Source: Ornithinicoccus hortensis (GTDB taxonomy: Bacteria > Actinomycetota > Actinomycetes > Actinomycetales > Dermatophilaceae). Taken from it: DNA of 64,000 bases. The stretch lies in NCBI RefSeq assembly GCF_006716185.1, contig NZ_VFOP01000001.1, positions 2,418,001-2,482,000 of the forward strand. Reading direction: 5' to 3'. The position numbers and the translations under genes were made by a program. This document shows positions 1 through 64,000 of this stretch, one piece after another. Within the stretch, counting starts at the first letter, position 1. Each line of letters starts with the position of its first letter. The notes beneath the pieces are model-generated. The model made no database searches and was not told the DNA's origin. It saw nothing but the letters and a program-made list of their open reading frames with translations.

Positions 1-1724
1 TCACCGGGACCAACGGCAAGACCTCAACCACCCGGTTGCTCGCCCACATGTCGATGACCTGCGGCAACCGCACCGGGTGGAGCTCCACCGAGGGCGTCTT
101 CATCCAGGGGGACCAGGTCGTCGCCGGCGACTACTCCGGCCCCTCCGGCGGTCGCCACGTGCTGGCGGACCGCAGCGTGCAGGTGGGGATACTGGAGACC
201 GCCCGGGGCGGGCTGCTGCTCAAGGGCATGGGCGTGGCGCACAACAACGTCTCGGTGGTCACCAACGTGACCGCCGACCACCTCGGCACCCAGGGGATCG
301 ACACAGTCGACCAGCTGGCCGAGGTGAAGAGCATCATCACCCGGGTCACCCGCAAGGACGGCTGGGTCGTCCTCAACGGGGACGACCCGCGCGTCCGGTC
401 GATGGCGGCCAGCGCCAGCGGCCGGATCTGGATGTTCAGCCTGCACCCCGACTCCCCGGCGCTGCGGGAGACCCTCGACAAGTGTGGCCGCGGCATCACC
501 GTGCTCGAGGACGCCATCGTGATCCTGCGCCGGGACGCCGACCCCGACCGGTTGATCCGGGTGCTGGACGTCCCGATGACCCTGTCCGGGCTGAGCCAGC
601 ACAACATCGCCAACGCCCTCGCGGCCACGGCGGCGGCACTGGCCCTAGGGCTGCCGCGGGAGGGGGTGGTCGAGGGCCTGCGCACCTTCACCCCCGACCT
701 GCAGCACAACCCGGGCCGGATGAACGTCTGGACCATCCCGGTCCCCGGTGGCGGGAGCGGCACGGTCATCGTCGACCTGGCGCACAACGAAGCCGGCCTC
801 GAGGCCCTGTGCGACGTCGCCGAGGGGCTGCGTCCTCCCGGGGCCCGGATCCACCTGGGCCTGGGCGGCGTCGGCGACCGCACCGACGAGATCCTGGGCG
901 GGCTCGGCGAGATCGCCGGACGCCGGGCCGACCGGGTCCAGATCACCCACAAGGGCCACTACCTGCGCGGCCGGAGCGTGGAGGACCTGGAGGAGCAGTT
1001 CGTCCGGGGGCTGGCCAACGTCGGCGCGGTGGCCAGCGGATCCTCCCCGACCGAGGTCGAGGGCCTGGCCGCCATGGTCGACTCGATGACCGACGGGGAC
1101 GTGGTCTGCCTGATGTGCCACGCCGAGCGCGGCGCGGTGGTCGAGTGGCTCGAGGAGCACGGCGCGACCCCGGACGGGGGACGCCAGATCCGCAAGAAGG
1201 TCATCGCCGCCCGCGGTGAGCATGAGCTCGAGGCGGTCCTCAACGCGATCGGTGAGCGGCCGGTCCAGGAGCGGGTCGAGGCGGCCCGCACGCTGCTCGA
1301 CCAGTCGCCGGACGACCCGCGGCTGATCTACGAGCTCGCCTCGGCGCTGGACCATGCCGGTGACGAGAGCCAGGCCGTCACGTACTACCGCCGGGCGCTG
1401 GCCGGCGGGCTCCGGGAGCCGCACCGGTTCCGCGCCCAGGTCGGGCTGGCCTCGACGCTGCGCAACCTGGACCAGCAGCCGGAGGCGGCGGACCTGCTCG
1501 ATGAACTGGCCGCCATCCGGCCCGACAGCGCGGTCGTGGTGGTCCTGCAGGCCCTGGTCGACGCCGACCAGGACAACCCGCGGGTCGGCGTGGCGCGACT
1601 GGTGGAGTACGTCATGCAGCACGCCACCGGCTCCGACGACAGCGGCTACCGCCGGGCCATGCGCAACTACGCCCAGGAGCTGGAACGCTTCACCGCGGCG
1701 TTGCGCGGCGAGGACGCCCGCTGA
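1..1724 (+). CDS. Mur ligase / cyanophycin-synthetase-like protein with C-terminal TPR region (5' end outside window)
   Basis: The frame is open from base 3, so the gene is truncated by the window edge. Its visible part begins at the Mur-ligase P-loop TGTNGKTST, followed by the conserved VTNVTADHLG and LNGDDP blocks and the C-terminal ligase domain (NPGRMNVW, VDLAHNEAG). This resembles the MurE-like half of cyanophycin synthetase. From about residue 400 of the visible part a second region follows, with tetratricopeptide-like helices (ARTLLDQSPDDPRLIYELASAL, then YYRRALAGG). Mur-type ligases form ATP-dependent acyl-amide bonds, so a second amino-acid polymerising enzyme beside cphB-cphA is plausible. 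The N-terminal half cannot be seen, so an ATP-grasp domain can be neither confirmed nor excluded. It converges on the cph genes. Confidence 0.75.
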   Translation, partial: TGTNGKTSTTRLLAHMSMTCGNRTGWSSTEGVFIQGDQVVAGDYSGPSGGRHVLADRSVQVGILETARGGLLLKGMGVAHNNVSVVTNVTADHLGTQGIDTVDQLAEVKSIITRVTRKDGWVVLNGDDPRVRSMAASASGRIWMFSLHPDSPALRETLDKCGRGITVLEDAIVILRRDADPDRLIRVLDVPMTLSGLSQHNIANALAATAAALALGLPREGVVEGLRTFTPDLQHNPGRMNVWTIPVPGGGSGTVIVDLAHNEAGLEALCDVAEGLRPPGARIHLGLGGVGDRTDEILGGLGEIAGRRADRVQITHKGHYLRGRSVEDLEEQFVRGLANVGAVASGSSPTEVEGLAAMVDSMTDGDVVCLMCHAERGAVVEWLEEHGATPDGGRQIRKKVIAARGEHELEAVLNAIGERPVQERVEAARTLLDQSPDDPRLIYELASALDHAGDESQAVTYYRRALAGGLREPHRFRAQVGLASTLRNLDQQPEAADLLDELAAIRPDSAVVVVLQALVDADQDNPRVGVARLVEYVMQHATGSDDSGYRRAMRNYAQELERFTAALRGEDAR

Positions 1725-1735
1725 GCCGACGCCGG

Positions 1736-2207
1736 TCAGCAGGCCGCGGCGAGCGCGTAGTGCACGTGGGTCGCGTAGGGCGAGCTCCACGTGCCGAGGA
1801 TCTCCAGGTCCAGGTCCTGCCCGAAGCCGGCGAACAGGAGCTTGCCGCCGCCGAGCACGACCGGCGCGGTGGAGATCGCCAGCTCGTCGACGACACCCGC
1901 GGCCAGACCCTGGCGGATCAGGTCGGCACCCCCGCCGAGGGAGACCGCCTCAGGCGCCGACGGACTCGTACATGCCGCGCCCGACGATGCCGCAGCCCGG
2001 GCCCGCGGTCACCTCCGCGTAGAACTCCCGGTCGGCACCCTGCATACCTGCGGGGTCGCGGTCGGTGTCGCCGTGGCTCCAGGGACCGCCCATCACCCAG
2101 TAGTGCAGCCGTTCACCGCCGACGCCCAGGCCGTGTTCGGGACCGTCCTGTGGCCCGACGACGTACCCGTCGACGGAGACGGTGATGGCCGCGATGACCG
2201 TGCCCAT
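1736..2207 (-). pseudogene. Dihydrofolate reductase / RibD C-terminal family protein, broken by deletion and frameshift
   Basis: The minus-strand start (MGTVIAAITVSVDGYV) sits behind an AGGAGG ribosome site and reads as the N-terminus of the YyaP/RibD_C family. It continues to the family's GRGMYES block and then hits a stop near 1950. In another frame the strand continues as EAVSLGGGADLIRQGL, STAPVVLGGGKLLF, the family's C-terminal blocks, ending at 1736. The middle of the fold (roughly 40-50 residues expected between GR.MYE and the GGA helix) is missing, so an internal deletion plus a frame change killed the gene. A sequencing error alone would not explain the missing segment. Confidence 0.7.
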
Positions 2208-2293
2208 GATTCCTCCTGTGTCGCTGTGTGACGACGAGGTAGACCGCCGGGGTCGGCGGGAATCATCGGCCGGGGGACGCCCCCCACCGGGGG

Positions 2294-5158
2294 TCAGGGG
2301 GACTCGGCCGCCGGAGCCTCCGCCTCGGTGTAGTCGCTGCGGGCCTCCTCGGCCGACGCCTCGGCGGCCTCGTGCAGCTCCACGGGGTCCAGGTCCGGGT
2401 CGCCGGCCCGGTCCTCGTCGGCGCGGGCGCCGGCGTAGGCGGACTGGCTCAGTTCCTCCAGCTCGTTGAGGACGCGGGCGTGCTTGTCGACGCACATCAC
2501 GACCAGGTCGCCGGCGTTGGCCAGCACCATCGCGTGACGGACCGCGGTGTCCTCCTCGGGGACGATCTCGACCACCCGGCACCGGGCACCCTCGTCCATC
2601 CGCTGCTGGATGCCGCGGGCGACCAGCTCGGCGGCCTGGCCCACGGGCCGACCGCGCCGGTTGTCGTCCTCCCGGACCACGATGACGTCGAAGTAGTCCG
2701 CGGCGACGGCACCGAGCTCGACGATGTCCTCGTCGCGCCGGTCTCCGGCGGCACCGACCACGCCGATCCGGCTGACCCGGGTGGCATCGGCCTGGACGGC
2801 CCGCTGCTCGGCGTAGTTGTTGACGAAGTCACCCAGCGCCCGCATCCCGGCCGGGTTGTGGCAGTAGTCCACGAAGACCGTGGTGCCGCGCACGTCGAGC
2901 ATGTTCAGGCGGCCCGGGGACAGGTAGTAGGTCGTGGTGAAGGTGCGCAGCCCCTGCCGGATGTCGTGCAGTGGCGCGCCGGCGGCGTATGCCGCACCGG
3001 TCGCGGCCATTGCGTTGGCCACGTTGAACCGGGCCGCCCCGCCGAAGGTGGCCGGCAGCAGGTGGGTCCAGGCCAGCTGCATGCTGCGCCGCCCGTGCCG
3101 GATCACGATCATCTCGCCACGGTCGGTCGGCTCGAGCACGACCGCACGCCCGCCCCGGCGCAGCCGGACCTCGATGAACTCCCGCTCCTCGGAGCCGGGC
3201 GGCTGCAGGGAGAACCAGACGACGTTGCCGGCGCAGTGCTTGCGCATCTCCCGGACGTTGGGGTCGTCGGCGTTGAGCACGGCGAACCCGTCCCGGGGGA
3301 CGGCCTCCACGACCACCCGCTTGACGGCCGCCAGCTGCTCGACGGTGTCGATGCCGCGCAGCCCGAGGTGGTCGGCGGCGACGTTGGTCACCACGGCGAT
3401 GTCGTTGCGGTCATAGCCCAGGCCCTCGCGCAGGATGCCGCCGCGGGCCACCTCCATGACCGCGAAGTCGACGCGCGGGTTCTGCAGCACCATCCGGGCC
3501 GACTTGGGGCCGGAGGCGTCCGAGCGCTTGACCAGCCGCTCGTCGATCACGATGCCGTCGGTGGAGGTCATCCCGACCTGGCGGCCCAGGCCCTTCATGA
3601 TGTGGGCCACCATGCGGGAGGTGGTGGTCTTGCCGTTGGTGCCGGTCACCGCCACGATCGGCACCCGGGAGGGGGAGCCGGGCGGGAAGAGCAGGTCCAC
3701 CACCGGCTTGGCGATGAACTGCGGCTCGCCGATGGTCGGGTGGGTGTGCATCCGGAACCCGGGGGCGGCGTTGACCTCACAGATCGCGCCGCCGGTCTCC
3801 CGGACGGGGGCCGAGATGTCCGGGCAGATGAAGTCGATGCCGGCTACGTCCAGCCCGATCATCCGGGCCGCCTCCTCGGCGATCTCGACGTTCTCCGGGT
3901 GGGCGTCGAAGGTGCGGTCGACCGAGATGCCACCGGTGGACATGTTGCCGGTCAGCGCGAGCTTGACCATCTCGCCCTCGGGCGGCACCGAGTCCAGCTC
4001 GAAGCCCTGCATCCGGACCAGTTCCTCGGCCTGCTCGTTCACGGTGATCCGGGTGAGCACCTTCTCGTGGCCGACGCCGCGTCGAGGGTCGGCGTTGGTG
4101 ATCTCCACCAGTTCGTTGATGGTGTGCGTCCCGTCGCCGATGACGTGGGCCGGGACCCGCTCGGCGATCGCCTGCATCCGGCCGCCGACGATGAGGCAGC
4201 GGTAGTCGTTGCCGGTGATGAACGACTCGACGACCATCACCCCGCGCCGGGACTGGGCCGCCGCGACCGGGAAGTGGGCCCGGACCGCGGCCTCGTCCCC
4301 GAGGTTGATGCCGACGCCCCGGCCGTGGTTGCCGTCCAGCGGCTTCACCACGACGGGGTAGCCGATCCGCTCGGCGACCGCCACGGCGCCGTCCTCGGTG
4401 CGCACGGTGTCGGCCAGCGGCACCGGCAGGCCCGCCGAGCTCAGCAGCGTGTTGGTCAGCGACTTGTCGCCGGCGATGTCCACCGCGAGGGCACCGGTGC
4501 GGGAGGTCATCGTCGCCCGGATCCGCTGGGCGTGCACCCCCTGGCCGAGCTGGACCAGGGAGGCGGTGTTGAGCCGGATGAACGGGATGTCCCGGCTGGC
4601 AGCCTCCTCCAGGATCGCGGCGGTCGAGGGGCCGAAGGCGGTGCGCTGGGCCAGCCGCAGGAAGTTGTCGAGCTCCTCGGTGAAGTCGAACGACTCGTCG
4701 TGCTGGACCAGGTCGTTGACCATCCGGACCGCCAACTCGCCGGCGGCCAGGCCGACCCGCTCGTCGACGAACCCGAAGATCACGTTGTAGTGCCCCGGCT
4801 TGCCCTTGACCTGGCGGGTCTTGCCCCGGCGCAGGTCGTGACCGGCCTCGTTCTGCAGCTCGAGCGCGATGTGCTCGGTGATGTGCCCCATCCAGGTGCC
4901 CTCGTGCAGCCGCTCGACGAAGCCGCCCTGCCGGCCGCGGGAGCACACGTGGCGGGACAGCCCGGGCACCCACTCCAGCAACCGCTCGGTGAACCCCGGG
5001 ACGGTGCTGGAGGGGTACTCCTCGAGCACGCCGAGGTCCACCACCAGGTGGATCGCCTGCTCGTAGCTCCAGACGTTCGGCCCACGGTAGACGCGCTTCT
5101 CGACGATGCGCAGCTCCGGTGCGGCGGGTCGGACGGGGGTGGCCTGGGTGTCGGTCAC
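2294..5158 (-). CDS. cphA: Cyanophycin synthetase
   Basis: At 954 residues this has the expected length for CphA1, which polymerises aspartate and arginine into the nitrogen reserve cyanophycin using ATP. Domain order is N-terminal (about 1-160, including GTWMGHITEHIALELQ), ATP-grasp (about 215-480, KPLDGNHGRGVGIN) and Mur-ligase-like (from about 500, AVTGTNGKTTTSRM, then VVTNVAADHLG and NPAGM). The last 40 residues are acidic and low-complexity. The GTG start at 5158 is chosen because an AAGGAG site precedes it by about 9 bases. It lies 18 bp downstream of cphB on the same strand, so the two are probably one transcript. Confidence 0.93.
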   Translation of the reverse strand: MTDTQATPVRPAAPELRIVEKRVYRGPNVWSYEQAIHLVVDLGVLEEYPSSTVPGFTERLLEWVPGLSRHVCSRGRQGGFVERLHEGTWMGHITEHIALELQNEAGHDLRRGKTRQVKGKPGHYNVIFGFVDERVGLAAGELAVRMVNDLVQHDESFDFTEELDNFLRLAQRTAFGPSTAAILEEAASRDIPFIRLNTASLVQLGQGVHAQRIRATMTSRTGALAVDIAGDKSLTNTLLSSAGLPVPLADTVRTEDGAVAVAERIGYPVVVKPLDGNHGRGVGINLGDEAAVRAHFPVAAAQSRRGVMVVESFITGNDYRCLIVGGRMQAIAERVPAHVIGDGTHTINELVEITNADPRRGVGHEKVLTRITVNEQAEELVRMQGFELDSVPPEGEMVKLALTGNMSTGGISVDRTFDAHPENVEIAEEAARMIGLDVAGIDFICPDISAPVRETGGAICEVNAAPGFRMHTHPTIGEPQFIAKPVVDLLFPPGSPSRVPIVAVTGTNGKTTTSRMVAHIMKGLGRQVGMTSTDGIVIDERLVKRSDASGPKSARMVLQNPRVDFAVMEVARGGILREGLGYDRNDIAVVTNVAADHLGLRGIDTVEQLAAVKRVVVEAVPRDGFAVLNADDPNVREMRKHCAGNVVWFSLQPPGSEEREFIEVRLRRGGRAVVLEPTDRGEMIVIRHGRRSMQLAWTHLLPATFGGAARFNVANAMAATGAAYAAGAPLHDIRQGLRTFTTTYYLSPGRLNMLDVRGTTVFVDYCHNPAGMRALGDFVNNYAEQRAVQADATRVSRIGVVGAAGDRRDEDIVELGAVAADYFDVIVVREDDNRRGRPVGQAAELVARGIQQRMDEGARCRVVEIVPEEDTAVRHAMVLANAGDLVVMCVDKHARVLNELEELSQSAYAGARADEDRAGDPDLDPVELHEAAEASAEEARSDYTEAEAPAAESP

Positions 5159-5176
5159 GGGCGTTTCTCCTTGATC

Positions 5177-6094
5177 TCAGCGGCGCATGGCCGCTGCGGC
5201 GTTGGCAGTGTCGTGCACGTCGGTGGGGGAGGTCACCACGGCGACCTCCGCGTGCATCTCGACGAAATCGGTCAGCCGGGCCTCGCCGAGGTCGAACGAG
5301 GAGCCGTACGGCAGGGAGTGGACCACGGCACCGGACACCATGAGGGGGGCGTCCCGGCGGGCCTCGTGGGCGTCGCTGATGGCCTGCCGCGCGTCCACGA
5401 CATACACCGCGCCGGAGCCGACCACGGTGAGGTCGTTCTCGTCAGTGATCTCGGCGGCGGTGTCCTCGTCGATGCCGATCCCCAGCAGGCTGGGGGAGGC
5501 GGCCACGAGGGACAGCAGCCGGGCGTACCGGGTGCGCTGGTCGAAGTGCTGGTCCAGGATCACCCCGGACAGCAGGCCCAGCCCGGCCGTCAGCTGACTG
5601 GTGCGCTGCCGGGGGACCACGCCCTCCTCGCCCATCGAGATCATGAACTGGCTGAGCACCGAGGCGCCGGCCGAGGTGCCGCCGACGACGGCCCCCCGCT
5701 GGTAGGCGCGCCGGAGCGCGTCGTGCAGGGGCGTGCCGACGATGAGCTGCCCCAGCTTCAGCTGGTTGCCGCCGGTAATGAAGATGCCGGTGGCCCCGTC
5801 GATCCGCTCGATCAGCTCGGGGTCGCTGGACTCGGCCCGGGTGGCCGGGTTGACCTCCGTCACGTCCGGGGCGTGCAACCGGCCGAAGACGGCGCCGTAG
5901 ACCTCGACGGCCTCGGCGGCCATGGACGAGGCGGTGGGGATCACCACGATCCGGGCGCTCCGCCCGCCCGCAAGCCGGACGAACCGGCGCAGCACCACCA
6001 GCCGGCGCCGTTTGTCCTCGGCCCCGCCGATGATGAACAGGGTGCGACGCACGTCGGGTGGGCTGGGGAACTGGTGCGGTGCCGGCGCAGACAT
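5177..6094 (-). CDS. cphB: Cyanophycinase
   Basis: A 305-residue peptidase of family S51 that hydrolyses cyanophycin to beta-Asp-Arg dipeptides. The nucleophile motif GGTSAGAS and the preceding GIFITGGNQLKL block are both present, as is the N-terminal IIGGAEDK that typifies the family. It is upstream of cphA in a two-gene operon, so synthesis and breakdown of the polymer are co-transcribed. The ATG at 6094 is supported by a TAGAGT -10 box seven bases upstream (6102-6107), giving a leaderless transcript. No signal peptide is visible, so an intracellular enzyme is expected. Confidence 0.92.
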   Translation of the reverse strand: MSAPAPHQFPSPPDVRRTLFIIGGAEDKRRRLVVLRRFVRLAGGRSARIVVIPTASSMAAEAVEVYGAVFGRLHAPDVTEVNPATRAESSDPELIERIDGATGIFITGGNQLKLGQLIVGTPLHDALRRAYQRGAVVGGTSAGASVLSQFMISMGEEGVVPRQRTSQLTAGLGLLSGVILDQHFDQRTRYARLLSLVAASPSLLGIGIDEDTAAEITDENDLTVVGSGAVYVVDARQAISDAHEARRDAPLMVSGAVVHSLPYGSSFDLGEARLTDFVEMHAEVAVVTSPTDVHDTANAAAAMRR

Positions 6095-6101
6095 AGGACG
6101 C

Positions 6102-6107
6102 ACTCTA
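6102..6107 (-). promoter_or_regulatory. -10 box of cphB (leaderless type)
   Basis: TAGAGT on the minus strand ends seven bases before the cphB ATG, so transcription should begin at or next to the start codon. Confidence 0.5.
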
Positions 6108-6138
6108 TTGCGTCCCGGGCCCGCTTCCGTGCATCTGA

Positions 6139-7395
6139 TCAGCCCTGGATGATCGTGCCCTTGCCGATCACCACGAGACCCGAATCGGTCACCGTGAAGC
6201 CCCGAGCCCGGTCCTCGTCGTGGTTGACCCCGATGCTGACCCCCGGCGGGATGACGACGTTCTTGTCGATGATGGCGCGGTGGATCTGGCAGCTGCGGCC
6301 CACGTCCACACCGTCCAACAGCACCGACTGGGACACCGCGCTGAAGCTGTGCACCCGCACCCGCGGGGACAGCACGGAGCCGCTGATCGACGCGCCGCTG
6401 ACCACGACCCCGGGGGAGACGGCCGAGTTGACCGCGTTGCCGACCCGGTCCTGCGACCCGTGCACGAACTTGGCCGGCGGGTGGTAGCCGTAGTCGGTGT
6501 AGATCGGCCACTCCTCGTTGTAGAGGTTGAAGATCGGGTGCACCGACACCAGGTCCATGTGGGCCTCGTAGTAGGAGTCGATGGTCCCGACGTCGCGCCA
6601 GTAGCCGAGGTCGCGCTCGGTGGTGCCCGGCACCTCGTTGCCCTTGAAGTCGTAGACGTGGGCACCGCCCTGCGCCACGAACGCAGGCACGATGTCGCCG
6701 CCCATGTCGTGCTTGGAGCCGGGCAGGTCCGCGTCCGCCGTGATCGCCTCCTCCAGCGTCTCGGCGCTGAACACGTAGTTGCCCATCGAGGCGAGCACCT
6801 CGTGCGGGCTGTCCGCCAGGCCCTTGGGGTCCGTGGGCTTCTCCAGGAACTCCTCGATCCTGGTGTCGCTGTCGTCGGCGACCTGGATCACCCCGAACTG
6901 GTCGGCCAGCGAGATCGGCTGCCGGATCGCGGCGACCGTGACGCCGGCCCCGGTCTCGATGTGCTGGGCCACCATCTGGGAGAAGTCCATCCGGTAGACG
7001 TGGTCGGCGCCGAGGACCAGCACGATGTCCGGCTTCTCGTCGTGGATCAGGTTCATGCTCTGGTAGATCGCGTCGGCGCTGCCCTCGAACCAGCTCTTGC
7101 CGCGGCGCTGCTGGGCGGGGACCGGGGCCACGTAGTTGCCGAGCAGGTTGGACATCCGCCACGTCTTCGTGACGTGGGTGTCCAGGCTCTGGGACTTGTA
7201 CTGGGTCAGCACGACGATCTTGAGGTAGCCGCTGTTCACCACGTTGGACAGGGCGAAGTCGATCAATCGGTAGATACCGCCGAACGGGACGGCCGGCTTC
7301 GCGCGGTCGGCGGTCAACGGCATCAGCCGTTTGCCCTCGCCACCGGCGAGCACGATTGCCAGAACCTTGGGGCGCGCAGTTCCTCGGGTCACCAT
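6139..7395 (-). CDS. glgC: Glucose-1-phosphate adenylyltransferase
   Basis: A 418-residue enzyme that makes ADP-glucose from glucose-1-phosphate and ATP, the committing step of bacterial glycogen synthesis. The nucleotidyltransferase signature [13 protein letters not shown] is at residues about 17-29, followed by the family blocks [17 protein letters not shown] and [14 protein letters not shown]. The C-terminus is a left-handed beta-helix region. It is divergent from glgA with a 65-bp shared promoter region. The ATG is preceded six bases upstream by a TAGGTT -10 box. Confidence 0.95.
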
Positions 7396-7401
7396 GGCCC
7401 C

Positions 7402-7407
7402 AACCTA
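7402..7407 (-). promoter_or_regulatory. -10 box of glgC (leaderless type)
   Basis: TAGGTT on the minus strand ends six bases before the glgC ATG. It shares the 65-bp divergent spacer with the glgA promoter. Confidence 0.5.
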
Positions 7408-7447
7408 GGGCAACTCCGGGATCTCCTCTAGGGGTTGCGCCTACCGC

Positions 7448-7453
7448 TAGCGT
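7448..7453 (+). promoter_or_regulatory. -10 box of glgA (leaderless type)
   Basis: TAGCGT ends seven bases before the GTG at 7461. This supports that start over the upstream in-frame ATG. Confidence 0.5.
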
Positions 7454-7460
7454 GGGCCTC

Positions 7461-8675
7461 GTGAGAATCGACATCCTGACCCGCGAGTACCCGCCCCGCA
7501 TCTACGGTGGCGCAGGGGTCCACGTGGCCGAGCTGACCCGGGCGCTGCGAGCCCTGCCGGACCTGCAGGTCCAGGTGCGCGCCTTCGACGAGCCCGTCCA
7601 GGAGGAGGGGACCACGGGGTACGGCGTCCCCGACACGGTGCGCGAGGCGAATGCGGCCCTGCGGACGCTGGGGGTGGACCTGGCCATGGCCGACGACGTC
7701 GCGACCTCCGGTGCCGACCTGGTCCACTCGCACACCTGGTACGCCAACATGGCCGGTCACCTCGGGGGTCTGCTGGGCGGCATCCCACACGTGCTGACGG
7801 CCCACTCGCTGGAGCCGATGCGCCCGTGGAAGGCCGAGCAACTGGGCGGCGGCTACGCGGTGAGTTCGTATGCCGAGCGCACGGCATACGAGGGTGCCGC
7901 GGGGGTGATCGCGGTGTCGGCGGGCATGCGCGAGGACATCCTGGCCAGCTATCCCCAGGTGGACCCGGCGAAGGTGCACGTGGTGCACAACGGGATCGAC
8001 TCGCAGCTGTGGCAGCGGGACACCAGCGACGCCGCGCGGGCGGTCCTGGCCGAGCACGGGGTCGACCCGGACCGGCCCAGCGCCGTCTTCGTCGGCCGGA
8101 TCACCCGGCAGAAGGGGCTGCCCTACCTGCTGCGGGCGCTGCGCGAGGTCCCGCCGGAGGTGCAGGTCGTGCTGCTGGCCGGTGCCCCGGACACGAAGGA
8201 GATCGCGGCCGAGGTGAAGGGACTCACCGACGAGCTGCGCACCCAGCGGGGCGCGGACTCCACCGTGGTGTGGATCGAGGAGATGCTGCCGCGCCAGCAG
8301 GTCATCGCGTTCCTGTCGCACGCCACGGTCTTCCTGTGCCCCTCCGTCTACGAGCCGCTCGGCATCGTCAACCTGGAGGCGATGGCCTGCGGTGCGGCGG
8401 TGGTGGCCACCGCGACCGGCGGCATCCCCGAGGTCGTCGTGGACGGGGAGACCGGCTGGCTGGTCCCGATCGCGCAGGTGACCGACGGGACCGGCACGCC
8501 GCTGGACCCCGACGCCTTCGTGGCCGACCTGGCCGCGGCGATCACCGACGCGGTCTCCGACCCGGAACGGGCCGCCCGGATGGGTGAGGCGGGCCGGCAG
8601 CGGGCCATCGAGCAGTTCTCCTGGACCACGGTCGCCGAGCGCACCCTCGAGGTCTACCGGCACGTCCTGGGCTGA
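7461..8675 (+). CDS. glgA: Glycogen synthase / alpha-maltose-1-phosphate synthase, GT4 family
   Basis: A 404-residue GT-B glycosyltransferase. It begins MRIDILTREYPPRIYGGAGVH, with the glycine-rich donor/acceptor loop, and carries the C-terminal GT4 block VYEPLGIVNLEAMACG with the catalytic E-x7-E. Actinobacterial GT4 proteins beside glgC use ADP-glucose either to extend glycogen or to make maltose-1-phosphate (GlgM); sequence alone does not separate these. The GTG at 7461 is chosen because the conserved N-terminus starts there and a -10 box lies seven bases upstream. Divergent from glgC. Confidence 0.9.
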   Translation: MRIDILTREYPPRIYGGAGVHVAELTRALRALPDLQVQVRAFDEPVQEEGTTGYGVPDTVREANAALRTLGVDLAMADDVATSGADLVHSHTWYANMAGHLGGLLGGIPHVLTAHSLEPMRPWKAEQLGGGYAVSSYAERTAYEGAAGVIAVSAGMREDILASYPQVDPAKVHVVHNGIDSQLWQRDTSDAARAVLAEHGVDPDRPSAVFVGRITRQKGLPYLLRALREVPPEVQVVLLAGAPDTKEIAAEVKGLTDELRTQRGADSTVVWIEEMLPRQQVIAFLSHATVFLCPSVYEPLGIVNLEAMACGAAVVATATGGIPEVVVDGETGWLVPIAQVTDGTGTPLDPDAFVADLAAAITDAVSDPERAARMGEAGRQRAIEQFSWTTVAERTLEVYRHVLG

Positions 8676-8679
8676 GCGG

Positions 8680-9429
8680 TCAGCGCCAGCCGGCCAGGTG
8701 CAGGGCGGCGACGTTGGTCGCGGCCACCAGGGCCTGCGCGGCCCGGTCGTGCAGTTCCTGCAGGATCCGCTCGCGCTGGAGCGTGGTGGAGGAGTCGACG
8801 CTCTGCAGCCGCCCGTCCAGGCCGATCTCGGCCAGCGACGTGAGCGAGCCGGCGAGCTCGATGACCCGGACCGCGCGGGAGGGCAGGCCCTCGGGCACCC
8901 CCCAGTCCTGCGCGACCGTGCGCCGGGCCAGCCGTTCCAGGCCCTCGCCGGCCAGCGGGGCCCCCGAGGTCTCGGCCAGCCGACCGGTCAGGTCGGCGGC
9001 CGCACGGCGCAGCGCCAGCTCCACGTCGGGCAGCGCCACCGCCTGGACCACGTGGCTGGGGACCGGGTCGGCGTCGTAGCCGGTCCACCGCGCCTGCCAC
9101 CCGCGGTCGCCCGGCGGACCGAACTCCTCGATGGTGGGCACCAGGGCCCCGCCGACGCCGGGTACGAAGACCAGTTCCTCGGCGTCCAGCGCCGCGGTCA
9201 CCATCTCGGGTGGTCCTGCGGGCATCCCGGTGAGGTCACCGGGGCGGGGGAGCGCCACCAGGAGCACCTGCTCACCCAGGTCCCGCCACAGGCCGAGGCG
9301 GTCGGTCAGCCCGGTGCAGTGGTCCAGGTCCGGCATCGCCCGGTCGGCGACGTCCTCGACAGGCACGCGGCCGGCGAAGGCGGCGCTGGCCCACAACGCG
9401 ACCCGCACACTGGCTGGGAGGACTGCCAC
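8680..9429 (-). CDS. Conserved hypothetical protein (249 aa)
   Basis: I do not recognise a named family. It begins VAVLPASVRVALWASAAFAG. The middle is rich in acidic residues and prolines (VFVPGVGGALVPTIEEFGP), and the C-terminal 80 residues look helical (RERILQELHDRAAQALVAATN). No signal peptide or membrane segment is visible. The GTG at 9429 is selected because TACGAT (9436-9441) ends six bases upstream, the same leaderless arrangement seen for its neighbours. It converges on glgA with 4 bp between stops and is divergent from the ABC ATPase gene. Confidence 0.6.
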   Translation of the reverse strand: MAVLPASVRVALWASAAFAGRVPVEDVADRAMPDLDHCTGLTDRLGLWRDLGEQVLLVALPRPGDLTGMPAGPPEMVTAALDAEELVFVPGVGGALVPTIEEFGPPGDRGWQARWTGYDADPVPSHVVQAVALPDVELALRRAAADLTGRLAETSGAPLAGEGLERLARRTVAQDWGVPEGLPSRAVRVIELAGSLTSLAEIGLDGRLQSVDSSTTLQRERILQELHDRAAQALVAATNVAALHLAGWR

Positions 9430-9435
9430 GGCGGC

Positions 9436-9441
9436 ATCGTA
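9436..9441 (-). promoter_or_regulatory. -10 box of the 249-aa hypothetical gene
   Basis: TACGAT on the minus strand ends six bases before the GTG at 9429 and was used to choose that start. Confidence 0.45.
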
Positions 9442-9491
9442 TGCCGACCGACGCGCTGGACCCGGTAGGTGGCGCACGAGTGGGCGCCAAC

Positions 9492-9497
9492 TAGTCT
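9492..9497 (+). promoter_or_regulatory. -10 box of the ABC ATPase gene
   Basis: TAGTCT ends eight bases before the ATG at 9506. There is no separate ribosome-binding site, consistent with a leaderless mRNA. Confidence 0.5.
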
Positions 9498-9505
9498 TGC
9501 CAGCC

Positions 9506-10297
9506 ATGAGCGATGTCCTGGAATTCGCCGGAGTCGGGGTGCGGCGCGGTGACAACGCGCTCCTGCAGGACGTCGACTGGTCGGTCGAGGAGGGGGAGCG
9601 CTGGGTGGTCATCGGTCCCAACGGGGCCGGTAAGACCACGCTGCTGCAGGTCGCGGCGGCCCGGATGCACCCCACGACCGGCGTGGCCGGCATCCTCGGT
9701 GAGGTGCTGGGCACCGTCGACGTCTTCGAGTTGCGACCCCGGATCGGCCTGTCCAGCGCGGCCCTGGCCGAGCGGATCCCGGTGGAGGAGACGGTCTCGG
9801 ACGTGGTGCTCACCGCGTCCTGGGCGGTCACCGGCCGGTGGCGCGAGGAGTACGACGGCCTCGACGTGGACCGGGCGACCGACCTGCTGGGCGCGCTCGG
9901 GGTCGCCCACCTCGCGCAGCGCCAGTACGGCACGCTCAGCGAGGGGGAGCGCAAGCGCGTGCAGATCGCCCGTGCCCTGATGACCGACCCCGAGCTGATG
10001 CTGCTCGACGAGCCGGCCGCCGGGCTCGACCTGCGCGGCCGGGAGGACCTGGTCGACCGGCTCCGCGCCCTGGCCGAGGACGTCACGGCGCCCGCCATGG
10101 TGCTGGTCACCCACCACGTGGAGGAGATCCCCCCGGGCTTCACCGACATCCTGATGCTGCGCGACGGCAAGGTGGTCGCCGCCGGTCCGATCGAGGTGAC
10201 GCTCACCGCCGAGAACCTGTCGGAGACCTTCGGTCTCCCGCTGGTCGTGGACCGGCACGGCAGGCGCTGGGCGGCCCGCGCCGGCGACCGTCCGTGA
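9506..10297 (+). CDS. ABC transporter ATP-binding protein
   Basis: A 263-residue stand-alone ABC ATPase with Walker A (GPNGAGKTTL, about 37-46), a signature loop written LSEGERKRVQIARAL, Walker B with D-loop (LMLLDEPAAGLD) and the switch histidine in LVTHHVEE. It resembles the iron- or molybdate-type importer ATPases and the stand-alone YlmA/PhnK-like group. No permease partner is adjacent: the next gene is a TSUP permease, which does not use ATPases. The substrate is therefore unknown. Its stop overlaps the next start (GTGA). Confidence 0.88.
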   Translation: MSDVLEFAGVGVRRGDNALLQDVDWSVEEGERWVVIGPNGAGKTTLLQVAAARMHPTTGVAGILGEVLGTVDVFELRPRIGLSSAALAERIPVEETVSDVVLTASWAVTGRWREEYDGLDVDRATDLLGALGVAHLAQRQYGTLSEGERKRVQIARALMTDPELMLLDEPAAGLDLRGREDLVDRLRALAEDVTAPAMVLVTHHVEEIPPGFTDILMLRDGKVVAAGPIEVTLTAENLSETFGLPLVVDRHGRRWAARAGDRP

Positions 10298-11055
10298 GCT
10301 GGGTCGAGGCCCTCGTCATCATCCTGGCCGGGATGGGGGCCGGCACCATCAACACGATCGTCGGGTCCGGGACCCTGATCACCTTCCCGACCCTGCTGTT
10401 CTTCGGCTACCCGCCCGTCTCGGCCAACATCTCCAACAGCCTCGGCCTGGTGGCCGGCGGGCTGTCCGGCGCCTGGGGCTACCGCAAGGAACTGGTGACC
10501 TCCCGCCGGATGCTCGGCAAGCTGGCGCCGGCCAGCTTCGCCGGCTCCGTCATCGGGGCCCTGTTGCTGCTCGTGCTGCCCGAGTCCGCCTTCGAGGCGA
10601 TCGTCCCGGTCCTCATCGCGCTCGCCCTGGTGCTGGTCGTGGCCGGCCCGCGGCTGAACCGGTGGGCGGCAGGACAGCACGCCCACCGGATGACCCGCGG
10701 CCGCTGGGTCGCCCTCATCGTCGGGGTCCTGGTGGCCGGGATGTACGGCGGCTACTTCGGGGCGGCCCAGGGGGTGCTGCTGATCGGCCTGATGAGCGTG
10801 CTGCTGCCGCTGGGCATCCAGGAGCTGAACGGCATCAAGAACGTGCTCGGGCTCATCGTGAACTTCGTGGCCGCCCTCACCTTCGTCATCGTCCAGCCCT
10901 CGCAGATCAACTGGACGATCGCCGGGCTCGTCGCGATCGGGGCACTGATGGGCGGGTTCATCGGGGCCCGCGTGGGACGGGCCATGCCGGCCTGGTTGCT
11001 GCGCGCGGTCATCGTCGTGATCGGCACCGTGGCCATCGTGGTCCTGCTTGTATGA
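10294..11055 (+). CDS. TauE/SafE (TSUP) family membrane permease
   Basis: A 253-residue integral membrane protein of the sulfite-exporter TauE/SafE family, with about eight hydrophobic helices arranged in two halves. The first half carries the family pattern GAGTINTIVGSG..ITFPTLLFFG, and the second carries GMYGGYFGAAQGVLL. Members move sulfur- or carboxyl-containing anions; the substrate here cannot be read. The GTG start overlaps the ATPase stop and its own stop overlaps the methyltransferase start, so three genes are translationally coupled. Confidence 0.85.
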   Translation: MSWVEALVIILAGMGAGTINTIVGSGTLITFPTLLFFGYPPVSANISNSLGLVAGGLSGAWGYRKELVTSRRMLGKLAPASFAGSVIGALLLLVLPESAFEAIVPVLIALALVLVVAGPRLNRWAAGQHAHRMTRGRWVALIVGVLVAGMYGGYFGAAQGVLLIGLMSVLLPLGIQELNGIKNVLGLIVNFVAALTFVIVQPSQINWTIAGLVAIGALMGGFIGARVGRAMPAWLLRAVIVVIGTVAIVVLLV

Positions 11056-11999
11056 CGCGGCGCGCCGCACCCGGTGATCGCCCGGAGACCCTGCCGGACG
11101 GCGTGACCTGGATCGAGGACGCCGCCGACCCCCGGGTGGCGGACTACTTCTCGCTGACCGACGTCGCCCTGCGACGGGTGCTGGAACCCGAGCGCGGGCT
11201 CTACCTCGCGGAGTCGGAGAAGGTCATCCGACGGGCGCTGGCCGCCGGCCACCGGCCCAGGTCGCTGCTGATGGCGCCCCGCTGGCTCACCGACCTCGGT
11301 GACCTCGTGGCCCGGGCGGCGGCCGACGGCATACCGGTGTATGCCGCGACCGCCCCGGTGATCGAGGCGATGACCGGCTTCCACCTGCACCGCGGCGCGC
11401 TGGGCTCGATGCAGCGCCCGGTCCTCGCGGACCCGGCGGAACTGCTCGCCGGGGCCCGGCGGGTGGCCGTGCTCGAGGACATCGTGGACCACACCAACGG
11501 GTGTGGTCCCAAACTAGCCCATCCGGAACCCGCCGCCGAGCCTCGCAGACGCAGTCGGATCGCGGTGCTGGAGGGGCTCGTTGACCATACCAACGTCGGC
11601 AGCGCCTTCCGTAATGCAGCCGCCTTGGGCCTCGATGCGGTGCTGGTGTCTCCGACCTGCGCTGACCCGCTGTACCGGCGCTCGGTACGGGTCTCGATGG
11701 GCACGGTCTTCCAAGTGCCGTGGACACGGATCCCCGATTGGACAAAGGGCATTGCGGAGCTCAAGGCGGCTGGCTATGTCCTGGCCGGCATGACGTTGGG
11801 GGAAGGCGCGATCACCCTCGACGAGCTGGTGGCCGAGGACCACGAGAAGCTCGCCCTTGTGTTCGGCACCGAAGGCCACGGCATCACACCGGAGACCGAC
11901 GCACTGCTCGATCGCCGGGTCACGATCCCGATGATGGGTGGCGTCGATTCGTTGAACGTGACAGCGGCAGCGGCCGTGGCGTTCTACGCGACGAGGTGA
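11052..11999 (+). CDS. TrmH/SpoU-family RNA methyltransferase, chimeric: native N-terminal half joined to island-borne C-terminal half
   Basis: A 315-residue SPOUT 2'-O-methyltransferase acting on rRNA or tRNA ribose. Residues 1 to about 149 (native codon use) hold the N-terminal substrate domain and the first SPOUT strand (VAVLEDIVDHTN). The sequence then leaves the native gene at about 11499. After 20 novel residues it repeats the same strand (IAVLEGLVDHTN) and completes the domain with N-x-G-x3-R, FGTEGHG and SLNV motifs. A displaced homologous 3' half sits at 20733-21193. The frame is intact across the junction, so a working enzyme with a 32-residue insertion is likely but unproven. ATG overlaps the upstream stop (ATGA). 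Confidence 0.85.
   Translation: MTRRAAPGDRPETLPDGVTWIEDAADPRVADYFSLTDVALRRVLEPERGLYLAESEKVIRRALAAGHRPRSLLMAPRWLTDLGDLVARAAADGIPVYAATAPVIEAMTGFHLHRGALGSMQRPVLADPAELLAGARRVAVLEDIVDHTNGCGPKLAHPEPAAEPRRRSRIAVLEGLVDHTNVGSAFRNAAALGLDAVLVSPTCADPLYRRSVRVSMGTVFQVPWTRIPDWTKGIAELKAAGYVLAGMTLGEGAITLDELVAEDHEKLALVFGTEGHGITPETDALLDRRVTIPMMGGVDSLNVTAAAAVAFYATR
11486..11509. repeat. Perfect inverted repeat at the left island junction
   Basis: GGACCACACC and GGTGTGGTCC form perfect 10-bp arms around a 4-base AACG loop. The left arm belongs to the native methyltransferase gene and the right arm is the first island sequence, so the palindrome is created exactly at the junction. Confidence 0.75.
11488..11499 (+). 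other. Left core of the island (att-like copy 1)
   Basis: ACCACACCAACG lies in the codons for D-H-T-N of the first SPOUT strand. Near-identical 12-mers occur at 11584-11595 (ACCATACCAACG) and 20733-20744 (ACCACATCAACG). They mark the native left edge, the island-borne gene half and the displaced native right half. Confidence 0.6.
11584..11595 (+). other. Island-internal copy of the core (att-like copy 2)
   Basis: ACCATACCAACG is at the start of the island-supplied methyltransferase half, one mismatch from the left core. It encodes the second D-H-T-N. Confidence 0.5.
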
Positions 12000-12093
12000 T
12001 GATGCGGGAATCCCGAGTGTCAGTCGTGCCCGATATCGTGAGAGCAAACCACCTAGCACCGTAATTGCGCAGTGGCGCGGAGGAGACAAACCT

Positions 12094-13665
12094 ATGGCAC
12101 CGACCACCAAAGAGGCGCAGCGTGCCGAGCTGCATAGGACCATCTGGCGCATCGCGAACGACCTGCGCGGCAGCGTCGATGGGTGGGACTTCAAGTCCTA
12201 CGTGCTGGGCATGCTGTTCTATCGCTTCATCTCCGAGAACCTCACGGCGTACCTCAACAAGAACGAGCACGATGCGGGTGACGTGTCGTTCGACTACCGG
12301 CTGGCGGCGGATTCTGACGCGGAGTTCGCGCGCGACGAGGTCGTCGCGGAGAAGGGGTTCTATATCCTGCCGTCCGACCTGTTCGCCAACGTCCGCGATC
12401 GTGCCGCGGGCGACGAGAACCTCAACGAGACGCTCGAGCGGGTCTTTAAGAACATCGAAGCGTCGGCGCTGGGGACGGATAGTGAGGATGACATCAAGGG
12501 TCTGTTCGATGATCTGGATGTCAACAGCAACAAGTTGGGCTCGACGGTTGCCAAGCGCAACCAGAAGCTGGTGAAGCTGCTCGACGCGATCGGTGACTTG
12601 CCTCTGGGGCGGTGGGAAGACAACTCGATCGACCTGTTCGGTGACGCCTACGAGTACCTGATGCAGATGTACGCCGCCAACGCCGGCAAGTCCGGTGGCG
12701 AGTACTACACGCCCCAGGAGGTCTCCGAGCTACTGGCGCGCATCACGGTGGTCGGCAAGACACAGGTCAACAAGGTCTACGACCCCGCCGTCGGATCGGG
12801 TTCGCTACTGCTGAAATTCGACAAGGTGCTCGGCAAGAACAACGTCCGCCAGGGGTTCTACGGCCAGGAGATCAACCTGACCACGTACAACCTCGCGCGG
12901 ATCAACATGTTCCTGCACGACGTCAACTACGCCGACTTCAACCTCGCCCACGGCGATACCCTGATCGATCCACAGCACTGGGACGACGAACCGTTCGAGG
13001 CGATCGTCTCCAACCCGCCCTACTCGATCAAGTGGGAGGGCGACGCCAACCCGCTGCTGATCAACGACGAGCGGTTCGCACCGGCAGGAGTCCTCGCGCC
13101 GAAGTCGAAGGCCGACTTGGCCTTCACGATGCACATGCTCAGCTGGCTGGCCGTCAACGGCACGGCGGCGATCGTTGAGTTCCCTGGCGTGCTGTACCGC
13201 GGCGGGGCGGAGAAGAAGATCCGCCAGTACCTCGTCGACAACAACTACGTCGACGCTGTCATCCAGCTTCCGCCGGACCTGTTCTTTGGCACGACGATCG
13301 CGACCTGCATCCTCGTGCTGAAGAAGTCGAAGAAGACCAGTGACGTGCTGTTCATCGATGCGTCGGCCGAGTTCAAGCGCGTTGGCAACAAGAACAAGCT
13401 GCTCGAGAAGCATCAGGAGAGGATCCTCGAGGCGTTCACGACGCGCGAGCTCGAGGACTACTTCACCGCCGTCGTGAGCAACGAGGACATCGCGGCGAAT
13501 GACTACAACATCGCCGTGTCGTCCTATGTCGAGGCAGAGGATACCCGCGAGGAAGTCGACATCACGGAGCTGAACGCCGAGATCGCGCGCATCGTCGCGC
13601 GCCAGGCAGAGCTTCGTACAGCGATCGACGAGATCGTGGCGGATCTGGAAGGTGCGTGGTCATGA
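12094..13665 (+). CDS. hsdM: Type I restriction-modification system, DNA methyltransferase subunit
   Basis: A 523-residue N6-adenine methyltransferase subunit. The N-terminal HsdM helical domain is followed by the catalytic domain, with the S-adenosylmethionine loop DPAVGSGSLL from residue 230 and the catalytic NPPY at 307-310. The C-terminus is helical, as expected for contact with HsdS. With HsdS it methylates the host's recognition sites; with HsdR it forms the restriction complex. A strong GGAGGAG precedes the ATG. It is first in a five-gene operon whose G+C is visibly lower than the flanking chromosome. Confidence 0.95.
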   Translation: MAPTTKEAQRAELHRTIWRIANDLRGSVDGWDFKSYVLGMLFYRFISENLTAYLNKNEHDAGDVSFDYRLAADSDAEFARDEVVAEKGFYILPSDLFANVRDRAAGDENLNETLERVFKNIEASALGTDSEDDIKGLFDDLDVNSNKLGSTVAKRNQKLVKLLDAIGDLPLGRWEDNSIDLFGDAYEYLMQMYAANAGKSGGEYYTPQEVSELLARITVVGKTQVNKVYDPAVGSGSLLLKFDKVLGKNNVRQGFYGQEINLTTYNLARINMFLHDVNYADFNLAHGDTLIDPQHWDDEPFEAIVSNPPYSIKWEGDANPLLINDERFAPAGVLAPKSKADLAFTMHMLSWLAVNGTAAIVEFPGVLYRGGAEKKIRQYLVDNNYVDAVIQLPPDLFFGTTIATCILVLKKSKKTSDVLFIDASAEFKRVGNKNKLLEKHQERILEAFTTRELEDYFTAVVSNEDIAANDYNIAVSSYVEAEDTREEVDITELNAEIARIVARQAELRTAIDEIVADLEGAWS

Positions 13666-14588
13666 CGGACATGCCCAACTGGGAAGGCTTCATGATCCCG
13701 ACGCTCAAGGTAATGAGCGATGGCATCATCCGCCACTGGCGCGAGTTTCAGCCTCTCGTAGCTGATCAGGTGCAGCTCACCGATGAGCAGAGGAAGGAGA
13801 TGCTTCCGTCCGGGAGCGCGCTCAAGTATGAGAACCGCATTGGCTGGGGCGTCTCGTTCTTGACGAACGTCGGCGCGCTCAGGCGTCCGAAACGCGGTCA
13901 CTACCAGATCACTGATGCCGGCAAGCAGCTCATCGAGCTGTTTCCGAACGGTGCCAAGGAACGTGACATCAAGGCGCTCGGTGCGGACCCCAGCTCGCCG
14001 ATCCGCGAGTACGTAGCGACCACGACCCGCAAGACGAGCGAGTCTGCAACGACCGCTCCGACAGAAGAGTCGTCGATGACTCCTACCGAGCAGGTGCAGA
14101 GCGGCATCGAGCGAATCCACGACGAGATCGCGGTCGAGCTGCTCGCCCGGCTGCAGGACAAAGACCCAGGCTTCTTTGAACAGGCGGTTGTCGATCTCCT
14201 GCTGTCAATGGGCTACGGCGGCACCACCGGGGCCGGCAGCGTCACCCAGCTCAGCAACGACGGAGGCATAGACGGTGTCATCGACCAGGACATCCTCGGC
14301 CTCAACCGCGTCTACATCCAGGCCAAGCGTTACCAAGACGGCAACACTGTCGGACGCCCCGACCTCCAGGCGTTCGTTGGAGCACTCAGCGGCAAAGCCG
14401 ACAGCGGCGTCTTCATCACCACCAGCCGCTTCTCCGACGGCGCACGTACCTACGCCGAGAACGTACCGACCCGCATCATCCTGATCGACGGCAAGCGCCT
14501 CACCAGCCTCATGATCCGGTACGGCGTCGGCGTGCAAGTGAAAGAGACCTATAAGGTCATAGAGATCGACGAGGACTTCTTCGCATGA
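13662..14588 (+). CDS. Mrr-like restriction endonuclease embedded in the type I operon
   Basis: A 308-residue protein in two parts. Residues 1 to about 110 form a winged-helix Mrr_N-type DNA-binding domain (LRRPKRGHYQITDAGKQLIE). Residues about 150-308 form an Mrr_cat endonuclease domain with GGIDG (D204) and Q220-A-K222, the D...QxK variant of the PD-(D/E)xK active site. Mrr enzymes cut methylated DNA (type IV). The start at 13662 overlaps the hsdM stop by ATGA, and its stop overlaps hsdS the same way, so it is co-translated with the type I subunits. How it avoids cutting DNA methylated by the adjacent HsdM is not evident. Confidence 0.85.
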   Translation: MTDMPNWEGFMIPTLKVMSDGIIRHWREFQPLVADQVQLTDEQRKEMLPSGSALKYENRIGWGVSFLTNVGALRRPKRGHYQITDAGKQLIELFPNGAKERDIKALGADPSSPIREYVATTTRKTSESATTAPTEESSMTPTEQVQSGIERIHDEIAVELLARLQDKDPGFFEQAVVDLLLSMGYGGTTGAGSVTQLSNDGGIDGVIDQDILGLNRVYIQAKRYQDGNTVGRPDLQAFVGALSGKADSGVFITTSRFSDGARTYAENVPTRIILIDGKRLTSLMIRYGVGVQVKETYKVIEIDEDFFA

Positions 14589-15805
14589 GCCGCATTGATA
14601 ACCTGATTCAGGAACTTTGCCCAGATGGGGTGGAGTTCGCGGAGCTTCAGGCTGTCTTCACGACCAAAGGCGGCTATACACCGTCGAAGAACGATCCGAC
14701 CGCTTGGGCCGATGGCACGGTTCCATGGTTTCGGATGGAAGACATTCGCGATAATGGGCGCGTTTTGGGGTCGTCGCTGCAGCAGATCAACGAGAGCGCA
14801 GTCAAAGGTGGAAGGCTGTTCCCTGCTAATTCGATCTTGGTCGCGACGTCGGCAACGATCGGCGAGCACGCACTTATTACGGTTCCGCACCTTTCGAACC
14901 AGAGGTTCACCTCACTCACGCTAAAGCCCGAGTTCGTTGATCGATTCGAGATCAAGTTCGTCTTCTATTACTGTTTCGTGCTTAATGAATGGTGTCGCAA
15001 CAATACGACAACATCGAGTTTCGCTTCTGTCGACATGTCCGGCTTTAAGCAGTTCAAGTTCCCCGTGCCGCCTCTCGAGGTGCAGCGCGAGATCGTGCGA
15101 GTACTGGATAAGTTCACTCAGCTGGAAGCGGAGCTGGAAGCGGAGCTGGAAGCCCGACGCGCCCAGTACGACTACTACGCGGGTGAGCTGCTGACGATCG
15201 ATGAAGGCGTCCGTCGGGTGCGCATTGGCGATGTCGCGACAATCGTTCGCGGGGCGTCACCGCGACCAATCCAGAAGTTCATCACTTCTGACCCTGAAGG
15301 CGTTCCGTGGATCAAGATCGGTGACGTTCCCGCCGACGGCAAGTACATCACCAGCACAGCACAGCGCGTGACGATCGAGGGGGCTGCGAAGTCGCGTCGT
15401 GTGTTGCCTGGTGACTTTGTGCTCTCGAACTCCATGAGCTTCGGTCGTCCCTATGTCTCGCAGATTGAGGGATGCATCCATGACGGATGGTTGGCGATCA
15501 GCGCCTTCGAGGACTCGTTTGAGCGCGACTATCTCTACTACCTGCTGCGCTCGACACCTGTACAGGAAGAGTTTGCGCGCAGGGCCGGCGCTGGCACGGT
15601 CAAAAATCTGAACGCGGACATCGTTCGATCCGTCGTGATTCCGGTACCGCCGCGCGCTGAGCAGAAGCGCGTGATCGATCTTCTTGATCATTTTGATGCC
15701 CTCGTCAACGACATCAGAATCGGGCTCCCAGCCGAGCTCGCTGTACGTCGCAAGCAGTACGAGTATTACCGCGACCGCCTGCTGACGTTCAAGGAGACTG
15801 TCTAG
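14585..15805 (+). CDS. hsdS: Type I restriction-modification system, specificity subunit
   Basis: A 406-residue HsdS with two target-recognition domains (about 1-165 and about 205-375). Each is followed by a conserved helix (VPPLEVQREIVRVLDKF and VPPRAEQKRVIDLLDHF). The central spacer carries a four-residue LEAE repeat (about 180-190) encoded by a 12-bp tandem repeat. In type IC enzymes the number of such repeats sets the gap in the bipartite DNA target. The recognition sequence cannot be predicted here. ATGA overlap with the Mrr-like gene. Confidence 0.93.
   Translation: MSRIDNLIQELCPDGVEFAELQAVFTTKGGYTPSKNDPTAWADGTVPWFRMEDIRDNGRVLGSSLQQINESAVKGGRLFPANSILVATSATIGEHALITVPHLSNQRFTSLTLKPEFVDRFEIKFVFYYCFVLNEWCRNNTTTSSFASVDMSGFKQFKFPVPPLEVQREIVRVLDKFTQLEAELEAELEARRAQYDYYAGELLTIDEGVRRVRIGDVATIVRGASPRPIQKFITSDPEGVPWIKIGDVPADGKYITSTAQRVTIEGAAKSRRVLPGDFVLSNSMSFGRPYVSQIEGCIHDGWLAISAFEDSFERDYLYYLLRSTPVQEEFARRAGAGTVKNLNADIVRSVVIPVPPRAEQKRVIDLLDHFDALVNDIRIGLPAELAVRRKQYEYYRDRLLTFKETV
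15122..15154 (+). repeat. 12-bp tandem repeat in the hsdS spacer
   Basis: CTGGAAGCGGAG occurs at 15122-15133 and 15134-15145, followed by a partial third copy (15146-15154). It encodes LEAELEAELEA in the spacer between the two recognition domains. Gain or loss of a unit would keep the frame and change spacer length by four residues. Confidence 0.8.
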
Positions 15806-16873
15806 ATGACGAACGTTCATGAAACGGTCGCGAGCTTGGCCGACGAGATACTAAACGACCTTGCCGGGTCGCGTACCGCCCTGATATACGCCCCGAACAC
15901 GATCGGTAAGACTCGGCTGGCGCAGTACTTAAAGGAGCGCGATCCAGATGGCGTGGTTCTCTACAACTCTTTTATAGAAGACGTGTTCACCTGGGACAAC
16001 GAGCGAGTTGTGCTCAAGGTAAACCCCGCGTCAGAGCTATTAGAAACGATCGTTACCCAAGGCCTTGACAGTGCGATCATCGACAACTTCAAAGCTTTCA
16101 CGAGCGGCAGAATTGAACCAAGGCTCGACTTCGAAAGCGGCGAGGTTGGCTTTGGCATACACAAGGGCGACGACAGTTCGACAGACGGCATCAAGATATC
16201 TAGAGCCGAAGAGAGCATATTTGTTTGGAGTGTCTATTACTCTGTATTGAGCGAGGCGGTTGAGACGCTTCGTGATAACCCCGAGCTGCGTTCTACGCCC
16301 AACTACGACCAGCTGACGCTTGCTGTCATTGATGACCCGGTGTCATCCATGGATGATGTGCGAATCGTATCAGTGGCTCTTGCGTTGGCGGAGCTTGTTA
16401 AGCGAGCATCAGAGTTGGACTTGAAGTTTGTTATCGCCACTCACCACGCTCTCTTCTTTAATGTCCTGTTCAACTCGCTCCGTCGGAGGAGTGACCGAGC
16501 GTACGTCCTTGCACAAAGCACAGCAGAGGGATGGACGCTTGCTAAGCAGTCGAAGGACGCACCTTTCAGTTACCATCTTGGGATCGTCAAGGATATACAA
16601 AAGGCGATATCTGAGAATGCGATCGAGCGAGTTCACTTCAATCAGTTCCGAGCGCTGCTCGAGAAGACGGCGAACTTCCTCGGCCATACAGGAGGCTGGG
16701 GCGAACTGCTGGTCGGGCCAGATGCCTCCCTGATGACCAAGATCCTCAATCTATACAGTCATGACCGATTCGCTGATATCGACACGTCCGCGGTAGCCGA
16801 AGAGTACAAGGACGCTTTTAAGAGCGAGTTCCAGGAGTTTCTGAAGACGTTCAGATGGGCGGATGCGGCATGA
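15806..16873 (+). CDS. PrrC/RloC-like ATPase, candidate anticodon nuclease
   Basis: A 355-residue ABC-type (AAA_13-like) ATPase lying directly after hsdS and overlapping hsdR by ATGA, the position prrC has in the E. coli prr locus. An unusual Walker A reads APNTIGKT (K35), missing one usual glycine. A signature-like ISRAEES (131-137), Walker B/D-loop VIDDPVSSMD (174-183) and a switch-type H213 follow. In the C-terminal third R282 and E286 lie on one helix and H319 follows in NLYSH. Anticodon nucleases PrrC and RloC use an R-x3-E ... H triad with E-to-H gaps of about 30. The role, tRNA cleavage when restriction is blocked by a phage, is inferred. Base composition is the lowest in the window by eye. 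Confidence 0.7.
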   Translation: MTNVHETVASLADEILNDLAGSRTALIYAPNTIGKTRLAQYLKERDPDGVVLYNSFIEDVFTWDNERVVLKVNPASELLETIVTQGLDSAIIDNFKAFTSGRIEPRLDFESGEVGFGIHKGDDSSTDGIKISRAEESIFVWSVYYSVLSEAVETLRDNPELRSTPNYDQLTLAVIDDPVSSMDDVRIVSVALALAELVKRASELDLKFVIATHHALFFNVLFNSLRRRSDRAYVLAQSTAEGWTLAKQSKDAPFSYHLGIVKDIQKAISENAIERVHFNQFRALLEKTANFLGHTGGWGELLVGPDASLMTKILNLYSHDRFADIDTSAVAEEYKDAFKSEFQEFLKTFRWADAA

Positions 16874-19800
16874 GCGATTCACCGGCACGCACCTTCGATC
16901 CGATTGCGATCTCGTCGGAGAGCACGGTCGTCGCTGAATACGTTCACGATCCGTCGCAGGCTGATGCGTATCAGTCGGAGTCTGCGCTCGAGAAAGAGAT
17001 GATCCGACTCCTGCAGGGGCAGGCATACGACTACCTGCCGATCACATCGGAGACAGATCTGGTTGCCAACCTCCGGGTGCAGCTCGAGAAGGTCAACAAA
17101 ATGACCTTCTCGGATGCCGAGTGGGAGCAGTTCTTCACGACGAAGATCGCAAGTGCCAACGACGGCATCATCGAGAAGACGGCGCGTGTCCAGGAGGATC
17201 ACGTCCAGATCCTCAGGCGCGACGATGGGACGACGAAGAACATCGCGCTGATCGACAAGACGAACATCCACAACAATCGACTGCAGGTCATCAACCAGTA
17301 CGAGATCGCGCGTGGCGAGGGTGATGCCGTCGAGGGTGGGGCGAGGTACGCCAACCGTTACGACGTGACCGTGCTCGTCAACGGGCTGCCGATGGTGCAC
17401 ATCGAACTGAAGCGCCGAGGCGTCGACATCCGGGAGGCCTTCAACCAGATCAGCCGGTACCAGCGCGACAGCTTCTGGGCGGGCTCGGGCCTGTTCGAGT
17501 ACGTACAACTGTTCGTGATCAGCAACGGCACGCTCACAAAGTACTACTCCAACAGCACTCGCAACAAGCACCTGGCCGAGCAGAAGAAGACTGGCAGTAC
17601 CAGCAAGGGCAGGAAGACGAGCAACTCGTTCGAGTTCACCAGCTGGTGGGCCGACGCGAACAACAAGCCGATCGCCGAGCTGACGGCATTTGTGAAGACG
17701 TTCTTCGCGAAGCACGCGCTGTTGAACATCCTGACGAAGTACTGCGTGCTCACCGCGGAGCGCGACCTGCTGGTGATGCGGCCGTACCAGATCGTTGCGA
17801 CTGAGCGGATCCTGCAGAAGATCCAGATCTCGACGAACTACAAGACGCTCGGCACACTCGATGCCGGCGGATACGTCTGGCACACCACAGGGTCGGGTAA
17901 GACGCTCACCTCGTTCAAGGCAGCGCAGCTCGCATCGAAGATGCCGAGTGTGGACAAGGTGCTGTTCGTCGTGGACCGCAAAGACCTCGACTATCAGACG
18001 ATGCGTGAGTACGACCGGTTCGAGAAGGGCGCGGCGAACTCGAACACATCCACGGCGGTGCTGAAGGGGCAACTGGAGGATCCAGGTGCGCGGATCATCA
18101 TCACGACGATCCAGAAGTTGTCGACGTTCATCAAGGCGAACAAGGGCCACGAAGTCTTCTCGGGCCACGCGGTGATCATCTTCGATGAGTGTCACCGGTC
18201 GCAGTTCGGTGACATGCACACCGACATCACGCGGGCGTTCAAGAAGTACAACCTTTTCGGGTTCACCGGTACGCCGATCTTTGCTTCGAACGCCGGCAGC
18301 GGTGGCAACCCTCAGTTGCGCACGACCGAGCAGGCGTTCGGCGACAAGTTGCACACGTACACGATCGTCGACGCCATCACCGACAAGAACGTGCTGCCGT
18401 TCCGGATCGACTACATCAACACCATCAAGGTCGGAAACCCCGACGACTCACAGGTGTCAGCGATCGACCGGGAGAGAGCTCTCCTGGACGTGCGCCGGAT
18501 CCGCGATGTCGTGGCGTACACGCTGGAGCACTTCGATCAGAAGACGAAGCGGTCGTCGAGTTACGAGCACGGCGTGGTGACGAACGTCGCCGACTCGGTG
18601 CGGGGCCGGCGTCAGGCGGAGGCACTCAAGGAGCGGAAGCGAGTGCGTGGGTTCAACGCGCTGTTCGCGACCGCGTCGATCGATGCCGCACGCCGTTACT
18701 ACAACCAGTTTCAGCTGCAGATGGAGCAGCTGCCGCCAGACAAGCGCCTGAAGGTCGGGCTGATCTTCAGCTACGGTGCGAACGAGGCTGAAGCCGACGG
18801 CATCCTCGATGATGAAGCGTTCGACACCGATGCGCTCGACCTTGACACGCGGTCGTTCCTGGAAGACGCGATCCAGGACTACAACGACATGTTCGGGACC
18901 AGCTACGACACGAGCGCGGATCGGTTCCAGAACTACTACAAGGACCTGTCGCAGCGGATGAAGAACCGCGAAATCGACCTGGTCATCGTGGTGAACATGT
19001 TCCTCACCGGTTTCGACGCGACGACGCTGAACACGCTGTTCGTCGACAAGAACCTGCGCGCGCACGGCCTGATCCAGGCGTACTCGCGCACGAACCGCAT
19101 CCTCAACTCGGTGAAGACCTACGGCAACATCGTCGCCTTCCGCGATCTCGAGGAGGAGACGAACGCTGCGCTGGAGCTGTTCGGCAACAAGGATGCCCGC
19201 GGCGTCGTCCTGTTGAAACCGTACGGCGACTACTACGGCGAGTACGTCGACAAGGTCACCGAACTGCTCACGCACTTCCCGATCGGGCAGCAGATCGTGG
19301 GGGAGCAGGCGCAGAAGGACTTCATCCAGCTGTTCGGCGCGATCCTGCGGCTGCAGAACATCCTCACGTCCTTCGACGACTTCGACGGCAACGATCCGCT
19401 CACCGAGCGACAGCGGCAGGACTACACCAGCGTCTACCTGCGGCTACGCGATGAGTTCACGCGCGATCGTGACGGCGATAGAGAAGTCATCAACGACGAC
19501 GTCGTGTTCGAGATCGAGCTCGTCAAGCAGGTCGAGATCAACGTCGACTACATCCTCATGCTCGTCGAGAAGCTCCGCGCCGAGAAGGGCGACGGCGACG
19601 ATAAGGAAGTCCGTGCCGAGATCACGCGCGCGGTCGACGCGAGCCCGACCCTGCGCAGCAAGCGCGACCTCGTCGAGGACTTCGTCGAGTCGGTGTCGCT
19701 GCAGGGCGCGGTCGATGAGCAGTGGCAGTCGTATATCTCCGCGAAGCGCGAGGCCGAGCTTCAGGAGCTCATCGAAACGCACAAGCTCAAGCTGGAGCAG

Positions 19801-20004
19801 ACGCGGTCGTTCGTGGATGCCGCGTTCCGGGACGGACAGCTGCGCACAGCGGGCACCGAGATCACCCGCATCCTGCCACCCGTGTCGCGGTTCAACCGCG
19901 AGTCCAACCATGGCGACAAGAAGAAGCGGGTCATCGAAGCGCTCTCCAGGTTCTTCGAGCGGTTCCGGGGACTTGCCACTGGGGGTGGGGAGCCTGGGGA
20001 CTGA
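16870..20004 (+). CDS. hsdR: Type I restriction-modification system, restriction/translocase subunit
   Basis: A 1044-residue HsdR. The N-terminal nuclease domain has D165 and E179-L-K181, the PD-(D/E)xK set. The superfamily-2 helicase motor has GSGKT (K344) and DECH (439-442), later SAT-like and QAYSRTNRIL blocks, and a helical C-terminus for docking to the methylase. It translocates DNA from unmodified sites and cuts at a distance. The start at 16870 is preferred over 16855 because ATGA overlaps the preceding stop and MSDSPARTF matches a normal N-terminus. Confidence 0.95.
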   Translation: MSDSPARTFDPIAISSESTVVAEYVHDPSQADAYQSESALEKEMIRLLQGQAYDYLPITSETDLVANLRVQLEKVNKMTFSDAEWEQFFTTKIASANDGIIEKTARVQEDHVQILRRDDGTTKNIALIDKTNIHNNRLQVINQYEIARGEGDAVEGGARYANRYDVTVLVNGLPMVHIELKRRGVDIREAFNQISRYQRDSFWAGSGLFEYVQLFVISNGTLTKYYSNSTRNKHLAEQKKTGSTSKGRKTSNSFEFTSWWADANNKPIAELTAFVKTFFAKHALLNILTKYCVLTAERDLLVMRPYQIVATERILQKIQISTNYKTLGTLDAGGYVWHTTGSGKTLTSFKAAQLASKMPSVDKVLFVVDRKDLDYQTMREYDRFEKGAANSNTSTAVLKGQLEDPGARIIITTIQKLSTFIKANKGHEVFSGHAVIIFDECHRSQFGDMHTDITRAFKKYNLFGFTGTPIFASNAGSGGNPQLRTTEQAFGDKLHTYTIVDAITDKNVLPFRIDYINTIKVGNPDDSQVSAIDRERALLDVRRIRDVVAYTLEHFDQKTKRSSSYEHGVVTNVADSVRGRRQAEALKERKRVRGFNALFATASIDAARRYYNQFQLQMEQLPPDKRLKVGLIFSYGANEAEADGILDDEAFDTDALDLDTRSFLEDAIQDYNDMFGTSYDTSADRFQNYYKDLSQRMKNREIDLVIVVNMFLTGFDATTLNTLFVDKNLRAHGLIQAYSRTNRILNSVKTYGNIVAFRDLEEETNAALELFGNKDARGVVLLKPYGDYYGEYVDKVTELLTHFPIGQQIVGEQAQKDFIQLFGAILRLQNILTSFDDFDGNDPLTERQRQDYTSVYLRLRDEFTRDRDGDREVINDDVVFEIELVKQVEINVDYILMLVEKLRAEKGDGDDKEVRAEITRAVDASPTLRSKRDLVEDFVESVSLQGAVDEQWQSYISAKREAELQELIETHKLKLEQTRSFVDAAFRDGQLRTAGTEITRILPPVSRFNRESNHGDKKKRVIEALSRFFERFRGLATGGGEPGD

Positions 20005-20110
20005 GGTCAGCACGAAGGGCGCTGGCGGCACAGCCGCTCACGCGCCACAATCTGCGCATTCAGCCAGGCACGCAAGGGTGCGGCATGTTCGAGCATCTCG
20101 GCCTGGCCGT

Positions 20111-20416
20111 TCAACCGCGCACCGCTTCGGCCACGGCCGTCTTGATCCGCGCGGCCAGGTCGTCGACGAGTTGCTGGCACAGCGCGATCCCGGCCGCACC
20201 GTCCTGCTCTTGCCGGCACTCGGACAAGCGTGCCTCGTCGATCGGGATCCGCTTGGCGAATCCACGAGTGGTGCTGACCTCGATGTACGCGCCGGTCTCA
20301 CCGGGCCCGTCGGCTCCCAGCCGCATCTTCACAGGAGTGTCCCACGGGACGTCGGCCGTCTGCATCGCCGCGTTGCCGAAGTTGGACGCGCTCGTGTTGA
20401 ACGGGCTGCTGATCAT
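20111..20416 (-). CDS. Small hypothetical protein at the right end of the island (101 aa)
   Basis: No family recognised. The protein starts MISSPFNTSASNFGNAAMQ and ends in an amphipathic stretch (LCQQLVDDLAARIKTAVAEA). It has no signal peptide or membrane helix. The start is supported by AAGGAGG four to ten bases upstream. It is antisense to the island operon, converging on hsdR with a 106-bp gap. A strong ribosome site and clean frame argue that it is real. It could be a defence accessory or a remnant of the donor neighbourhood. Confidence 0.55.
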   Translation of the reverse strand: MISSPFNTSASNFGNAAMQTADVPWDTPVKMRLGADGPGETGAYIEVSTTRGFAKRIPIDEARLSECRQEQDGAAGIALCQQLVDDLAARIKTAVAEAVRG

Positions 20417-20732
20417 CAATGCCCCTCCTTCCTCGAATGCTCGGCGATCTCGCAGTGTGGCACCGTTCGGCGAAACCACCACCTCGCTCGGTGTGTCCGA
20501 CGTTCCAATCTACATTGCAGGACGGCCCGCATCCCCGTCAGCACGCCACCTGGACAAGTGCCGGAGCCGTCTCGATCTCATCGCAGTTCGGCGCTTCGGC
20601 ATCCTCACTCACTGCGATACAAAAGCCAGAGTCGTCGCTATCGGTATGATCTATCCAATTGCTCATGCGATAAGCGCTTATGCCGTTGTGCCTGGTCAGG
20701 CGCGGTTTCCTTGCAGCCGATCGTAGCCGGAC
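20417..20732. other. Right margin of the island, no gene seen
   Basis: About 316 bases of lower-GC sequence between the small reverse gene and the displaced methyltransferase half. It holds a 12-bp palindrome at 20670-20681. I see no integrase, transposase or tRNA fragment. Confidence 0.5.
20670..20681. repeat. 12-bp perfect palindrome near the right island end
   Basis: ATAAGCGCTTAT is self-complementary and lies 50 bp inside the right junction. It may be an operator or recombination-related; function unknown. Confidence 0.4.
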
Positions 20733-20744
20733 ACCACATCAACG
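20733..20744 (+). other. Right core of the island (att-like copy 3)
   Basis: ACCACATCAACG, one mismatch from the left core at 11488-11499. It marks where native sequence resumes. Confidence 0.6.
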
Positions 20745-21193
20745 TCGGCGCCGTGTTCCGCTCGACGGCCGCGCTGGGGGTCGACGCCGTGCTGGTGACG
20801 CCCCGGTGCGCCGACCCGCTCTACCGGCGCTCGGTGCGCGTGTCGATGGGCACCGTCTTCCAGGTGCCGTGGACCCGGATCGACCCGTGGCCGGACGGTA
20901 TCGACCTGCTGCGCCGGGCCGGCTTCACGGTCGCCGCGTTCGCCCTCGAGGAGGACTCCGTCTCGCTGGACGACCTGGCCGCCCGACCCCCGGAGCGGCT
21001 CGCCCTCGTGCTCGGCACGGAGGGAGACGGGCTGGGCCCCCGGACCATCGCCGGGGCGGATCTGACGGTCCGGATCCCGATGGCCGGCGCCGTGGACTCG
21101 CTGAACGTTGCCGCGGCCTCGGCCGTCGCGTTCTGGGCGCTGCGACGGTCTGGTGCCGACACCCGGGGCTCAACCGCAGTGGGCGAAGGATGA
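20733..21193 (+). pseudogene. Displaced native 3' half of the TrmH/SpoU methyltransferase gene
   Basis: The reading frame beginning at the core ACCACATCAACG encodes NVGAVFRSTAALGVDAVLV and continues through the SPOUT motifs LGTEGDG and SLNVAAASAV to the native stop at 21193. It has no start codon, promoter or ribosome site of its own. Joined to the native left half at 11499 it would give an uninterrupted gene of normal length. High-GC native codon use contrasts with the island copy at 11500-11999, which shares the block ADPLYRRSVRVSMGTVFQVP. Confidence 0.88.
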
Positions 21194-21722
21194 CTGGTAG
21201 CGGGCGCTGTCGTCGTACTCGTTGCCGTAGACGTAGCCGGAGTACATCACGCACTTGCCGTTGACGTAGTTGCGGTAGACACCGCCGGCGTAGTAGTCGT
21301 ACTCGCCCTTGGCGCCGTAGTCCCAGGAGTCCCGCCACGAGTTCGGGGCGTCCTCGATGGTCACGACCGCACCGATCTGGGCGTCGTAGGGCAGGTAGCT
21401 GTACGTCATCACACAGTTCTCCCCGCCGGGGGGCCCGACGGGGAGTACCACAGCTCCACGCGCCCGACCAGTTGTCCGGTGCCGCTCGTGAGGTCGGCCC
21501 CGTCGATCTTGGTGCCGACACAGTGGTTGCGCACGTATCCCCCCTGGTTCGCCTGGGCCGCGAACTGGGACGCACCGGGTCCGTCGACCCGGTGCACGGC
21601 CTGTTCTGCGGCGTGGTCGTCCTGGCTGCTGGGCGTATCGGCCCCGGCCGGCACCGGGCCGGCGACCAGCATGGCCGCCCCGCGGCCAGTGCGGCGAGCT
21701 TGGCGGTGGTCGTCGTCTTCAT
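21170..21722 (-). pseudogene. Secreted protein gene with two frame breaks
   Basis: The start MKTTTTAKLAALAAG behind a GAGAGGGG site reads as a signal peptide. It then needs a frame change at about 21675 to continue as MLVAGPVPAGADTPSSQDD and the mature region. A second change near 21430, at a run of G and C, is needed to reach the tyrosine-rich C-terminus (WDYGAKGEYDYYAGGVY...YQSSFAHCG). The mature part has several cysteines. No family recognised. Two breaks suggest decay after the island inserted next to it, but the second lies in a homopolymer and could be a sequencing error. Confidence 0.6.
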
Positions 21723-21854
21723 CGTGTCCCCTCTCTGATGCGCCGGCTCGTTGCGTCCCCGGCGCTCCTTCCCGGCCACCCCGGCCGGGCCGTCACAGGG
21801 AACGACGGGCCAAGGGGGCGGGATCCTTGCACGGCCCGGCAGATCGGGGTGCCG

Positions 21855-22448
21855 TCACCCGGCCAGCAGCCGGGCGGCGAGTGCCACCATCACCACGGCC
21901 ACCAGGCCGTCGACGACCCGCCAGGTGGTCGGGGAGGCGAGCGGGCGGGCCAGGGCCCTGGCTCCGAGCCCCAGCGCGGGGAACCACAGCAGGCTCGCCG
22001 CCATCGCCCCGCCGGCGAAGACCCACCGGGCATCGCCCTGGGCCGAGGCCAGGGTGCCCAGCATGAGCACGGTGTCCAGGTAGACGTGCGGGTTCAGGAA
22101 GGTGAGGGCCAGGGCCGTGCCGAGGACCGAGCCGCGCGAGGTCGGGCGGTCGGGGGTCAGCCCGACCGGGTGGAGGGCGGACCGGGCCGACCGGGCCGCG
22201 AACCACAGCAGGTAGGCCGCGCCCGCCCAGGTGATCGCGGTGAGCAGGCGCGGGTGGGAGGCGACGAGGGCACCGACCCCGGCGGTCCCGAGGCCGATCA
22301 GCAGGAAGTCGGCGACCGCGCAGACCGCGATCACCACGCCCAGGTGCTCGCGGCGCAGCCCCTGGCGCAGCACGAAGGCGTTCTGCGCGCCGATGGCGAC
22401 GATGAGGGACAGACCGGTCGCGAAGCCGGTGGCGAGGACGGGAAGCAC
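21855..22448 (-). CDS. lysE: LysE/ArgO family amino-acid exporter
   Basis: A 197-residue membrane protein with five to six hydrophobic helices. The family opening GFATGLSLIVAIGAQNAFVLRQGL is present. LysE-type carriers export lysine and arginine when internal levels rise. The GTG at 22448 is preferred because VLPVLATGFATG is the conserved N-terminus and TACCGT ends seven bases upstream. It is divergent from a LysR-type gene, the arrangement known for lysE/lysG in Corynebacterium glutamicum. Confidence 0.88.
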   Translation of the reverse strand: MLPVLATGFATGLSLIVAIGAQNAFVLRQGLRREHLGVVIAVCAVADFLLIGLGTAGVGALVASHPRLLTAITWAGAAYLLWFAARSARSALHPVGLTPDRPTSRGSVLGTALALTFLNPHVYLDTVLMLGTLASAQGDARWVFAGGAMAASLLWFPALGLGARALARPLASPTTWRVVDGLVAVVMVALAARLLAG

Positions 22449-22455
22449 GCTACCG

Positions 22456-22461
22456 ACGGTA
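22456..22461 (-). promoter_or_regulatory. -10 box of lysE
   Basis: TACCGT on the minus strand ends seven bases before the lysE GTG. Confidence 0.45.
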
Positions 22462-22490
22462 GGTCGGTCGCGGCGTGAAGGGAAGCGAAT

Positions 22491-22513
22491 GATTCTGGGG
22501 TATCCGTAGAATC
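22491..22513. promoter_or_regulatory. LysR-type operator between lysE and lysG
   Basis: GATTCT and AGAATC are perfect inverted arms separated by 11 bases (a T-N11-A layout). The right arm overlaps the lysG -10 box TAGAAT, which fits autorepression by LysG with activation of lysE. Confidence 0.6.
22507..22512 (+). promoter_or_regulatory. -10 box of lysG
   Basis: TAGAAT ends six bases before the lysG ATG and lies inside the right arm of the operator. Confidence 0.5.
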
Positions 22514-22518
22514 CCTTC

Positions 22519-23403
22519 ATGCGCCACGATCAGCTCCGCGCCCTGCTCGCCGTCGTCGAGGAGGGCACGTTCGAGGCGGCCGCGCGGCGGCTGCACGTCA
22601 CGCCCTCCGCGGTGAGCCAGCGGATCCGGGCCCTCGAGTCGGCCACCGGTCGCGTCGTCGTGCAGCGGGGCACTCCCTGCCGGGCCACCGAGGCGGGCAC
22701 CGTGCTGCTGCGGGCTGCCCGGCAGGTGCAGCTCGTGGAGCAGGAGGTGGCGGCGGCACTGGAGGGGCCGGAGCACGGCCGTGCCGTGTTGGCGGTGGCG
22801 GTCAACGCCGACTCGCTGGCCACGTGGTTCCGACCCGTGCTCGGGGAGGCGGGCGGATGGGACGATGCGGTGCTCCGGCTGCGGGTGGAGGACCAGCAGC
22901 TGACCGACGCACTGCTCGCCAAGGGGGAGGTGATGGCCGCGGTCACCGAGGACCCGGTGGCCGTCTCCGGGTGCAGCGTGCGCCAGCTAGGGGCGATGCG
23001 CTACCTGCCCCTGGCGGTGCCCGACCTGGTCGAGCGGTTCAGCCGGGACGGCCGGGTGGACCTGGCGGCCATGCCGGTCGTGGACTTCAACGCCAAGGAC
23101 GCCCTGCAGCAGGAGCTGCTCACGGCGCGGGGCGGGCTCCGTCCGCCCGTGCACGAGGTGCCCTCCTCGGAGGCATTCCTGGCAGCGGTGCTCGCCGGCC
23201 TCGGGTGGGGGATGGTGCCCGAGCACCAGCTCGGCGACGCCCTGGCCGACGGGCGGCTGGTGCGCGTGGCGCGGGGGTACCGGGACGTCCCGCTCTACTG
23301 GCAGCGCTGGCGGCTGGCCTCGGCACAGTTGGACCGGCTGAGCGAGGCCGTGACAGGGGCAGCCACCGGGTTGCGCCGGGTCAGCGCCCGAGCCCCTCGA
23401 TGA
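22519..23403 (+). CDS. lysG: LysR-family regulator of the lysE exporter (LysG/ArgP type)
   Basis: A 294-residue LysR-type activator. Residues 1-60 form the winged helix-turn-helix (FEAAARRLHVTPSAVSQRIRALE), followed by the periplasmic-binding-like effector domain. ArgP/LysG proteins sense lysine, arginine or histidine. Divergent arrangement with lysE and the T-N11-A palindrome in the 70-bp spacer support control of lysE. It converges on ybaK with a 23-bp overlap of the 3' ends. Confidence 0.88.
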   Translation: MRHDQLRALLAVVEEGTFEAAARRLHVTPSAVSQRIRALESATGRVVVQRGTPCRATEAGTVLLRAARQVQLVEQEVAAALEGPEHGRAVLAVAVNADSLATWFRPVLGEAGGWDDAVLRLRVEDQQLTDALLAKGEVMAAVTEDPVAVSGCSVRQLGAMRYLPLAVPDLVERFSRDGRVDLAAMPVVDFNAKDALQQELLTARGGLRPPVHEVPSSEAFLAAVLAGLGWGMVPEHQLGDALADGRLVRVARGYRDVPLYWQRWRLASAQLDRLSEAVTGAATGLRRVSARAPR

Positions 23404-23917
23404 CCTCGACGGTGGGCAGCGTGGCGACCAGGGCGCCGGGCATCCGCAGCTTGGACCTGCGCAGCCCGGAACCGATGACCACCTGAGGCTGCTCCAGGAC
23501 CTGGGCGTCGACCAGGACCGGCCACTCGGCGGGGAGGCCGACCGGGGTGATGCCGCCGTACTCCATGCCGGACTCCTCGACGGCGCGCTCCATCGGCATG
23601 AAGCTGGCCTTGCGCACGTCCAGGCTCTTGCGCACGGTGGTGTTCACGTCCGCGCGGGTGTGGGCGAGCACCAGGGCGGCCGCCACCTTCTCCTTCTCGC
23701 CCCGGCGCCCGAGCACGACGATGCAGTTGGCCGACTCCTCCAGGGTGATGTCCGTCGCCTCGACCAGGGCCGCCGTGTCGGCCAGGTCGGGATCGATCTC
23801 GGTGACCTCGATGTCCTCGCGCAACGGCGAGGTGAGCAGCGCGGCACGCACGGGCTCGGCGAGCAGGTCGGGACGTTCGGTGATCGGGTGCCAGGTCAGC
23901 GACAACGGTGCAGTCAT
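23381..23917 (-). CDS. YbaK/EbsC-type aminoacyl-tRNA deacylase-like protein
   Basis: A 178-residue protein with the YbaK fold pattern: ESANCIVVLGRRGEKEKVAAALVLAHTRADVN and the closing EYGGITPVGLPAEWPVLVD. Relatives hydrolyse mischarged tRNA. The specificity is not readable. It is the third gene of a minus-strand set with a DUF3037 and a HipA-like gene; ATG overlaps the preceding stop (ATGA). Confidence 0.85.
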   Translation of the reverse strand: MTAPLSLTWHPITERPDLLAEPVRAALLTSPLREDIEVTEIDPDLADTAALVEATDITLEESANCIVVLGRRGEKEKVAAALVLAHTRADVNTTVRKSLDVRKASFMPMERAVEESGMEYGGITPVGLPAEWPVLVDAQVLEQPQVVIGSGLRRSKLRMPGALVATLPTVEVIEGLGR

Positions 23918-24294
23918 GCCACCAGGATGCGCACCAGGTGATCCAGCGTCGCAGCCGGGTCCCCGGTGACCCCGCCGTGGACCGGCCCGGGCTGCAGGAT
24001 CGTGCTGCGGGGCGCGCTCAACCAGCCGAACCGTGGGCCCAGCCTGTCCAGCCGCGGCGTCGTGGGGGAGTGCTCGCCGGCGGCCACACCGCATACGGTC
24101 TCCAGTGCGGAGCGCACCGCCTCCAAGTCCAGGTCCGGCGCGAGTGCCAGCGCCCGCGCCTCGTCCAGCGCGAAGCGGCCCGCCAGGAAGTCCGCCTGCT
24201 GGCTGTAGAGCACCACCCCGACGTTGATGAACTCCTCCCGCTCGACGCGGGGGACCAGCCGGATGACGACGTACTGGTAGGGGTGCTCGGTCAC
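23914..24294 (-). CDS. DUF3037 family protein
   Basis: A 126-residue protein starting VTEHPYQYVVIRLVPRVEREEFINVGVVL, the DUF3037 signature. It overlaps the HipA-like gene upstream by four bases and ybaK downstream by four. DUF3037 genes are regularly paired with HipA-like kinase genes, so a joint function is likely but unknown. Confidence 0.85.
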   Translation of the reverse strand: MTEHPYQYVVIRLVPRVEREEFINVGVVLYSQQADFLAGRFALDEARALALAPDLDLEAVRSALETVCGVAAGEHSPTTPRLDRLGPRFGWLSAPRSTILQPGPVHGGVTGDPAATLDHLVRILVA

Positions 24295-25064
24295 GCGGCA
24301 CCGCCGGGCAGCCAGGCCTGCGGGTTCGCCAGCCGCGCGAGCAGGTGCTCCCGGTATGCCGTGCGCACCGCCTGCGCGTCGGCCAGCGTCTCGGTGGTCT
24401 CCAGCCACTCGTCCGGCACGAGGGCCAGGACCTCGTCGAGCAGGGCCCCGTCGATCCGGGCCACCATCTCCTCGTGCACCGCGCGCAGGTCGCCGTGGTC
24501 GGCCAGGCTGCCGAGCACGTGGTCCTCGGCCCGGAACGGCTGTTGGGCGAACCGGTCGGGGTCGGGGGTCTTGCGCGGCCAGCCGTGGTGGAAGTAGAGC
24601 GCGGCGCCGTGGTCGATCAGCCAGGTCTCCCGGTGCCAGGTGAGCAGGTTGGGGTTGGACCAGGTGCGGTCCACGTTGGCCGTGTAGGCGTCCAACCAGA
24701 CCACCCGGGCGGCCAGGTCACGTGCCGGTGGCCGTGAGCCGTCATAACCCAGCGAGCCGGGGAGCAGGTCGATGCCCAGGTTGCTGCCGGGGGAGGCGTT
24801 GAGCAGGTCCTGGACCTCCTCGTCGGCTTCGTAGCGCGCGATCGCCTCCGGCAGGGTCAGGGTCACCATCCGGGGGACCGGCAGCCCGAGACGACGGGCC
24901 AGCTCACCGACGATGACCTCGGCCACCAGCACCTTCAGCCCCTGGCCGGCGCCCCGGAACTTCACCACGTAGGTGCCGAGGTCCTCGGCCTCCACGACGC
25001 CGGGCATCGAGCCGCCCTCGCGGAGGGGGACGACGTAGCGGACAGCAGTGACGTGGTCGAGCAC
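24291..25064 (-). CDS. HipA-like kinase family protein
   Basis: A protein of 257 residues (258 from the ATG at 25067). The HipA-like kinase core is visible: YVVKFRGAGQGLKVLVAEVIVGELARRLGLPVP resembles the ATP-binding lobe, WLDAYTANVDRT resembles the N..D catalytic loop, and WLIDHGAALYFH resembles the metal-binding D. Stand-alone HipA folds of this length lack the N-terminal HipA domain. GTG at 25064 is favoured because TAGGGT ends six bases upstream of it, but only three upstream of the ATG. It is the first gene of the HipA-like, DUF3037, ybaK operon. Confidence 0.82.
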   Translation of the reverse strand: MLDHVTAVRYVVPLREGGSMPGVVEAEDLGTYVVKFRGAGQGLKVLVAEVIVGELARRLGLPVPRMVTLTLPEAIARYEADEEVQDLLNASPGSNLGIDLLPGSLGYDGSRPPARDLAARVVWLDAYTANVDRTWSNPNLLTWHRETWLIDHGAALYFHHGWPRKTPDPDRFAQQPFRAEDHVLGSLADHGDLRAVHEEMVARIDGALLDEVLALVPDEWLETTETLADAQAVRTAYREHLLARLANPQAWLPGGAA

Positions 25065-25070
25065 CATCGC

Positions 25071-25076
25071 ACCCTA
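25071..25076 (-). promoter_or_regulatory. -10 box of the HipA-like operon
   Basis: TAGGGT on the minus strand, six bases upstream of GTG 25064. Decides between the ATG and the adjacent GTG. Confidence 0.45.
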
Positions 25077-25143
25077 TCCGGGCTGGGCAAGCGCTTTCCC
25101 GCCCCCGCCAGGTGGTGTCGGCGTGCTGTGGAACAGTGGAACC

Positions 25144-26559
25144 ATGCCCTCTGTCCACCCCCAGGCGAGTGTCCTGCACCTGGACCTGGACGCCTTCTTC
25201 GCGGCGGTGGAGCAGCGGGACAAGCCCTCGCTGCGGGGCAAGCCGGTGGTCGTGGGCGGCACCGGCGGGCGGGGCGTGGTGTCCACCGCCTCCTACGAGG
25301 CCCGGGTCTTCGGCGCCCGGTCCGCGATGCCGACCGCGGAGGCCCGGCGCCGCTGCCCGCCGGGGACGGCCTTCCTGGGTGGGCGGTTCGACGCCTACCG
25401 GATGACCTCCCGCGTGGTGATGGACCTGCTGCGCGAGGTGTCCCCGGTACTGGAGCAGGTGTCGGTGGACGAGGCATTCCTGGACCTGACCGCGGCCACG
25501 GACGTGGATTTCTCCACCGAGGGCCTGACCCGGCTGGGGGAGGACCTGATGGCCCGGATCAAGGCGGAGACGGGCGGGCTGACCGCGTCGGTGGGGATCG
25601 CCACCTCCAAGATGATGGCCAAGCTGGGCAGCGAGATGCGCAAGCCCGCCGGCCTGACGGTGATCGCCCCGGGCACCGAGGAGGACGTGCTGCACCCGAT
25701 GTCGGTGCGGGCGGTGCCAGGCGTGGGACCGGCCACCGGCGGCAAGCTGCACGCCTTCGGCGTCGAGACGGTGGGCGACCTGGCCAGGGTGTCCCGGGAG
25801 GACCTGGTGTCGATCTTCGGCGAGGCGCACGGCGGCGGGCTGTACCGGCTGGCGCGGGCCAGGGACGAGCGGTTGGTCACCGCCGAGCGGGAGACCAAGA
25901 GCGTCTCGGTGGAGGAGACCTTCGAGACCGACATCGCCGACCGGGACGGCCTGGACACCGAACTCGAGGCCCTCGTCCGGCGGCTGACCGCCCGGCTGTC
26001 GGCCTCGGCATACTTCGGCCGGACGATCACGGTCAAGGTGCGCCAGCACGACTTCACCCAGCTGACCCGCTCCGGGACACTGGCGCACGCCACGGGCGAG
26101 GGTGCGGTGATCCTGCGCGAGGCGCGCCGGTTGCTCGCGACGATCGACATCAGCTCGGGGCTGCGGCTGCTGGGGGTCGGCGTCTCGGGGTTGACCGCGC
26201 ACGCCCAGGAGGAGCTGCTCGGGAGCGACCTGGTCGCCGGCCCGCCCGTGCCGGGCCCGGTGATCGAGTATCCCGACAGCGGGGGCAACCTGGACCCGCA
26301 GGGCGACGGCGCCACGGAACTGGACCGGGTCGCGGTCATCGACCGGCGGGGGGAGACCTGGGGGACGGGGCAGGACGTCGTGCACGAGGAGTTCGGCCCG
26401 GGGTGGGTATGGGGCGCAGGGCGCGGTCGGGTCAGCGTGCGCTTCGAGGGCCCGCTGACCCCGCCGGGCCGCGTCCGCACGTTCGACGCAGACGACCCCG
26501 CGCTGCAGCGCGGGGAACCACCGGACTGGCGACCCTCGACTGCGAACAACCGGCCCTAG
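25144..26559 (+). CDS. dinB: DNA polymerase IV (Y family)
   Basis: A 471-residue translesion polymerase. Palm motifs LHLDLDAFFAAVEQ and VSVDEAFLDLT carry the metal-binding acidic residues; a helix-hairpin-helix region (VPGVGPATGGKLHAFGV) and a little-finger domain follow. The C-terminal 60 residues after about 410 are an extra acidic region, longer than E. coli DinB (351 aa) but common in actinobacteria. No LexA box was recognised upstream. Confidence 0.93.
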   Translation: MPSVHPQASVLHLDLDAFFAAVEQRDKPSLRGKPVVVGGTGGRGVVSTASYEARVFGARSAMPTAEARRRCPPGTAFLGGRFDAYRMTSRVVMDLLREVSPVLEQVSVDEAFLDLTAATDVDFSTEGLTRLGEDLMARIKAETGGLTASVGIATSKMMAKLGSEMRKPAGLTVIAPGTEEDVLHPMSVRAVPGVGPATGGKLHAFGVETVGDLARVSREDLVSIFGEAHGGGLYRLARARDERLVTAERETKSVSVEETFETDIADRDGLDTELEALVRRLTARLSASAYFGRTITVKVRQHDFTQLTRSGTLAHATGEGAVILREARRLLATIDISSGLRLLGVGVSGLTAHAQEELLGSDLVAGPPVPGPVIEYPDSGGNLDPQGDGATELDRVAVIDRRGETWGTGQDVVHEEFGPGWVWGAGRGRVSVRFEGPLTPPGRVRTFDADDPALQRGEPPDWRPSTANNRP

Positions 26560-26564
26560 CGTGC

Positions 26565-26570
26565 TAATCT
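26565..26570 (+). promoter_or_regulatory. Possible -10 box of tRNA-Leu
   Basis: TAATCT lies 48 bases upstream of the mature tRNA. No convincing -35 was found. Confidence 0.35.
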
Positions 26571-26617
26571 TTCCCGTCGTTGCCCACCGACCGACAGGCT
26601 CGGTGGCGCGCACCCTC

Positions 26618-26701
26618 GTCCGGGTGGCGGAATGGCAGACGCGCTAGCTTGAGGTGCTAGTGCCCTTAACGGGCGTGGGGGTTCAAGTCCCCCTCCGGAC
26701 A
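26618..26701 (+). tRNA. tRNA-Leu (GAG anticodon)
   Basis: A class II tRNA with acceptor GTCCGGG pairing TCCGGAC (one G-T), D-arm, anticodon stem CTAGC/GCTAG with loop TTGAGGT (anticodon GAG at 26651-26653), long variable arm (CCC/GGG stem) and T-arm GGGGG-TTCAAGT-CCCCC. The final A of the discriminator is at 26701; CCA is not fully encoded. It reads CUC and CUU leucine codons. Confidence 0.96.
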
Positions 26702-26817
26702 CCGACGGTATTTCCCGATGAGATGCCCTGCTACTTCGCGAAACCCCTGGTCAGGTCGGGGGATATCGCCGTGTGAGTGGTTTACCGGCGCGTGTGGCCC
26801 GAGGTGCCTTCGCGGAC

Positions 26818-26831
26818 TTGATCCAGGTCAA
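26818..26831. promoter_or_regulatory. FNR/CRP-type box upstream of the metal-transport genes
   Basis: TTGAT-CCAG-GTCAA is a near-perfect FNR-type site (consensus TTGAT-N4-ATCAA, one mismatch), 75 bp upstream of the HMA gene. An FNR-like regulator gene is encoded at the other end of the same cluster. Confidence 0.6.
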
Positions 26832-26906
26832 GGAGATCGGGTGGGGAAAACGGTGAAATGAGGGTGTCAGAAGGACACCACACCTCACCGAACAGGAGGC
26901 CCGCCG

Positions 26907-27209
26907 ATGGGCGCCAACCAGCTCACCGCCACCACGACCACCGCCGACACGCTGAGAACCGTCAAGATCAGCACCGAGCCGTTCACCTGCCCCTCGTGCA
27001 TCGCCAAGATCGAGAAGGCCGTCGGGCGGCTGCCGGGTGTGCAGAAGGTTGACGTCCGGTTCAACTCCAGCAAGGTCGACGTCACCTTTGACCAGGCCCG
27101 GCTGGAGGCGGGCGAGATTGCCACGGTGATCAGCGACCTGGGCTACCCCGTGACCCGCATCGGCCGAGTCGCGCCCGTGCGGACGCCCAAGGCCAAGGCT
27201 CGGTCCTGA
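26907..27209 (+). CDS. Heavy-metal-associated (HMA) domain protein
   Basis: A 100-residue ferredoxin-like metal-binding protein with CPSC (C28, C31) in loop 1 and the usual VEKAVGRLPGV, VDVRFNSSKVDV pattern (first residue I). Such proteins bind Cu(I), Zn(II) or Cd(II) and hand it to a P1B ATPase. Here it stands alone, 10 bp upstream of an ATPase that has no HMA domain of its own, so it is probably the detached N-terminal metal domain. A good AGGAGG precedes the ATG. Confidence 0.88.
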   Translation: MGANQLTATTTTADTLRTVKISTEPFTCPSCIAKIEKAVGRLPGVQKVDVRFNSSKVDVTFDQARLEAGEIATVISDLGYPVTRIGRVAPVRTPKAKARS

Positions 27210-27219
27210 GGGCATCACC

Positions 27220-29202
27220 GTGATCACCCTCAGGACGCAGGTCGTCTCCTTCTTCACCAGTAGGGCTCGGGTCGCCGGCACCTCGGGCGTGCTCCTGCTC
27301 GCGGCCGGTGCGATGCACCTGGCCGGGGCGGGGGCGGCTCGCGACGCGTTGCTCGTTATCGCCTCGGTCGTCGCCGGGATCCCGATCGCCTTCAGCGCCT
27401 GGCGGGCGCTGAAGGCCCGCGCCTTCAGCATCGATTTCCTGGTGACCATCGCAGTCATCGGCGCCCTCCTCATCGGCGAATACGTCGAGTCCGGGGTCGT
27501 CGCCTTCCTCTTCGTCTTCGGCTCCTACCTGGAAGCCCGCACCCTGGACCGCACCCGACGTTCGGTCCGTGACCTTGTGGATCTCGCGCCGCAGGAGGCG
27601 GAGGTCATGTCTGCCGACGGGCCGGTCACCATGCCGGCCGACGAGGTCGAGGTCGGCGACCGGGTGTTGGTCCGCGTCGGCGGGCGGGTCCCGGTCGACG
27701 GGACCGTCGTCCACGGCTCCGGCGCCGTCGACGAGTCCACCGTCACCGGCGAGCCCATGGCCGTCGTCAAGGGCACGGAGGAGCAGGTCTGGTCCGGCAC
27801 CCTGCTGGAGTCCGGCTACCTCGAGATACGGGCCGACCGGGTCGGCGAGGACACCACCTTCGCGCAGATCGTCGAGCTCATCGAGGAGGCCCAGGACTCC
27901 AAGGCCAAGGCCCAGCGCTTCCTGGACCGGTTCGCCAGCTGGTACACCCCCGCCATCGTGGTCGCCGCAGTCCTGGCGCTGCTGATCACCGGCGACGTGC
28001 GCTTCGCCCTGACCTTCCTCGTCATCGCTTGCCCCGGCGCCCTGGTCATCTCCATCCCGGTCTCCCTGGTGGCCGGACTGGGCAACGCGGCGCGCCACGG
28101 CGCCCTGGTCAAGGGCGGTGACGCCTTCGAGCGGCTCGCCCGCGTCGACACCGTCGTCGTGGACAAGACCGGCACCCTCACCCAGGGCAGGCCCGAGGTG
28201 ACCGACGTGGTCAGCGCCGATGCGGCATACCTGGAAGCGGACGTGCTGCGACTGGTCGCCTCGCTGGAGCAGGCGTCCGAGCATCCGCTCGGTCGCACCC
28301 TGGTCGGTGCAGCCCGGGACCGCGACCTCGAGCTCGCGCCCTCGCCCTCCGGTGTGGAAGTGCTGACCGGCGCGGGGATCCGCGGCGTCGTCTCCCTGGA
28401 TGGTCGCGACCACGTGGTCGGCGTCGGATCGGGCCGGCTGCTCGAGGAGAGCGGGTATATGGCTCCGCCAGAGCTCGTGAGCCGCGCCACCATGCTGGAG
28501 CGCGGGGGCAGCACCGTCTCCTACGTCACCGTGGATGGTGTCGTGGTCGGACTGGTTGGCATCACCGACCAGGTGCGGCCCGAGGCCAGGGCGTCGGTGG
28601 AGGCGTTGCGCCGCGCCGGCATCCGCAGGTTCGTCATGCTCACCGGGGACAACCCGCACACCGCGCAGGCGGTCGCCGAACAGGTCGGGATCACCGGGCC
28701 GGAGGACATCGTCGCCGCCCAACTGCTCCCGGCGGACAAGGTCACGCGGGTCGCGGAGCTTACCGAGGCCGGCCACAAGGTCGCGATGATCGGCGACGGC
28801 GTCAACGACGCCCCGGCGATCGCCACGGCGGACGTGGGCATCGCGATGGGTGGCGGCACGGACGTCTCGCTGCAGACCGCGGACATCGTCCTGGTCGGCA
28901 GTCGCTTCGACCAGTTGATCCAGGCACGGTCGGTCGCGCGGGCCACCTTGCGCAACATGGCGCAGAACACCGTGGTCTCGCTCGGGACGGTCGCCTTCCT
29001 GCTGGCCGGTGTGGTCGGCGGAATCGTGCACATGGCGGGAGGCATGCTCATCCACGAGATCTCGGTGCTTGTGGTCATCCTCAACGCGATGCGCCTCATC
29101 CGGTTCCGGGACAAGGCCGCCGCCGAGGTGGCGGCCGCCAGTGACCGCCGTCGTCAGAGCGCGGTCGTCACTGCCGTCAGACCGGGGTCGACAGTGAGGT
29201 GA
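27220..29202 (+). CDS. P1B-type heavy-metal ATPase with CPG motif
   Basis: A 660-residue metal-translocating ATPase. Phosphorylation site DKTGT (D315), TGE loop (STVTGEP), GDGVND near 525, and about eight membrane helices are visible. The transmembrane metal-binding motif is C271-P-G, where copper and zinc pumps have CPC and cobalt pumps SPC; the substrate is therefore uncertain. The GTG start at 27220 follows the HMA gene by 10 bp. Its 3' end overlaps the convergent FNR-like gene by 26 bp. Confidence 0.9.
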   Translation: MITLRTQVVSFFTSRARVAGTSGVLLLAAGAMHLAGAGAARDALLVIASVVAGIPIAFSAWRALKARAFSIDFLVTIAVIGALLIGEYVESGVVAFLFVFGSYLEARTLDRTRRSVRDLVDLAPQEAEVMSADGPVTMPADEVEVGDRVLVRVGGRVPVDGTVVHGSGAVDESTVTGEPMAVVKGTEEQVWSGTLLESGYLEIRADRVGEDTTFAQIVELIEEAQDSKAKAQRFLDRFASWYTPAIVVAAVLALLITGDVRFALTFLVIACPGALVISIPVSLVAGLGNAARHGALVKGGDAFERLARVDTVVVDKTGTLTQGRPEVTDVVSADAAYLEADVLRLVASLEQASEHPLGRTLVGAARDRDLELAPSPSGVEVLTGAGIRGVVSLDGRDHVVGVGSGRLLEESGYMAPPELVSRATMLERGGSTVSYVTVDGVVVGLVGITDQVRPEARASVEALRRAGIRRFVMLTGDNPHTAQAVAEQVGITGPEDIVAAQLLPADKVTRVAELTEAGHKVAMIGDGVNDAPAIATADVGIAMGGGTDVSLQTADIVLVGSRFDQLIQARSVARATLRNMAQNTVVSLGTVAFLLAGVVGGIVHMAGGMLIHEISVLVVILNAMRLIRFRDKAAAEVAAASDRRRQSAVVTAVRPGSTVR

Positions 29203-29902
29203 GTGTCCCGATGTCGGTGAGCGCTATGCGCCTGCCGTGCAGACGGATCACCCTGGAGTCGCTGAGTCGTCGCAACTGACGGCTCAGTGACTCCGGTGTC
29301 GTGTCCAGGAGGGAGGCGATGTCCTTCTTGGCCATCGGAAGCTCCACCGTCGGGACACCGTCGATGCGCCGGACCGGCAGGCTCATCAGGTAGTCGGCCA
29401 AGCGCGAGGCGACGTCGCCGGAGATGACCGCCGCCAGCCGGGTCTCGGTCTCGTCCAAGCGACGGCTGAGAGTGCGCAGCATCGCCATGCCGATGCTCGG
29501 GTGGTCATCGATCAGCCGGCCCAGGTCGGCGTGGCGGAAGACGCACAGGCTGCCGGCCTCGACCGCCACCGCGAAGTGGTCCGGGCGGCTGCCGTCGATG
29601 AAGGCACCTTCGCCGATGAAGTCGCCCGACTCCAGCACCCGCACGATCTGCTCGTGGCCGTCGGCGGTGAGCCGGGAGATCTTGACGCGACCGGTGTGCA
29701 CCACCATCAGCTGCGACACCGCGGAGCCGGCCGAGTAGATCTGCTCATCCGCACCGACTCTCGTGGGAATGGCCAGGCTCGCCACGTTGTGCTGCTGCTG
29801 GGTGGTCAGGCCCTGGAAGAGCGGCACCCGTGCCACGCACAGGTCATCCTCCGGAGCGATGAGAGGCAGCTTCCGTCCCCTGGTCGACTCGTGGCCATCC
29901 AT
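29177..29902 (-). CDS. Crp/Fnr-family transcriptional regulator (FLP/ArcR-like)
   Basis: A 241-residue regulator with an N-terminal cyclic-nucleotide-binding-like beta-roll (GDFIGEGAFIDG), a long dimer helix and a C-terminal helix-turn-helix (MAKKDIASLLDTTPESLSRQLRRL). One cysteine (C22) lies before the beta-roll; the four-cysteine iron-sulfur set of true FNR is absent. The recognition helix resembles FNR/FLP types, and an FNR-type box precedes the HMA gene, so control of the metal pump is likely. The signal (oxygen, redox or metal) is unknown. Confidence 0.87.
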   Translation of the reverse strand: MDGHESTRGRKLPLIAPEDDLCVARVPLFQGLTTQQQHNVASLAIPTRVGADEQIYSAGSAVSQLMVVHTGRVKISRLTADGHEQIVRVLESGDFIGEGAFIDGSRPDHFAVAVEAGSLCVFRHADLGRLIDDHPSIGMAMLRTLSRRLDETETRLAAVISGDVASRLADYLMSLPVRRIDGVPTVELPMAKKDIASLLDTTPESLSRQLRRLSDSRVIRLHGRRIALTDIGTLTSLSTPV

Positions 29903-30032
29903 GGCCCCATCGTCACATCTGCCGGGCGGCCAGCCCCCTGAGGGTGGGCCACGTCACCTTGCTGTGGCCGGTATGCCGAACCCGGGTGAGTCGCTGTCCG
30001 CCTCCGTCGCCGAGTACGGGGCCTTCGACCAC

Positions 30033-30080
30033 CGAAGGCCCCCTCGGGTCTCTGCGGGGCAGTGACCCGAGGGGGCTTCG
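30033..30080. terminator. Strong hairpin, probable terminator
   Basis: Perfect 13-bp arms (30038-30050 and 30064-30076, GCCCCCTCGGGTC and its complement), extended outward by a further five pairs after a one-base bulge, with a 13-base loop. It lies about 60 bases downstream of the minus-strand zinc-ribbon remnant and probably ended that lost operon. Confidence 0.55.
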
Positions 30081-30140
30081 CTCATGGGTAGTCGAGTGCA
30101 GGGCTACACCGGGTCGCCGTCCGGAGGCGCCTCGGCATGG

Positions 30141-30467
30141 TCAGCCCGTGATCGAGAAATCCTGCCAGTCCCGGCCGTCGACCGGCTCGGTGTCGACCCA
30201 CAGGGACGTCAGGCAATGGGGGCACACGTACTGGACAGTCTTCAGGGCCGAGTGGACAGTGACGTGACCGCCGAGGTCTACAGGGGTCACCGCGATCTTC
30301 CCTGCGATGGACTCCCAGCCCGAGGACACGAGGCTGAGTGGCTCCTGGCAGTGTGCACAGGCCGCGGCGATGCCCTCGGGAGTGTCGAAGAGTGCCAGTG
30401 AGGCTCCCCAGGAGCCATAGGGCTTGTCCGTAGCGAACTGGGCCGACTCCCCGGTGGGAGTGCTGGA
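30141..30467 (-). pseudogene. 5'-truncated zinc-ribbon protein remnant
   Basis: The minus frame is open from 30467 without an ATG. It reads ATDKPYGSWGASLALFDTPE, then two metal-binding pairs CAHC and CPHC, and ends DGRDWQDFSITG at 30141. The earliest ordinary start (GTG 30329) would cut between the cysteine pairs. The paired-CxxC layout recalls gamma subunits of acetone-carboxylase/hydantoinase-type enzymes, but this is a weak guess. A terminator hairpin follows. It shares its truncation point with the divergent GntR remnant. Confidence 0.5.
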
Positions 30468-30947
30468 TCAGGAAGGTCTGGTGGTGATCAGGCCGGGGCG
30501 GGTGCCTCCGTCGTCTCGGGGGACGTCCCGGTCCTGCTGGACGCCTACCGGGTCCGCGAGGTGATCGACGGGTTGGCGGCACGCCTGACGACGGAACAGG
30601 ACGACGGCGCGCGCCACCTGGAGCGGCTCCAGGTGCTGGTCGACGCGCAACGAGCCACGCTCGACCCGTGGGACCCCGAGACGTATCAGCCGCTGAACGT
30701 CGAGTTCCACGGGACGATCCTGGAGGCGTCCGGCAACGAGTACCTGACCGATCACACGGCACTCCTGCAGATGACCTCCAACGTCTTCGCGCCCTACCGG
30801 CTGCTGGAGGTCGACCGGGTCCGCCGTGCGGTCGCGGAGCACCAGGGGATCGTGGATGCGATCGGCCGCGGCGACGGCGCCGCGGCCGAACGGGTGGCCC
30901 GGGAACACATCCGGGCCACCATCCGCACCCTCTCGACGCCTGGCTAG
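30402..30947 (+). pseudogene. GntR-family regulator lacking its DNA-binding domain
   Basis: The frame opens after a stop at 30399 and from about 30500 carries a clear FCD effector domain (LLDAYRVREVIDGLAARL, FHGTILEASGNEYL, EHQGIVDAIGRGDGAAAERV). The N-terminal winged helix that GntR/FadR proteins need is absent; only a short LVRSELGRLPG stretch precedes. No start codon or ribosome site fits. It ends by overlapping the convergent MFS gene by four bases. Interpreted as the 3' remains of a regulator whose promoter and 5' end were deleted. Confidence 0.7.
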
Positions 30948-32599
30948 CTGCGCCCGGCCGGCTGGGGCGCCGTGCGCGCTGTGCCGGACGTGTCGGACCC
31001 GACGCCGGCACCCGGCGCCGCGTCGTCCACCACGAGCTGGCCCTCGGCCAGCGACTCCGGCGTGACGTTCTCCTCGATCGAGGTGGCCAGCGGCTTCTCA
31101 TGGATCAGCAGCAGGACCAGCGCGGCCACCACGGCCAGCGGCACCATGTAGAGGAAGACCGGGATCAGCGCGTCGTGGTAGGCCTCGATGATGACCTGGC
31201 GCAGCTCGGTCGGCATCTGGTTGACCAGCTCCGGGGTCAGCGAGTGTGCGCCGTCGGAGGGGCCGGTGCCCATCGGGATCCGGTCGCTGATCTGCTCGGT
31301 GAGTCGACCGGTGAACAGGCTGCCGACGACGGCCGTGCCCAGCGTGGCACCCACCTGACGGAAGTAGTTCGTGGCGGCCGTCGCGGTGCCCACCAGGGTC
31401 ACCGGGAAGGTGTTCTGCACGATCAGGGTGAGGATCTGCATACTCGATCCCAGGCCGAGGCCCATCACGGCCATGTAGACGCACACCAGCCAGGTGGGGG
31501 AGTCGTACTGCAGCATGGACAGCAGCGCCAGGGCGATGCCCAGGACCACCGAGCCGAAGATCGGCAGCGCCTTGTAACGACCGGTCGCGGTGACCATCCG
31601 GCCGGTGATGACCGAGGTGACCAGCATCGAGCCCATCATCGGGACCATCAGGAGGCCGACCACGGTGGCGCTCAGGCCGGTGGTCATCTGCAGGTAGGTC
31701 GGCAGGTAGCTGATCGCGCCGAACATGGCCACACCGGTGAGCAGCGCCGCGATCGTGGTGACCGTGAAGTTGCGGCGGGCGAACAGGTACATCGGGATGA
31801 TCGGCTCGGCCGCGCGGGACTCCACCCAGACGAAGGCCGCTCCGGCCACCACGGTCGTCGCGATCAGCCCGAGGATCACGGGGGAGCCCCAGGCGTACTC
31901 CCCGCCGCCCCAGGTGGTGACCAGGACGAGCGCGGAGGTGGCCAGGGCCACGAGGGTCATCCCCGCGTAGTCGATCCGGGGACGGGCGGTGAGCTTGCGC
32001 GGGGCGGGCAGGAAGGCGATGGTCGCCGCCGCGGCGAGGATGCCGAGTGGCAGGCTGATCCAGAACACCCAGCGCCAGCCGGGGCCCTCGGTGAACCAGC
32101 CGCCCAGCAGCGGCCCGGCCACGGAGGAGAACGCGAAGACGCCACCCATGATGCCCATGTACTTGCCGCGCTGGCGGGCCGGGATGACGTCGGCGATCGC
32201 GGCCTGGGACAGGATCATCAGGCCACCGCCGCCGACGCCCTGGATGACACGGGCCACGATCAGGTCGGTCATGTCGCCGGCCAGGGCCGCGTAGACCGAC
32301 CCGCCGACGAAGATCGTGATCGCGCTGAGCAGCACCGGCTTGCGGCCCAGCAGGTCGCTGATCTTGCCGTAGATCGGCATCATGATCGTCGAGGCCAGGA
32401 TGAAGCCGGTGATGATCCACAGCATCTGGTCGACGCCGTGCAACTCGCCGACGATCGTCGGGAGCGCCGTGGACAGCACGGTCTGGTTGAGCGAGGCCAG
32501 CAGCATGGTGACCATCAGCCCGGCGAAGAGCAGGGTGACGCTGCGGTCGAGTTTCTGGTCCAGCGGGTTGCCGCCGCTGGGTTGAGTGCGGGTGCTCAT
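30944..32599 (-). CDS. MFS multidrug exporter, DHA2 (EmrB/QacA) family
   Basis: A 551-residue protein with about 14 membrane helices. Motif A-like GKISDLLGRKPVLL follows helix 2 and motif C-like GGVFAFSSVAGPLLGGWF is in helix 5, both typical of proton-driven drug exporters. A 50-residue acidic cytoplasmic tail closes it. Translation is coupled to tetR (ATGA overlap at 32596-32599). Confidence 0.9.
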   Translation of the reverse strand: MSTRTQPSGGNPLDQKLDRSVTLLFAGLMVTMLLASLNQTVLSTALPTIVGELHGVDQMLWIITGFILASTIMMPIYGKISDLLGRKPVLLSAITIFVGGSVYAALAGDMTDLIVARVIQGVGGGGLMILSQAAIADVIPARQRGKYMGIMGGVFAFSSVAGPLLGGWFTEGPGWRWVFWISLPLGILAAAATIAFLPAPRKLTARPRIDYAGMTLVALATSALVLVTTWGGGEYAWGSPVILGLIATTVVAGAAFVWVESRAAEPIIPMYLFARRNFTVTTIAALLTGVAMFGAISYLPTYLQMTTGLSATVVGLLMVPMMGSMLVTSVITGRMVTATGRYKALPIFGSVVLGIALALLSMLQYDSPTWLVCVYMAVMGLGLGSSMQILTLIVQNTFPVTLVGTATAATNYFRQVGATLGTAVVGSLFTGRLTEQISDRIPMGTGPSDGAHSLTPELVNQMPTELRQVIIEAYHDALIPVFLYMVPLAVVAALVLLLIHEKPLATSIEENVTPESLAEGQLVVDDAAPGAGVGSDTSGTARTAPQPAGRS

Positions 32600-33231
32600 A
32601 GCGTGGACGAAACAACCTCTCGGAAAGTCTGGATGCCCTGGCGGATGGCGTCGGTGTCGTCCGACGACACGCCCCCGGGCTCACGGAAGTGGACGAAGCG
32701 CACGACCGCCCCCGCCAGGTAGAAGAGGGCGTGCACCGACTCGGGTCGGGCGGCCAGGTCGCGCATGTCGGCGGGGACGTCCCTGTCGCCCGCAGTAGAT
32801 TCGGTGATGGCGTTGTGCACCATCCGCTCGGCGTCGCCGATCCGGGTCGTGATCCGGGAGCGGAGCTCGGGGTAGGCCTGGATCAACTGCTTGCGCCGGG
32901 GCTTGGAGGAGCCCGGCGTGATGGTGGACCGGAACACGGCGGCCAGCATGAACACCACCCGGGTCAGCACGTCGCCGGCGTCCTCCTCGTAGAGGACCGC
33001 CCGGGTGTCCTCGGACAGGCACGGTTCCTGGACCCCGAGGACCGCGTCGTCCTTGGTGGCGTAGTAGTTGAAGAAGGTGCGCTGGGAGATGCCGGCCCGC
33101 TCGGCGATCTGCTCGATCGTGACGTGCTGGATGCCGTGCTCCAGGGTCAGGTCAGCCGCGGCGTCGTGGATCTCCAGGGAGGTGGCCAGGCGCTTGCGTT
33201 CGCGGAGCGACGGAGGAGCTTGTGTTTGCAC
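32596..33231 (-). CDS. TetR-family repressor of the MFS exporter
   Basis: A 211-residue regulator: helix-turn-helix at about 29-52 (VTIEQIAERAGISQRTFFNYYATKDD) and a helical ligand domain. The GTG start at 33231 is supported by TAGAAT six bases upstream. It is first in an operon with the exporter, and palindromes overlap its -10 box, so autoregulation and drug-induced export are expected. The inducer is unknown. Confidence 0.9.
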   Translation of the reverse strand: MQTQAPPSLRERKRLATSLEIHDAAADLTLEHGIQHVTIEQIAERAGISQRTFFNYYATKDDAVLGVQEPCLSEDTRAVLYEEDAGDVLTRVVFMLAAVFRSTITPGSSKPRRKQLIQAYPELRSRITTRIGDAERMVHNAITESTAGDRDVPADMRDLAARPESVHALFYLAGAVVRFVHFREPGGVSSDDTDAIRQGIQTFREVVSSTL

Positions 33232-33234
33232 TCC

Positions 33235-33247
33235 TGCATTCTATGCA
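33235..33247. promoter_or_regulatory. TetR operator, proximal palindrome
   Basis: TGCAT-TCT-ATGCA, a perfect 5-bp-arm palindrome containing the minus-strand -10 box TAGAAT (33238-33243). TetR binding here would block polymerase. Confidence 0.55.
33238..33243 (-). promoter_or_regulatory. -10 box of tetR-MFS operon
   Basis: TAGAAT on the minus strand, six bases before GTG 33231, with TTATGC 17 bases further upstream as possible -35. Confidence 0.5.
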
Positions 33248-33251
33248 GTTC

Positions 33252-33263
33252 TGCAACTTTGCA
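33252..33263. promoter_or_regulatory. TetR operator, distal palindrome
   Basis: TGCAA-CT-TTGCA, a second perfect palindrome between the -35 and -10 regions, five bases from the first. TGCA cores recur through 33275. Confidence 0.5.
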
Positions 33264-33271
33264 TAAGTGCA

Positions 33272-33682
33272 TTATTCGTCGGTCGGTCCGGGGGCGCGCA
33301 GGGTCCCGGCGCCAACGGCTGCAGCCAGCACCCCGATGCCCTCGGCGACGGCGCTCAGCGTCTTCTCCGGATGCCAGGTCGGGTCGTACATCGACGGGAT
33401 CGGGCCGAGGGTGGGCACGCTGACGAGGCTGTAGAGCAGGACGGCGCCGAAGGCGGACAGCGCGACGGCGCCGGCGACCAGGTAGGCGGCCGTCGACGGG
33501 CGCAGGATCAGGTAGAGGGCCGCGAGGATGGCCGCGAGCGCCTGCAGCCGGAACAGCCAGCCGCCCCCGATCCCGCCCGGCGCCGCCAGCTGGATGGCCG
33601 GGGCGAAGCGCAGGTGCACCACTGCGTCGAACCCCAGAGCGACCACGACCACCCACCGCAGGAGCGGCTCGAGGCGACGCAC
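33272..33682 (-). CDS. Small integral membrane protein (136 aa)
   Basis: About four hydrophobic helices (WVVVVALGFDAVVHL, ALAAILAALYLIL, AYLVAGAVALSAFGAVLLYSL, IGVLAAAVGAG). No family recognised. It starts four bases after the cupredoxin lipoprotein stop, so the two are co-transcribed and may work together at the membrane, for example in copper handling or electron transfer (inference). Confidence 0.7.
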   Translation of the reverse strand: MRRLEPLLRWVVVVALGFDAVVHLRFAPAIQLAAPGGIGGGWLFRLQALAAILAALYLILRPSTAAYLVAGAVALSAFGAVLLYSLVSVPTLGPIPSMYDPTWHPEKTLSAVAEGIGVLAAAVGAGTLRAPGPTDE

Positions 33683-33686
33683 CGGA

Positions 33687-34040
33687 TCACTCCACGACCA
33701 GCGTGGCGACCATGTCGGGGTGCGGGATGCAGAAGAAGGGGTACTCGCCGGCCTCGTCCGGGGCGGTGAAGCTGACCTCTTGGCCGGGGGCGACCGTGAC
33801 GTCGAACAGCCCCTCCTCGTCGGAGGTGACGGTGTGCCCCACCTCGTCCTGGTTGACCACGGTGACCTCCGAACCGGGCTCGACGGGTCCGGCGATGTCG
33901 TAGTCGAAGTCGACGATCGTGATCACGACGTCGCTGTCACTGCCACCAGCCGGATCGGTCCCCGCGTCGTCTCCGCCCCCGCACCCGGTGAGCAGGGCGG
34001 CGGCCAGGGTCAGGGACACGCTCAGTCGCAGTGTGCTCAT
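33687..34040 (-). CDS. Cupredoxin-domain lipoprotein
   Basis: A 117-residue plastocyanin-like protein. The lipobox LLTGC (C20) predicts a membrane-anchored lipoprotein, followed by a glycine/aspartate linker. The cupredoxin fold carries copper ligands H in DEVGHTV and C, H and M in FFCIPHPDM, all present. It could be an electron carrier or copper sequestration protein. Upstream of a small membrane protein in the same operon. Confidence 0.88.
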   Translation of the reverse strand: MSTLRLSVSLTLAAALLTGCGGGDDAGTDPAGGSDSDVVITIVDFDYDIAGPVEPGSEVTVVNQDEVGHTVTSDEEGLFDVTVAPGQEVSFTAPDEAGEYPFFCIPHPDMVATLVVE

Positions 34041-34142
34041 GGGGGTTCTACGCTACCGCCGGCCGATCGGGATTGCGGGTCGACCGGCGTGCCCCTTCCC
34101 CGGGCCTGCCCACCCGGCCCGAGACCCTGGCAGGATGATCCG

Positions 34143-35102
34143 ATGACCCGGCTGCCGACATACGAGAACGTGATCGAGGCGGCCGGGCACCTGGCCGGCG
34201 TGGCCCACCGGACCCCCGTGCTGCGCTCCCGCCGGCTGGATGCGGAGGTGGGGGCCGAGGTCTTCCTCAAGGCGGAGAACCTGCAGCGGATGGGCGCCTT
34301 TAAGTTCCGCGGCGCGTTCCACGCGCTGAGCCGGCTCGACCCCGAGCGGCGTCGCGCGGGGGTGATCGCGTTCTCCTCCGGCAACCACGCGCAGGCGGTA
34401 GCGCTGTCTGCCCGCGAGCTCGGCATCCCCGCGACGATCGTGATGCCACACGACGCGCCCGCCAGCAAGGTCGCGGCGACGCAGGGGTACGGCGCCTCGG
34501 TGGTGCGCTACGACCGGTATGCCGAGGACCGGGTGGCGATCGCGCGGCACCTGGCGGGGGAGACCGGTGGCACGGTGCTGCCGCCCTACGACCACCCGGA
34601 CATCATCGCGGGCCAGGGCACCGCCGCCGCGGAGTTGCTCGAGGAGGTCCCCGACCTCGACGTCCTGGCCGTGCCGCTCGGCGGTGGCGGCCTGTTGGCC
34701 GGGACGGTCCTGGCGGCGGCCGCGCTAGCGCCGGGCTGCGCGGTCCACGGGGTCGAACCGGCTGCCGGGGACGACGGGGCGCAGTCCTTGCGGGAGGGGC
34801 GGATCGTGCGGATCGACACCCCCCGCACCATTGCCGACGGGGCGCAGACCCAGTTCCTGGGCACGCTCACCTTCCCGATCATCCAGCGCCACGTCGCGGG
34901 CATCGCGACGGCCACTGACGATCAGCTCGTGGACGCGATGCGCCTGATGGCTGCGACGCTGAAGACGGTCGTGGAACCCACCGGTGTCCTCGGTCTGGCC
35001 GCCGTGCGGTCCGGGGCGGTGCCCGCGCGCGGCCGGGTGGGCGTGATCCTCAGCGGCGGCAACGTGGACCTGGACCGGTATGCGGGCCTGCTGGGCGGGT
35101 GA
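34143..35102 (+). CDS. PLP-dependent threonine/serine ammonia-lyase-like protein
   Basis: A 319-residue fold-type II PLP enzyme: lysine K54 in AFKFRGA, SSGNHAQ phosphate loop near 83, and the glycine-rich GGGGLLAG loop. It lacks the C-terminal ACT domain of biosynthetic IlvA, so it fits catabolic threonine dehydratase, serine racemase or hydroxyaspartate ammonia-lyase; sequence does not choose between them. It is followed 24 bp later by an M20 peptidase gene. Confidence 0.85.
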   Translation: MTRLPTYENVIEAAGHLAGVAHRTPVLRSRRLDAEVGAEVFLKAENLQRMGAFKFRGAFHALSRLDPERRRAGVIAFSSGNHAQAVALSARELGIPATIVMPHDAPASKVAATQGYGASVVRYDRYAEDRVAIARHLAGETGGTVLPPYDHPDIIAGQGTAAAELLEEVPDLDVLAVPLGGGGLLAGTVLAAAALAPGCAVHGVEPAAGDDGAQSLREGRIVRIDTPRTIADGAQTQFLGTLTFPIIQRHVAGIATATDDQLVDAMRLMAATLKTVVEPTGVLGLAAVRSGAVPARGRVGVILSGGNVDLDRYAGLLGG

Positions 35103-35114
35103 CCCGGGCCGGGC

Positions 35115-35120
35115 TAGTCT
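35115..35120 (+). promoter_or_regulatory. -10 box of the M20 peptidase gene
   Basis: TAGTCT ends six bases before ATG 35127; leaderless type. Confidence 0.45.
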
Positions 35121-35126
35121 CCTGGC

Positions 35127-36467
35127 ATGAGCGATATCGACCCGACCCACGTGCCGTCACCCCAGGACGAGGTCGTCCAGATCTGCCGGGAGCTGATCCG
35201 GATCGACAGCAGCAACTACGGCGACGGCAGCGGACCGGGGGAGCGGGCCGCCGCCGAGTACGTGATGGGCCTGCTCACCGAGGTCGGCCTGGACCCGCAG
35301 CTCACCGAGTCCGACCCCGGCCGGGCCAGCGTGGTGGTCCGCACCGAGGGGCGCGACCCCAGCCGTCCCGGCCTCGTGCTGCACGGCCACCTGGACGTCG
35401 TGCCGGCGCAGGCAGCGGACTGGTCGGTCGACCCGTTCGCCGCCGAGGTCCGCGACGGCCTGATCTGGGGCCGGGGAGCGGTCGACATGAAGGACATGGA
35501 CGCCATGCTCCTGGCCAACCTGCGCCACCTGGCCCGGACCGGCCAGAAGCCGCCGCGGGACATCGTGTGGGCCTTCTTCGCCGACGAGGAGGCCGGGGGC
35601 GTCAAGGGGGCCGGGCACGTGGTCGCCCAGCACCCGGAGTGGTTCGAGGGCTGCACCGAGGCGATCAGCGAGGTCGGCGGCTTCTCGATCACCCTCGAGG
35701 AGGAGGGGACGGGTGCCCCGATCCGGGCATACCTGCTGCAGACCGCCGAGAAGGGCATCGCCTGGCTCCGGCTGCACGCCCACGGGCGGGCCGGCCACGG
35801 CTCGGTGCCCAACCCGGAGAACGCCGTCGTGCGGTTGGCCGAGGCGATCGCCCGGATCGACGCGCACGAGTGGCCGCGCAGCTACGTGGCCTCGGTGCGG
35901 GAGCTGTTCGACGGGGTGTCCGGCATCACCGGCCGTCCCTGGGCCGAGGACGACGTCAGCCCCGTGCTGGAGTGCCTGGGTGGCGCCCGCCGGTTCGTCG
36001 AGGGCACCCTGCAGGACACCTCGAACTTCACCATGCTGACCTCGGGCTACAAGCACAACGTCATCCCGCAGACGGCCACCGCCGCCCTCGACTGTCGGTT
36101 CCTGCCCGGGCACGAGGAGGAGTTGATGGACACCGTCCGCGAGCTGGCCGGGGAGCACGTCGAGGTCGAGATCGTGCACAAGGACGTGGCGCTCGAGGCA
36201 CCCAGCGAGGGCGAGCTCGTCGAATCGATGAAGCGGGCCCTGCTCAAGGAGGACCCCGGCGCCCGGGTGCTGCCCTACTGCCTCTCCGGCGGCACCGACA
36301 ACAAGCACCTGTCCCGGCTCGGCATCACCGGCTACGGCTTCGCCCCGCTCCAGCTGCCGCCGGAGCTGGACTTCGTCGGCATGTTCCACGGGGTGGACGA
36401 GCGGGTGCCGGTCGATGCGGTCGAGTTCGGCGCGCGCGTGCTGCAGCGGCTCATCGAGGACTGCTGA
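35127..36467 (+). CDS. M20/M25/M40-family metallopeptidase
   Basis: A 446-residue di-zinc exopeptidase or deacylase. Metal ligands appear in LHGHLDVVP (H,D), GRGAVDMKDM (D), FFADEEAGG (general base E and metal E) and a C-terminal MFHGVDE (H). A central dimerisation domain (about 205-330) is present. Substrate unknown; relatives cleave dipeptides or N-acyl amino acids. No signal peptide, so cytoplasmic. Confidence 0.9.
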   Translation: MSDIDPTHVPSPQDEVVQICRELIRIDSSNYGDGSGPGERAAAEYVMGLLTEVGLDPQLTESDPGRASVVVRTEGRDPSRPGLVLHGHLDVVPAQAADWSVDPFAAEVRDGLIWGRGAVDMKDMDAMLLANLRHLARTGQKPPRDIVWAFFADEEAGGVKGAGHVVAQHPEWFEGCTEAISEVGGFSITLEEEGTGAPIRAYLLQTAEKGIAWLRLHAHGRAGHGSVPNPENAVVRLAEAIARIDAHEWPRSYVASVRELFDGVSGITGRPWAEDDVSPVLECLGGARRFVEGTLQDTSNFTMLTSGYKHNVIPQTATAALDCRFLPGHEEELMDTVRELAGEHVEVEIVHKDVALEAPSEGELVESMKRALLKEDPGARVLPYCLSGGTDNKHLSRLGITGYGFAPLQLPPELDFVGMFHGVDERVPVDAVEFGARVLQRLIEDC

Positions 36468-36473
36468 GGTCGC

Positions 36474-36659
36474 TCAGGCGGTGCGTTGCACCCGGATGAT
36501 CTTGCGGCGCAGCCAGGCCTTGCGCACCCCGCCCCAGTAGAGCCGGACCCGGTGCAGCTCCCAGTTGCCGTACTCCGCCTTCTCGGTGAGCAGCTGGCGC
36601 ACCTCGGCGCGGGTCGCATCGCGCCCGAAGGTCAGCTCCTGGAACTCGTACTCGATCAT
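36474..36659 (-). CDS. DUF5703 family protein (61 aa)
   Basis: A small basic protein beginning MIEYEFQELTFGRDATRAEVRQLL and containing WELHRVRLYWGG, the actinobacterial DUF5703 pattern. Function unknown. It converges on the M20 gene with a six-base gap. The ATG at 36659 matches the start of homologous blocks; upstream extension is low-complexity. Confidence 0.75.
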   Translation of the reverse strand: MIEYEFQELTFGRDATRAEVRQLLTEKAEYGNWELHRVRLYWGGVRKAWLRRKIIRVQRTA

Positions 36660-36769
36660 CGCCCTGATCTTGCGACGTCGGGGGCCCTGTTGTCCACCAG
36701 CACCGCCGGGGCCGCGCGAACCCGCGCGCAACGTGCTGCAAATCCGTGTGCGCGAGGGCGTTGTGACGC

Positions 36770-36775
36770 TACGGT
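36770..36775 (+). promoter_or_regulatory. -10 box of the acidic-protein/LLM operon
   Basis: TACGGT ends six bases before ATG 36782. Confidence 0.45.
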
Positions 36776-36781
36776 CATGCC

Positions 36782-37210
36782 ATGACATCCGACCCGCGTG
36801 CTGCGCTGTCGGCCCTCGTGGCCGCCCTGGAGACCCACCTTGAGTTGGCGGCCGTGCGCCGCGGGGACGACGACCCCGCCGTCGAGGCGGCCTACCAGAA
36901 GGTGGCCGACGCCTTCGAGGCCTACGACGACGCCCTGCTGGACGCATACGGCGAGGTCACGCCGCTGGACATCTACACCGAGGACGACGAGGACGACGAG
37001 GACGAGCTCATCGACGAGGAGGAGTTCGCCGAAGACTTCGACAACGACGACGAGGACGACGAGTTCGACGACGTCCCGACCTACGTCGGGCTCGACGACG
37101 ACGAGTACGACCTCGACGACGACCCGGATGACGACCCGGATGACGACGCGGACGACGACTCGGATGACAATGACCTCGACGACGACACCGACAAGCAGGA
37201 GCGTGGCTGA
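36782..37210 (+). CDS. Hypothetical protein with aspartate-rich tail (142 aa)
   Basis: The first 60 residues are a helical domain (LVAALETHLELAAVRRGDDDPAVEAAYQKV). The rest is almost entirely Asp and Glu in short repeats, giving an extremely acidic, probably disordered tail. The same DNA uses a repeating GAC/GAT pattern. It starts the operon leading to the LLM oxidoreductase (gap 3 bp). No family named; similar short acidic proteins precede this cluster in actinobacteria (recollection, unverified). Confidence 0.65.
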   Translation: MTSDPRAALSALVAALETHLELAAVRRGDDDPAVEAAYQKVADAFEAYDDALLDAYGEVTPLDIYTEDDEDDEDELIDEEEFAEDFDNDDEDDEFDDVPTYVGLDDDEYDLDDDPDDDPDDDADDDSDDNDLDDDTDKQERG

Positions 37211-37213
37211 ACC

Positions 37214-38263
37214 GTGGAGCTGGGATTGAGCTGCGGCTATTGGGGACTGGGCAACGACGCGGACAACCTGGCGCTGGCGCTGCGCGCCGACGAGCTCGGC
37301 TACTCCGTGGTCTGGGCCGCCGAGGCCTACGGCTACGACGCGCCGAGCGTGCTGTCCTGGATCGGGTCGCGCACCTCGCGGATCCGGCTCGGGGCCGGGG
37401 TCATGCAGATCCCGGGACGCACCCCGGCCGCCACCGCGATGACCGCGGCCACCCTGGACGGGCTGTCCGGTGGCCGGTTCGTCCTGGGGCTCGGGGTGAG
37501 CGGCCCCCAGGTCTCCGAGGGGTGGCACGGGGTCCGCTTCGCCAAGCCGCTGGCCCGGACCCGGGAGTATGTCGAGATCGTCCGGTCCGCGCTGGCCCGG
37601 GAGCGGGTCACCCATGAGGGCGAGTTCTTCACCCTGCCGCTGCCCGACGGACCGGGCAAGGCGCTAAAGATGAACGCCAAGCCCACCGGCACCGAGGTGC
37701 CGATCTACCTGGCCGCGGTCGGGCCCAAGAACCTCGAGCTGGCCGGTGAGATCGCCGACGGGTGGTTGGGCGTCTTCTTCTCCCCGGAGTATGCCGGGGA
37801 GCAACTGGCCGCGATCGACCGCGGCAAGGCGCGGTCGACCGACCCGGACAAGGCCTTCCAGGTCGACCCCACCGTCCCCGTGGTCGTCGGTGATGACGTG
37901 GCGGCGTGCGCCGACCTGGTGCGCCCCTACGCCGCCCTGTATGTCGGGGGCATGGGGTCGCGCGAGCAGAACTTCTACAACCAGCTCGCCTGTCGGATGG
38001 GCTACGAGGCCGAGGCCGCCGAGGTGCAGGACCTCTACCTGTCGGGTCAGCTGCGGGACGCGGCCGGACGGGTGCCCCTGGAGTTCATCGACGAGACCAG
38101 CCTGCTCGGCCCGGAGGAGCGGATCGCCGGGCGGATGACCCGGTTCGCCGAGGCCGGGGTCACCACTCTGTCGATCGCCCCGACCGGCCGCGACCTGGCC
38201 TCCCGGATGGAGGCGCTCGAGGTCGCTGCCCGTGCGGCGGACCAGGCGGGCCTGCGCGGATGA
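37214..38263 (+). CDS. LLM-class F420-dependent oxidoreductase
   Basis: A 349-residue luciferase-like TIM barrel of the F420 group. Typical blocks are ELGYSVVWAAEAYGYDA, RIRLGAGVMQIPGRTPAATAM and GRFVLGLGVSGPQV. It reduces or oxidises an unknown substrate with F420, a cofactor of actinobacteria. GTG start 37214; its stop overlaps the phosphatase start by ATGA. Confidence 0.9.
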   Translation: MELGLSCGYWGLGNDADNLALALRADELGYSVVWAAEAYGYDAPSVLSWIGSRTSRIRLGAGVMQIPGRTPAATAMTAATLDGLSGGRFVLGLGVSGPQVSEGWHGVRFAKPLARTREYVEIVRSALARERVTHEGEFFTLPLPDGPGKALKMNAKPTGTEVPIYLAAVGPKNLELAGEIADGWLGVFFSPEYAGEQLAAIDRGKARSTDPDKAFQVDPTVPVVVGDDVAACADLVRPYAALYVGGMGSREQNFYNQLACRMGYEAEAAEVQDLYLSGQLRDAAGRVPLEFIDETSLLGPEERIAGRMTRFAEAGVTTLSIAPTGRDLASRMEALEVAARAADQAGLRG

Positions 38264-38994
38264 CGGTGGTCGTCCTCGCCCGGCACGGGCGGACCCGGGC
38301 CAACGCCGACGGCCTCCTCGCCGGGTGGACGCCCGGCGTGGTGCTGGACGACACGGGGCGCGACCAGGCGGCCCGCCTCGGTGGCCGCCTCGCCGCCGCC
38401 CCGGTCGTGGCGGTCGTCTCCAGCCCCCTCGAGCGGTGCCTGGAGACCGCGGCCGCCATCCGGGATGCCTGGGACGGGGCGAACGCGGACGCGGAGCCGC
38501 CGGCACTGCATACGGACGAGCGCCTGGGCGAGGCGCACTACGGTGCGTGGACCGGGCGTGCGCTGAAGGACCTCGCCAAGGAGCCGCTGTGGCGGGCCGT
38601 GCAGGACCGGCCGAGCACGGTGACCTTCCCCGCGCACCCGGAGCACGCGCACGAGTCGTTGCAGCAGATGCAGGCGCGGGCGGTGGAGGCGCTGGCCTCT
38701 TGGCACGCGCGGATCGCCGCCGAGCACGGGCCCCACGCGGTGTGGGTGGCGGTGAGCCACGGGGACGTGATCAAGGCGCTGCTCGCCGACGCGCTGGGCA
38801 CGCCGCTGGACCGGTTCCAACGCATCGTGATCGATCCCGGGTCGGTGAGCATCGTGCAGCAGACCCGGCGTCACCCCGTCGTGCTGCGGGTCAACGACTC
38901 CGGCGCCGACCCCCTCCGCTTCCCGCCGCCGCCCGCCGACCAGGTCGGCGAGGCCGGTGACGTCGTGGTCGGGGGCGGGGCGGGGAGCGTCTAG
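38260..38994 (+). CDS. Histidine phosphatase family protein (MSMEG_4193 type)
   Basis: A 244-residue branch-1 histidine phosphatase. Catalytic LARHGRTRAN supplies the phospho-histidine, SSPLERCLETA the second arginine, and AVSHGDVIKALL the second histidine. In actinobacteria this subgroup sits next to DUF3090, SCO1664 and mshC, as here. Substrate unknown. The C-terminal 40 residues are proline- and glycine-rich. Confidence 0.9.
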   Translation: MTVVVLARHGRTRANADGLLAGWTPGVVLDDTGRDQAARLGGRLAAAPVVAVVSSPLERCLETAAAIRDAWDGANADAEPPALHTDERLGEAHYGAWTGRALKDLAKEPLWRAVQDRPSTVTFPAHPEHAHESLQQMQARAVEALASWHARIAAEHGPHAVWVAVSHGDVIKALLADALGTPLDRFQRIVIDPGSVSIVQQTRRHPVVLRVNDSGADPLRFPPPPADQVGEAGDVVVGGGAGSV

Positions 38995-38997
38995 GGT
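38992..38997 (+). promoter_or_regulatory. -10 box of DUF3090 gene
   Basis: TAGGGT overlaps the phosphatase stop codon and ends six bases before ATG 39004. Confidence 0.45.
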
Positions 38998-39003
38998 GCT
39001 GGC

Positions 39004-39597
39004 ATGCCGGTGATCGAGTACGACCTCCCGGACCGGTTCATCGCCGACACGGTGGGCCCGCCCGGCGAGCGCACCTTCTTCCTCCAGGCGTCCCAGGGGA
39101 AGCGGGTGACCTCGGTGTCGCTGGAGAAGCAGCAGGTCAGCGTGCTGGGGGAGCGGCTCACCGAGCTGCTGGACCAGGTGGCCGACGAGATCGAACCGGC
39201 GGCCGCCGACGCCCTGCCAGACCTGGCGCCGATGGACACCCCCATCGAGGACGAGTTCCGGGTGCAGAGCCTGAGCCTGGCCTGGGAGCCGGAGCGCAAG
39301 GTCGTGGTCATCGAGGCGCTGGAGCAGTCCGTGCCGGAGGACCTCCAGCAACTCCAGGCCCTCGGCGAGGCCCTCGGGGAGGAACTGCCGGACGAGCTCG
39401 CCGAGCAGCTCGAGGAGGTCGAGTCGGGCGGTGACGGTCAGGTCCTGCGGGTCGTGCTGGCCCCGGCCCAGGCCCGGGGGTTCGCCGAGCGGTGCGCCAG
39501 GGCGGTCGAGGGCGGGCGACCCAACTGCCCGTTCTGCGGCAACCCGTTGGACCCCTCGGGCCACATCTGCCCGAGGGCCAACGGCTACCGACGGTGA
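39004..39597 (+). CDS. DUF3090 family protein
   Basis: A 197-residue actinobacterial protein. It begins MPVIEYDLPDRFIADTVG and ends in a zinc-finger-like CPFCGNPLDPSGHICPR. It always travels with the phosphatase and SCO1664-type genes (family knowledge). Function unknown. Its stop overlaps the next start (GTGA). Confidence 0.88.
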   Translation: MPVIEYDLPDRFIADTVGPPGERTFFLQASQGKRVTSVSLEKQQVSVLGERLTELLDQVADEIEPAAADALPDLAPMDTPIEDEFRVQSLSLAWEPERKVVVIEALEQSVPEDLQQLQALGEALGEELPDELAEQLEEVESGGDGQVLRVVLAPAQARGFAERCARAVEGGRPNCPFCGNPLDPSGHICPRANGYRR

Positions 39598-40412
39598 GCG
39601 CCGGCGCCGAGTGGGAGCGGTTGCTCCGGGAGGCCCCGATCGAGGTCGAGGGCGTGCTGCGGGACGCCTCCAACCTCACCCTGAAGGTCACCCTGGGCGA
39701 CGGTGAGGGCGGCACGGCGGGGGCCGCCGTCTACAAGCCGGTCCGCGGTGAGCGCCCACTCCACGACTTCCCCACCGGCACCCTCGCGGGGCGGGAGGTG
39801 GCGGCATACCTGATCTCGGCCGCGGGTGGCTGGGACCTGGTCCCGCCCACCGTGTTGCGCGACGGTCCGCTCGGGTCCGGATCCGTGCAGTGGTGGATCG
39901 AACAGCCCGAGAAGCCCGCGGCTGCGCCGGGCGCCGGCTACCTCGAGGTCGTCGTGCCGGAGGACCTCCGACCCGGCTGGCGACCCGTGCTGCAGGCCGA
40001 GAGCCCCGAGGGGGACCCGCTCCTGGTCGTGCACGCCGAGGACCCGGCGCTGGCCTCCCTGGCGGTGTTCGACGCGGTGATCAACAACGCCGACCGCAAG
40101 GGTTCGCACCTGCTCCGGGCCGCCCAGGACCGGCTGTGGGGCGTCGACCACGGGGTGAGCATGCACCGGGAGGACAAGCTGCGCACGGTCCTGTGGGGGT
40201 GGGCCGGCGAGCAGCTCCCGGAGACCGAGCTCGCGTCCCTGCGGAGGGTGCTGGGCGCGCTGGACGACTACTCGTGGTGTGCGGAGCTACTGTCGGTGGT
40301 CTCGGAGGAGGAGGTGGCCGCGCTGTCGCTCCGGGTGGCGCACCTGGTGGAGGCCGGGACCTTCCCCCTGCCACCGGCCGAGCGCTACCCGCTCCCGTGG
40401 CCGTTGTGGTGA
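39594..40412 (+). CDS. SCO1664 family protein
   Basis: A 272-residue protein of the SCO1664 family, related to the phosphatidylinositol 3/4-kinase-like fold. Seen are [15 protein letters not shown] (possible nucleotide lysine), [16 protein letters not shown] (N..D catalytic-type loop) and [11 protein letters not shown] (metal-type D). It resembles the HipA-like protein at 24.3 kb in these loops. Function unknown; coupled to DUF3090. Confidence 0.85.
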
Positions 40413-40418
40413 GCCGGT

Positions 40419-40424
40419 TAGGCT
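40419..40424 (+). promoter_or_regulatory. -10 box of mshC
   Basis: TAGGCT ends seven bases before GTG 40432. Confidence 0.5.
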
Positions 40425-40431
40425 CCCACCT

Positions 40432-41736
40432 GTGAAGTCGTGGAACGCTCCCTCCCTGCCCCGCCTACCCGGACACGGGGGTCCGCTGCGGGTGCACGAC
40501 ACCGCGTCCGCGACCGTGCGGACCGTGCACCCCGAGGGCGGCGAGGCGCGGCTCTACGTCTGCGGCATCACCCCGTATGACGCCACGCACCTCGGGCACG
40601 CCGCCACCTACGTGACCTTCGACCTGGTCAACCGGGTGTGGCAGGACGCCGGCCTGTCGGTGACCTACGTGCAGAACGTCACCGACGTCGATGAGCCGTT
40701 GCTGGAGCGTGCCGAGCGGGACGGGGTCGACTGGCAGGACCTCGCGGCCCGGGAGATCCAGTTGTTCCGTGACGACATGGAGGCGCTGCAGGTGCTGCCG
40801 CCGCAGCACTACGTGGGCGCCGTCGAGGGGATCCCCGACGACGTGTCCGCGGTGACCCAGCTGCTTGCGGACGGCACGGCATACCGGGTCCCGGTGCCGG
40901 AGGGGGAGGGCGAGGGACACGACGTCTACCTCGACCTGTCGACCCAGCCGACCTTCGGCGCGGTGTCCGGGTGGACCCGGGAGCAGATGCTGGAGGTCTT
41001 CGCCGACCGCGGCGGCGACCCCGACCGCGAGGGCAAGCGCGACCCCCTCGACCCGCTGCTGTGGCGGGCGGCGCGCGCCGGCGAACCCAGCTGGCCCGGC
41101 GACTCGCTCGGCGACGGGCGGCCCGGTTGGCACATCGAGTGCTCCACGATCGCGCTGCGCTACCTGGGGATGTCCTTCGACATCCAGGGCGGCGGCACCG
41201 ACCTGATCTTCCCGCACCACGAGATGAGCGCGGTCCAGGCGACGGCAGTGACGGGTCGGCGCCCGTTCGCGTCGTCCTACCTGCACCAGGCGATGGTCGC
41301 CCTCGACGGCGAGAAGATGAGCAAGTCCAAGGGCAACCTGGTGCTCGTGTCCCGGCTGCGGGGCGACGGTGAGGACCCGATGGCGATCCGGCTGCTGCTG
41401 CTGGCGCAGCACTACCGGGCCGAGTGGGAGTACGTCCCCGCCCTTCTCGAGGCCGCCCGTGGGCGGCTGGCGCTCTGGCGCCGGGCGGTCGACGACGGTG
41501 CCGCCGACGACGCTGCCGTGTCCGAACTGGTTGCCGGCGTGCGTGCGGCGCTGGCCGATGACCTGGATGCCCCGCGGGGGCTGGCGCTCGTCGATGTGTG
41601 GGCCGAGGGTGTGGTCGGTGCGTCCGGTGGGCCTGGCGAGGCCGCTGGCGCTGGCCAGGTCGCCCTCGCTGGCGGTGGACGGGCTGATCACCCGGTTGCG
41701 CAGGCCGTGAACGCCCTTCTCGGCGTGGCGTTGTAG
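40432..41736 (+). CDS. mshC: Mycothiol ligase (cysteine:GlcN-inositol ligase)
   Basis: A 434-residue paralogue of cysteinyl-tRNA synthetase that joins cysteine to GlcN-inositol in mycothiol synthesis. Class I synthetase motifs are present: HLGHA (HIGH type) and EKMSKSKG (KMSKS). The zinc and cysteine site blocks [15 protein letters not shown] and FPHHEMSA are also present. The anticodon-binding domain is short, separating it from CysS. Its last 70 bp are part of a tandem duplication with the downstream spacer. Confidence 0.94.
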
Positions 41737-41852
41737 TTCCGACCGCCCGGAGGTGCGGTGCGTGCGGCCGCGGGGGCGGGGCGCGCGGGCGCCCGAGGTC
41801 TTGTGTGGAAACAATTGGGGGTCATAGGCCCGAAGAGCTTCCACGCAAGTCG
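41667..41852 (+). repeat. Direct duplication, copy A (mshC 3' end plus hairpin element)
   Basis: Starts in mshC at CGCTGGCGGTGG, includes its stop, then a GC-rich spacer, then a 52-bp element (41801-41852) with TTGTGTGGAAAC, GGGGGTCATAGGCCCGAA and TTCCACGC. The element can fold: GTGTGGAA pairs TTCCACGC with one G-T. Confidence 0.75.
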
Positions 41853-41862
41853 TGGGCACCAT

Positions 41863-42026
41863 CGCTGGCGGTGGACCGGCCGATCACCCGGTAGCGCAGG
41901 ACGTGAACGCTCTCCTCGCCGTGGCGTATAGCTCCGCCCGGCCGTGGGCGCCGTGCACCTGGCCGTTCGAGGCTTTGTGTGGAAACGAATGGGGGTCATA
42001 GGCCCGAAAAGTTTCCACGCCAGTCG
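41863..42026 (+). repeat. Direct duplication, copy B (decayed mshC 3' end plus hairpin element)
   Basis: Repeats copy A with base changes that destroy the mshC frame, followed by the 52-bp element again (41975-42026). Here the hairpin stem is complete over 10 bp (GTGTGGAAAC with GTTTCCACGC, one G-T pair). It fills the mshC to NUDIX gap, which has no gene. Confidence 0.75.
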
Positions 42027-42090
42027 CGCAGGGTCGGTGGTCACGCGCGACCCGGTGCGTTGCGGGTCCTCGTGGCGTGGCGGCCTCGCG

Positions 42091-42549
42091 TCAGTGCCCG
42101 GTCTCCGGCGTGTCGTGGAGGCGCAGGGCCGCATCGAGCGCGCCGGCGGGATAGAACGGCGGAGCCTCGCGGGCCAGGTCCTCGAGTGCGTACCAGCCCA
42201 CGGTGGCCTCGTGGTCGAGCATGGGGCGCCGCCCGTCGAGCGGGAGGTCAGCCAGTTCGCGGCACCGGACCGCGAACAGGTGGACGACCTGGTGGCCGGG
42301 GCTGTCGAGGATCTGGAAGATGTTCTCGCTGACGCCCAGGAGTCGGGTCGTCTCGAGCTGGACCCCGAGCTCTTCGGCGAACTCCCGTCGCACTGCCTGC
42401 TCGGCCCGTTCCCCGAACTCGATGCCGCCCCCGATGGCCCGCACGAAACGGTGGTGCCCCGGGATCGGTGGGTACTCCTCCGCGAGGACGTGCCCGTCGC
42501 GGACCAGGAGTCCTACGGCGATGTTGCGGATCTGCCGGTCGGTGGTCAC
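42091..42549 (-). CDS. NUDIX hydrolase
   Basis: A 152-residue NUDIX protein. The Nudix box reads GGGIEFGERAEQAVRREFAEELGV, with the metal-binding REFxEE. It hydrolyses a nucleoside-diphosphate-linked substrate, not identified. The GTG at 42549 is chosen because TAGATT (42557-42562) ends seven bases upstream; TTG 42558 and GTG 42555 are in frame but lack this. Confidence 0.88.
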   Translation of the reverse strand: MTTDRQIRNIAVGLLVRDGHVLAEEYPPIPGHHRFVRAIGGGIEFGERAEQAVRREFAEELGVQLETTRLLGVSENIFQILDSPGHQVVHLFAVRCRELADLPLDGRRPMLDHEATVGWYALEDLAREAPPFYPAGALDAALRLHDTPETGH

Positions 42550-42556
42550 GGCCACC

Positions 42557-42562
42557 AATCTA
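42557..42562 (-). promoter_or_regulatory. -10 box of the NUDIX gene
   Basis: TAGATT on the minus strand, seven bases before GTG 42549. Confidence 0.45.
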
Positions 42563-42580
42563 GGTCCCGGTGGGTCGCCG

Positions 42581-42676
42581 GGTCGCGCGTCCGGTGGCCC
42601 CGCACGGCAGCCAGGTGAGACGTCCGGTGGGGGTGGGAGGCCGCCAGGTCGCGCGTCCGGTCGGGGGTTGTGGGGG
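42581..42676 (+). repeat. 33-bp tandem repeat, three degenerate units
   Basis: GGTCGCGCGTCCGGT, GGTGAGACGTCCGGT and GGTCGCGCGTCCGGT begin at 42581, 42614 and 42647, exactly 33 bp apart. A weaker fourth unit may precede. It lies between the PAC2 stop and the NUDIX promoter. Confidence 0.7.
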
Positions 42677-43573
42677 CTAGCGGGGCTCGGAGCCGCCGGG
42701 GCTGCCGGGGGTCCCGGGGCCGCTGTCGCCGCTGTCGCCGCCGCGGCGGCGCAGGTAGCGCTCGAACTCGCGGGCGATCGCGTCGCCGCTGGCCTCGGGC
42801 AGCTCGGCGGTGTCCTGGGCCTGCTCGAGGGACTGGACGTACTCGGCCACCTCGTCGTCGGAGGCCGCGAGCTCGTCGACGCCGTACTCCCAGGCGCGGG
42901 CGGCCTCCACCAGTTCCTCGTCGTCGATGACGCAGCCGAGGAGTTCCTCGAGTCGGCTGACCAGGGCCAGGGCCGCCTTCGGGGAGGGCGGGCCGCCGGC
43001 GTAGTGGGGGACCGCGGCCCAAGCCGACATGGCGGGCAGGTCCAACTGTTGGGCCTGGTCGGCGATCACCCCGATGATGCCGGTCGGCCCCTCGTAGGTG
43101 CTGCGCTCCAGGTCCTGGGCATGGCGCAGGGAAGCGTCCTCGGAGCTGACGCTGACCGGGATCGGCCGGCTGTGCGGGACGTCGGCGAGCAACGCGCCCA
43201 GGGTGACCAGCAGGGTGGCGCCGTGGTGCACGGCGAACGCGAGGAGTTCGGAGCTGTAGGTGCGCCACCGGATCGAGGGTTCGATGCCGAGCACGAGGAT
43301 GACGTCGCGGCCGAGCGGGGTGTCCCGGGCCAGCAGGATCCGGGTGGTCGGCCAGGAGATCGTGCGCTTGCCGTCGGTGGTGCCGATCTTGGGCCGGTTG
43401 ACCTGGAAGTCGTAGAAGTCCTCGGGGTCCATGGCCGCGACGAGCTCGGCGTCCCAGGCCTGAACCAGGTGGCTCACGGCGCTGGTTGCGCCCTCGCCCG
43501 CGTCGTTCCAGCCCTCGAAGGCCGCGATGACGACAGGGTCGTGCAGCTCGGGGATCTCCTCGAGTTCGATCAT
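42677..43573 (-). CDS. PAC2-family protein (proteasome-assembly-chaperone-like)
   Basis: A 298-residue PAC2 protein: VVIAAFEGWNDAGEGATSAV at the N-terminus and the conserved WPTTRILLARDTPLGRDVILVLGIEPSIRW. The C-terminal 25 residues are glycine/serine-rich. PAC2 proteins in eukaryotes and archaea assist proteasome assembly; the bacterial role is not established. Its presence four genes from arc is suggestive. It has a GGAGGTGGTC ribosome site. Confidence 0.88.
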   Translation of the reverse strand: MIELEEIPELHDPVVIAAFEGWNDAGEGATSAVSHLVQAWDAELVAAMDPEDFYDFQVNRPKIGTTDGKRTISWPTTRILLARDTPLGRDVILVLGIEPSIRWRTYSSELLAFAVHHGATLLVTLGALLADVPHSRPIPVSVSSEDASLRHAQDLERSTYEGPTGIIGVIADQAQQLDLPAMSAWAAVPHYAGGPPSPKAALALVSRLEELLGCVIDDEELVEAARAWEYGVDELAASDDEVAEYVQSLEQAQDTAELPEASGDAIAREFERYLRRRGGDSGDSGPGTPGSPGGSEPR

Positions 43574-43637
43574 GACCACCTCCGGACGTGTGCCTACTGG
43601 TCTCACCCTACGGTCCCGACCGCCGACGGCCAGCACC

Positions 43638-43643
43638 TACGAT
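43638..43643 (+). promoter_or_regulatory. -10 box of the HAD hydrolase gene
   Basis: TACGAT ends six bases before GTG 43650. Confidence 0.45.
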
Positions 43644-43649
43644 CATCCG

Positions 43650-44342
43650 GTGAGCCGTGAACCTCTCGCCCGCCCGTTGCCCGCCGCCGTCCTCTGGGAC
43701 ATGGACGGGACGTTGATCGACACCGAGCCCTACTGGATGGCCGAGGAGCACGCCATGGTGGGGGAGGCCGGCGGCACCTGGACGGAGAAGGACGGGCTGG
43801 ACCTGGTGGGCAACGACCTGCTCACCTCGGCCCGGATCATCCTGGAGCGCACCCCCGTCACCGGCACCCCGGAGGAGGTCGTGGGCCGGCTCCTCGACGG
43901 GGTTGTCCGGCGCACCCAGGAACGCCTGCCGTGGCGCCCGGGGGCCCGGGAGCTGGTGGAGGAGCTCACCGGTCTCGGGATCCCGATGGCCCTGGTGACG
44001 ATGAGCTGGACGGTCTTCGCCGACGTCCTGGTGCAGGCCCTGCCCGAGGACACCTTCGCCGCGGTCGTTACCGGGGACACGGTGCCGCGGGGCAAACCGC
44101 ACCCGGACCCCTACGAGATCGCCGCAGAGGCGCTGGGCGTGCCGGTCGGCGACTGCGTCGCGGTGGAGGACTCGCCCAACGGCGCCCGCTCCTCGACCGC
44201 TGCCGGGGTCCCGACGATCGTCGTGCCGCACATGGTCTCGGTGCCCGACCTCCCGCTGAGCGTGCAGGTCGCGAGTCTGGACGGGCTGGGCGCCGCCGAC
44301 CTGGCCGAGGCGGTCAGTCCGCTGCGTCGTCGGCCGGAGTAG
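43650..44342 (+). CDS. HAD-superfamily hydrolase (phosphatase/phosphomutase type)
   Basis: A 230-residue HAD protein. Nucleophile D17 and acid D19 are in LWDMDGTLIDTEPYW; motif II threonine/serine is in ALVTMSW; the motif III lysine is in PRGKPHPDPY; and motif IV is VAVEDSPNGARSSTAAG. The cap is alpha-helical (subtype I). Substrate unknown. Its 3' end overlaps the convergent RecB-like gene by 29 bp. Confidence 0.9.
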   Translation: MSREPLARPLPAAVLWDMDGTLIDTEPYWMAEEHAMVGEAGGTWTEKDGLDLVGNDLLTSARIILERTPVTGTPEEVVGRLLDGVVRRTQERLPWRPGARELVEELTGLGIPMALVTMSWTVFADVLVQALPEDTFAAVVTGDTVPRGKPHPDPYEIAAEALGVPVGDCVAVEDSPNGARSSTAAGVPTIVVPHMVSVPDLPLSVQVASLDGLGAADLAEAVSPLRRRPE

Positions 44343-45165
44343 CCGCACCGGTCCGGCGGGGGTCGACCGCCAGGAGCGCGGAGTCCTCCGGCAGCGGCGG
44401 CGGCGTGCCACCCCACTCCGGGCACAGCGGCTTGTGCGCGCACCAGTCACACAGGCGGGACCGCCGCGGACGCCAGTCGCCGGTCGTCGCCGCGCGCTCG
44501 ATCGCGAGCCACAGGGCACGCACCTTGCGCTCGGTGGCGAGCAGGTCCGCCTCGTCCGGCTCCAGCCGCAGCACCTGCCCGTCGCGCAGGTAGACCAGCT
44601 GCAGCACGGTGGGGATGACGCCCCGGGTGCGCCACAGCACCAGGGCGTAGAACTTCATCTGGAACAGCGCCTTGCCCTCGAACGTCTCCGAGGGGGCCCG
44701 TCCGGTCTTGTAGTCGACCACCCGCAGGCGTCCGTCGGGGGCGACGTCCAGCCGGTCCACGTACCCGCGCAGCACGAGCCCGTCGACCTCCGCCTCGACA
44801 TACAGCTCCCGCTCGGCCGGCTCCAGGTAGCGCGGGTCCTCCAGGGTGAACCAGCGGTGCACCAGCTCCGCGGCACCGGCGAACCAGGCGTCGGCGCCCG
44901 CCTCCTCGTCGACCAGCAGGGTCGCCAGCTCCGGCTCGGCCTCGACCAGCCTGGCCCACTGCGGCTCCAGCAGGGCGACCGCCGCCTCCGGGGTGCGCTC
45001 GGGCGCCGGGAGATCGAAGAGCCGCTCGAGCGCGGCGTGCACCAGCGTCCCCCGGGCGGCCGCCGCACTGGGCGGCTCGGGGAGGCGGTCGACGACCCGG
45101 AACCGGTAGAGCAGCGGGCACTGCATGAAGTCCGAGGCGCGGCTCGGCGACAGTGCGGGCGACAT
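44314..45165 (-). CDS. RecB-family exonuclease (Cas4/PD-(D/E)xK type)
   Basis: A 283-residue nuclease. Active-site blocks: RGTLVHAALERLF (H), VDRLDVAPDGRLRVVDYKTGRA (D...DYK) and KFYALVLW. Cysteine C16 with C-x2-C-x5-C near 243-252 (CDWCAHKPLC) predicts a 4Fe-4S cluster as in AddB/Cas4. It is stand-alone, as in the conserved actinobacterial cluster. A leaderless TAGGGT lies six bases upstream of ATG 45165. Confidence 0.88.
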   Translation of the reverse strand: MSPALSPSRASDFMQCPLLYRFRVVDRLPEPPSAAAARGTLVHAALERLFDLPAPERTPEAAVALLEPQWARLVEAEPELATLLVDEEAGADAWFAGAAELVHRWFTLEDPRYLEPAERELYVEAEVDGLVLRGYVDRLDVAPDGRLRVVDYKTGRAPSETFEGKALFQMKFYALVLWRTRGVIPTVLQLVYLRDGQVLRLEPDEADLLATERKVRALWLAIERAATTGDWRPRRSRLCDWCAHKPLCPEWGGTPPPLPEDSALLAVDPRRTGAATPADDAAD

Positions 45166-45171
45166 GGGGGC

Positions 45172-45177
45172 ACCCTA
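45172..45177 (-). promoter_or_regulatory. -10 box of the RecB-family gene
   Basis: TAGGGT on the minus strand, six bases before the ATG. Confidence 0.45.
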
Positions 45178-45212
45178 CGGAACGCCACCGACGGCCCGGA
45201 CCGTGCGTCACC

Positions 45213-45218
45213 TAGGCT
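45213..45218 (+). promoter_or_regulatory. -10 box of the M50 protease gene
   Basis: TAGGCT ends six bases before ATG 45225. Confidence 0.45.
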
Positions 45219-45224
45219 CGCTCC

Positions 45225-46322
45225 ATGACCGGTTCCGCGCGGCGCAGCCACGGGTGGCGCGTGGGGCGCCTCGCCGGGGTCCCGGTGTACCTCGGGGCCA
45301 GCTGGGTGCTCGTGGCGGTCGTGATCCTCGTCCTCTTCGGCCCTGTGGTCCGTCGCCTGGTGCCCGAGCTGGGTGCGGGCTCGTATGCCGTGGCCTTCGC
45401 CTTCGCGCTGCTCCTGCTGTTCTCCGTCTTCGTCCACGAGGCCGCCCACGCGCTGGTCGGCAAGGCCTGCGGCTACCGGGTGAACCGGATCGTGGCCGAC
45501 TTCTGGGGCGGCCACACGGCCTACGACTCCGCCGACAGCACCCCGGGCCGCAGCGCCCTGGTGGCGGTCGTGGGCCCGCTGGCCAACGCCGTGCTCGCCG
45601 GACTGGGCTGGCTGGTCACCCAGACCCTGGAGCCCGGCGTCCCGTGGCTGCTGGCGGCCGGCTTCACCTACGCCAACGCCTTCGTCGCCGCGTTCAACCT
45701 GCTGCCGGGGCTGCCCCTGGACGGCGGGTTCCTGGTCGACTCCCTGGTCTGGAAGCTGAGCGGCAGCCGGGGCCTGGGGACGCTGGTCGCCGGCTGGTGC
45801 GGACGGTTGGTGGTGCTGGTCGGACTGTGGTGGGCGGTCGGCCTACCGCTCCTGCGGGGACAGCAGATCGAGATGAGCCGGGTGCTGTGGCTGCTGCTGA
45901 TCGGCGGGTTCCTCTGGTTCGGGGCCAGCGACGCGATCAGGGTCGGCAAGGCGCGCCGGGGGATGGAGGGCACCCTGGTCAGGGACGTGTGCCGACCGGC
46001 CGTGCTCGTGGCGGCGGACATCCCGGTGTCGGCGCTGCCCCCGGCCCACCCGAACACCGACACCGTCGCGGTGGACGCCACGGGGACCCCCGTGGGCATC
46101 GTCGACTTCGGTGCCGTGGAGCAGGTCCCCGCCGGGGCGCGCGGGGCCACCCCCATCGACGCGGTGCTGCGCCGGCAACCGGCCGGTTGGGTGGTGACCG
46201 CCGACCCGGACGACCCGGTCACCCCGGTGGTGATCGCGATGCAGACCGTGGGGACCCCGCTGGTGGCCGTGCGGGACCGTGCCGGCCGGGTCCTCGGCCT
46301 GATCCACGGGCGTGCGGACTGA
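45225..46322 (+). CDS. Site-2-protease-type membrane metallopeptidase (M50)
   Basis: A 365-residue protein with six or so membrane helices. Zinc site HEAAH (71-75) in the second or third helix and NLLPGLPLDGG (D166) supply the three ligands. The C-terminal part resembles a CBS-type domain. Such enzymes cut transmembrane proteins, often anti-sigma factors; the substrate here is unknown. Conserved next to trmI and arc in actinobacteria. Confidence 0.9.
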   Translation: MTGSARRSHGWRVGRLAGVPVYLGASWVLVAVVILVLFGPVVRRLVPELGAGSYAVAFAFALLLLFSVFVHEAAHALVGKACGYRVNRIVADFWGGHTAYDSADSTPGRSALVAVVGPLANAVLAGLGWLVTQTLEPGVPWLLAAGFTYANAFVAAFNLLPGLPLDGGFLVDSLVWKLSGSRGLGTLVAGWCGRLVVLVGLWWAVGLPLLRGQQIEMSRVLWLLLIGGFLWFGASDAIRVGKARRGMEGTLVRDVCRPAVLVAADIPVSALPPAHPNTDTVAVDATGTPVGIVDFGAVEQVPAGARGATPIDAVLRRQPAGWVVTADPDDPVTPVVIAMQTVGTPLVAVRDRAGRVLGLIHGRAD

Positions 46323-46336
46323 GCCGTTCCCCGACC

Positions 46337-46342
46337 TAGACT
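46337..46342 (+). promoter_or_regulatory. -10 box of trmI
   Basis: TAGACT ends eight bases before GTG 46351. Confidence 0.45.
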
Positions 46343-46350
46343 GTCCGACC

Positions 46351-47397
46351 GTGACCGAACCCGCGAGCGAGCACAGCCCCCAGTCCGCCCAGGCCCCCAC
46401 CGGGGCGACCCTGCGGCGCGGTCCGTTCCGGGAGGGGGACCGCGTGCAGCTCACCGACCCGCGGGGCCGGATGCACACGATCAGCCTGGAGGCCGGCAAA
46501 CAGTTCCACACGCACCGGGGCCACATCCGGCACGACGACCTGATCGGGGCCCCCGACGGCACCGTGGTCACGCACAGCTCGGGGTCGGACTACCTGGCGC
46601 TGCGACCCCTGCTGTCCGACTACGTCCTGTCGATGCCGCGGGGCGCCCAGGTGGTCTACCCCAAGGACGCCGGGCAGATCGTGACCATGGCCGACATCTT
46701 CCCCGGGGCGCGCGTCGTGGAGGCCGGGGTGGGCTCCGGGGCGCTCAGCCTGTCCCTGCTGCGCGCGGTGGGTGACGGGGGCCGGCTCTACTCCTTCGAG
46801 CGGCGGGAGGATTTCGCGGCGATCGCGCAGGCCAACGGGCGGGTCTTCTTCGGCGCGGACCACCCGGCCTGGCAGGTCACCGTCGGTGACCTGGTCGAGT
46901 CGCTCCCGGCGACGGTCGAGGCGGGCAGCATCGACCGGGTGGTGCTGGACATGCTCGCGCCGTGGGACTGCCTCGAGGTCGTCTACGACGCGCTGACCCC
47001 CGGCGGCGTCCTCATCTGCTACGTGGCGACCGCCACCCAGCTGTCCCGGGTGGCCGAGGCGACCCGGGACCACGGCGGCTACACCGAGCCCCAGGCCTGG
47101 GAGTCGATGGTGCGCGGCTGGCACCTGGAGGGTCTGGCGGTGCGTCCCGAGCACCGGATGCACGGGCATACCGGCTTCCTGCTCACCGTGCGCCGGCTCG
47201 CACCCGACACCGAGGCCCCGGCGCGCAAGCGGCGGCCCGCGTCCGGGGCATACGGCGCCGACTACACCCCGCACGAGGACGAGTGGACCCCCGAGGACGT
47301 GGGCGAACGGACCCGCACGGACAAGCGGATCCGCCGCGTCCGGCGCGACGTCGACCGCCAGGCGCAGAGCGCTCCGCGGGACGCGTCCGCGGAGTAG
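46351..47397 (+). CDS. trmI: tRNA (adenine-58-N1)-methyltransferase
   Basis: A 348-residue TrmI. The N-terminal beta domain is followed by the Rossmann methyltransferase core: VVEAGVGSGALSLSLLRAV for S-adenosylmethionine, then VVLDMLAPWDCLE. The C-terminal 50 residues are basic, a common actinobacterial extension. It methylates A58 in the T-loop of tRNAs. GTG 46351 is preferred over an upstream in-frame start because the -10 box lies just before it. Confidence 0.9.
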   Translation: MTEPASEHSPQSAQAPTGATLRRGPFREGDRVQLTDPRGRMHTISLEAGKQFHTHRGHIRHDDLIGAPDGTVVTHSSGSDYLALRPLLSDYVLSMPRGAQVVYPKDAGQIVTMADIFPGARVVEAGVGSGALSLSLLRAVGDGGRLYSFERREDFAAIAQANGRVFFGADHPAWQVTVGDLVESLPATVEAGSIDRVVLDMLAPWDCLEVVYDALTPGGVLICYVATATQLSRVAEATRDHGGYTEPQAWESMVRGWHLEGLAVRPEHRMHGHTGFLLTVRRLAPDTEAPARKRRPASGAYGADYTPHEDEWTPEDVGERTRTDKRIRRVRRDVDRQAQSAPRDASAE

Positions 47398-47476
47398 CCC
47401 CGGCGCGCGGGTGGGTCAGGTGGGGCCGGCGCCACCCGGCGGGTTAGCGTAGGAGGACGCAGCTGAAGGAGGCGTC

Positions 47477-49171
47477 GTGACTTCGACACCCAACGACCCG
47501 CACGCGGACGGGGCCCGGCCCGGTCCGGCCACCGGTGGGGCGCGGGCGCGCCTCCTGGAGCAGCAGGTGATGACGCTCAGCCAGCGCCTGGGCCGGATGC
47601 AGTCGCAGAACGAGCAGCTGGCCCGCACCCTCAAGGACGCCAAGGCCCAGATCCTCAACCTGCGCCAGGACCTCGACGCGATGGGCAACCCGCCGCTGAG
47701 CCACGCCCTCGTCCTGGAGCGCCACGACGACGGCCTGGTCGACATCTCGCTGGGCGGGCGCAAGCTGCGCACCAGCGCCGTGTCGGACATCCCGCGAGCC
47801 GCCCTCGCCCCCGGCCGCGAGGTGCTGCTCAACGACGCCCAGACCATCGTGGCCGCGGCCTCCTACGAGACGATCGGGGAGGTCGTCACCGTCAAGGAAC
47901 TGATGGATGACGGGCGAGTCCTGGTCCTGGTGCGCGGCGACGAGGAGCGGGTATGCCGGGTCGCCGGTTCTCTGGAGCCCGGCACCTTCCGGGTGGGGGA
48001 CGGTCTGTTGATGGACGGACGCGCCGGGTTCGTCTACGAACGGATCGCCAAGTCCGAGGTCAGCGAGCTGGTCCTGGAGGAGGTGCCGGACATCTCCTAC
48101 GAGGACATCGGCGGGCTGACCAGCCAGATCGAGCAGATCAAGGACGCCGTCGAGCTGCCCTTCCTGCACACCGAGCTGTATGCCGAGCACCAGCTGCGCC
48201 CGCCCAAGGGGGTCCTGCTCTACGGCCCGCCCGGGTGCGGCAAGACGCTGATCGCCAAGGCCGTCGCGGCCTCGCTGGCCCGCAAGACCGCGGAGAAGAA
48301 CGGGCGGACGGACGCCAAGAGCTACTTCCTGAACATCAAGGGCCCCGAGCTGCTCAACAAGTATGTCGGGGAGACCGAGCGGCACATCCGGATGATCTTC
48401 CAGCGGGCCCGGGAGAAGTCCAGCGACGGCACGCCCGTGGTGGTCTTCTTCGACGAGATGGAGTCGCTCTTCCGCACCCGCGGGTCGGGCGTGTCCTCCG
48501 ACGTGGAGACCACGATCGTCCCGCAGCTGCTCGCCGAGATCGACGGGGTCGAGCGGTTGGACAACGTGATCGTGATCGGCGCCTCCAACCGGGAGGACAT
48601 GATCGACCCGGCCATCTTGCGGCCCGGTCGCCTGGACGTGAAGATCAAGATCGAGCGTCCCGACGCCGAGAGCGCCCGGGACATCTTCAGCAAGTACCTC
48701 ACCGACACGGTGCCGCTGCATGCCGACGACCTCGCCGCTCACGGCGACGACCGGGCCGAGACCCTGGAGGCGATGATCGCCGCGGCGGTCGAGCGGATGT
48801 ACGCCCAGATCGAGGAGAACAAGTTCCTGGAGGTCACCTACGCCGGCGGCGACAAGGAGATCCTCTACTTCAAGGACTTCAACTCCGGCGCCATGATCAA
48901 CAACATCGTGGACCGGGCCAAGAAGATGGCGATCAAGGACCTGCTCACCGTGGGCGCCCACGGGGTGCGCCTGGACCACCTGTTGCAGGCCTGCGTGGAC
49001 GAGTTCAAGGAGAACGAGGACCTGCCGAACACCACCAACCCGGACGACTGGGCCCGGATCTCCGGCAAGAAGGGGGAGCGCATCGTCTACATCCGCACCC
49101 TCGTGTCGGGCAAGGACGGCGCCAGCCCCGGCCGGTCGCTGGAGCGCGGCAACACCGGCCAGTACCTCTGA
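47477..49171 (+). CDS. arc: Proteasome-associated AAA ATPase (ARC/Mpa)
   Basis: A 564-residue ring ATPase that unfolds pupylated proteins and feeds them to the 20S proteasome. An N-terminal coiled coil (about 25-75) binds Pup; two OB domains follow; the AAA module carries Walker A GPPGCGKT (250-257), Walker [13 protein letters not shown] and arginine-finger region RPGRLDVK. The C-terminus GQYL is the proteasome-docking tail, retained. GTG start with AAGGAGG upstream. The usual downstream dop, pup and prcBA genes are not in this window. Confidence 0.95.
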
Positions 49172-49192
49172 CGTCCGGCAGGCGGGGCGGTC

Positions 49193-49603
49193 TCAGGCCG
49201 GACGCGGACGGGCGCTGAACAGTTGCCGGGCCGCGACGGCGCACAGCACGCCGGAGGCGAAGGTGAGGACCAGACCCGGCCCCGGCATCCACCCCTGCAT
49301 GCCGACCTTGCCGAAGACGTGGACGAACTGCCAGACCGGCAGCGCCAGCGCGATCGCGGCGCTGGCGAGCGCCTGCCACGCGGCCAGCCGTCGCACGGGG
49401 ACGAGGGCACCGGCCAGCGCGATCATCCCGAAGGTCGCGGTCCACATGCCGGGCCCCTGCATGCCGGAGACGGGCCCGGCAGGGGTGTACAGCCACGGGA
49501 GGAAGGCGCCGACGAGCATCATCGCGGAGGCCGCGAGCAACCTCCACTGGCCGGGCATCTTGCGCCGGCGGGTGCCGGTGGGAGCGGCGGTCTGGGTGGC
49601 CAT
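49193..49603 (-). CDS. Small integral membrane protein (136 aa)
   Basis: Four predicted helices (LLAASAMMLVGAFLPWLY, GMIALAGALVPVRRLAAW, ALASAAIALALPVWQF, LVLTFASGVLCAVAARQLF) after a short basic N-terminus. No family recognised. It converges on arc with 21 bp between stops and occupies the place where dop would be expected. Confidence 0.65.
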   Translation of the reverse strand: MATQTAAPTGTRRRKMPGQWRLLAASAMMLVGAFLPWLYTPAGPVSGMQGPGMWTATFGMIALAGALVPVRRLAAWQALASAAIALALPVWQFVHVFGKVGMQGWMPGPGLVLTFASGVLCAVAARQLFSARPRPA

Positions 49604-49690
49604 CGGTCTCAGCCTAACGTCAGGGGCTCCCGGCGGCGCCGGAAGCGGGTGCGGGTGTCAGTCGGTGCGGATGCTCGACGTGGTGGTGGA

Positions 49691-49728
49691 TGGTGCGCCG
49701 CGCGGTGACAGGACCGCGCGGCGCACCA
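49691..49728. terminator. Strong hairpin, probable terminator of the symporter operon
   Basis: Perfect 16-bp arms (49691-49706 and 49713-49728) around a six-base loop, 10 bp past the symporter stop at 49739 on the minus strand. No T-run follows, which is usual in very GC-rich genomes. Confidence 0.6.
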
Positions 49729-49738
49729 CCGGGGTGGG

Positions 49739-51471
49739 TCAGGTCGCGGACGGTTCCCCGTCCGGGCCGTCCCCGTGGAGCTGCTCCTCCTCGAGGCTGC
49801 CGCTGGCGTGGGCCGCGACCAGCTCGCTGCGTCCCGGGTAGCGGATGTCCTCCACGAGCTTCTGCATGGTCGGCGTCGGCTTCGTGGTGAACTGCGAGAC
49901 GATGATCGTCACCACGAAGTTGATCAACATCCCGACCGCGCCGAAGCTCGTCTCGGAAATGCCGAACAACCCGTCGCTGCCGCCGTAGATATCGATCGTC
50001 CAGACCTGGTAGGCCAGGGTCGTGCCCAGACCTGCGACCATGCCCGCGGTCGCCCCGGCCGCCGTGCACTTCTTCCAGAAGATCCCCAGGACGAGGATCG
50101 GGAAGAAGCTCGCGGCCCCGAGGCCGAAGGCGAGGGCGACCACCTGCGCCACGAACCCCGGAGGGTTGATGCCCAGGTAGCCGGCGACGACGATGGCACA
50201 CCCCATGGCGATCCGGCCGACCATGAGCTGTCGGGCCTCGGTCGCCTGCGGGTTGACCTTCTTGTAGTAGACGTCGTTGGCGACCGAGGACGAGATCACC
50301 AGGAGCAGGCCGGAGGCGGTCGACAGAGCGGCCGCGAGACCGCCGGCGGCCACCAGACCGATGATCGGCGCCGGCAGGCCGGCGATCTCGGGGGTGGCCA
50401 GCACCACGATGTCGTTGTTGATCGCCAGCTCGAACGCGTCGCCCATGCCGCCGTCGACGTCGATCACGCCGTTGCCGTTGAGGTCGTTGACGGTGATCAG
50501 CCCGACGTCCCGCCAGGAGGCGAACCACTCGGGCACGTCGTCGACCCCGGTCCCCGGGATCTGGTTCAGCACGTTGAACTTGCTGAACGCCCCGATCGCC
50601 GGCGCCGTCGTGTAGAGCAATGCGATGAAGAACAGCGCCCACAACGCCGAGAACCGGGCGGCACGAACGCTGCGGGCCGTGTAGAAGCGGACGATGACGT
50701 GCGGCAGGCCGGCGGTGCCGAACATGAGGGTTGCCGTCATCAGGATCATGTTGAGCATGTTCATCTGGGTGAACGCCGAGGTGTACTCGCCCAGGCCCAG
50801 GTCGTTCTGCAACCCGTTGAGCTCGTCCATGATCTGACCGAAACCGATCTGCGGCACCGGGATCCCGGTGAGCTTCTGGGAGATCGCGAAGGCCGGGATC
50901 AGGTAGGCCACGATCAGGACGCTGTACTGGGCCACCTGGGTCCAGGTGATCCCCTTCATGCCGCCGAACACGGCATACACGAAGACGATGACCATGCCGA
51001 TGATGACGCCGACCGTGGTGTCCACGCCCAGGAAGCGCTGGAACACCACGCCGACCCCGGACATCTGGCCCGCCACGTAGACGAAGGAGACCACGATCGC
51101 GCACACCACGGAGACCAGGCGGGCGGCCTCGGAGTACCGGTCACCGACGAAGTCGGGCACCGTGTACTTGCCGAACTTGCGTAGGTAGGGCGCCAGGAGC
51201 AGGGCCAGCAGCACGTAGCCGCCGGTCCACCCCATCAGGTAGACCGATCCGCTGTAGCCGTTGCTGCTGAACGCGATGATGCCGGCCATCGAGATGAACG
51301 ACGCGGCGCTCATCCAGTCGGCGGCGATCGCGGCGCCGTTGGCCGGTGCCGGGATGCCGCCGCCGGCGACGTAGAAGCCGGAGGTGGTGTTCACCCGGCT
51401 GGCGTAGGCGATGTAGATGTACAGGCCGAAGGACACCACGACAAAGATCAGGGTCCACAGTTGGACGTCGC

Positions 51472-51475
<4 letters not shown>
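49739..51475 (-). CDS. Sodium:solute symporter, ActP/MctC-like (acetate/monocarboxylate)
   Basis: A 578-residue SSS-family transporter with about 13 helices. NTTSGFYVAGGGIPAPANGAAIAADWMSAASFISMAG and YTVPDFVGDRYSE are the acetate/pyruvate-group blocks. Residues about 385-420 of the central loop are family-conserved (GLLLVISSSVANDVYYK). It overlaps the DUF485 gene by four bases, the normal pairing for cation-acetate symporters. Confidence 0.88.
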
Positions 51476-51750
<275 letters not shown>

Positions 51751-51828
51751 CAGCTCACCTCGGGCTTCGGCGGGACGGTGGGATGCACAGGAACTCCTCC
51801 GCGGGTCGGGTCCGCCGGGTCACGGCGG

Positions 51829-51844
51829 TGTGACAACGGTCACG
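51829..51844. promoter_or_regulatory. CRP/GlxR-type box upstream of the DUF485-symporter unit
   Basis: TGTGA-CAACGG-TCACG matches TGTGA-N6-TCACA with one mismatch. A minus-strand TAGCGT overlaps its edge (51842-51847), so binding would touch the start of transcription. Carbon-source control by a CRP-like protein is inferred. Confidence 0.4.
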
Positions 51845-51963
51845 CTAGGGGCGGGAGCGGTGCCGGCGGGAGGTTGCCGCGCGGGACGGACGGTGGACGG
51901 CATAAGGCATCGGTATGCGGACACCTGGGTCGCGACGAACGGTCGCCCCGGGCGGACGAACGG

Positions 51964-53724
51964 TCAGCTGGTCCGGGACCGCCAGCGGTCCTCGGGGTCC
52001 CAGTCGCCGCGGTCCAGGTCCACGCTCTCCGGGGTGTGCAGCCGCACCATCGTGCGGTTCACCCCGGCGGCCACGCGGCCCGGGGTGGCCAGCGACACCA
52101 GTACCATGACCAGGAACGCCAGGGGCATCGTCCACGCGGCCGGCTGCGCCAGCAGCGGGGCCCACCAGCCCCCGGCCGGCGACGCCACGATGGTGGCCAC
52201 CACGGCCAGGGTGGACAGCCCGCCGCCGGTGACCAGGCCGGCGATGGCACCCACGGAGGTGAGCCGGCGCCACCAGATGCCCAGCAGCAGGAGCGGGCAG
52301 AAGGAGGACGCGGCCACCGCGAAGGCCAGCCCCACGACGTCGGCGATCCCGAGGGAGGGGCTGACGAGGGCGAGCGCGATCGGTACGACCAGCGCCAGGG
52401 AGGCCCCGAGCCGGAAGGCGGTGACCGGGTTGCGCACCCGCCGGCCGATCAGGTCCTGGGAGAGCACGCCGGCGACCGAGATGGTCAGACCGGAGGAGGT
52501 CGACAGGAAGGCGGCGAAGGCACCGGCGGTCACCAGCGCCGACAGGGCGTCCCCGGCCGTGCCCTCGATCAACCGCCCGGGCAGCAGGAGGACGACGGCG
52601 TCGGTGCGGCCGGTGAGCAGCAGGTCCGGGGTGTAGAGCCGACCGAGCGCGCCGTAGATGGTCGGGAACAGGTAGAAGATGCCGAGCAGGCCGAGCACCA
52701 CCAGGGTGGTCCGCCGGGCGGCCCGGCCGTCGGGGTTGGTGTAGAAGCGGACCAGGACGTGGGGTAGGCCCATCGTGCCGAAGAACAGCGCGACGATCAG
52801 TGAGTAGGTGGCGTAGAGCGGGTAGTCGGTGGCCGACCGCAGCGGCAGCACCCACTCCTCGCCGGCCAGCGGCTGGAGGGCGTCGGCGTGCGGGATGGCC
52901 GAGCCGGCGGGGAAAGTGAGCTCGCTGCCGCTGGCGATGGCGTGGCTCCCGCGCTCCAGCAGCAGGGGTCCGTCGTGCACGGTGCCGTCGATCTCACCGT
53001 CGACGACCACCCGGACGGGGTCGCCCACCGAGACCGACACGCCGGTCGCGACCTCCACCGTGGTGGTCTCGGTGAACGTCGGGAGGCCGTCCTGGTGCAG
53101 CGTGGGCGCCCCGTCGGCCCGCCAGAGGAGGAGCACGAAGACGGCGGGCAGGGCCAGGGCGGTGAGCTTGAGCCAGTACTGGAAGGCCTGCACGAAGGTG
53201 ATGCTGCGCATCCCGCCCGCGAGCACCCCCACGAGCACGACCACCGCGACGAGCACCGGGCCGACCCAGCGGGGGGCGCCGGTGACCGTCCGCACGGTCA
53301 GCCCGGCCGCCTGGAACTGGGGGAGCAGGTAGAGCCAACCGATGGTGACCACCAGGATGCTGGCGGTTCGCCGGGCGGTCAGCGACTCCAGCCGCGCCTC
53401 GGCGAAGTCGGGCAGGGTGTAGGCGCCGGACCGTCGCAACGGGGCGGCGACCAGCACCAGCAGGACGAGGTATCCAGCGGTATAACCGACCGGGAACCAC
53501 AACATGTCCGCGCCGTAGGCCAGCACGAGTCCGGCGACGCCCAGGAACGAGGCGGCGGACAGGTACTCCCCGCCGATTGCGGAGGCGTTCCACCAGGGGG
53601 TGACCGACCGGGAAGCCACGTAGAAGTCGCTGGTCGTCCGGGCGGCGCGGACGCCGATCGCCCCGACCAGGATGGTCAGCACGGCGGTGGCCAGGATCGC
53701 GGCCAGGCCGAGGGTGGGGCTCAT
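51964..53724 (-). CDS. Second sodium:solute symporter (SSS family)
   Basis: A 586-residue SSS transporter with FYVASRSVTPWWNASAIGGEYLSAASFLGVAG and YTLPDFAEARLESL. Compared with the first symporter it has a roughly 90-residue soluble insertion (about 235-320, EVATGVSVSVGDPVRVVVDGE) between helices. The start ATG 53724 overlaps the preceding small membrane gene by four bases. It is the last gene of the LytS/LytTR operon. Confidence 0.87.
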   Translation of the reverse strand: MSPTLGLAAILATAVLTILVGAIGVRAARTTSDFYVASRSVTPWWNASAIGGEYLSAASFLGVAGLVLAYGADMLWFPVGYTAGYLVLLVLVAAPLRRSGAYTLPDFAEARLESLTARRTASILVVTIGWLYLLPQFQAAGLTVRTVTGAPRWVGPVLVAVVVLVGVLAGGMRSITFVQAFQYWLKLTALALPAVFVLLLWRADGAPTLHQDGLPTFTETTTVEVATGVSVSVGDPVRVVVDGEIDGTVHDGPLLLERGSHAIASGSELTFPAGSAIPHADALQPLAGEEWVLPLRSATDYPLYATYSLIVALFFGTMGLPHVLVRFYTNPDGRAARRTTLVVLGLLGIFYLFPTIYGALGRLYTPDLLLTGRTDAVVLLLPGRLIEGTAGDALSALVTAGAFAAFLSTSSGLTISVAGVLSQDLIGRRVRNPVTAFRLGASLALVVPIALALVSPSLGIADVVGLAFAVAASSFCPLLLLGIWWRRLTSVGAIAGLVTGGGLSTLAVVATIVASPAGGWWAPLLAQPAAWTMPLAFLVMVLVSLATPGRVAAGVNRTMVRLHTPESVDLDRGDWDPEDRWRSRTS

Positions 53725-54083
53725 CGGCGGTCGACGAGGTCCACGAAGTCGCGCTCGACGCGCTCGGCGTTGCGCACGTAGAACCAGGCCGCGGCGAGTA
53801 GCGCCGGGTAGACCACCACCCCGAGCAGGACCCACGGCAGCGCGATCCCGAAGACCTGGACCGCCGTGGAGGCCGGGAACAGGTGGAACACCAGGGGCAG
53901 CAGCGCCAGGACGCCGAGCGACACCGCCAGGACGGCGACCCCGAGCCGGAGCTGGGAGCGCACCAGGGAGGTGATGTAGACGACACCCAGGCCGGTCTGC
54001 TCGTCGATCTCGGCGCGGACCGTCGCGGGGCGCACCCGGGGACGGCTGCGCCGCGGGTGGGTGACGGTGACCCGCTCGCTCAC
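53721..54083 (-). CDS. DUF485-like small membrane protein (120 aa)
   Basis: Two hydrophobic helices (LRLGVAVLAVSLGVLALLPL and ALPWVLLGVVVYPALLAAAW) with a basic N-terminus. It occupies the position of a DUF485 partner before the symporter. GTG 54083 overlaps the regulator stop by four bases. Confidence 0.75.
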   Translation of the reverse strand: MSERVTVTHPRRSRPRVRPATVRAEIDEQTGLGVVYITSLVRSQLRLGVAVLAVSLGVLALLPLVFHLFPASTAVQVFGIALPWVLLGVVVYPALLAAAWFYVRNAERVERDFVDLVDRR

Positions 54084-54802
54084 CCGCCCGCCCGGTTCAC
54101 CAGGAGGTCCCGCAGGTCGCGGGTATGCCGCCGGCTGACCGAGAGCTGCTCGCCGCCGACGACCACGGTGTAGCGCCCGCCCTCCACCCGGATCTCCTGC
54201 ACGTGCTGCAGCGCGACCAGGTGGCTGCGGTGGATCCGCACGAAGCCGGCGTCGGCCCACCGTTGTTCCAGGGTGGCCAGCGGAACCCGCAACAGGTGGC
54301 TGCCCTCGGCGGTGTGCAGGCGGGCGTAGTCGCCCTGGGCCGTGACGTAGACGATGTCCCGGCGGGCGACGAAGCGGGTCACGCCGCCCAGCTCCACCGG
54401 GATCGTCTCGTCGTCGGTCCGTCCGGCCTCTTCCGGGCCCTCCACCTGGTGCAGGGCCCGGTCCAGCGCGGCCGCCAGGCGCTCCGGCCGGTAGGGCTTC
54501 ATCACGTAGTCGACGGCGCGCAGGTCGAAGGCGTCCACGGCGTGGTCGTCGTAGGCGGTGACGAAGACGACGGCCGGCGGCTGCCGGAACCGGGCCAGCA
54601 CCCGGGCCAGGTCGAGGCCGGAGAGGCCGGGCATCCGGATGTCGAGGAAGACGATGTCGACGTCCTCCTGCTCCAGGACGCGCAGCGCGGCGGCCCCGTC
54701 GGCGGCGGTGAGCACGCGGTCCACCCGCTCATCGCCGCCCAGCAGGTGCGCGAGTTCGCGCAGGGCAGGCGGTTCGTCGTCGACGGCGAGGACGCACGGC
54801 AT
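54080..54802 (-). CDS. LytTR-family response regulator
   Basis: A 240-residue two-component regulator. Receiver 1-120 with phospho-acceptor D54 in FLDIRMPG, then a LytTR DNA-binding domain (GDYARLHTAEGSHLLR, FVRIHRSHLVAL). ATG 54802 has TACCCT six bases upstream. LytTR regulators of this kind activate carboxylate transporters, which fits the symporter genes that follow. Confidence 0.9.
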   Translation of the reverse strand: MPCVLAVDDEPPALRELAHLLGGDERVDRVLTAADGAAALRVLEQEDVDIVFLDIRMPGLSGLDLARVLARFRQPPAVVFVTAYDDHAVDAFDLRAVDYVMKPYRPERLAAALDRALHQVEGPEEAGRTDDETIPVELGGVTRFVARRDIVYVTAQGDYARLHTAEGSHLLRVPLATLEQRWADAGFVRIHRSHLVALQHVQEIRVEGGRYTVVVGGEQLSVSRRHTRDLRDLLVNRAGG

Positions 54803-54808
54803 ACCGGC

Positions 54809-54814
54809 AGGGTA
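54809..54814 (-). promoter_or_regulatory. -10 box of the LytTR regulator gene
   Basis: TACCCT on the minus strand, six bases before ATG 54802. Confidence 0.4.
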
Positions 54815-54849
54815 GCGTCACCGCGGCCGGTGGCAGGGCGGCCCGGCCC

Positions 54850-56031
54850 TCAGCTGGCGTGGACGCCGGGGGAGTACTTGGGCACCCGCATACTCACCTT
54901 GGTCCCGGCCCCGGGCGCGGTCTCGACCACCAACCCGTACTCGTCCCCGAAGACGCTGCGCAGCCGCTCGTCCACGTTCCCCAGGCCCACGTGGTCGCCG
55001 CTCTCCCCGACGAGGGTGGCCAGCACGTGGTCCGGGTCCATGCCGACGCCGTCGTCCTCGATGCTGATGGTGGCCTCGTTCCCCGCGTCCTCGGCCACGA
55101 TCACGATCCGCCCGGTGCCCGGCTGGCCCTCCAGCCCGTGCCGGACTGCGTTCTCGACCAGCGGCTGGAGACACAGGAAGGGTACGGCCACCGGCAGCAC
55201 CTCGGGCGCCACCCGCAGGGTGACCTCCAGACGCTCGCCGAACCGGGCGCGCTCCAGCATCAGGTAGCGCTCGATGGAGCGCAGTTCTTCGGCCAGGGTG
55301 GTGAACTCGCCGTGGCGGCGGAAGGAGTAGCGGGTGAAGTCGGCGAACTCGAGCAGCAGCTCGCGGGCGTGTTCGGGGTCGGTGCGCACGTAGGAGGCGA
55401 TGGCGCCGAGGGAGTTGTAGACGAAGTGCGGGGAGATCTGGGCGCGCAGGGCGCGGATCTCGGCCTCGGCCAGCTTGGCCCGGGACTGGTCCAGCTGGGC
55501 GAGTTCGAGTTGGCCGGAGACGAATCGGGCCACCTCCTCGACGGCCCGGACCAGTCGTGCGGAAGGGCGACCCGCGGTGTATGCCGTGAGCGCGCCGACC
55601 ACGTGGTCCTCGGTCGTGAGCGCGGCCGTGATCGCGAACTTCACCGGGCACTCCGGGTCGCCGCAGGCCACCGCCTCCGGCCCGAGGACCGCCGTGGAAC
55701 CGTCCTGCACCGCGTCCGTGGCGTGTCCCGGTGCCTGCGCGGCGTGTCGGTCCTCACCGACACCGTCCCAGGCCAGGGGCTCCCGGCCGTCGGTCAGCGC
55801 CAGGGCCTCCGTGCCGAGCAGGGCCCTCAGGTGGCGCGCGGCCCGGCCGGCCCCGGCGTGGAGCCCGGCCCGCAGCTCTGGCGTGGCCAGGCTGGTGATG
55901 TGCAGCACCCGGTAGGTGGCCTGGTCCTCCGGGCTACCCAGCACGAGCCGGGACCGGACCAGCCAGCCCAGCAGCACCGCGCCGCCGGCCATGACGATCA
56001 CACCGATCGTGATGGCGATGGCGGTGCCCAT
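54850..56031 (-). CDS. LytS-type sensor histidine kinase
   Basis: A 393-residue sensor: one N-terminal membrane helix (about 4-27), a GAF-like domain (about 50-190) and a His_kinase module with phospho-acceptor H in ISPHFVYNSLGAIASY. HATPase follows (NAVRHGLEG, DDGVGMD). A lone membrane helix suggests that the GAF-like domain senses an intracellular ligand. TAGGGT lies eight bases upstream of ATG 56031. It pairs with the LytTR regulator 47 bp downstream. Confidence 0.9.
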   Translation of the reverse strand: MGTAIAITIGVIVMAGGAVLLGWLVRSRLVLGSPEDQATYRVLHITSLATPELRAGLHAGAGRAARHLRALLGTEALALTDGREPLAWDGVGEDRHAAQAPGHATDAVQDGSTAVLGPEAVACGDPECPVKFAITAALTTEDHVVGALTAYTAGRPSARLVRAVEEVARFVSGQLELAQLDQSRAKLAEAEIRALRAQISPHFVYNSLGAIASYVRTDPEHARELLLEFADFTRYSFRRHGEFTTLAEELRSIERYLMLERARFGERLEVTLRVAPEVLPVAVPFLCLQPLVENAVRHGLEGQPGTGRIVIVAEDAGNEATISIEDDGVGMDPDHVLATLVGESGDHVGLGNVDERLRSVFGDEYGLVVETAPGAGTKVSMRVPKYSPGVHAS

Positions 56032-56039
56032 GGGGGTTG

Positions 56040-56045
56040 ACCCTA
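56040..56045 (-). promoter_or_regulatory. -10 box of the LytS kinase gene
   Basis: TAGGGT on the minus strand, eight bases before ATG 56031. Confidence 0.4.
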
Positions 56046-56143
56046 CGGGGTGGGCCCCGTCCCGCCCGGTAGGTCGACCGGCCCGGGTGGTCCGGACGCC
56101 CATCGGTGCCGTCGCGGTGAAGCGCCACGTGTCATCCGGCCAC

Positions 56144-56176
56144 GGGTGACTGCCCCACAGGGCGGGGCAGTCACCC
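56144..56176. terminator. Hairpin terminator after pxpC
   Basis: GGGTGACTGCCCC and its exact complement (56144-56156, 56164-56176) with a seven-base loop, about 93 bp past the pxpC stop. Confidence 0.6.
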
Positions 56177-56268
56177 ATGGCTCGAGTGGACCTGGTGTGC
56201 GTGTGGACCCCGTGAATCCGCTCGCGCTCTGCCGGCGACACGCCGCGCAGCCGGTCGCGGGCCGGCCG

Positions 56269-57126
56269 TCAGCGCTGCCGGGTGGCGCTGAACCGCAGCT
56301 CCTGGCCGGGGCGGAGCTGGGCGCACCGGTCCACGTCGAGGTCGTCGACGTACCCGATGACCGGATAGCCACCGGTGACCGGGTGGTCGGCCAGGAACAG
56401 GACCGGAAGTCCGGAGGGCGGCACCTGGAGCGCTCCGCGGAGCATGCCCTCGCTGACCAGCTCGCCCTCGCGCAGGCGGGTGAGCGGGTCGCCGTCCAGA
56501 CGCACGCCGACCCGGTTGGACTCGCTGGTGGCGGTGTAGACCTGCCCGGTCAGCTCCTGCCAGCCCGCGTCACCGAACCAGTCGTAGCGGGGCCCGGGGG
56601 TGACCCGGACGGTGAGGCGGCCCGCGTCGGGTTCGGGCACCGGGGCCACGTCCACGCCGGGGTGCGGCCGGGCCGGGTCGCCCACCGGGAGCTCGTCCCC
56701 GGGCCCGGGCTTCGGGGGGCCGAGACCGGACAGTACGTCCGTGGCCCGGGAGCCCAGCACCGGGTCGACGTCGATGCCGCCGCGGACGGCCAGGTAGGTG
56801 CGGAGCCCGGCGGCGGGGGTGCCCAGCGAGAGCCGTTCGCCCGGGGACAGGGTGAACGGCGCCAGGTGCGGCGCACCCGGACACCTGGCACCGGCGGTGG
56901 CCAGGACCAGCGGCTCGTCGGCCTCCAGGACGAGGCCGCCGAAGGTGACCTCGAGGGTGGCGAGCGTGGGGTGGTTGCCCACCAGGGCGTTGGCCAGCCG
57001 GTGGCTGGCCCGGTCGCAGGCGCCGGACCGGCCGATCCCCAGCGCGCTCTGCCCGGGGCGGCCGAAGTCCTGCACGGTCGTCAGCGGCCCGGTCTCCAGC
57101 ACGCGAAGGGTGCGTGCGGTCGTCAT
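56269..57126 (-). CDS. pxpC: 5-oxoprolinase subunit C (biotin-dependent carboxyltransferase-like)
   Basis: A 285-residue PxpC/KipA protein: VLETGPLTTVQDFGRPGQSALGIGRSGACDR and YLAVRGGIDV are typical. With PxpA and PxpB it hydrolyses 5-oxoproline to glutamate using ATP. Its start overlaps the pxpB stop by four bases. Confidence 0.93.
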   Translation of the reverse strand: MTTARTLRVLETGPLTTVQDFGRPGQSALGIGRSGACDRASHRLANALVGNHPTLATLEVTFGGLVLEADEPLVLATAGARCPGAPHLAPFTLSPGERLSLGTPAAGLRTYLAVRGGIDVDPVLGSRATDVLSGLGPPKPGPGDELPVGDPARPHPGVDVAPVPEPDAGRLTVRVTPGPRYDWFGDAGWQELTGQVYTATSESNRVGVRLDGDPLTRLREGELVSEGMLRGALQVPPSGLPVLFLADHPVTGGYPVIGYVDDLDVDRCAQLRPGQELRFSATRQR

Positions 57127-57731
57127 GACGCCTCCACGAAGCGGACCCGGGCCCCCGGGACCAGCAGCGCCGGAGGATCACGGTCCAGGTCGAAGACGTC
57201 GACCTCCGCGTGCCCGATCAACTGCCACCCGCCGGGGGACTCCCGCGGGTAGACGCCGGTGAACGCGCCGGCCAGGGCCAGCGAGCCGGCCGGCACCTTG
57301 GTGCGGGGGGTGGAACGACGGGGGATGTCCCAGTCGTGCCGGGAACCGGTGAGGTAACCGAAGCCGGGCGCGAAGCCGCAGAAGGCGACCGTCCACTCCT
57401 CCTCCCGGTGCCGCTCCACCAGTTCCGGCACGGTGAGCCCCAGGGTGTCGGCGAGGTCGCCCAGGTCCTCCCCGTCGTAGCGGACCGGCACCTCGACCGG
57501 ACGGGTCTCGGTGCGCCGGTGGGACGCGGGCGGCACGCGCCGGAGCCGGTGCCCGAGGGCCGACAGGTCCGTGTCGCGGTCGGTGACGACCAGGATCGTC
57601 GCCCCCGCAGGGACGAGGTCGAGCACGCCCGGCAGGTCCGCCTCGCGCAGCGCGGCGTAGTGCGCGAGGACCTCGTCCAGGTCGGCGAACTCTAGGAGCA
57701 GGCCGTGCGCCCCGCTGGGTAGGACCTTCAT
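57123..57731 (-). CDS. pxpB: 5-oxoprolinase subunit B (KipI family)
   Basis: A 202-residue PxpB. VPVRYDGEDLGDLADTLGL and FAPGFGYLTG with PRRSTPRTKVPAGSLALAG are the family blocks. ATG 57731 overlaps the pxpA stop by four bases. Confidence 0.92.
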   Translation of the reverse strand: MKVLPSGAHGLLLEFADLDEVLAHYAALREADLPGVLDLVPAGATILVVTDRDTDLSALGHRLRRVPPASHRRTETRPVEVPVRYDGEDLGDLADTLGLTVPELVERHREEEWTVAFCGFAPGFGYLTGSRHDWDIPRRSTPRTKVPAGSLALAGAFTGVYPRESPGGWQLIGHAEVDVFDLDRDPPALLVPGARVRFVEAS

Positions 57732-58495
57732 CCGACCCGGGTGAACGGGGAGAGGCCGACCCCGGCGCCCTCTAGGGCCGACCGGAGGGACCGGGCGATG
57801 GCAACCGCGCCGGGGGTGTCGCCGTGCACGCAGATGGAGTCGGGCTGCAGGGTCAACGGGTCGCCGTTGATGTCCTGGATCGGCTCCCCGGTGGCCATCG
57901 CGATGCACCGTCGGCCGATCTCCTCGGGATCGTGCAGCACGGCGCCCGGCTCCTTGCGGGACACCAGGTGTCCCTCCGGGGTGTAGGCACGGTCGGCGAA
58001 CGCCTCGTGGGCGACGGGCAGTCCTGCCTCCTGCGCCAGCCGGAGCACGGCCGAGCCGGGCAGCCCCATCAGGGTGAGGCCCGGGTCGAAGTCCTTGACC
58101 GCGGCCACGACGGCGGCTGCCTGGGACTCGTGGGTGACGATCGCGTTGTAGAGCCCGCCGTGCGGCTTCACGTAGCTGACCGTCCCGCCGGCGAGGCGGG
58201 CGATCCCGGCCAGTGCCGCGATCTGGTAGGTCACCTCGTCGCGCAGCGTGGCCGCGTCGACGTCGATGAACCGGCGGCCGAAACCGGCCAGGTCGCGGTA
58301 GGCCACGTGGGCCCCGATGGCCACCCCGATGCGGGTGGCGTGCTCGCTGACCCGCCGCATGATGCTGGGGTCCCCGGCGTGGTAGCCGCAGGCCACGTTG
58401 GCGCTGGTGACGATGTCGAGCAGTGCGTCGTCATCGCCCATGCCCCAACTGCCCAGCCCCTCGCCGAGGTCGGAGTTCAGGTCGACGGTCCTCAT
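57728..58495 (-). CDS. pxpA: 5-oxoprolinase subunit A (LamB/YcsF family)
   Basis: A 255-residue PxpA. DLNSDLGEGLGSW, SANVACGYHAGDP and KPHGGLYN are diagnostic. It is 25 bp downstream of the NRAMP gene on the same strand. The order ycsG-like, pxpA, pxpB, pxpC resembles the B. subtilis ycs/kip operon. Confidence 0.94.
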   Translation of the reverse strand: MRTVDLNSDLGEGLGSWGMGDDDALLDIVTSANVACGYHAGDPSIMRRVSEHATRIGVAIGAHVAYRDLAGFGRRFIDVDAATLRDEVTYQIAALAGIARLAGGTVSYVKPHGGLYNAIVTHESQAAAVVAAVKDFDPGLTLMGLPGSAVLRLAQEAGLPVAHEAFADRAYTPEGHLVSRKEPGAVLHDPEEIGRRCIAMATGEPIQDINGDPLTLQPDSICVHGDTPGAVAIARSLRSALEGAGVGLSPFTRVG

Positions 58496-58520
58496 GGTGT
58501 CCTCCCAGTGGTCGATGCGG

Positions 58521-59759
58521 TCATCCGGTGATCAGCGCGATGGCCGGCTTCACCGAGTTGGCGGCCAGGTAGATCGTCAGCACCCATGCTGCCGTGCCGA
58601 GCGCGGCGAGCCACACCGGGTAGCGGTAGCCGGCCAACAGGTCCCTGCGGCGCCAGGCGACCCACATGATCACCCCGATGCCCACCGGCATCAGGATGCC
58701 GTTGAAGGCGCCGGCGAAGACCAGGAGCTGGACAGGGGCGGCGCCGATCACCAGGAAGAGCACGGTGGACAGCGCGATGAAGCCGATGACGAGCAGGTTG
58801 GTGGTGCGCCGGGAGGTCTTCGCACTGGAGGTGAGGAAGGTGACCGTGGTGTAGGAGCAGCCGATCACGCTGGTCAGCGCGGCGGCGGCGAAGATGATCC
58901 CGAACATCCGGTAGCCCACCGCCCCGGCCGCGGCCTGGAAGGCCGAGGCGGCCTGGCTCTCGGGGTCCAGACTCGCCCCGCTGTGCACGACGCCCAGGAT
59001 CGCCAGGAACAGGATGACCCGCATCACGCCGGTCACCAGGATGCCGATGACCGCGCTCCTACTGAGCTCGGAGATCCGGTCCGGGCCGGTGACCCCCGCG
59101 TCGACGAGCCGGTGGGCACCGGCGTAGATGATGTAGCCGCCGATGGTGCCGCCGATCAGGGTGGTGATGGCCAGGAAGCTGATCTCGTCCGGGAGCACCG
59201 AGTTCTTCAGCGCGGTGCCGACCGGCGGGGAGGAGGTCGCCGCGACGTAGGCGGTGAGACCGATCATCAGGGCACCGAGCACGACGACGACCCGGTCCAT
59301 GGCCATGCCCGCCCGCTTGGACAGGAAGATCGCGACGGCTGCCAGCGCCAGTACCGTGCCCCCGACCTTGGCGTCCACCCCGACCATGATGTTGGCGCCC
59401 AGTCCCGCGCCGCTGACGTTGCCGATGTTGAACACCAGGCCGCCGATGAACAGGAGCGCGGCCATCACGAAGCCAAGACCCGGCACGACGATGTTGCCCA
59501 GCTCCTGGATGCGGCGGCCGGAGATCCCGATCACCCGCCACACATTGGTCTGGATCGCGATGTCCACCAGGATCGAGATCACGATGGCGAACGCGAACGC
59601 GGCGCCGAGCTCGACCGTGAAGCTGGTGGTCTGGGTGATGAAGCCCGGGCCGATCGAGGAGGTGGCCATCAGGAAGATGGCGCCCAGGAGGGTGCCTCTG
59701 CCGGTGGGGATGGCCGCCTTCGTGCCGGAGCTGGGGGCGGTGGTGTCGTGCTCGGCCAT
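58521..59759 (-). CDS. NRAMP-family transporter (YcsG type)
   Basis: A 412-residue membrane protein with about 11 helices. Helix 1 carries SSIGPGFITQTTSF instead of the DPGN metal motif of true NRAMP metal importers. In B. subtilis the same kind of gene (ycsG) belongs to the 5-oxoprolinase operon, so an organic substrate such as 5-oxoproline is more likely than a metal (inference). First gene of the minus operon. Confidence 0.85.
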   Translation of the reverse strand: MAEHDTTAPSSGTKAAIPTGRGTLLGAIFLMATSSIGPGFITQTTSFTVELGAAFAFAIVISILVDIAIQTNVWRVIGISGRRIQELGNIVVPGLGFVMAALLFIGGLVFNIGNVSGAGLGANIMVGVDAKVGGTVLALAAVAIFLSKRAGMAMDRVVVVLGALMIGLTAYVAATSSPPVGTALKNSVLPDEISFLAITTLIGGTIGGYIIYAGAHRLVDAGVTGPDRISELSRSAVIGILVTGVMRVILFLAILGVVHSGASLDPESQAASAFQAAAGAVGYRMFGIIFAAAALTSVIGCSYTTVTFLTSSAKTSRRTTNLLVIGFIALSTVLFLVIGAAPVQLLVFAGAFNGILMPVGIGVIMWVAWRRRDLLAGYRYPVWLAALGTAAWVLTIYLAANSVKPAIALITG

Positions 59760-59818
59760 GGGCACCTCTTCCTTGAGTTGCGGTCCGGGGAGGTCCGCGT
59801 TGCAGACCGACGGTAGCG

Positions 59819-59831
59819 ATTGTTGAACAAT
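59819..59831. promoter_or_regulatory. GntR operator 1 (pxp/ycsI divergent promoter)
   Basis: ATTGTT-G-AACAAT, a perfect palindrome 60 bp upstream of the NRAMP gene. Its centre is 22 bp, two helical turns, from operator 2. Confidence 0.65.
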
Positions 59832-59840
59832 CTGTCCAGG

Positions 59841-59853
59841 GTTGTTCAACAAT
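59841..59853. promoter_or_regulatory. GntR operator 2
   Basis: GTTGTT-C-AACAAT, one outer mismatch from operator 1. It lies 24 bp upstream of the GntR start, so one protein can repress both directions. Confidence 0.65.
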
Positions 59854-59876
59854 TCTTTCCCGGGCATGATGGGGGC

Positions 59877-60566
59877 GTGACCCCGACGACCGCCACCGAC
59901 GCAGCCCCGACCGCACGCCGCGGTGCTGGGCAGGCCGTGCGCGCGGCCGCCGAGCTCAGCGAGTGGGTCACCGAGGGCCGGCTGCCGCCGGGGACCCGGC
60001 TGTCGGAGGAACGGCTGGTCACCGAGCTGGGCATCTCCCGGAACACGCTGCGGGAGGCCTTCCGGGTGCTGGCCCACGACGGGCTGCTGGTCCACCGGTT
60101 CAACCGGGGGACCTTCGTGGCCGAGCTCACCGGCGCAGACGTCCGCGACGTCTACCGGATCCGCAGGCTCCTGGAGCCGACCGTGGTCCGGGCCCTCGTG
60201 CCGGCCGACGCGGACCGGCTCGGGGCGCTCCGGGCCGCCGTCGAGGAGGCGGACGAGGCGGTCGCGGAGCTGCGCTGGTCCGACGTCGGCACCGCCAACA
60301 TGCACTTCCACCGCGGCCTCGTCGCGCTGGCCGGGAGCCCGCGGCTGGATGCCACGATGCGCCGGCTCGCCGCCGAGCTCCGGCTGGTGTTCGCGGTCAT
60401 CGACGACCCGCGCCGCCTCTACGAGCCGTTCGTGGAGCGCAACCGTCACCTCTACGAGATGTTGGTCGACGGGCAGTATGCCGAGGCGGGGGACTACCTG
60501 GAGGCCTACCTGGCCGACTCCGAGGACGCGATCCTGCGCGCCTTCGAGGAAGGATCCCGCCGATGA
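59877..60566 (+). CDS. GntR-family regulator (FCD type) of the 5-oxoproline genes
   Basis: A 229-residue FadR-group regulator: winged helix with [36 protein letters not shown], then an FCD domain ([15 protein letters not shown]). Divergent from the NRAMP-pxpABC operon with twin operators between. GTG 59877 is chosen because the upstream TTG would place translation across both operators. Its stop overlaps ycsI (ATGA). Confidence 0.9.
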
Positions 60567-61363
60567 GCCAGACCCAAGGGGCAGCACCCGTGCTGTCCAC
60601 GCCCTCGGCCGCCCGCGCCGCATACCGGTCCGGTCTCGTCGCCCCGACCAGCGGGCACGCGCCGGGTCACACCCAGGCCAACCTGGTCATCCTGCCGCAG
60701 GACTGGGCCTGGGACATGCTGCTCTTCGGGCAGCGCAACCCCCGGCCGGTGCCCCTGCTGGACGTCACCGACGCGGGGTCGCCGCACACCGACCTCGCCC
60801 CCGGCGCCGACCTGCGCACCGACCTGCCGCTCTACCGCGTCTGGCGCGACGGCGAGTTGGTCGAGGAGGTGCCGGAGATCACCGGCCTCTGGCGCGAGGA
60901 CCTGGTCGCCTTCCTCATCGGGTGCTCCTTCAGCTTCGAGCAGGCGCTGCTGGACGCCAGCGTCCCGGTTCGCAACATCGAACAGGGCCGGAACGTCGCG
61001 ATGTACCGGACGAACCGTCAGTGCCGCCCGGCCGGGCGCCTGTCCGGCGAGCTGGTGGTCTCGATGCGTCCGGTCCCGGGGGACCTGGTCCCGGTCGCGG
61101 TGCAGGTCACCGGGCGGATGCCGCAGGTGCACGGTGCCCCGGTCCACGTCGGCGCGCCGGAGGGGTTGGGCATCGCGGACCTGGACCGGCCCGACTTCGG
61201 CGAGTCGATCCAGGCCCAGGACGGCGACGTGCCGGTCTTCTGGGCCTGCGGCGTCACCCCGCAGGCCGCACTGATGGCCTCCCGTCCGCCCTTCGCGATC
61301 ACCCATGCGCCGGGCCACATGTTCGTCACGGACGCACCGGACTCGGCCTACCGCCTGCCCTAG
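60563..61363 (+). CDS. YcsI-type putative hydro-lyase (D-glutamate cyclase-like fold)
   Basis: A 266-residue DUF1445 protein with [33 protein letters not shown] and [15 protein letters not shown] at the C-terminus. In B. subtilis ycsI is in the same operon as the 5-oxoprolinase genes. Relatives convert D-glutamate to 5-oxo-D-proline; a part in oxoproline recycling is inferred. Confidence 0.88.
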
Positions 61364-61368
61364 GCGGA

Positions 61369-61402
61369 CGACAATGTATCTTGACGTCAAGATACATTGT
61401 CG
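61369..61402. promoter_or_regulatory. Perfect 34-bp palindrome upstream of tam
   Basis: Two 17-bp arms, CGACAATGTATCTTGAC and its exact complement, with no spacer. It begins 6 bp after the ycsI stop and ends 18 bp before the tam ATG. Size and symmetry fit a MarR-family operator. No marR gene is adjacent. Confidence 0.75.
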
Positions 61403-61420
61403 ATTCGAGAGGACCGGCCG

Positions 61421-62266
61421 ATGCCGACCTGGGATCCCGAGCAGTACGTCCGTTTCGCCGACCACCGGGACCGCCCCTTCCACGACCTCGTGGCCCGGGT
61501 CGGTGCCGGCCGGGAGGAGGTGGAGGCGGTGGTCGACCTGGGCTGCGGGCCCGGGACGCTCACCGCGTCGTTGCTGCCACGCTGGCCGCACGCCCGGGTA
61601 GTCGGGGTCGACTCCTCGGCCGAGATGATCGGGCGCGCCAGGGACCTGGTGCGGGACCGGGGGACCGACCGGCTCTCCTTCCTGCACCAGGACCTGCGGG
61701 ACTGGATCGCGGGTGCCGACTCCTCGGCATACGACGTCATCGTGACCAACGCGACCCTGCAGTGGGTGCCGGACCACCTGGACCTGCTGCCCGACCTGGT
61801 GGACCTGCTGCGGCCGGGTGGCTGGTTCGCCGTGCAGATCCCCGGCAACCACGACGCGCCGTTGCACGCCCTGTTGCGGGAGGTGGCCCGCACCGAACCG
61901 TATGCCGAGCACGCTGCCGCGGCGTCGGACCGGTTCAGCCTCCCCGGGCCGGGGGACTACCTCACCGCACTGTCGGCCCTGGGGTGCAGCGTGGACGCGT
62001 GGGAGACCACCTACTACCAGGTCCTGCAGGGGGAGGACCCGGTCTACGAGTGGATCAGCGGCACGGGTGCCCGGCCGGTGCTGCAGGCCCTGCCGGACGA
62101 CCTGCGCCCTCGGTTCGTCGCCGAGTACCAGGAGCGGTTGCGGGCCGCCTACCCGGCCCAGCCGTTCGGCACCGTCCTGCCGTTCCGGCGGGTCTTCGCG
62201 GTGGCCCGGCGCGGTGCGGTGGAGCACGGATCACACCCCGCCCCGGAGGGCACCAGGGACCGCTAG
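61421..62266 (+). CDS. tam: Trans-aconitate 2-methyltransferase
   Basis: A 281-residue class I methyltransferase. VVDLGCGPGTLTASLL binds S-adenosylmethionine; NATLQWVPDH and PGGWFAVQIPGNHDAP are the Tam-family blocks. It detoxifies trans-aconitate, which inhibits aconitase. GAGAGGA site upstream. In Streptomyces the homologue is controlled by the MarR-type regulator TamR (literature recollection). Confidence 0.9.
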   Translation: MPTWDPEQYVRFADHRDRPFHDLVARVGAGREEVEAVVDLGCGPGTLTASLLPRWPHARVVGVDSSAEMIGRARDLVRDRGTDRLSFLHQDLRDWIAGADSSAYDVIVTNATLQWVPDHLDLLPDLVDLLRPGGWFAVQIPGNHDAPLHALLREVARTEPYAEHAAAASDRFSLPGPGDYLTALSALGCSVDAWETTYYQVLQGEDPVYEWISGTGARPVLQALPDDLRPRFVAEYQERLRAAYPAQPFGTVLPFRRVFAVARRGAVEHGSHPAPEGTRDR

Positions 62267-62272
62267 ACTCCG

Positions 62273-62290
62273 GGTGAACAATCGTTCACC
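62273..62290. promoter_or_regulatory. TetR-type operator upstream of the MFS fusion gene
   Basis: GGTGAAC-AATC-GTTCACC, a perfect 7-bp-arm palindrome just downstream of TAGACT (62264-62269) and 15 bp before the GTG. Repression by an unlinked TetR protein is expected. Confidence 0.6.
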
Positions 62291-62305
62291 GCCCCTAGGA
62301 GGATC

Positions 62306-64000
62306 GTGCCCAGGTCCGCCCCACCGAGCGAGGCCGTCTCCCCGTCAGGCAGCCAGCCCACCGGACGCAAACAACCGTCGACGGCGCTGGTCATCACCGT
62401 GCTCGCGCTGTGCGGCACCCTGGTCTCGTTGCAGCAGACCCTGGTGCTGCCGCTCCTGCCGGACTTCCCGGAGATCCTGAACACCTCCAGCGACAACGCC
62501 AGCTGGCTGGTGACCGTCACCCTCCTCACCGCGGCGGTCGGCACCCCGATCGTCTCGCGCCTGGCCGACATGTTCGGCAAGCGGCTGATGATGGTGGTCT
62601 GCCTGGTCACCGTCATCCTCGGCTCGCTGATCGCCGCGCTCAGCCCGTCGTTGCCCCTGGTCCTCACCGGGCGGGGGCTCACCGGCTTCGGCGCGTGCCT
62701 GGTGCCGGTCGGGATCAGCATCATGCGGGACCACCTGCCGGCCGAGCGGGTGGGGTCCGGCGTGGCCCTGATGAGTGCCACCCTCGGGATCGGCGGCGCC
62801 GTCGGTATGCCGTTGGCCGGCGTCATCTACGAGGGCCTGGACTGGCACGCCCTGTTCTGGGTGTCCGGGGCGTTCGCGGTCCTCATGCTGGCCCTGGTCG
62901 TCTGGGTCGTGCCGGAGTCGACGGTGCGAACCCGCGGACGTTTCGACTACCTCGGGGCGGTGCTGCTGTCGGCCGCGCTCTCCAGCCTGCTCCTGGCGAT
63001 CTCCAAGGCCGGGAGCTGGGGCTGGACCTCCGAGCGCACCATCGTGCTGCTGGTCCTGGCGGTGCTGATCCTGTCGGCGTGGGTCCCGTGGGAGCTGCGC
63101 TCGGGGCAGCCGCTGGTCGACATCCGCACCTCGACCCGGCGGACCGTGCTGTTGACGAACGCCGCGTCGATCCTGATCGGGTTCGCGATGTTCACAAACT
63201 TCCTGACCAGCGCCCAGCAGGTGCAGATGCCGGCGGCGACCGGCTACGGCTTCGGGCTCTCCGTGGTGGAGACCGGCCTGGCCATGTTGCCCGGCGGCAT
63301 CCTGATGGTGGCGATGTCCCCGGTCGCGGCCTGGCTGATCCGGCGGTTCGGCGCGCGGGAGATGCTGATGGCCGGTGCGCTGGTGATCGGCGTCGGCTTC
63401 GTGCTGCGCGTCTTCCTGCACAGCCGCCTGCTGGACGTCCTCGTGGCCTCCGCCGTCGGGTCGCTGGGCACCGCCCTGGCCTTCGCCGCCATGCCGATCC
63501 TGATCATGCGCTCGGTCCCGATCACCGAGACCGCCTCGGCCAACGGCCTGAACACCCTGCTCCGCTCGATCGGCACGTCCACCGCCAGCGCCACCGTGGC
63601 CGCCGTCTTCGCCGCGTCCGTGATCGACGTCGAGGGCGCACCGGTGCCCAGCATCGAGGGCTACCAGCTGGTCTTCTGGCTCGGCACGGCGGCGGCGCTG
63701 GGTGGGGCCACGATCGCCGCCTTCATCCGGCGGCACGTCCCGGTGGCCGCCCGTGAGGCCCAACCGGCGGACGAGCGGGTGTCCGTCGAGCGGGCCGAGG
63801 TCAAGCCCGAGGGCACCGAGCACGAACTGATCGTCCGCGGTCTGGTCACCGGGCGGTCCGACAAGCCGATCAAGCAGGCGGTCGTGACCGTGCTGCACCC
63901 CGACGGACGGCACATCGACTGGGGACGCACCGACAACCACGGGGCGTTCGCGCTGGCGCTGCCGGGGTCGGGCCGCTACCTCGTCGTCGCCTCGGCCGAC
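62306..64000 (+). CDS. MFS transporter (DHA2 type) fused to a carboxypeptidase-regulatory-like domain (3' end outside window)
   Basis: The open frame runs off the window after 565 residues. Residues about 20-490 form a 14-helix MFS exporter with motif A-like SRLADMFGKRLMMV and motif C-like GIGGAVGMPLAG. After a linker a beta-sandwich follows (GLVTGRSDKPIKQAVVTVL, TDNHGAFALALPGSGRYLV), the CarboxypepD_reg/transthyretin-like pattern, probably repeated beyond the edge. Such domains bind surfaces or proteins. AGGAGG lies three bases before the GTG. Substrate unknown. Confidence 0.85.
   Translation, partial: MPRSAPPSEAVSPSGSQPTGRKQPSTALVITVLALCGTLVSLQQTLVLPLLPDFPEILNTSSDNASWLVTVTLLTAAVGTPIVSRLADMFGKRLMMVVCLVTVILGSLIAALSPSLPLVLTGRGLTGFGACLVPVGISIMRDHLPAERVGSGVALMSATLGIGGAVGMPLAGVIYEGLDWHALFWVSGAFAVLMLALVVWVVPESTVRTRGRFDYLGAVLLSAALSSLLLAISKAGSWGWTSERTIVLLVLAVLILSAWVPWELRSGQPLVDIRTSTRRTVLLTNAASILIGFAMFTNFLTSAQQVQMPAATGYGFGLSVVETGLAMLPGGILMVAMSPVAAWLIRRFGAREMLMAGALVIGVGFVLRVFLHSRLLDVLVASAVGSLGTALAFAAMPILIMRSVPITETASANGLNTLLRSIGTSTASATVAAVFAASVIDVEGAPVPSIEGYQLVFWLGTAAALGGATIAAFIRRHVPVAAREAQPADERVSVERAEVKPEGTEHELIVRGLVTGRSDKPIKQAVVTVLHPDGRHIDWGRTDNHGAFALALPGSGRYLVVASAD

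Follow-up and report, generated by a model that had tools for sequence, protein, structure and literature searches.

The window, that is the whole stretch of 64,000 nucleotides of the Ornithinicoccus hortensis genome that was analysed, holds a TrmH/RlmB-like methyltransferase gene whose two ends are separated by restriction genes. How could such a cargo enter a protein gene that is still open, and which enzyme would have placed it there? A preliminary description, made from the letters alone, had seen an integrative element that repairs its protein-gene target and carries a restriction payload. This reading is supported by the recurrence of the insertion and by the lack of paired full genes in relatives. 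The observation is confirmed, and it was understated.

A methyltransferase gene interrupted and rebuilt

The native frame starts at 11052 on the forward strand, runs through 11499 into foreign sequence and stops at 11999, as was initially described. It encodes a chimera of 315 residues, recognized with Pfam and modelled with AlphaFold. The native N-terminal half (11052–11499), ending with residues VLEDIVDHTN, is followed by the left end of the element, translated as a linker that constitutes the scar (11500–11555), and by an element-borne SPOUT half (11556–11996). The latter contains a second DHTN(VG) site (11583–11600), so that a target-like sequence is regenerated by the element. The native C-terminal half is stranded at 20745–21193, on the same strand and without a start of its own. 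Pfam and NCBIfam assign the target gene to the SpoU/TrmH family; the Pfam SpoU_methylase profile matches residues 170–312 of the chimera and residues 5–137 of the frame 20723–21190. The carried and stranded halves share 63% protein identity.

The best of five AlphaFold models of the chimera has a pLDDT of 82. It shows a complete SPOUT domain; no strand is formed by the motif's first copy, and residues 147–155 are disordered. The best matches in the PDB are 23S rRNA 2′-O-methyltransferases, with a full-length rmsd of about 15, indicating that the domains are placed differently. The codons of the carried half bear the mark of purifying selection, with dN/dS values of 0.02–0.06 in four pairwise comparisons among sister copies. 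The chimeric enzyme is presumed to be active.

Positions 11500–20744 form a site-specific insertion of 9,245 bp, with a GC content of 60.1% versus 71.8 and 71.7% in the flanks. Joining the flanks without it yields an open gene of 298 codons, as the preliminary description had anticipated, the product of which is 79.7% identical to the orthologue of Ornithinimicrobium sediminis (L028), without any gap. The latter is uninterrupted and provides the empty site: in the alignment the two flanks of the window abut at 10412/10413, about 2.2 kb of flank further right being unaligned. The element therefore has the precise ends and the empty site by which genomic islands are recognized.

The 12-bp sequence previously taken as the shared core of the junctions is indeed found at 11488, 11584 and 20733, and only there when both strands of the window are searched with up to one mismatch. 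Its role as a core was not upheld, as the repeat mostly consists of homologous D-H-T-N codons, and two of its three copies mark one and the same position in a pair of homologous genes. What most att junctions have in common is instead approximately AACGT. The attL core of the window reads AACGG (11496–11500, forward strand), the seven sister copies having AACGT, and the exchange maps to the AAC codon. The attR core is AACGT (20741–20745, forward strand). It is preceded by the conserved right end of the element (20483–20740), which terminates in GGACACCACATC.

Cargo and recurrence of the element

The payload is largely that of the preliminary description. Five genes on the forward strand, annotated with Pfam and PADLOC, encode a predicted type I methyltransferase subunit HsdM (12094–13665), a predicted Mrr-type (type IV) restriction endonuclease (13656–14588), a specificity subunit HsdS (14585–15805), a PrrC-family anticodon nuclease (15806–16873; PADLOC PrrC profile, E 7.2e-91) and an HsdR with an EcoR124_C domain (16855–20004). 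The HsdM, HsdS and HsdR domains are all present and the genes are open, with a predicted function in restriction and methylation. A small open reading frame of 123 codons without assigned function lies on the reverse strand (20111–20482).

Insertion at the same place recurs across many genera; absence of such recurrence had been named beforehand as evidence against an integrative element. The scar is real and is not peculiar to O. hortensis: duplication of the motif at the same junction was found at 15 of the 80 loci retained for comparison. These 15 and L033, which has two halves and no scar, make up the element set of 16 loci. The motif scan also flagged L040, excluded because of a 32-residue gap in its gene alignment, and missed the truncated L024, which has the scar. 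A second half was present within the flank examined at 10 of the 16 loci and somewhere in the same genome for 15 (on another contig for L022; L023 has none). No second half was found in the flank examined at the 64 loci outside this set.

The element of the window (W-type), with the same end sequences, occupies the same site in eight genomes of unrelated hosts (the window, L018, L019, L021, L024 and L163–L165). Nucleotide identity to the window is 85–95% over long shared blocks in L018, L019, L021 and L024, and 91–96% in L163–L165. HsdM and HsdR are 91–98% identical to those of the window, whereas HsdS has diverged (33–39% identity with the seven sister elements); PrrC and Mrr are present in some sisters and absent from others. 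Cargo varies between elements and is largely defensive, with AbiD, GmrSD-type, OLD-like and FRG-domain genes elsewhere, as judged from selected open reading frames submitted to Pfam and PADLOC. The 2.7-kb element of L064 has a single long open reading frame without match in Pfam, PADLOC or NCBIfam. Cores are altered in L023, L026, L041 and L064. Of 12 elements examined for dyad symmetry of the reconstructed attP, seven gave p values no higher than about 0.05, with four copies of one element among them; values were higher in L025, L026, L038, L041 and L064. At L039, the same restriction genes adjoin an unscarred methyltransferase gene.

Two full methyltransferase genes in relatives, which had been set in advance as a refutation, were not seen among the matches listed for 30 other genomes of the genus. 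In 29 of them, these matches include a single place with an adjoining pair of N- and C-terminal halves, and in the draft genome G023 only weak paralogues.

In a tree of 111 halves, 14 of the 17 carried halves group in one clade (support 1.00), together with some intact genes; the other three are those of L044, L054 and L064. Several stranded halves group with the lineage of their host: L018 with Arsenicicoccus cauae (0.97), L024 with Kocuria (0.87) and L107 with Arthrobacter (0.86). Those of L019, L033 and L110 fall inside the carried-half clade, and those of L021, L025, L038, L105 and L111 form a long-branch group away from their hosts. It was considered that those genes of the element clade that lack a scar could be trimmed, domesticated scars. 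This is not claimed, as a long linker is also seen where there is no second half, in the genes L167–L170, L174 and L175.

Recombinases and related phages

No integrase of its own was found in the element of the window, nor in 18 other resolved elements, save for a dead relative and one fragment. Inside the elements of these 19 carrier genomes, there is no tyrosine integrase (PF00589) and no intact serine recombinase; PF00239 matches are confined to the dead relative (8 genomes) and to a fragment in L033, which lies near the right end of the element. In the twentieth carrier, G062 (L022), the element is divided between two contigs. The one that bears its right end also has three PF00589 matches (C44:1563-3952), possibly inside the element. 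The host genome of the window encodes a single PF00239 protein, far from the element, and at E 1e-5 no such protein is found in carrier G097.

Nine other elements encode a protein at their right end that was considered as the integrase, since it matches small serine recombinases in Pfam. It resembles the Gin/γδ resolvase family (PDB 4m6f, 1gdt) over nearly its whole length, but lacks the catalytic serine and the DRLGR residues of active enzymes, and was rejected on this ground. The serine is lost in all nine copies. Among the eight that could be aligned, Ser10 and Asp67 are absent from all, and Arg68 and Arg71 from seven each; the frameshifted copy of L022, outside that alignment, has an alanine in place of the serine. 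The dead recombinase appears to be a single old lineage under constraint. It may be a DNA-binding accessory or regulatory protein and is a candidate control factor. It had no match in phages and six in plasmid records, below 60% identity. Its predicted structure is of low confidence (pLDDT 62, pTM 0.37).

A similar layout was found in Streptomyces phages Kamino (PP750867) and Sitrop (MT701598), the layout having been examined in 3 of 37 phage records. Both have a trmH 3′ half with a linker and a second DHTN motif, as the element does. Next to this half, on the opposite strand, is a large serine integrase gene, at the position where the right end of the element would be; the element has no such gene. 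The sequence GTGGGCGC, common to both phages and to the host codons, is slightly to the right of the AAC of the elements when read by eye, and the att arms differ from those of the elements. These phages were thus rejected as helpers and are regarded as a parallel. They are whole phages with an integrase, whereas none was found in the resolved elements; no defence cassette was seen in the phage stretches read, whereas the elements carry mostly defence genes.

No helper integrase with a trmH target was found in Micrococcales. Kamino-like integrases are present in 30 of 327 genomes of the order, none beside a trmH half (30 of 33 matches inspected, about 1.5 kb on each side), and in 5 of 345 genomes of the class, again none beside a trmH half. 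Viral contigs gave no match with the half of the window and three loci with alignment A2 (L210, L211 and L212), L211 and L212 being whole genes. A plasmid match (H21) is listed as an 822-bp RNA methyltransferase gene and was discarded; an att-like pattern in L213 was attributed to chance, and a further search for att patterns returned no match. No paper on such elements at trmH was among the results listed by literature searches. TrmH does not occur in the available part of PMC11536984, and neither TrmH nor the word methyltransferase in that of PMC10656467. According to the accessible part of another paper (PMC10654092), a mycobacterial prophage has its site in a SpoU-like gene, at codon 6.

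Proposed mechanism, alternatives and known systems

We consider it very likely, with a probability of roughly 0.85, that 11500–20744 is a horizontally acquired, site-specific and mobile defence element of about 9.2 kb that has no integrase and rebuilds its target. Since a search of the element revealed no recombinase, the enzyme that integrated it most likely acted in trans and was probably a serine integrase. The attP of a circular form would consist of the right end (...GACACCACATC), the short core AACGT and the left end (GTGTGGTCCCAAAC...), followed by the in-frame linker and the complete SPOUT half; the expected circular junction is GGACACCACATC-AACGT-GTGTGGTCCC. Recombination in the region of the AAC codon (Asn149) of the host gene would put the host N-terminal half in frame with the carried half, so that the gene would be rebuilt at once, and would leave the original half stranded at a distance of 9 kb. 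The start of the carried half is upstream of its own D-H-T-N; the duplicated motif therefore falls in a disordered linker, the SPOUT domain is complete, and a target-like sequence is kept at the locus. The scar would thus be part of the design of the element, a putative vehicle for anti-phage genes, here type I restriction and the PrrC anticodon and Mrr nucleases. Such elements form a family with diverse and mostly defensive cargo.

Among the alternatives, the one that survives best, with a small share of the probability, is that the enzyme acting in trans is a tyrosine recombinase, either a phage integrase or Xer. The inverted arms ACACC...GGTGT around an AACGT-containing spacer would also suit tyrosine core sites, and PF00589 proteins are encoded in all 20 carrier genomes, including the three on the right-end contig of G062. 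Against this, the common core amounts to very few bases and is not constant, several junctions departing from it; a large serine integrase is the enzyme of those phages in which this target layout was seen, and nine elements have a serine-recombinase relative at their right end.

Slightly less probable is a relic: a prophage or conjugative element that integrated long ago with an integrase of its own, and of which attL, the gene half and some of the defence genes are all that is left, its copies being now immobile. The position of the integrase gene in Kamino and Sitrop, at that of the element's right end, the fragment kept in L033 near this end, and the scars of L023 and L166, which lack a second half, are what such decay could leave. 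But the same element is present with intact ends and high nucleotide identity in several genera, which argues that it moved in its integrase-free form, and no integrase was found in the 19 resolved carriers.

It is improbable that the element is autonomous through an unrecognized recombinase among its own genes, such as the small reverse-strand frame. This frame, at the right end, is near-identical in seven of the eight W-type elements (98–100% identity in six of the seven sisters, 73% in L021), and in L115 a relative (32% identity) has an intact serine recombinase gene in its vicinity. Yet it is short, matches no family in Pfam, PADLOC or NCBIfam, and among 13 stretches compared was present only in three W-type copies. 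A history without any site-specific event, in which two full methyltransferase genes came to flank a restriction locus by ordinary homologous replacement or by duplication, could draw on the homology of the halves (63% protein identity) and on the unscarred gene at L039, but is very improbable, as the gene copy on the right is incomplete in the window, the empty site of L028 and the gapless restored gene contradict it, and the same junction is found in unrelated hosts with different cargo.

Target rebuilding by an integrase-free element suggests that defence genes could cross genera without a recognizable integrase of their own while sparing the gene at the landing site. The latter offers a fixed address for finding new defence genes, the long open reading frame of L064 being an example. 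What moves defence islands becomes testable here, since the att sites are located to within a few bases and there is a candidate control factor in the dead recombinase. More tentatively, one may envisage an actinobacterial immunity cassette system, in which integrase-free cassettes dock at one methyltransferase codon, each with a replacement half that spares the gene and leaves the next site, and are mobilized in trans by the serine integrases that phages or other elements encode, under the control of dead serine recombinases recruited once.

The closest known systems combine some of these features. The SCC elements of staphylococci also have a SPOUT-class rRNA methyltransferase gene as their target and often carry type I restriction genes. 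They are inserted by large serine recombinases, encoded by their own ccr genes, at the end of rlmH, and bring no replacement half. In contrast, the element of the window brings such a half, targets a SpoU/TrmH-family gene, and has no ccr genes, the sole PF00239 protein of the host being encoded elsewhere. Other islands, of which e14 in icd is an example, repair the 3′ end of the protein gene they enter. They likewise supply a homologous gene end and displace the original, but carry an integrase; we know of none with a duplicated motif and linker. The proximity of PrrC to type I hsd genes is that of EcoprrI-type loci, whereas in the window these genes are on a mobile element and Mrr is added.

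A target-rebuilding element in a methyltransferase gene

The preliminary description of an insertion in a TrmH/RlmB-like methyltransferase gene is borne out, and the case is more general than was stated. The insert belongs to a family of target-rebuilding defence elements that occupy one methyltransferase codon and, where resolved, have no recognised integrase. Target-restoring islands, defence islands and serine integrases aimed at protein genes are each already known. Their combination at a methyltransferase gene, with target rebuilding, defence cargo and no recognised integrase, was not found in the part of the published literature that was searched.

In the window genome, a single contig of 3.94 Mb, the native frame opens at 11052, continues past 11499 into foreign DNA and stops at 11999, and the original C-terminal half resumes at 20745. 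The GC content of the insert (11500–20744) is 60.1% versus 71.8 and 71.7% in the flanks. The genes inside are hsdM, one for an Mrr-type nuclease, hsdS, one for a PrrC-family nuclease, and hsdR, along with a small minus-strand ORF. Joining the flanks yields an open gene of 298 residues, 79.7% identical without gaps to that of Ornithinimicrobium sediminis (L028), which is uninterrupted at the insertion point. In other genomes of the same genus (n = 30), a single adjoining pair of N- and C-terminal halves is found in 29, and the draft G023 has weak matches only, among the matches listed. The 12-bp repeat reported at 11488, 11584 and 20733 is present there, with no other copy in the window at up to one mismatch.

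Five models were made of the chimeric protein. In the best one, the SPOUT domain is complete and begins at the second copy of the DHTN motif (strand 168–173); the first copy forms no strand and residues 147–155 are disordered. The best structural matches are 23S rRNA 2'-O-methyltransferases. The chimera is predicted to be a working enzyme.

Recurrence of the scar and spread of one element

The chimeric protein was searched against a species-level genome collection, and the best 80 of 589 confirmed loci were retained. The same scar is found in 15 of them: host ...VLEDIVDHTN, then the element linker, then a second ...RIAVLEGLVDHTNVG. With L033, which has two halves and no scar, they form a set of 16 loci. 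The second half lies in the flanking stretch at 10 of these and somewhere in the genome for 15 (on another contig for L022); for L023, it is absent from the whole genome at E 1e-15. None of the remaining 64 loci has a second half in the flanking stretch. In an order-wide sample, the chimera was matched at E 1e-70 or better in 28 of 396 genomes, and long stretches were taken for 13 of the 28. Six bear the scar (L163, L164, L165, L166, L171 and L172), L166 having no second half within 19.9 kb; L173 has two halves, the first gene being without scar; six have neither scar nor second half (L167, L168, L169, L170, L174 and L175). Counting the window genome and G101 (matching that of L020 in coordinates), at least 8 of the 396 genomes are scarred, 13 further matches being outside the long-stretch set. 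At L023 (2662–3552) and L166, the element may have been lost and its chimeric gene retained. The right junction of L173 (G301, around 6700–7300) resembles an older element's left end, as in tandem use of the site; a third SPOUT-half fragment, inside the element of L027 and at 6957 in L105, is of the same kind.

The end sequences of the window element recur in Arsenicicoccus bolidensis (L018), Leucobacter chironomi (L019), Kocuria subflava (L024) and three further genomes (L163–L165), and, slightly diverged, in Brevibacterium sp. (L021). Long common blocks are 85–95% identical to the window in L018, L019, L021 and L024, and 91–96% in L163–L165. Identity to the window proteins is 91–98% for sister HsdM, 91–96% for HsdR and 33–39% for HsdS (seven copies, including L024). 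Mrr is present in six and PrrC in four of these eight elements. The carried half has a dN/dS of 0.02–0.06 (four comparisons). In Brevibacterium luteolum (L039:10397–16963), an unscarred trmH adjoins the same set of restriction genes (93% for both HsdM and HsdR); this locus has no second half and no small ORF.

Point of exchange and recombinases

Comparison of the left (attL) and right (attR) junctions of 12 elements maps the exchange to the AAC codon: upstream of it, attL agrees with the host and attR with the element; downstream, the two are swapped. Junction variants occur at L023, L026, L041 and L064. Inverted arms are seen in the reconstructed circle site (attP), reading ACACC...GGTGT in several elements. 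Arm symmetry reaches p ≈ 0.05 or less in a shuffle test for 7 of the 12 (the window, L018, L019, L020, L021, L022 and L027), four of which are copies of one element, and does not for the other five. Integration would probably be carried out by a serine integrase supplied in trans.

Profiles for serine recombinases (PF00239) and tyrosine integrases (PF00589) were searched at E 1e-5 in 20 carrier genomes, L023 and L044 being outside the test. In the 19 genomes with the element on one contig, PF00589 had no match inside it, and PF00239 matched a right-end protein in eight and a fragment in G068 (L033). The element of the twentieth genome, G062, is split over contigs, one of which has three PF00589 matches that could lie inside the element. 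These matches stand in a row (G062:C44:1563–3952) on the contig with the right end of the element; three in a row also occur at G000:C1:10815–13182 in the window genome. The window genome has a sole PF00239 match (G000:C1:466187-466618), within the 478-aa ORF of a large recombinase located away from the element.

The right-end protein, encoded on the minus strand by the last gene before attR, is found in L020, L022 (frameshifted), L025, L027, L038, L041, L054, L171 and L172. Its catalytic serine is replaced by Thr, Gly or Ala in all nine; in the aligned copies, Asp67 is lost in 8/8, and Arg68 and Arg71 each in 7/8. Nine close relatives with a complete N-terminus (L112-L120) keep the Ser, the Asp and both Arg; none has a trmH half within ~1.5 kb, trmH being at another place in their genomes. 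The eight aligned, catalytically dead copies form a single clade (support 1.00), with a dN/dS of 0.27–0.46 (six pairs, three near saturation). Genomes of the order have intact small serine recombinases close to the dead family (L112-L121), in a variety of contexts. The elements of the window type are without the dead recombinase gene and have a small ORF near the right end. That of the window (20111–20482) is related, at 32% identity over 101 residues, to one in another genome (L115:3049–3369) that lies close to an intact gene for a serine recombinase.

Origin of the halves and cargo

A tree was built with 111 halves: 17 carried by elements, 19 stranded, and intact genes. Fourteen of the 17 carried halves are in one clade (support 1.00), together with intact genes of Microbacterium, Brachybacterium and others, and with the stranded halves of L019, L033 and L110. 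Outside are the carried halves of L044, L054 and L064, that of L054 grouping with its own stranded half. The stranded halves of L021, L025, L038, L105 and L111 form a long-branch group, as do L044 and L064. The stranded halves of L018, L024 and L107 join the host lineage. Two loci of the window's genus, L008 and L010, stand at zero distance from L028 and L031, both of Ornithinimicrobium, which is thus probably the genus of the window genome.

A related half was found in 37 of 50,697 phage records (E 1e-5). In Streptomyces phages Kamino and Sitrop, the two for which the layout was read, it adjoins a large serine integrase gene, and a host-like GTGGGCGC is followed by an in-frame linker and a second DHTN motif. 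The side bearing the integrase gene becomes the right end, which is where the defence elements carry the dead recombinase.

The spacing between halves ranges from 2.7 kb (L064) to 37 kb (L026). L020 and L038 carry a different type I system with an FRG-domain protein, most parts being 91–97% identical between the two; L041, a type I-like locus and a GmrSD-type protein; L033, AbiD; L054, an OLD-like ATPase plus a large protein that matches NACHT weakly; L026 and L027, AAA_13 proteins, L026 also bearing other genes. Part of the cargo is non-defence or unrecognised: L044 carries an epimerase and an exchanger, and the tested ORFs of L025, L022 and L064 had no defence match. The single long ORF of the 2.7-kb element (L064:10960–13173, 738 aa), which had no match in Pfam, PADLOC or NCBIfam, is a candidate new defence gene.
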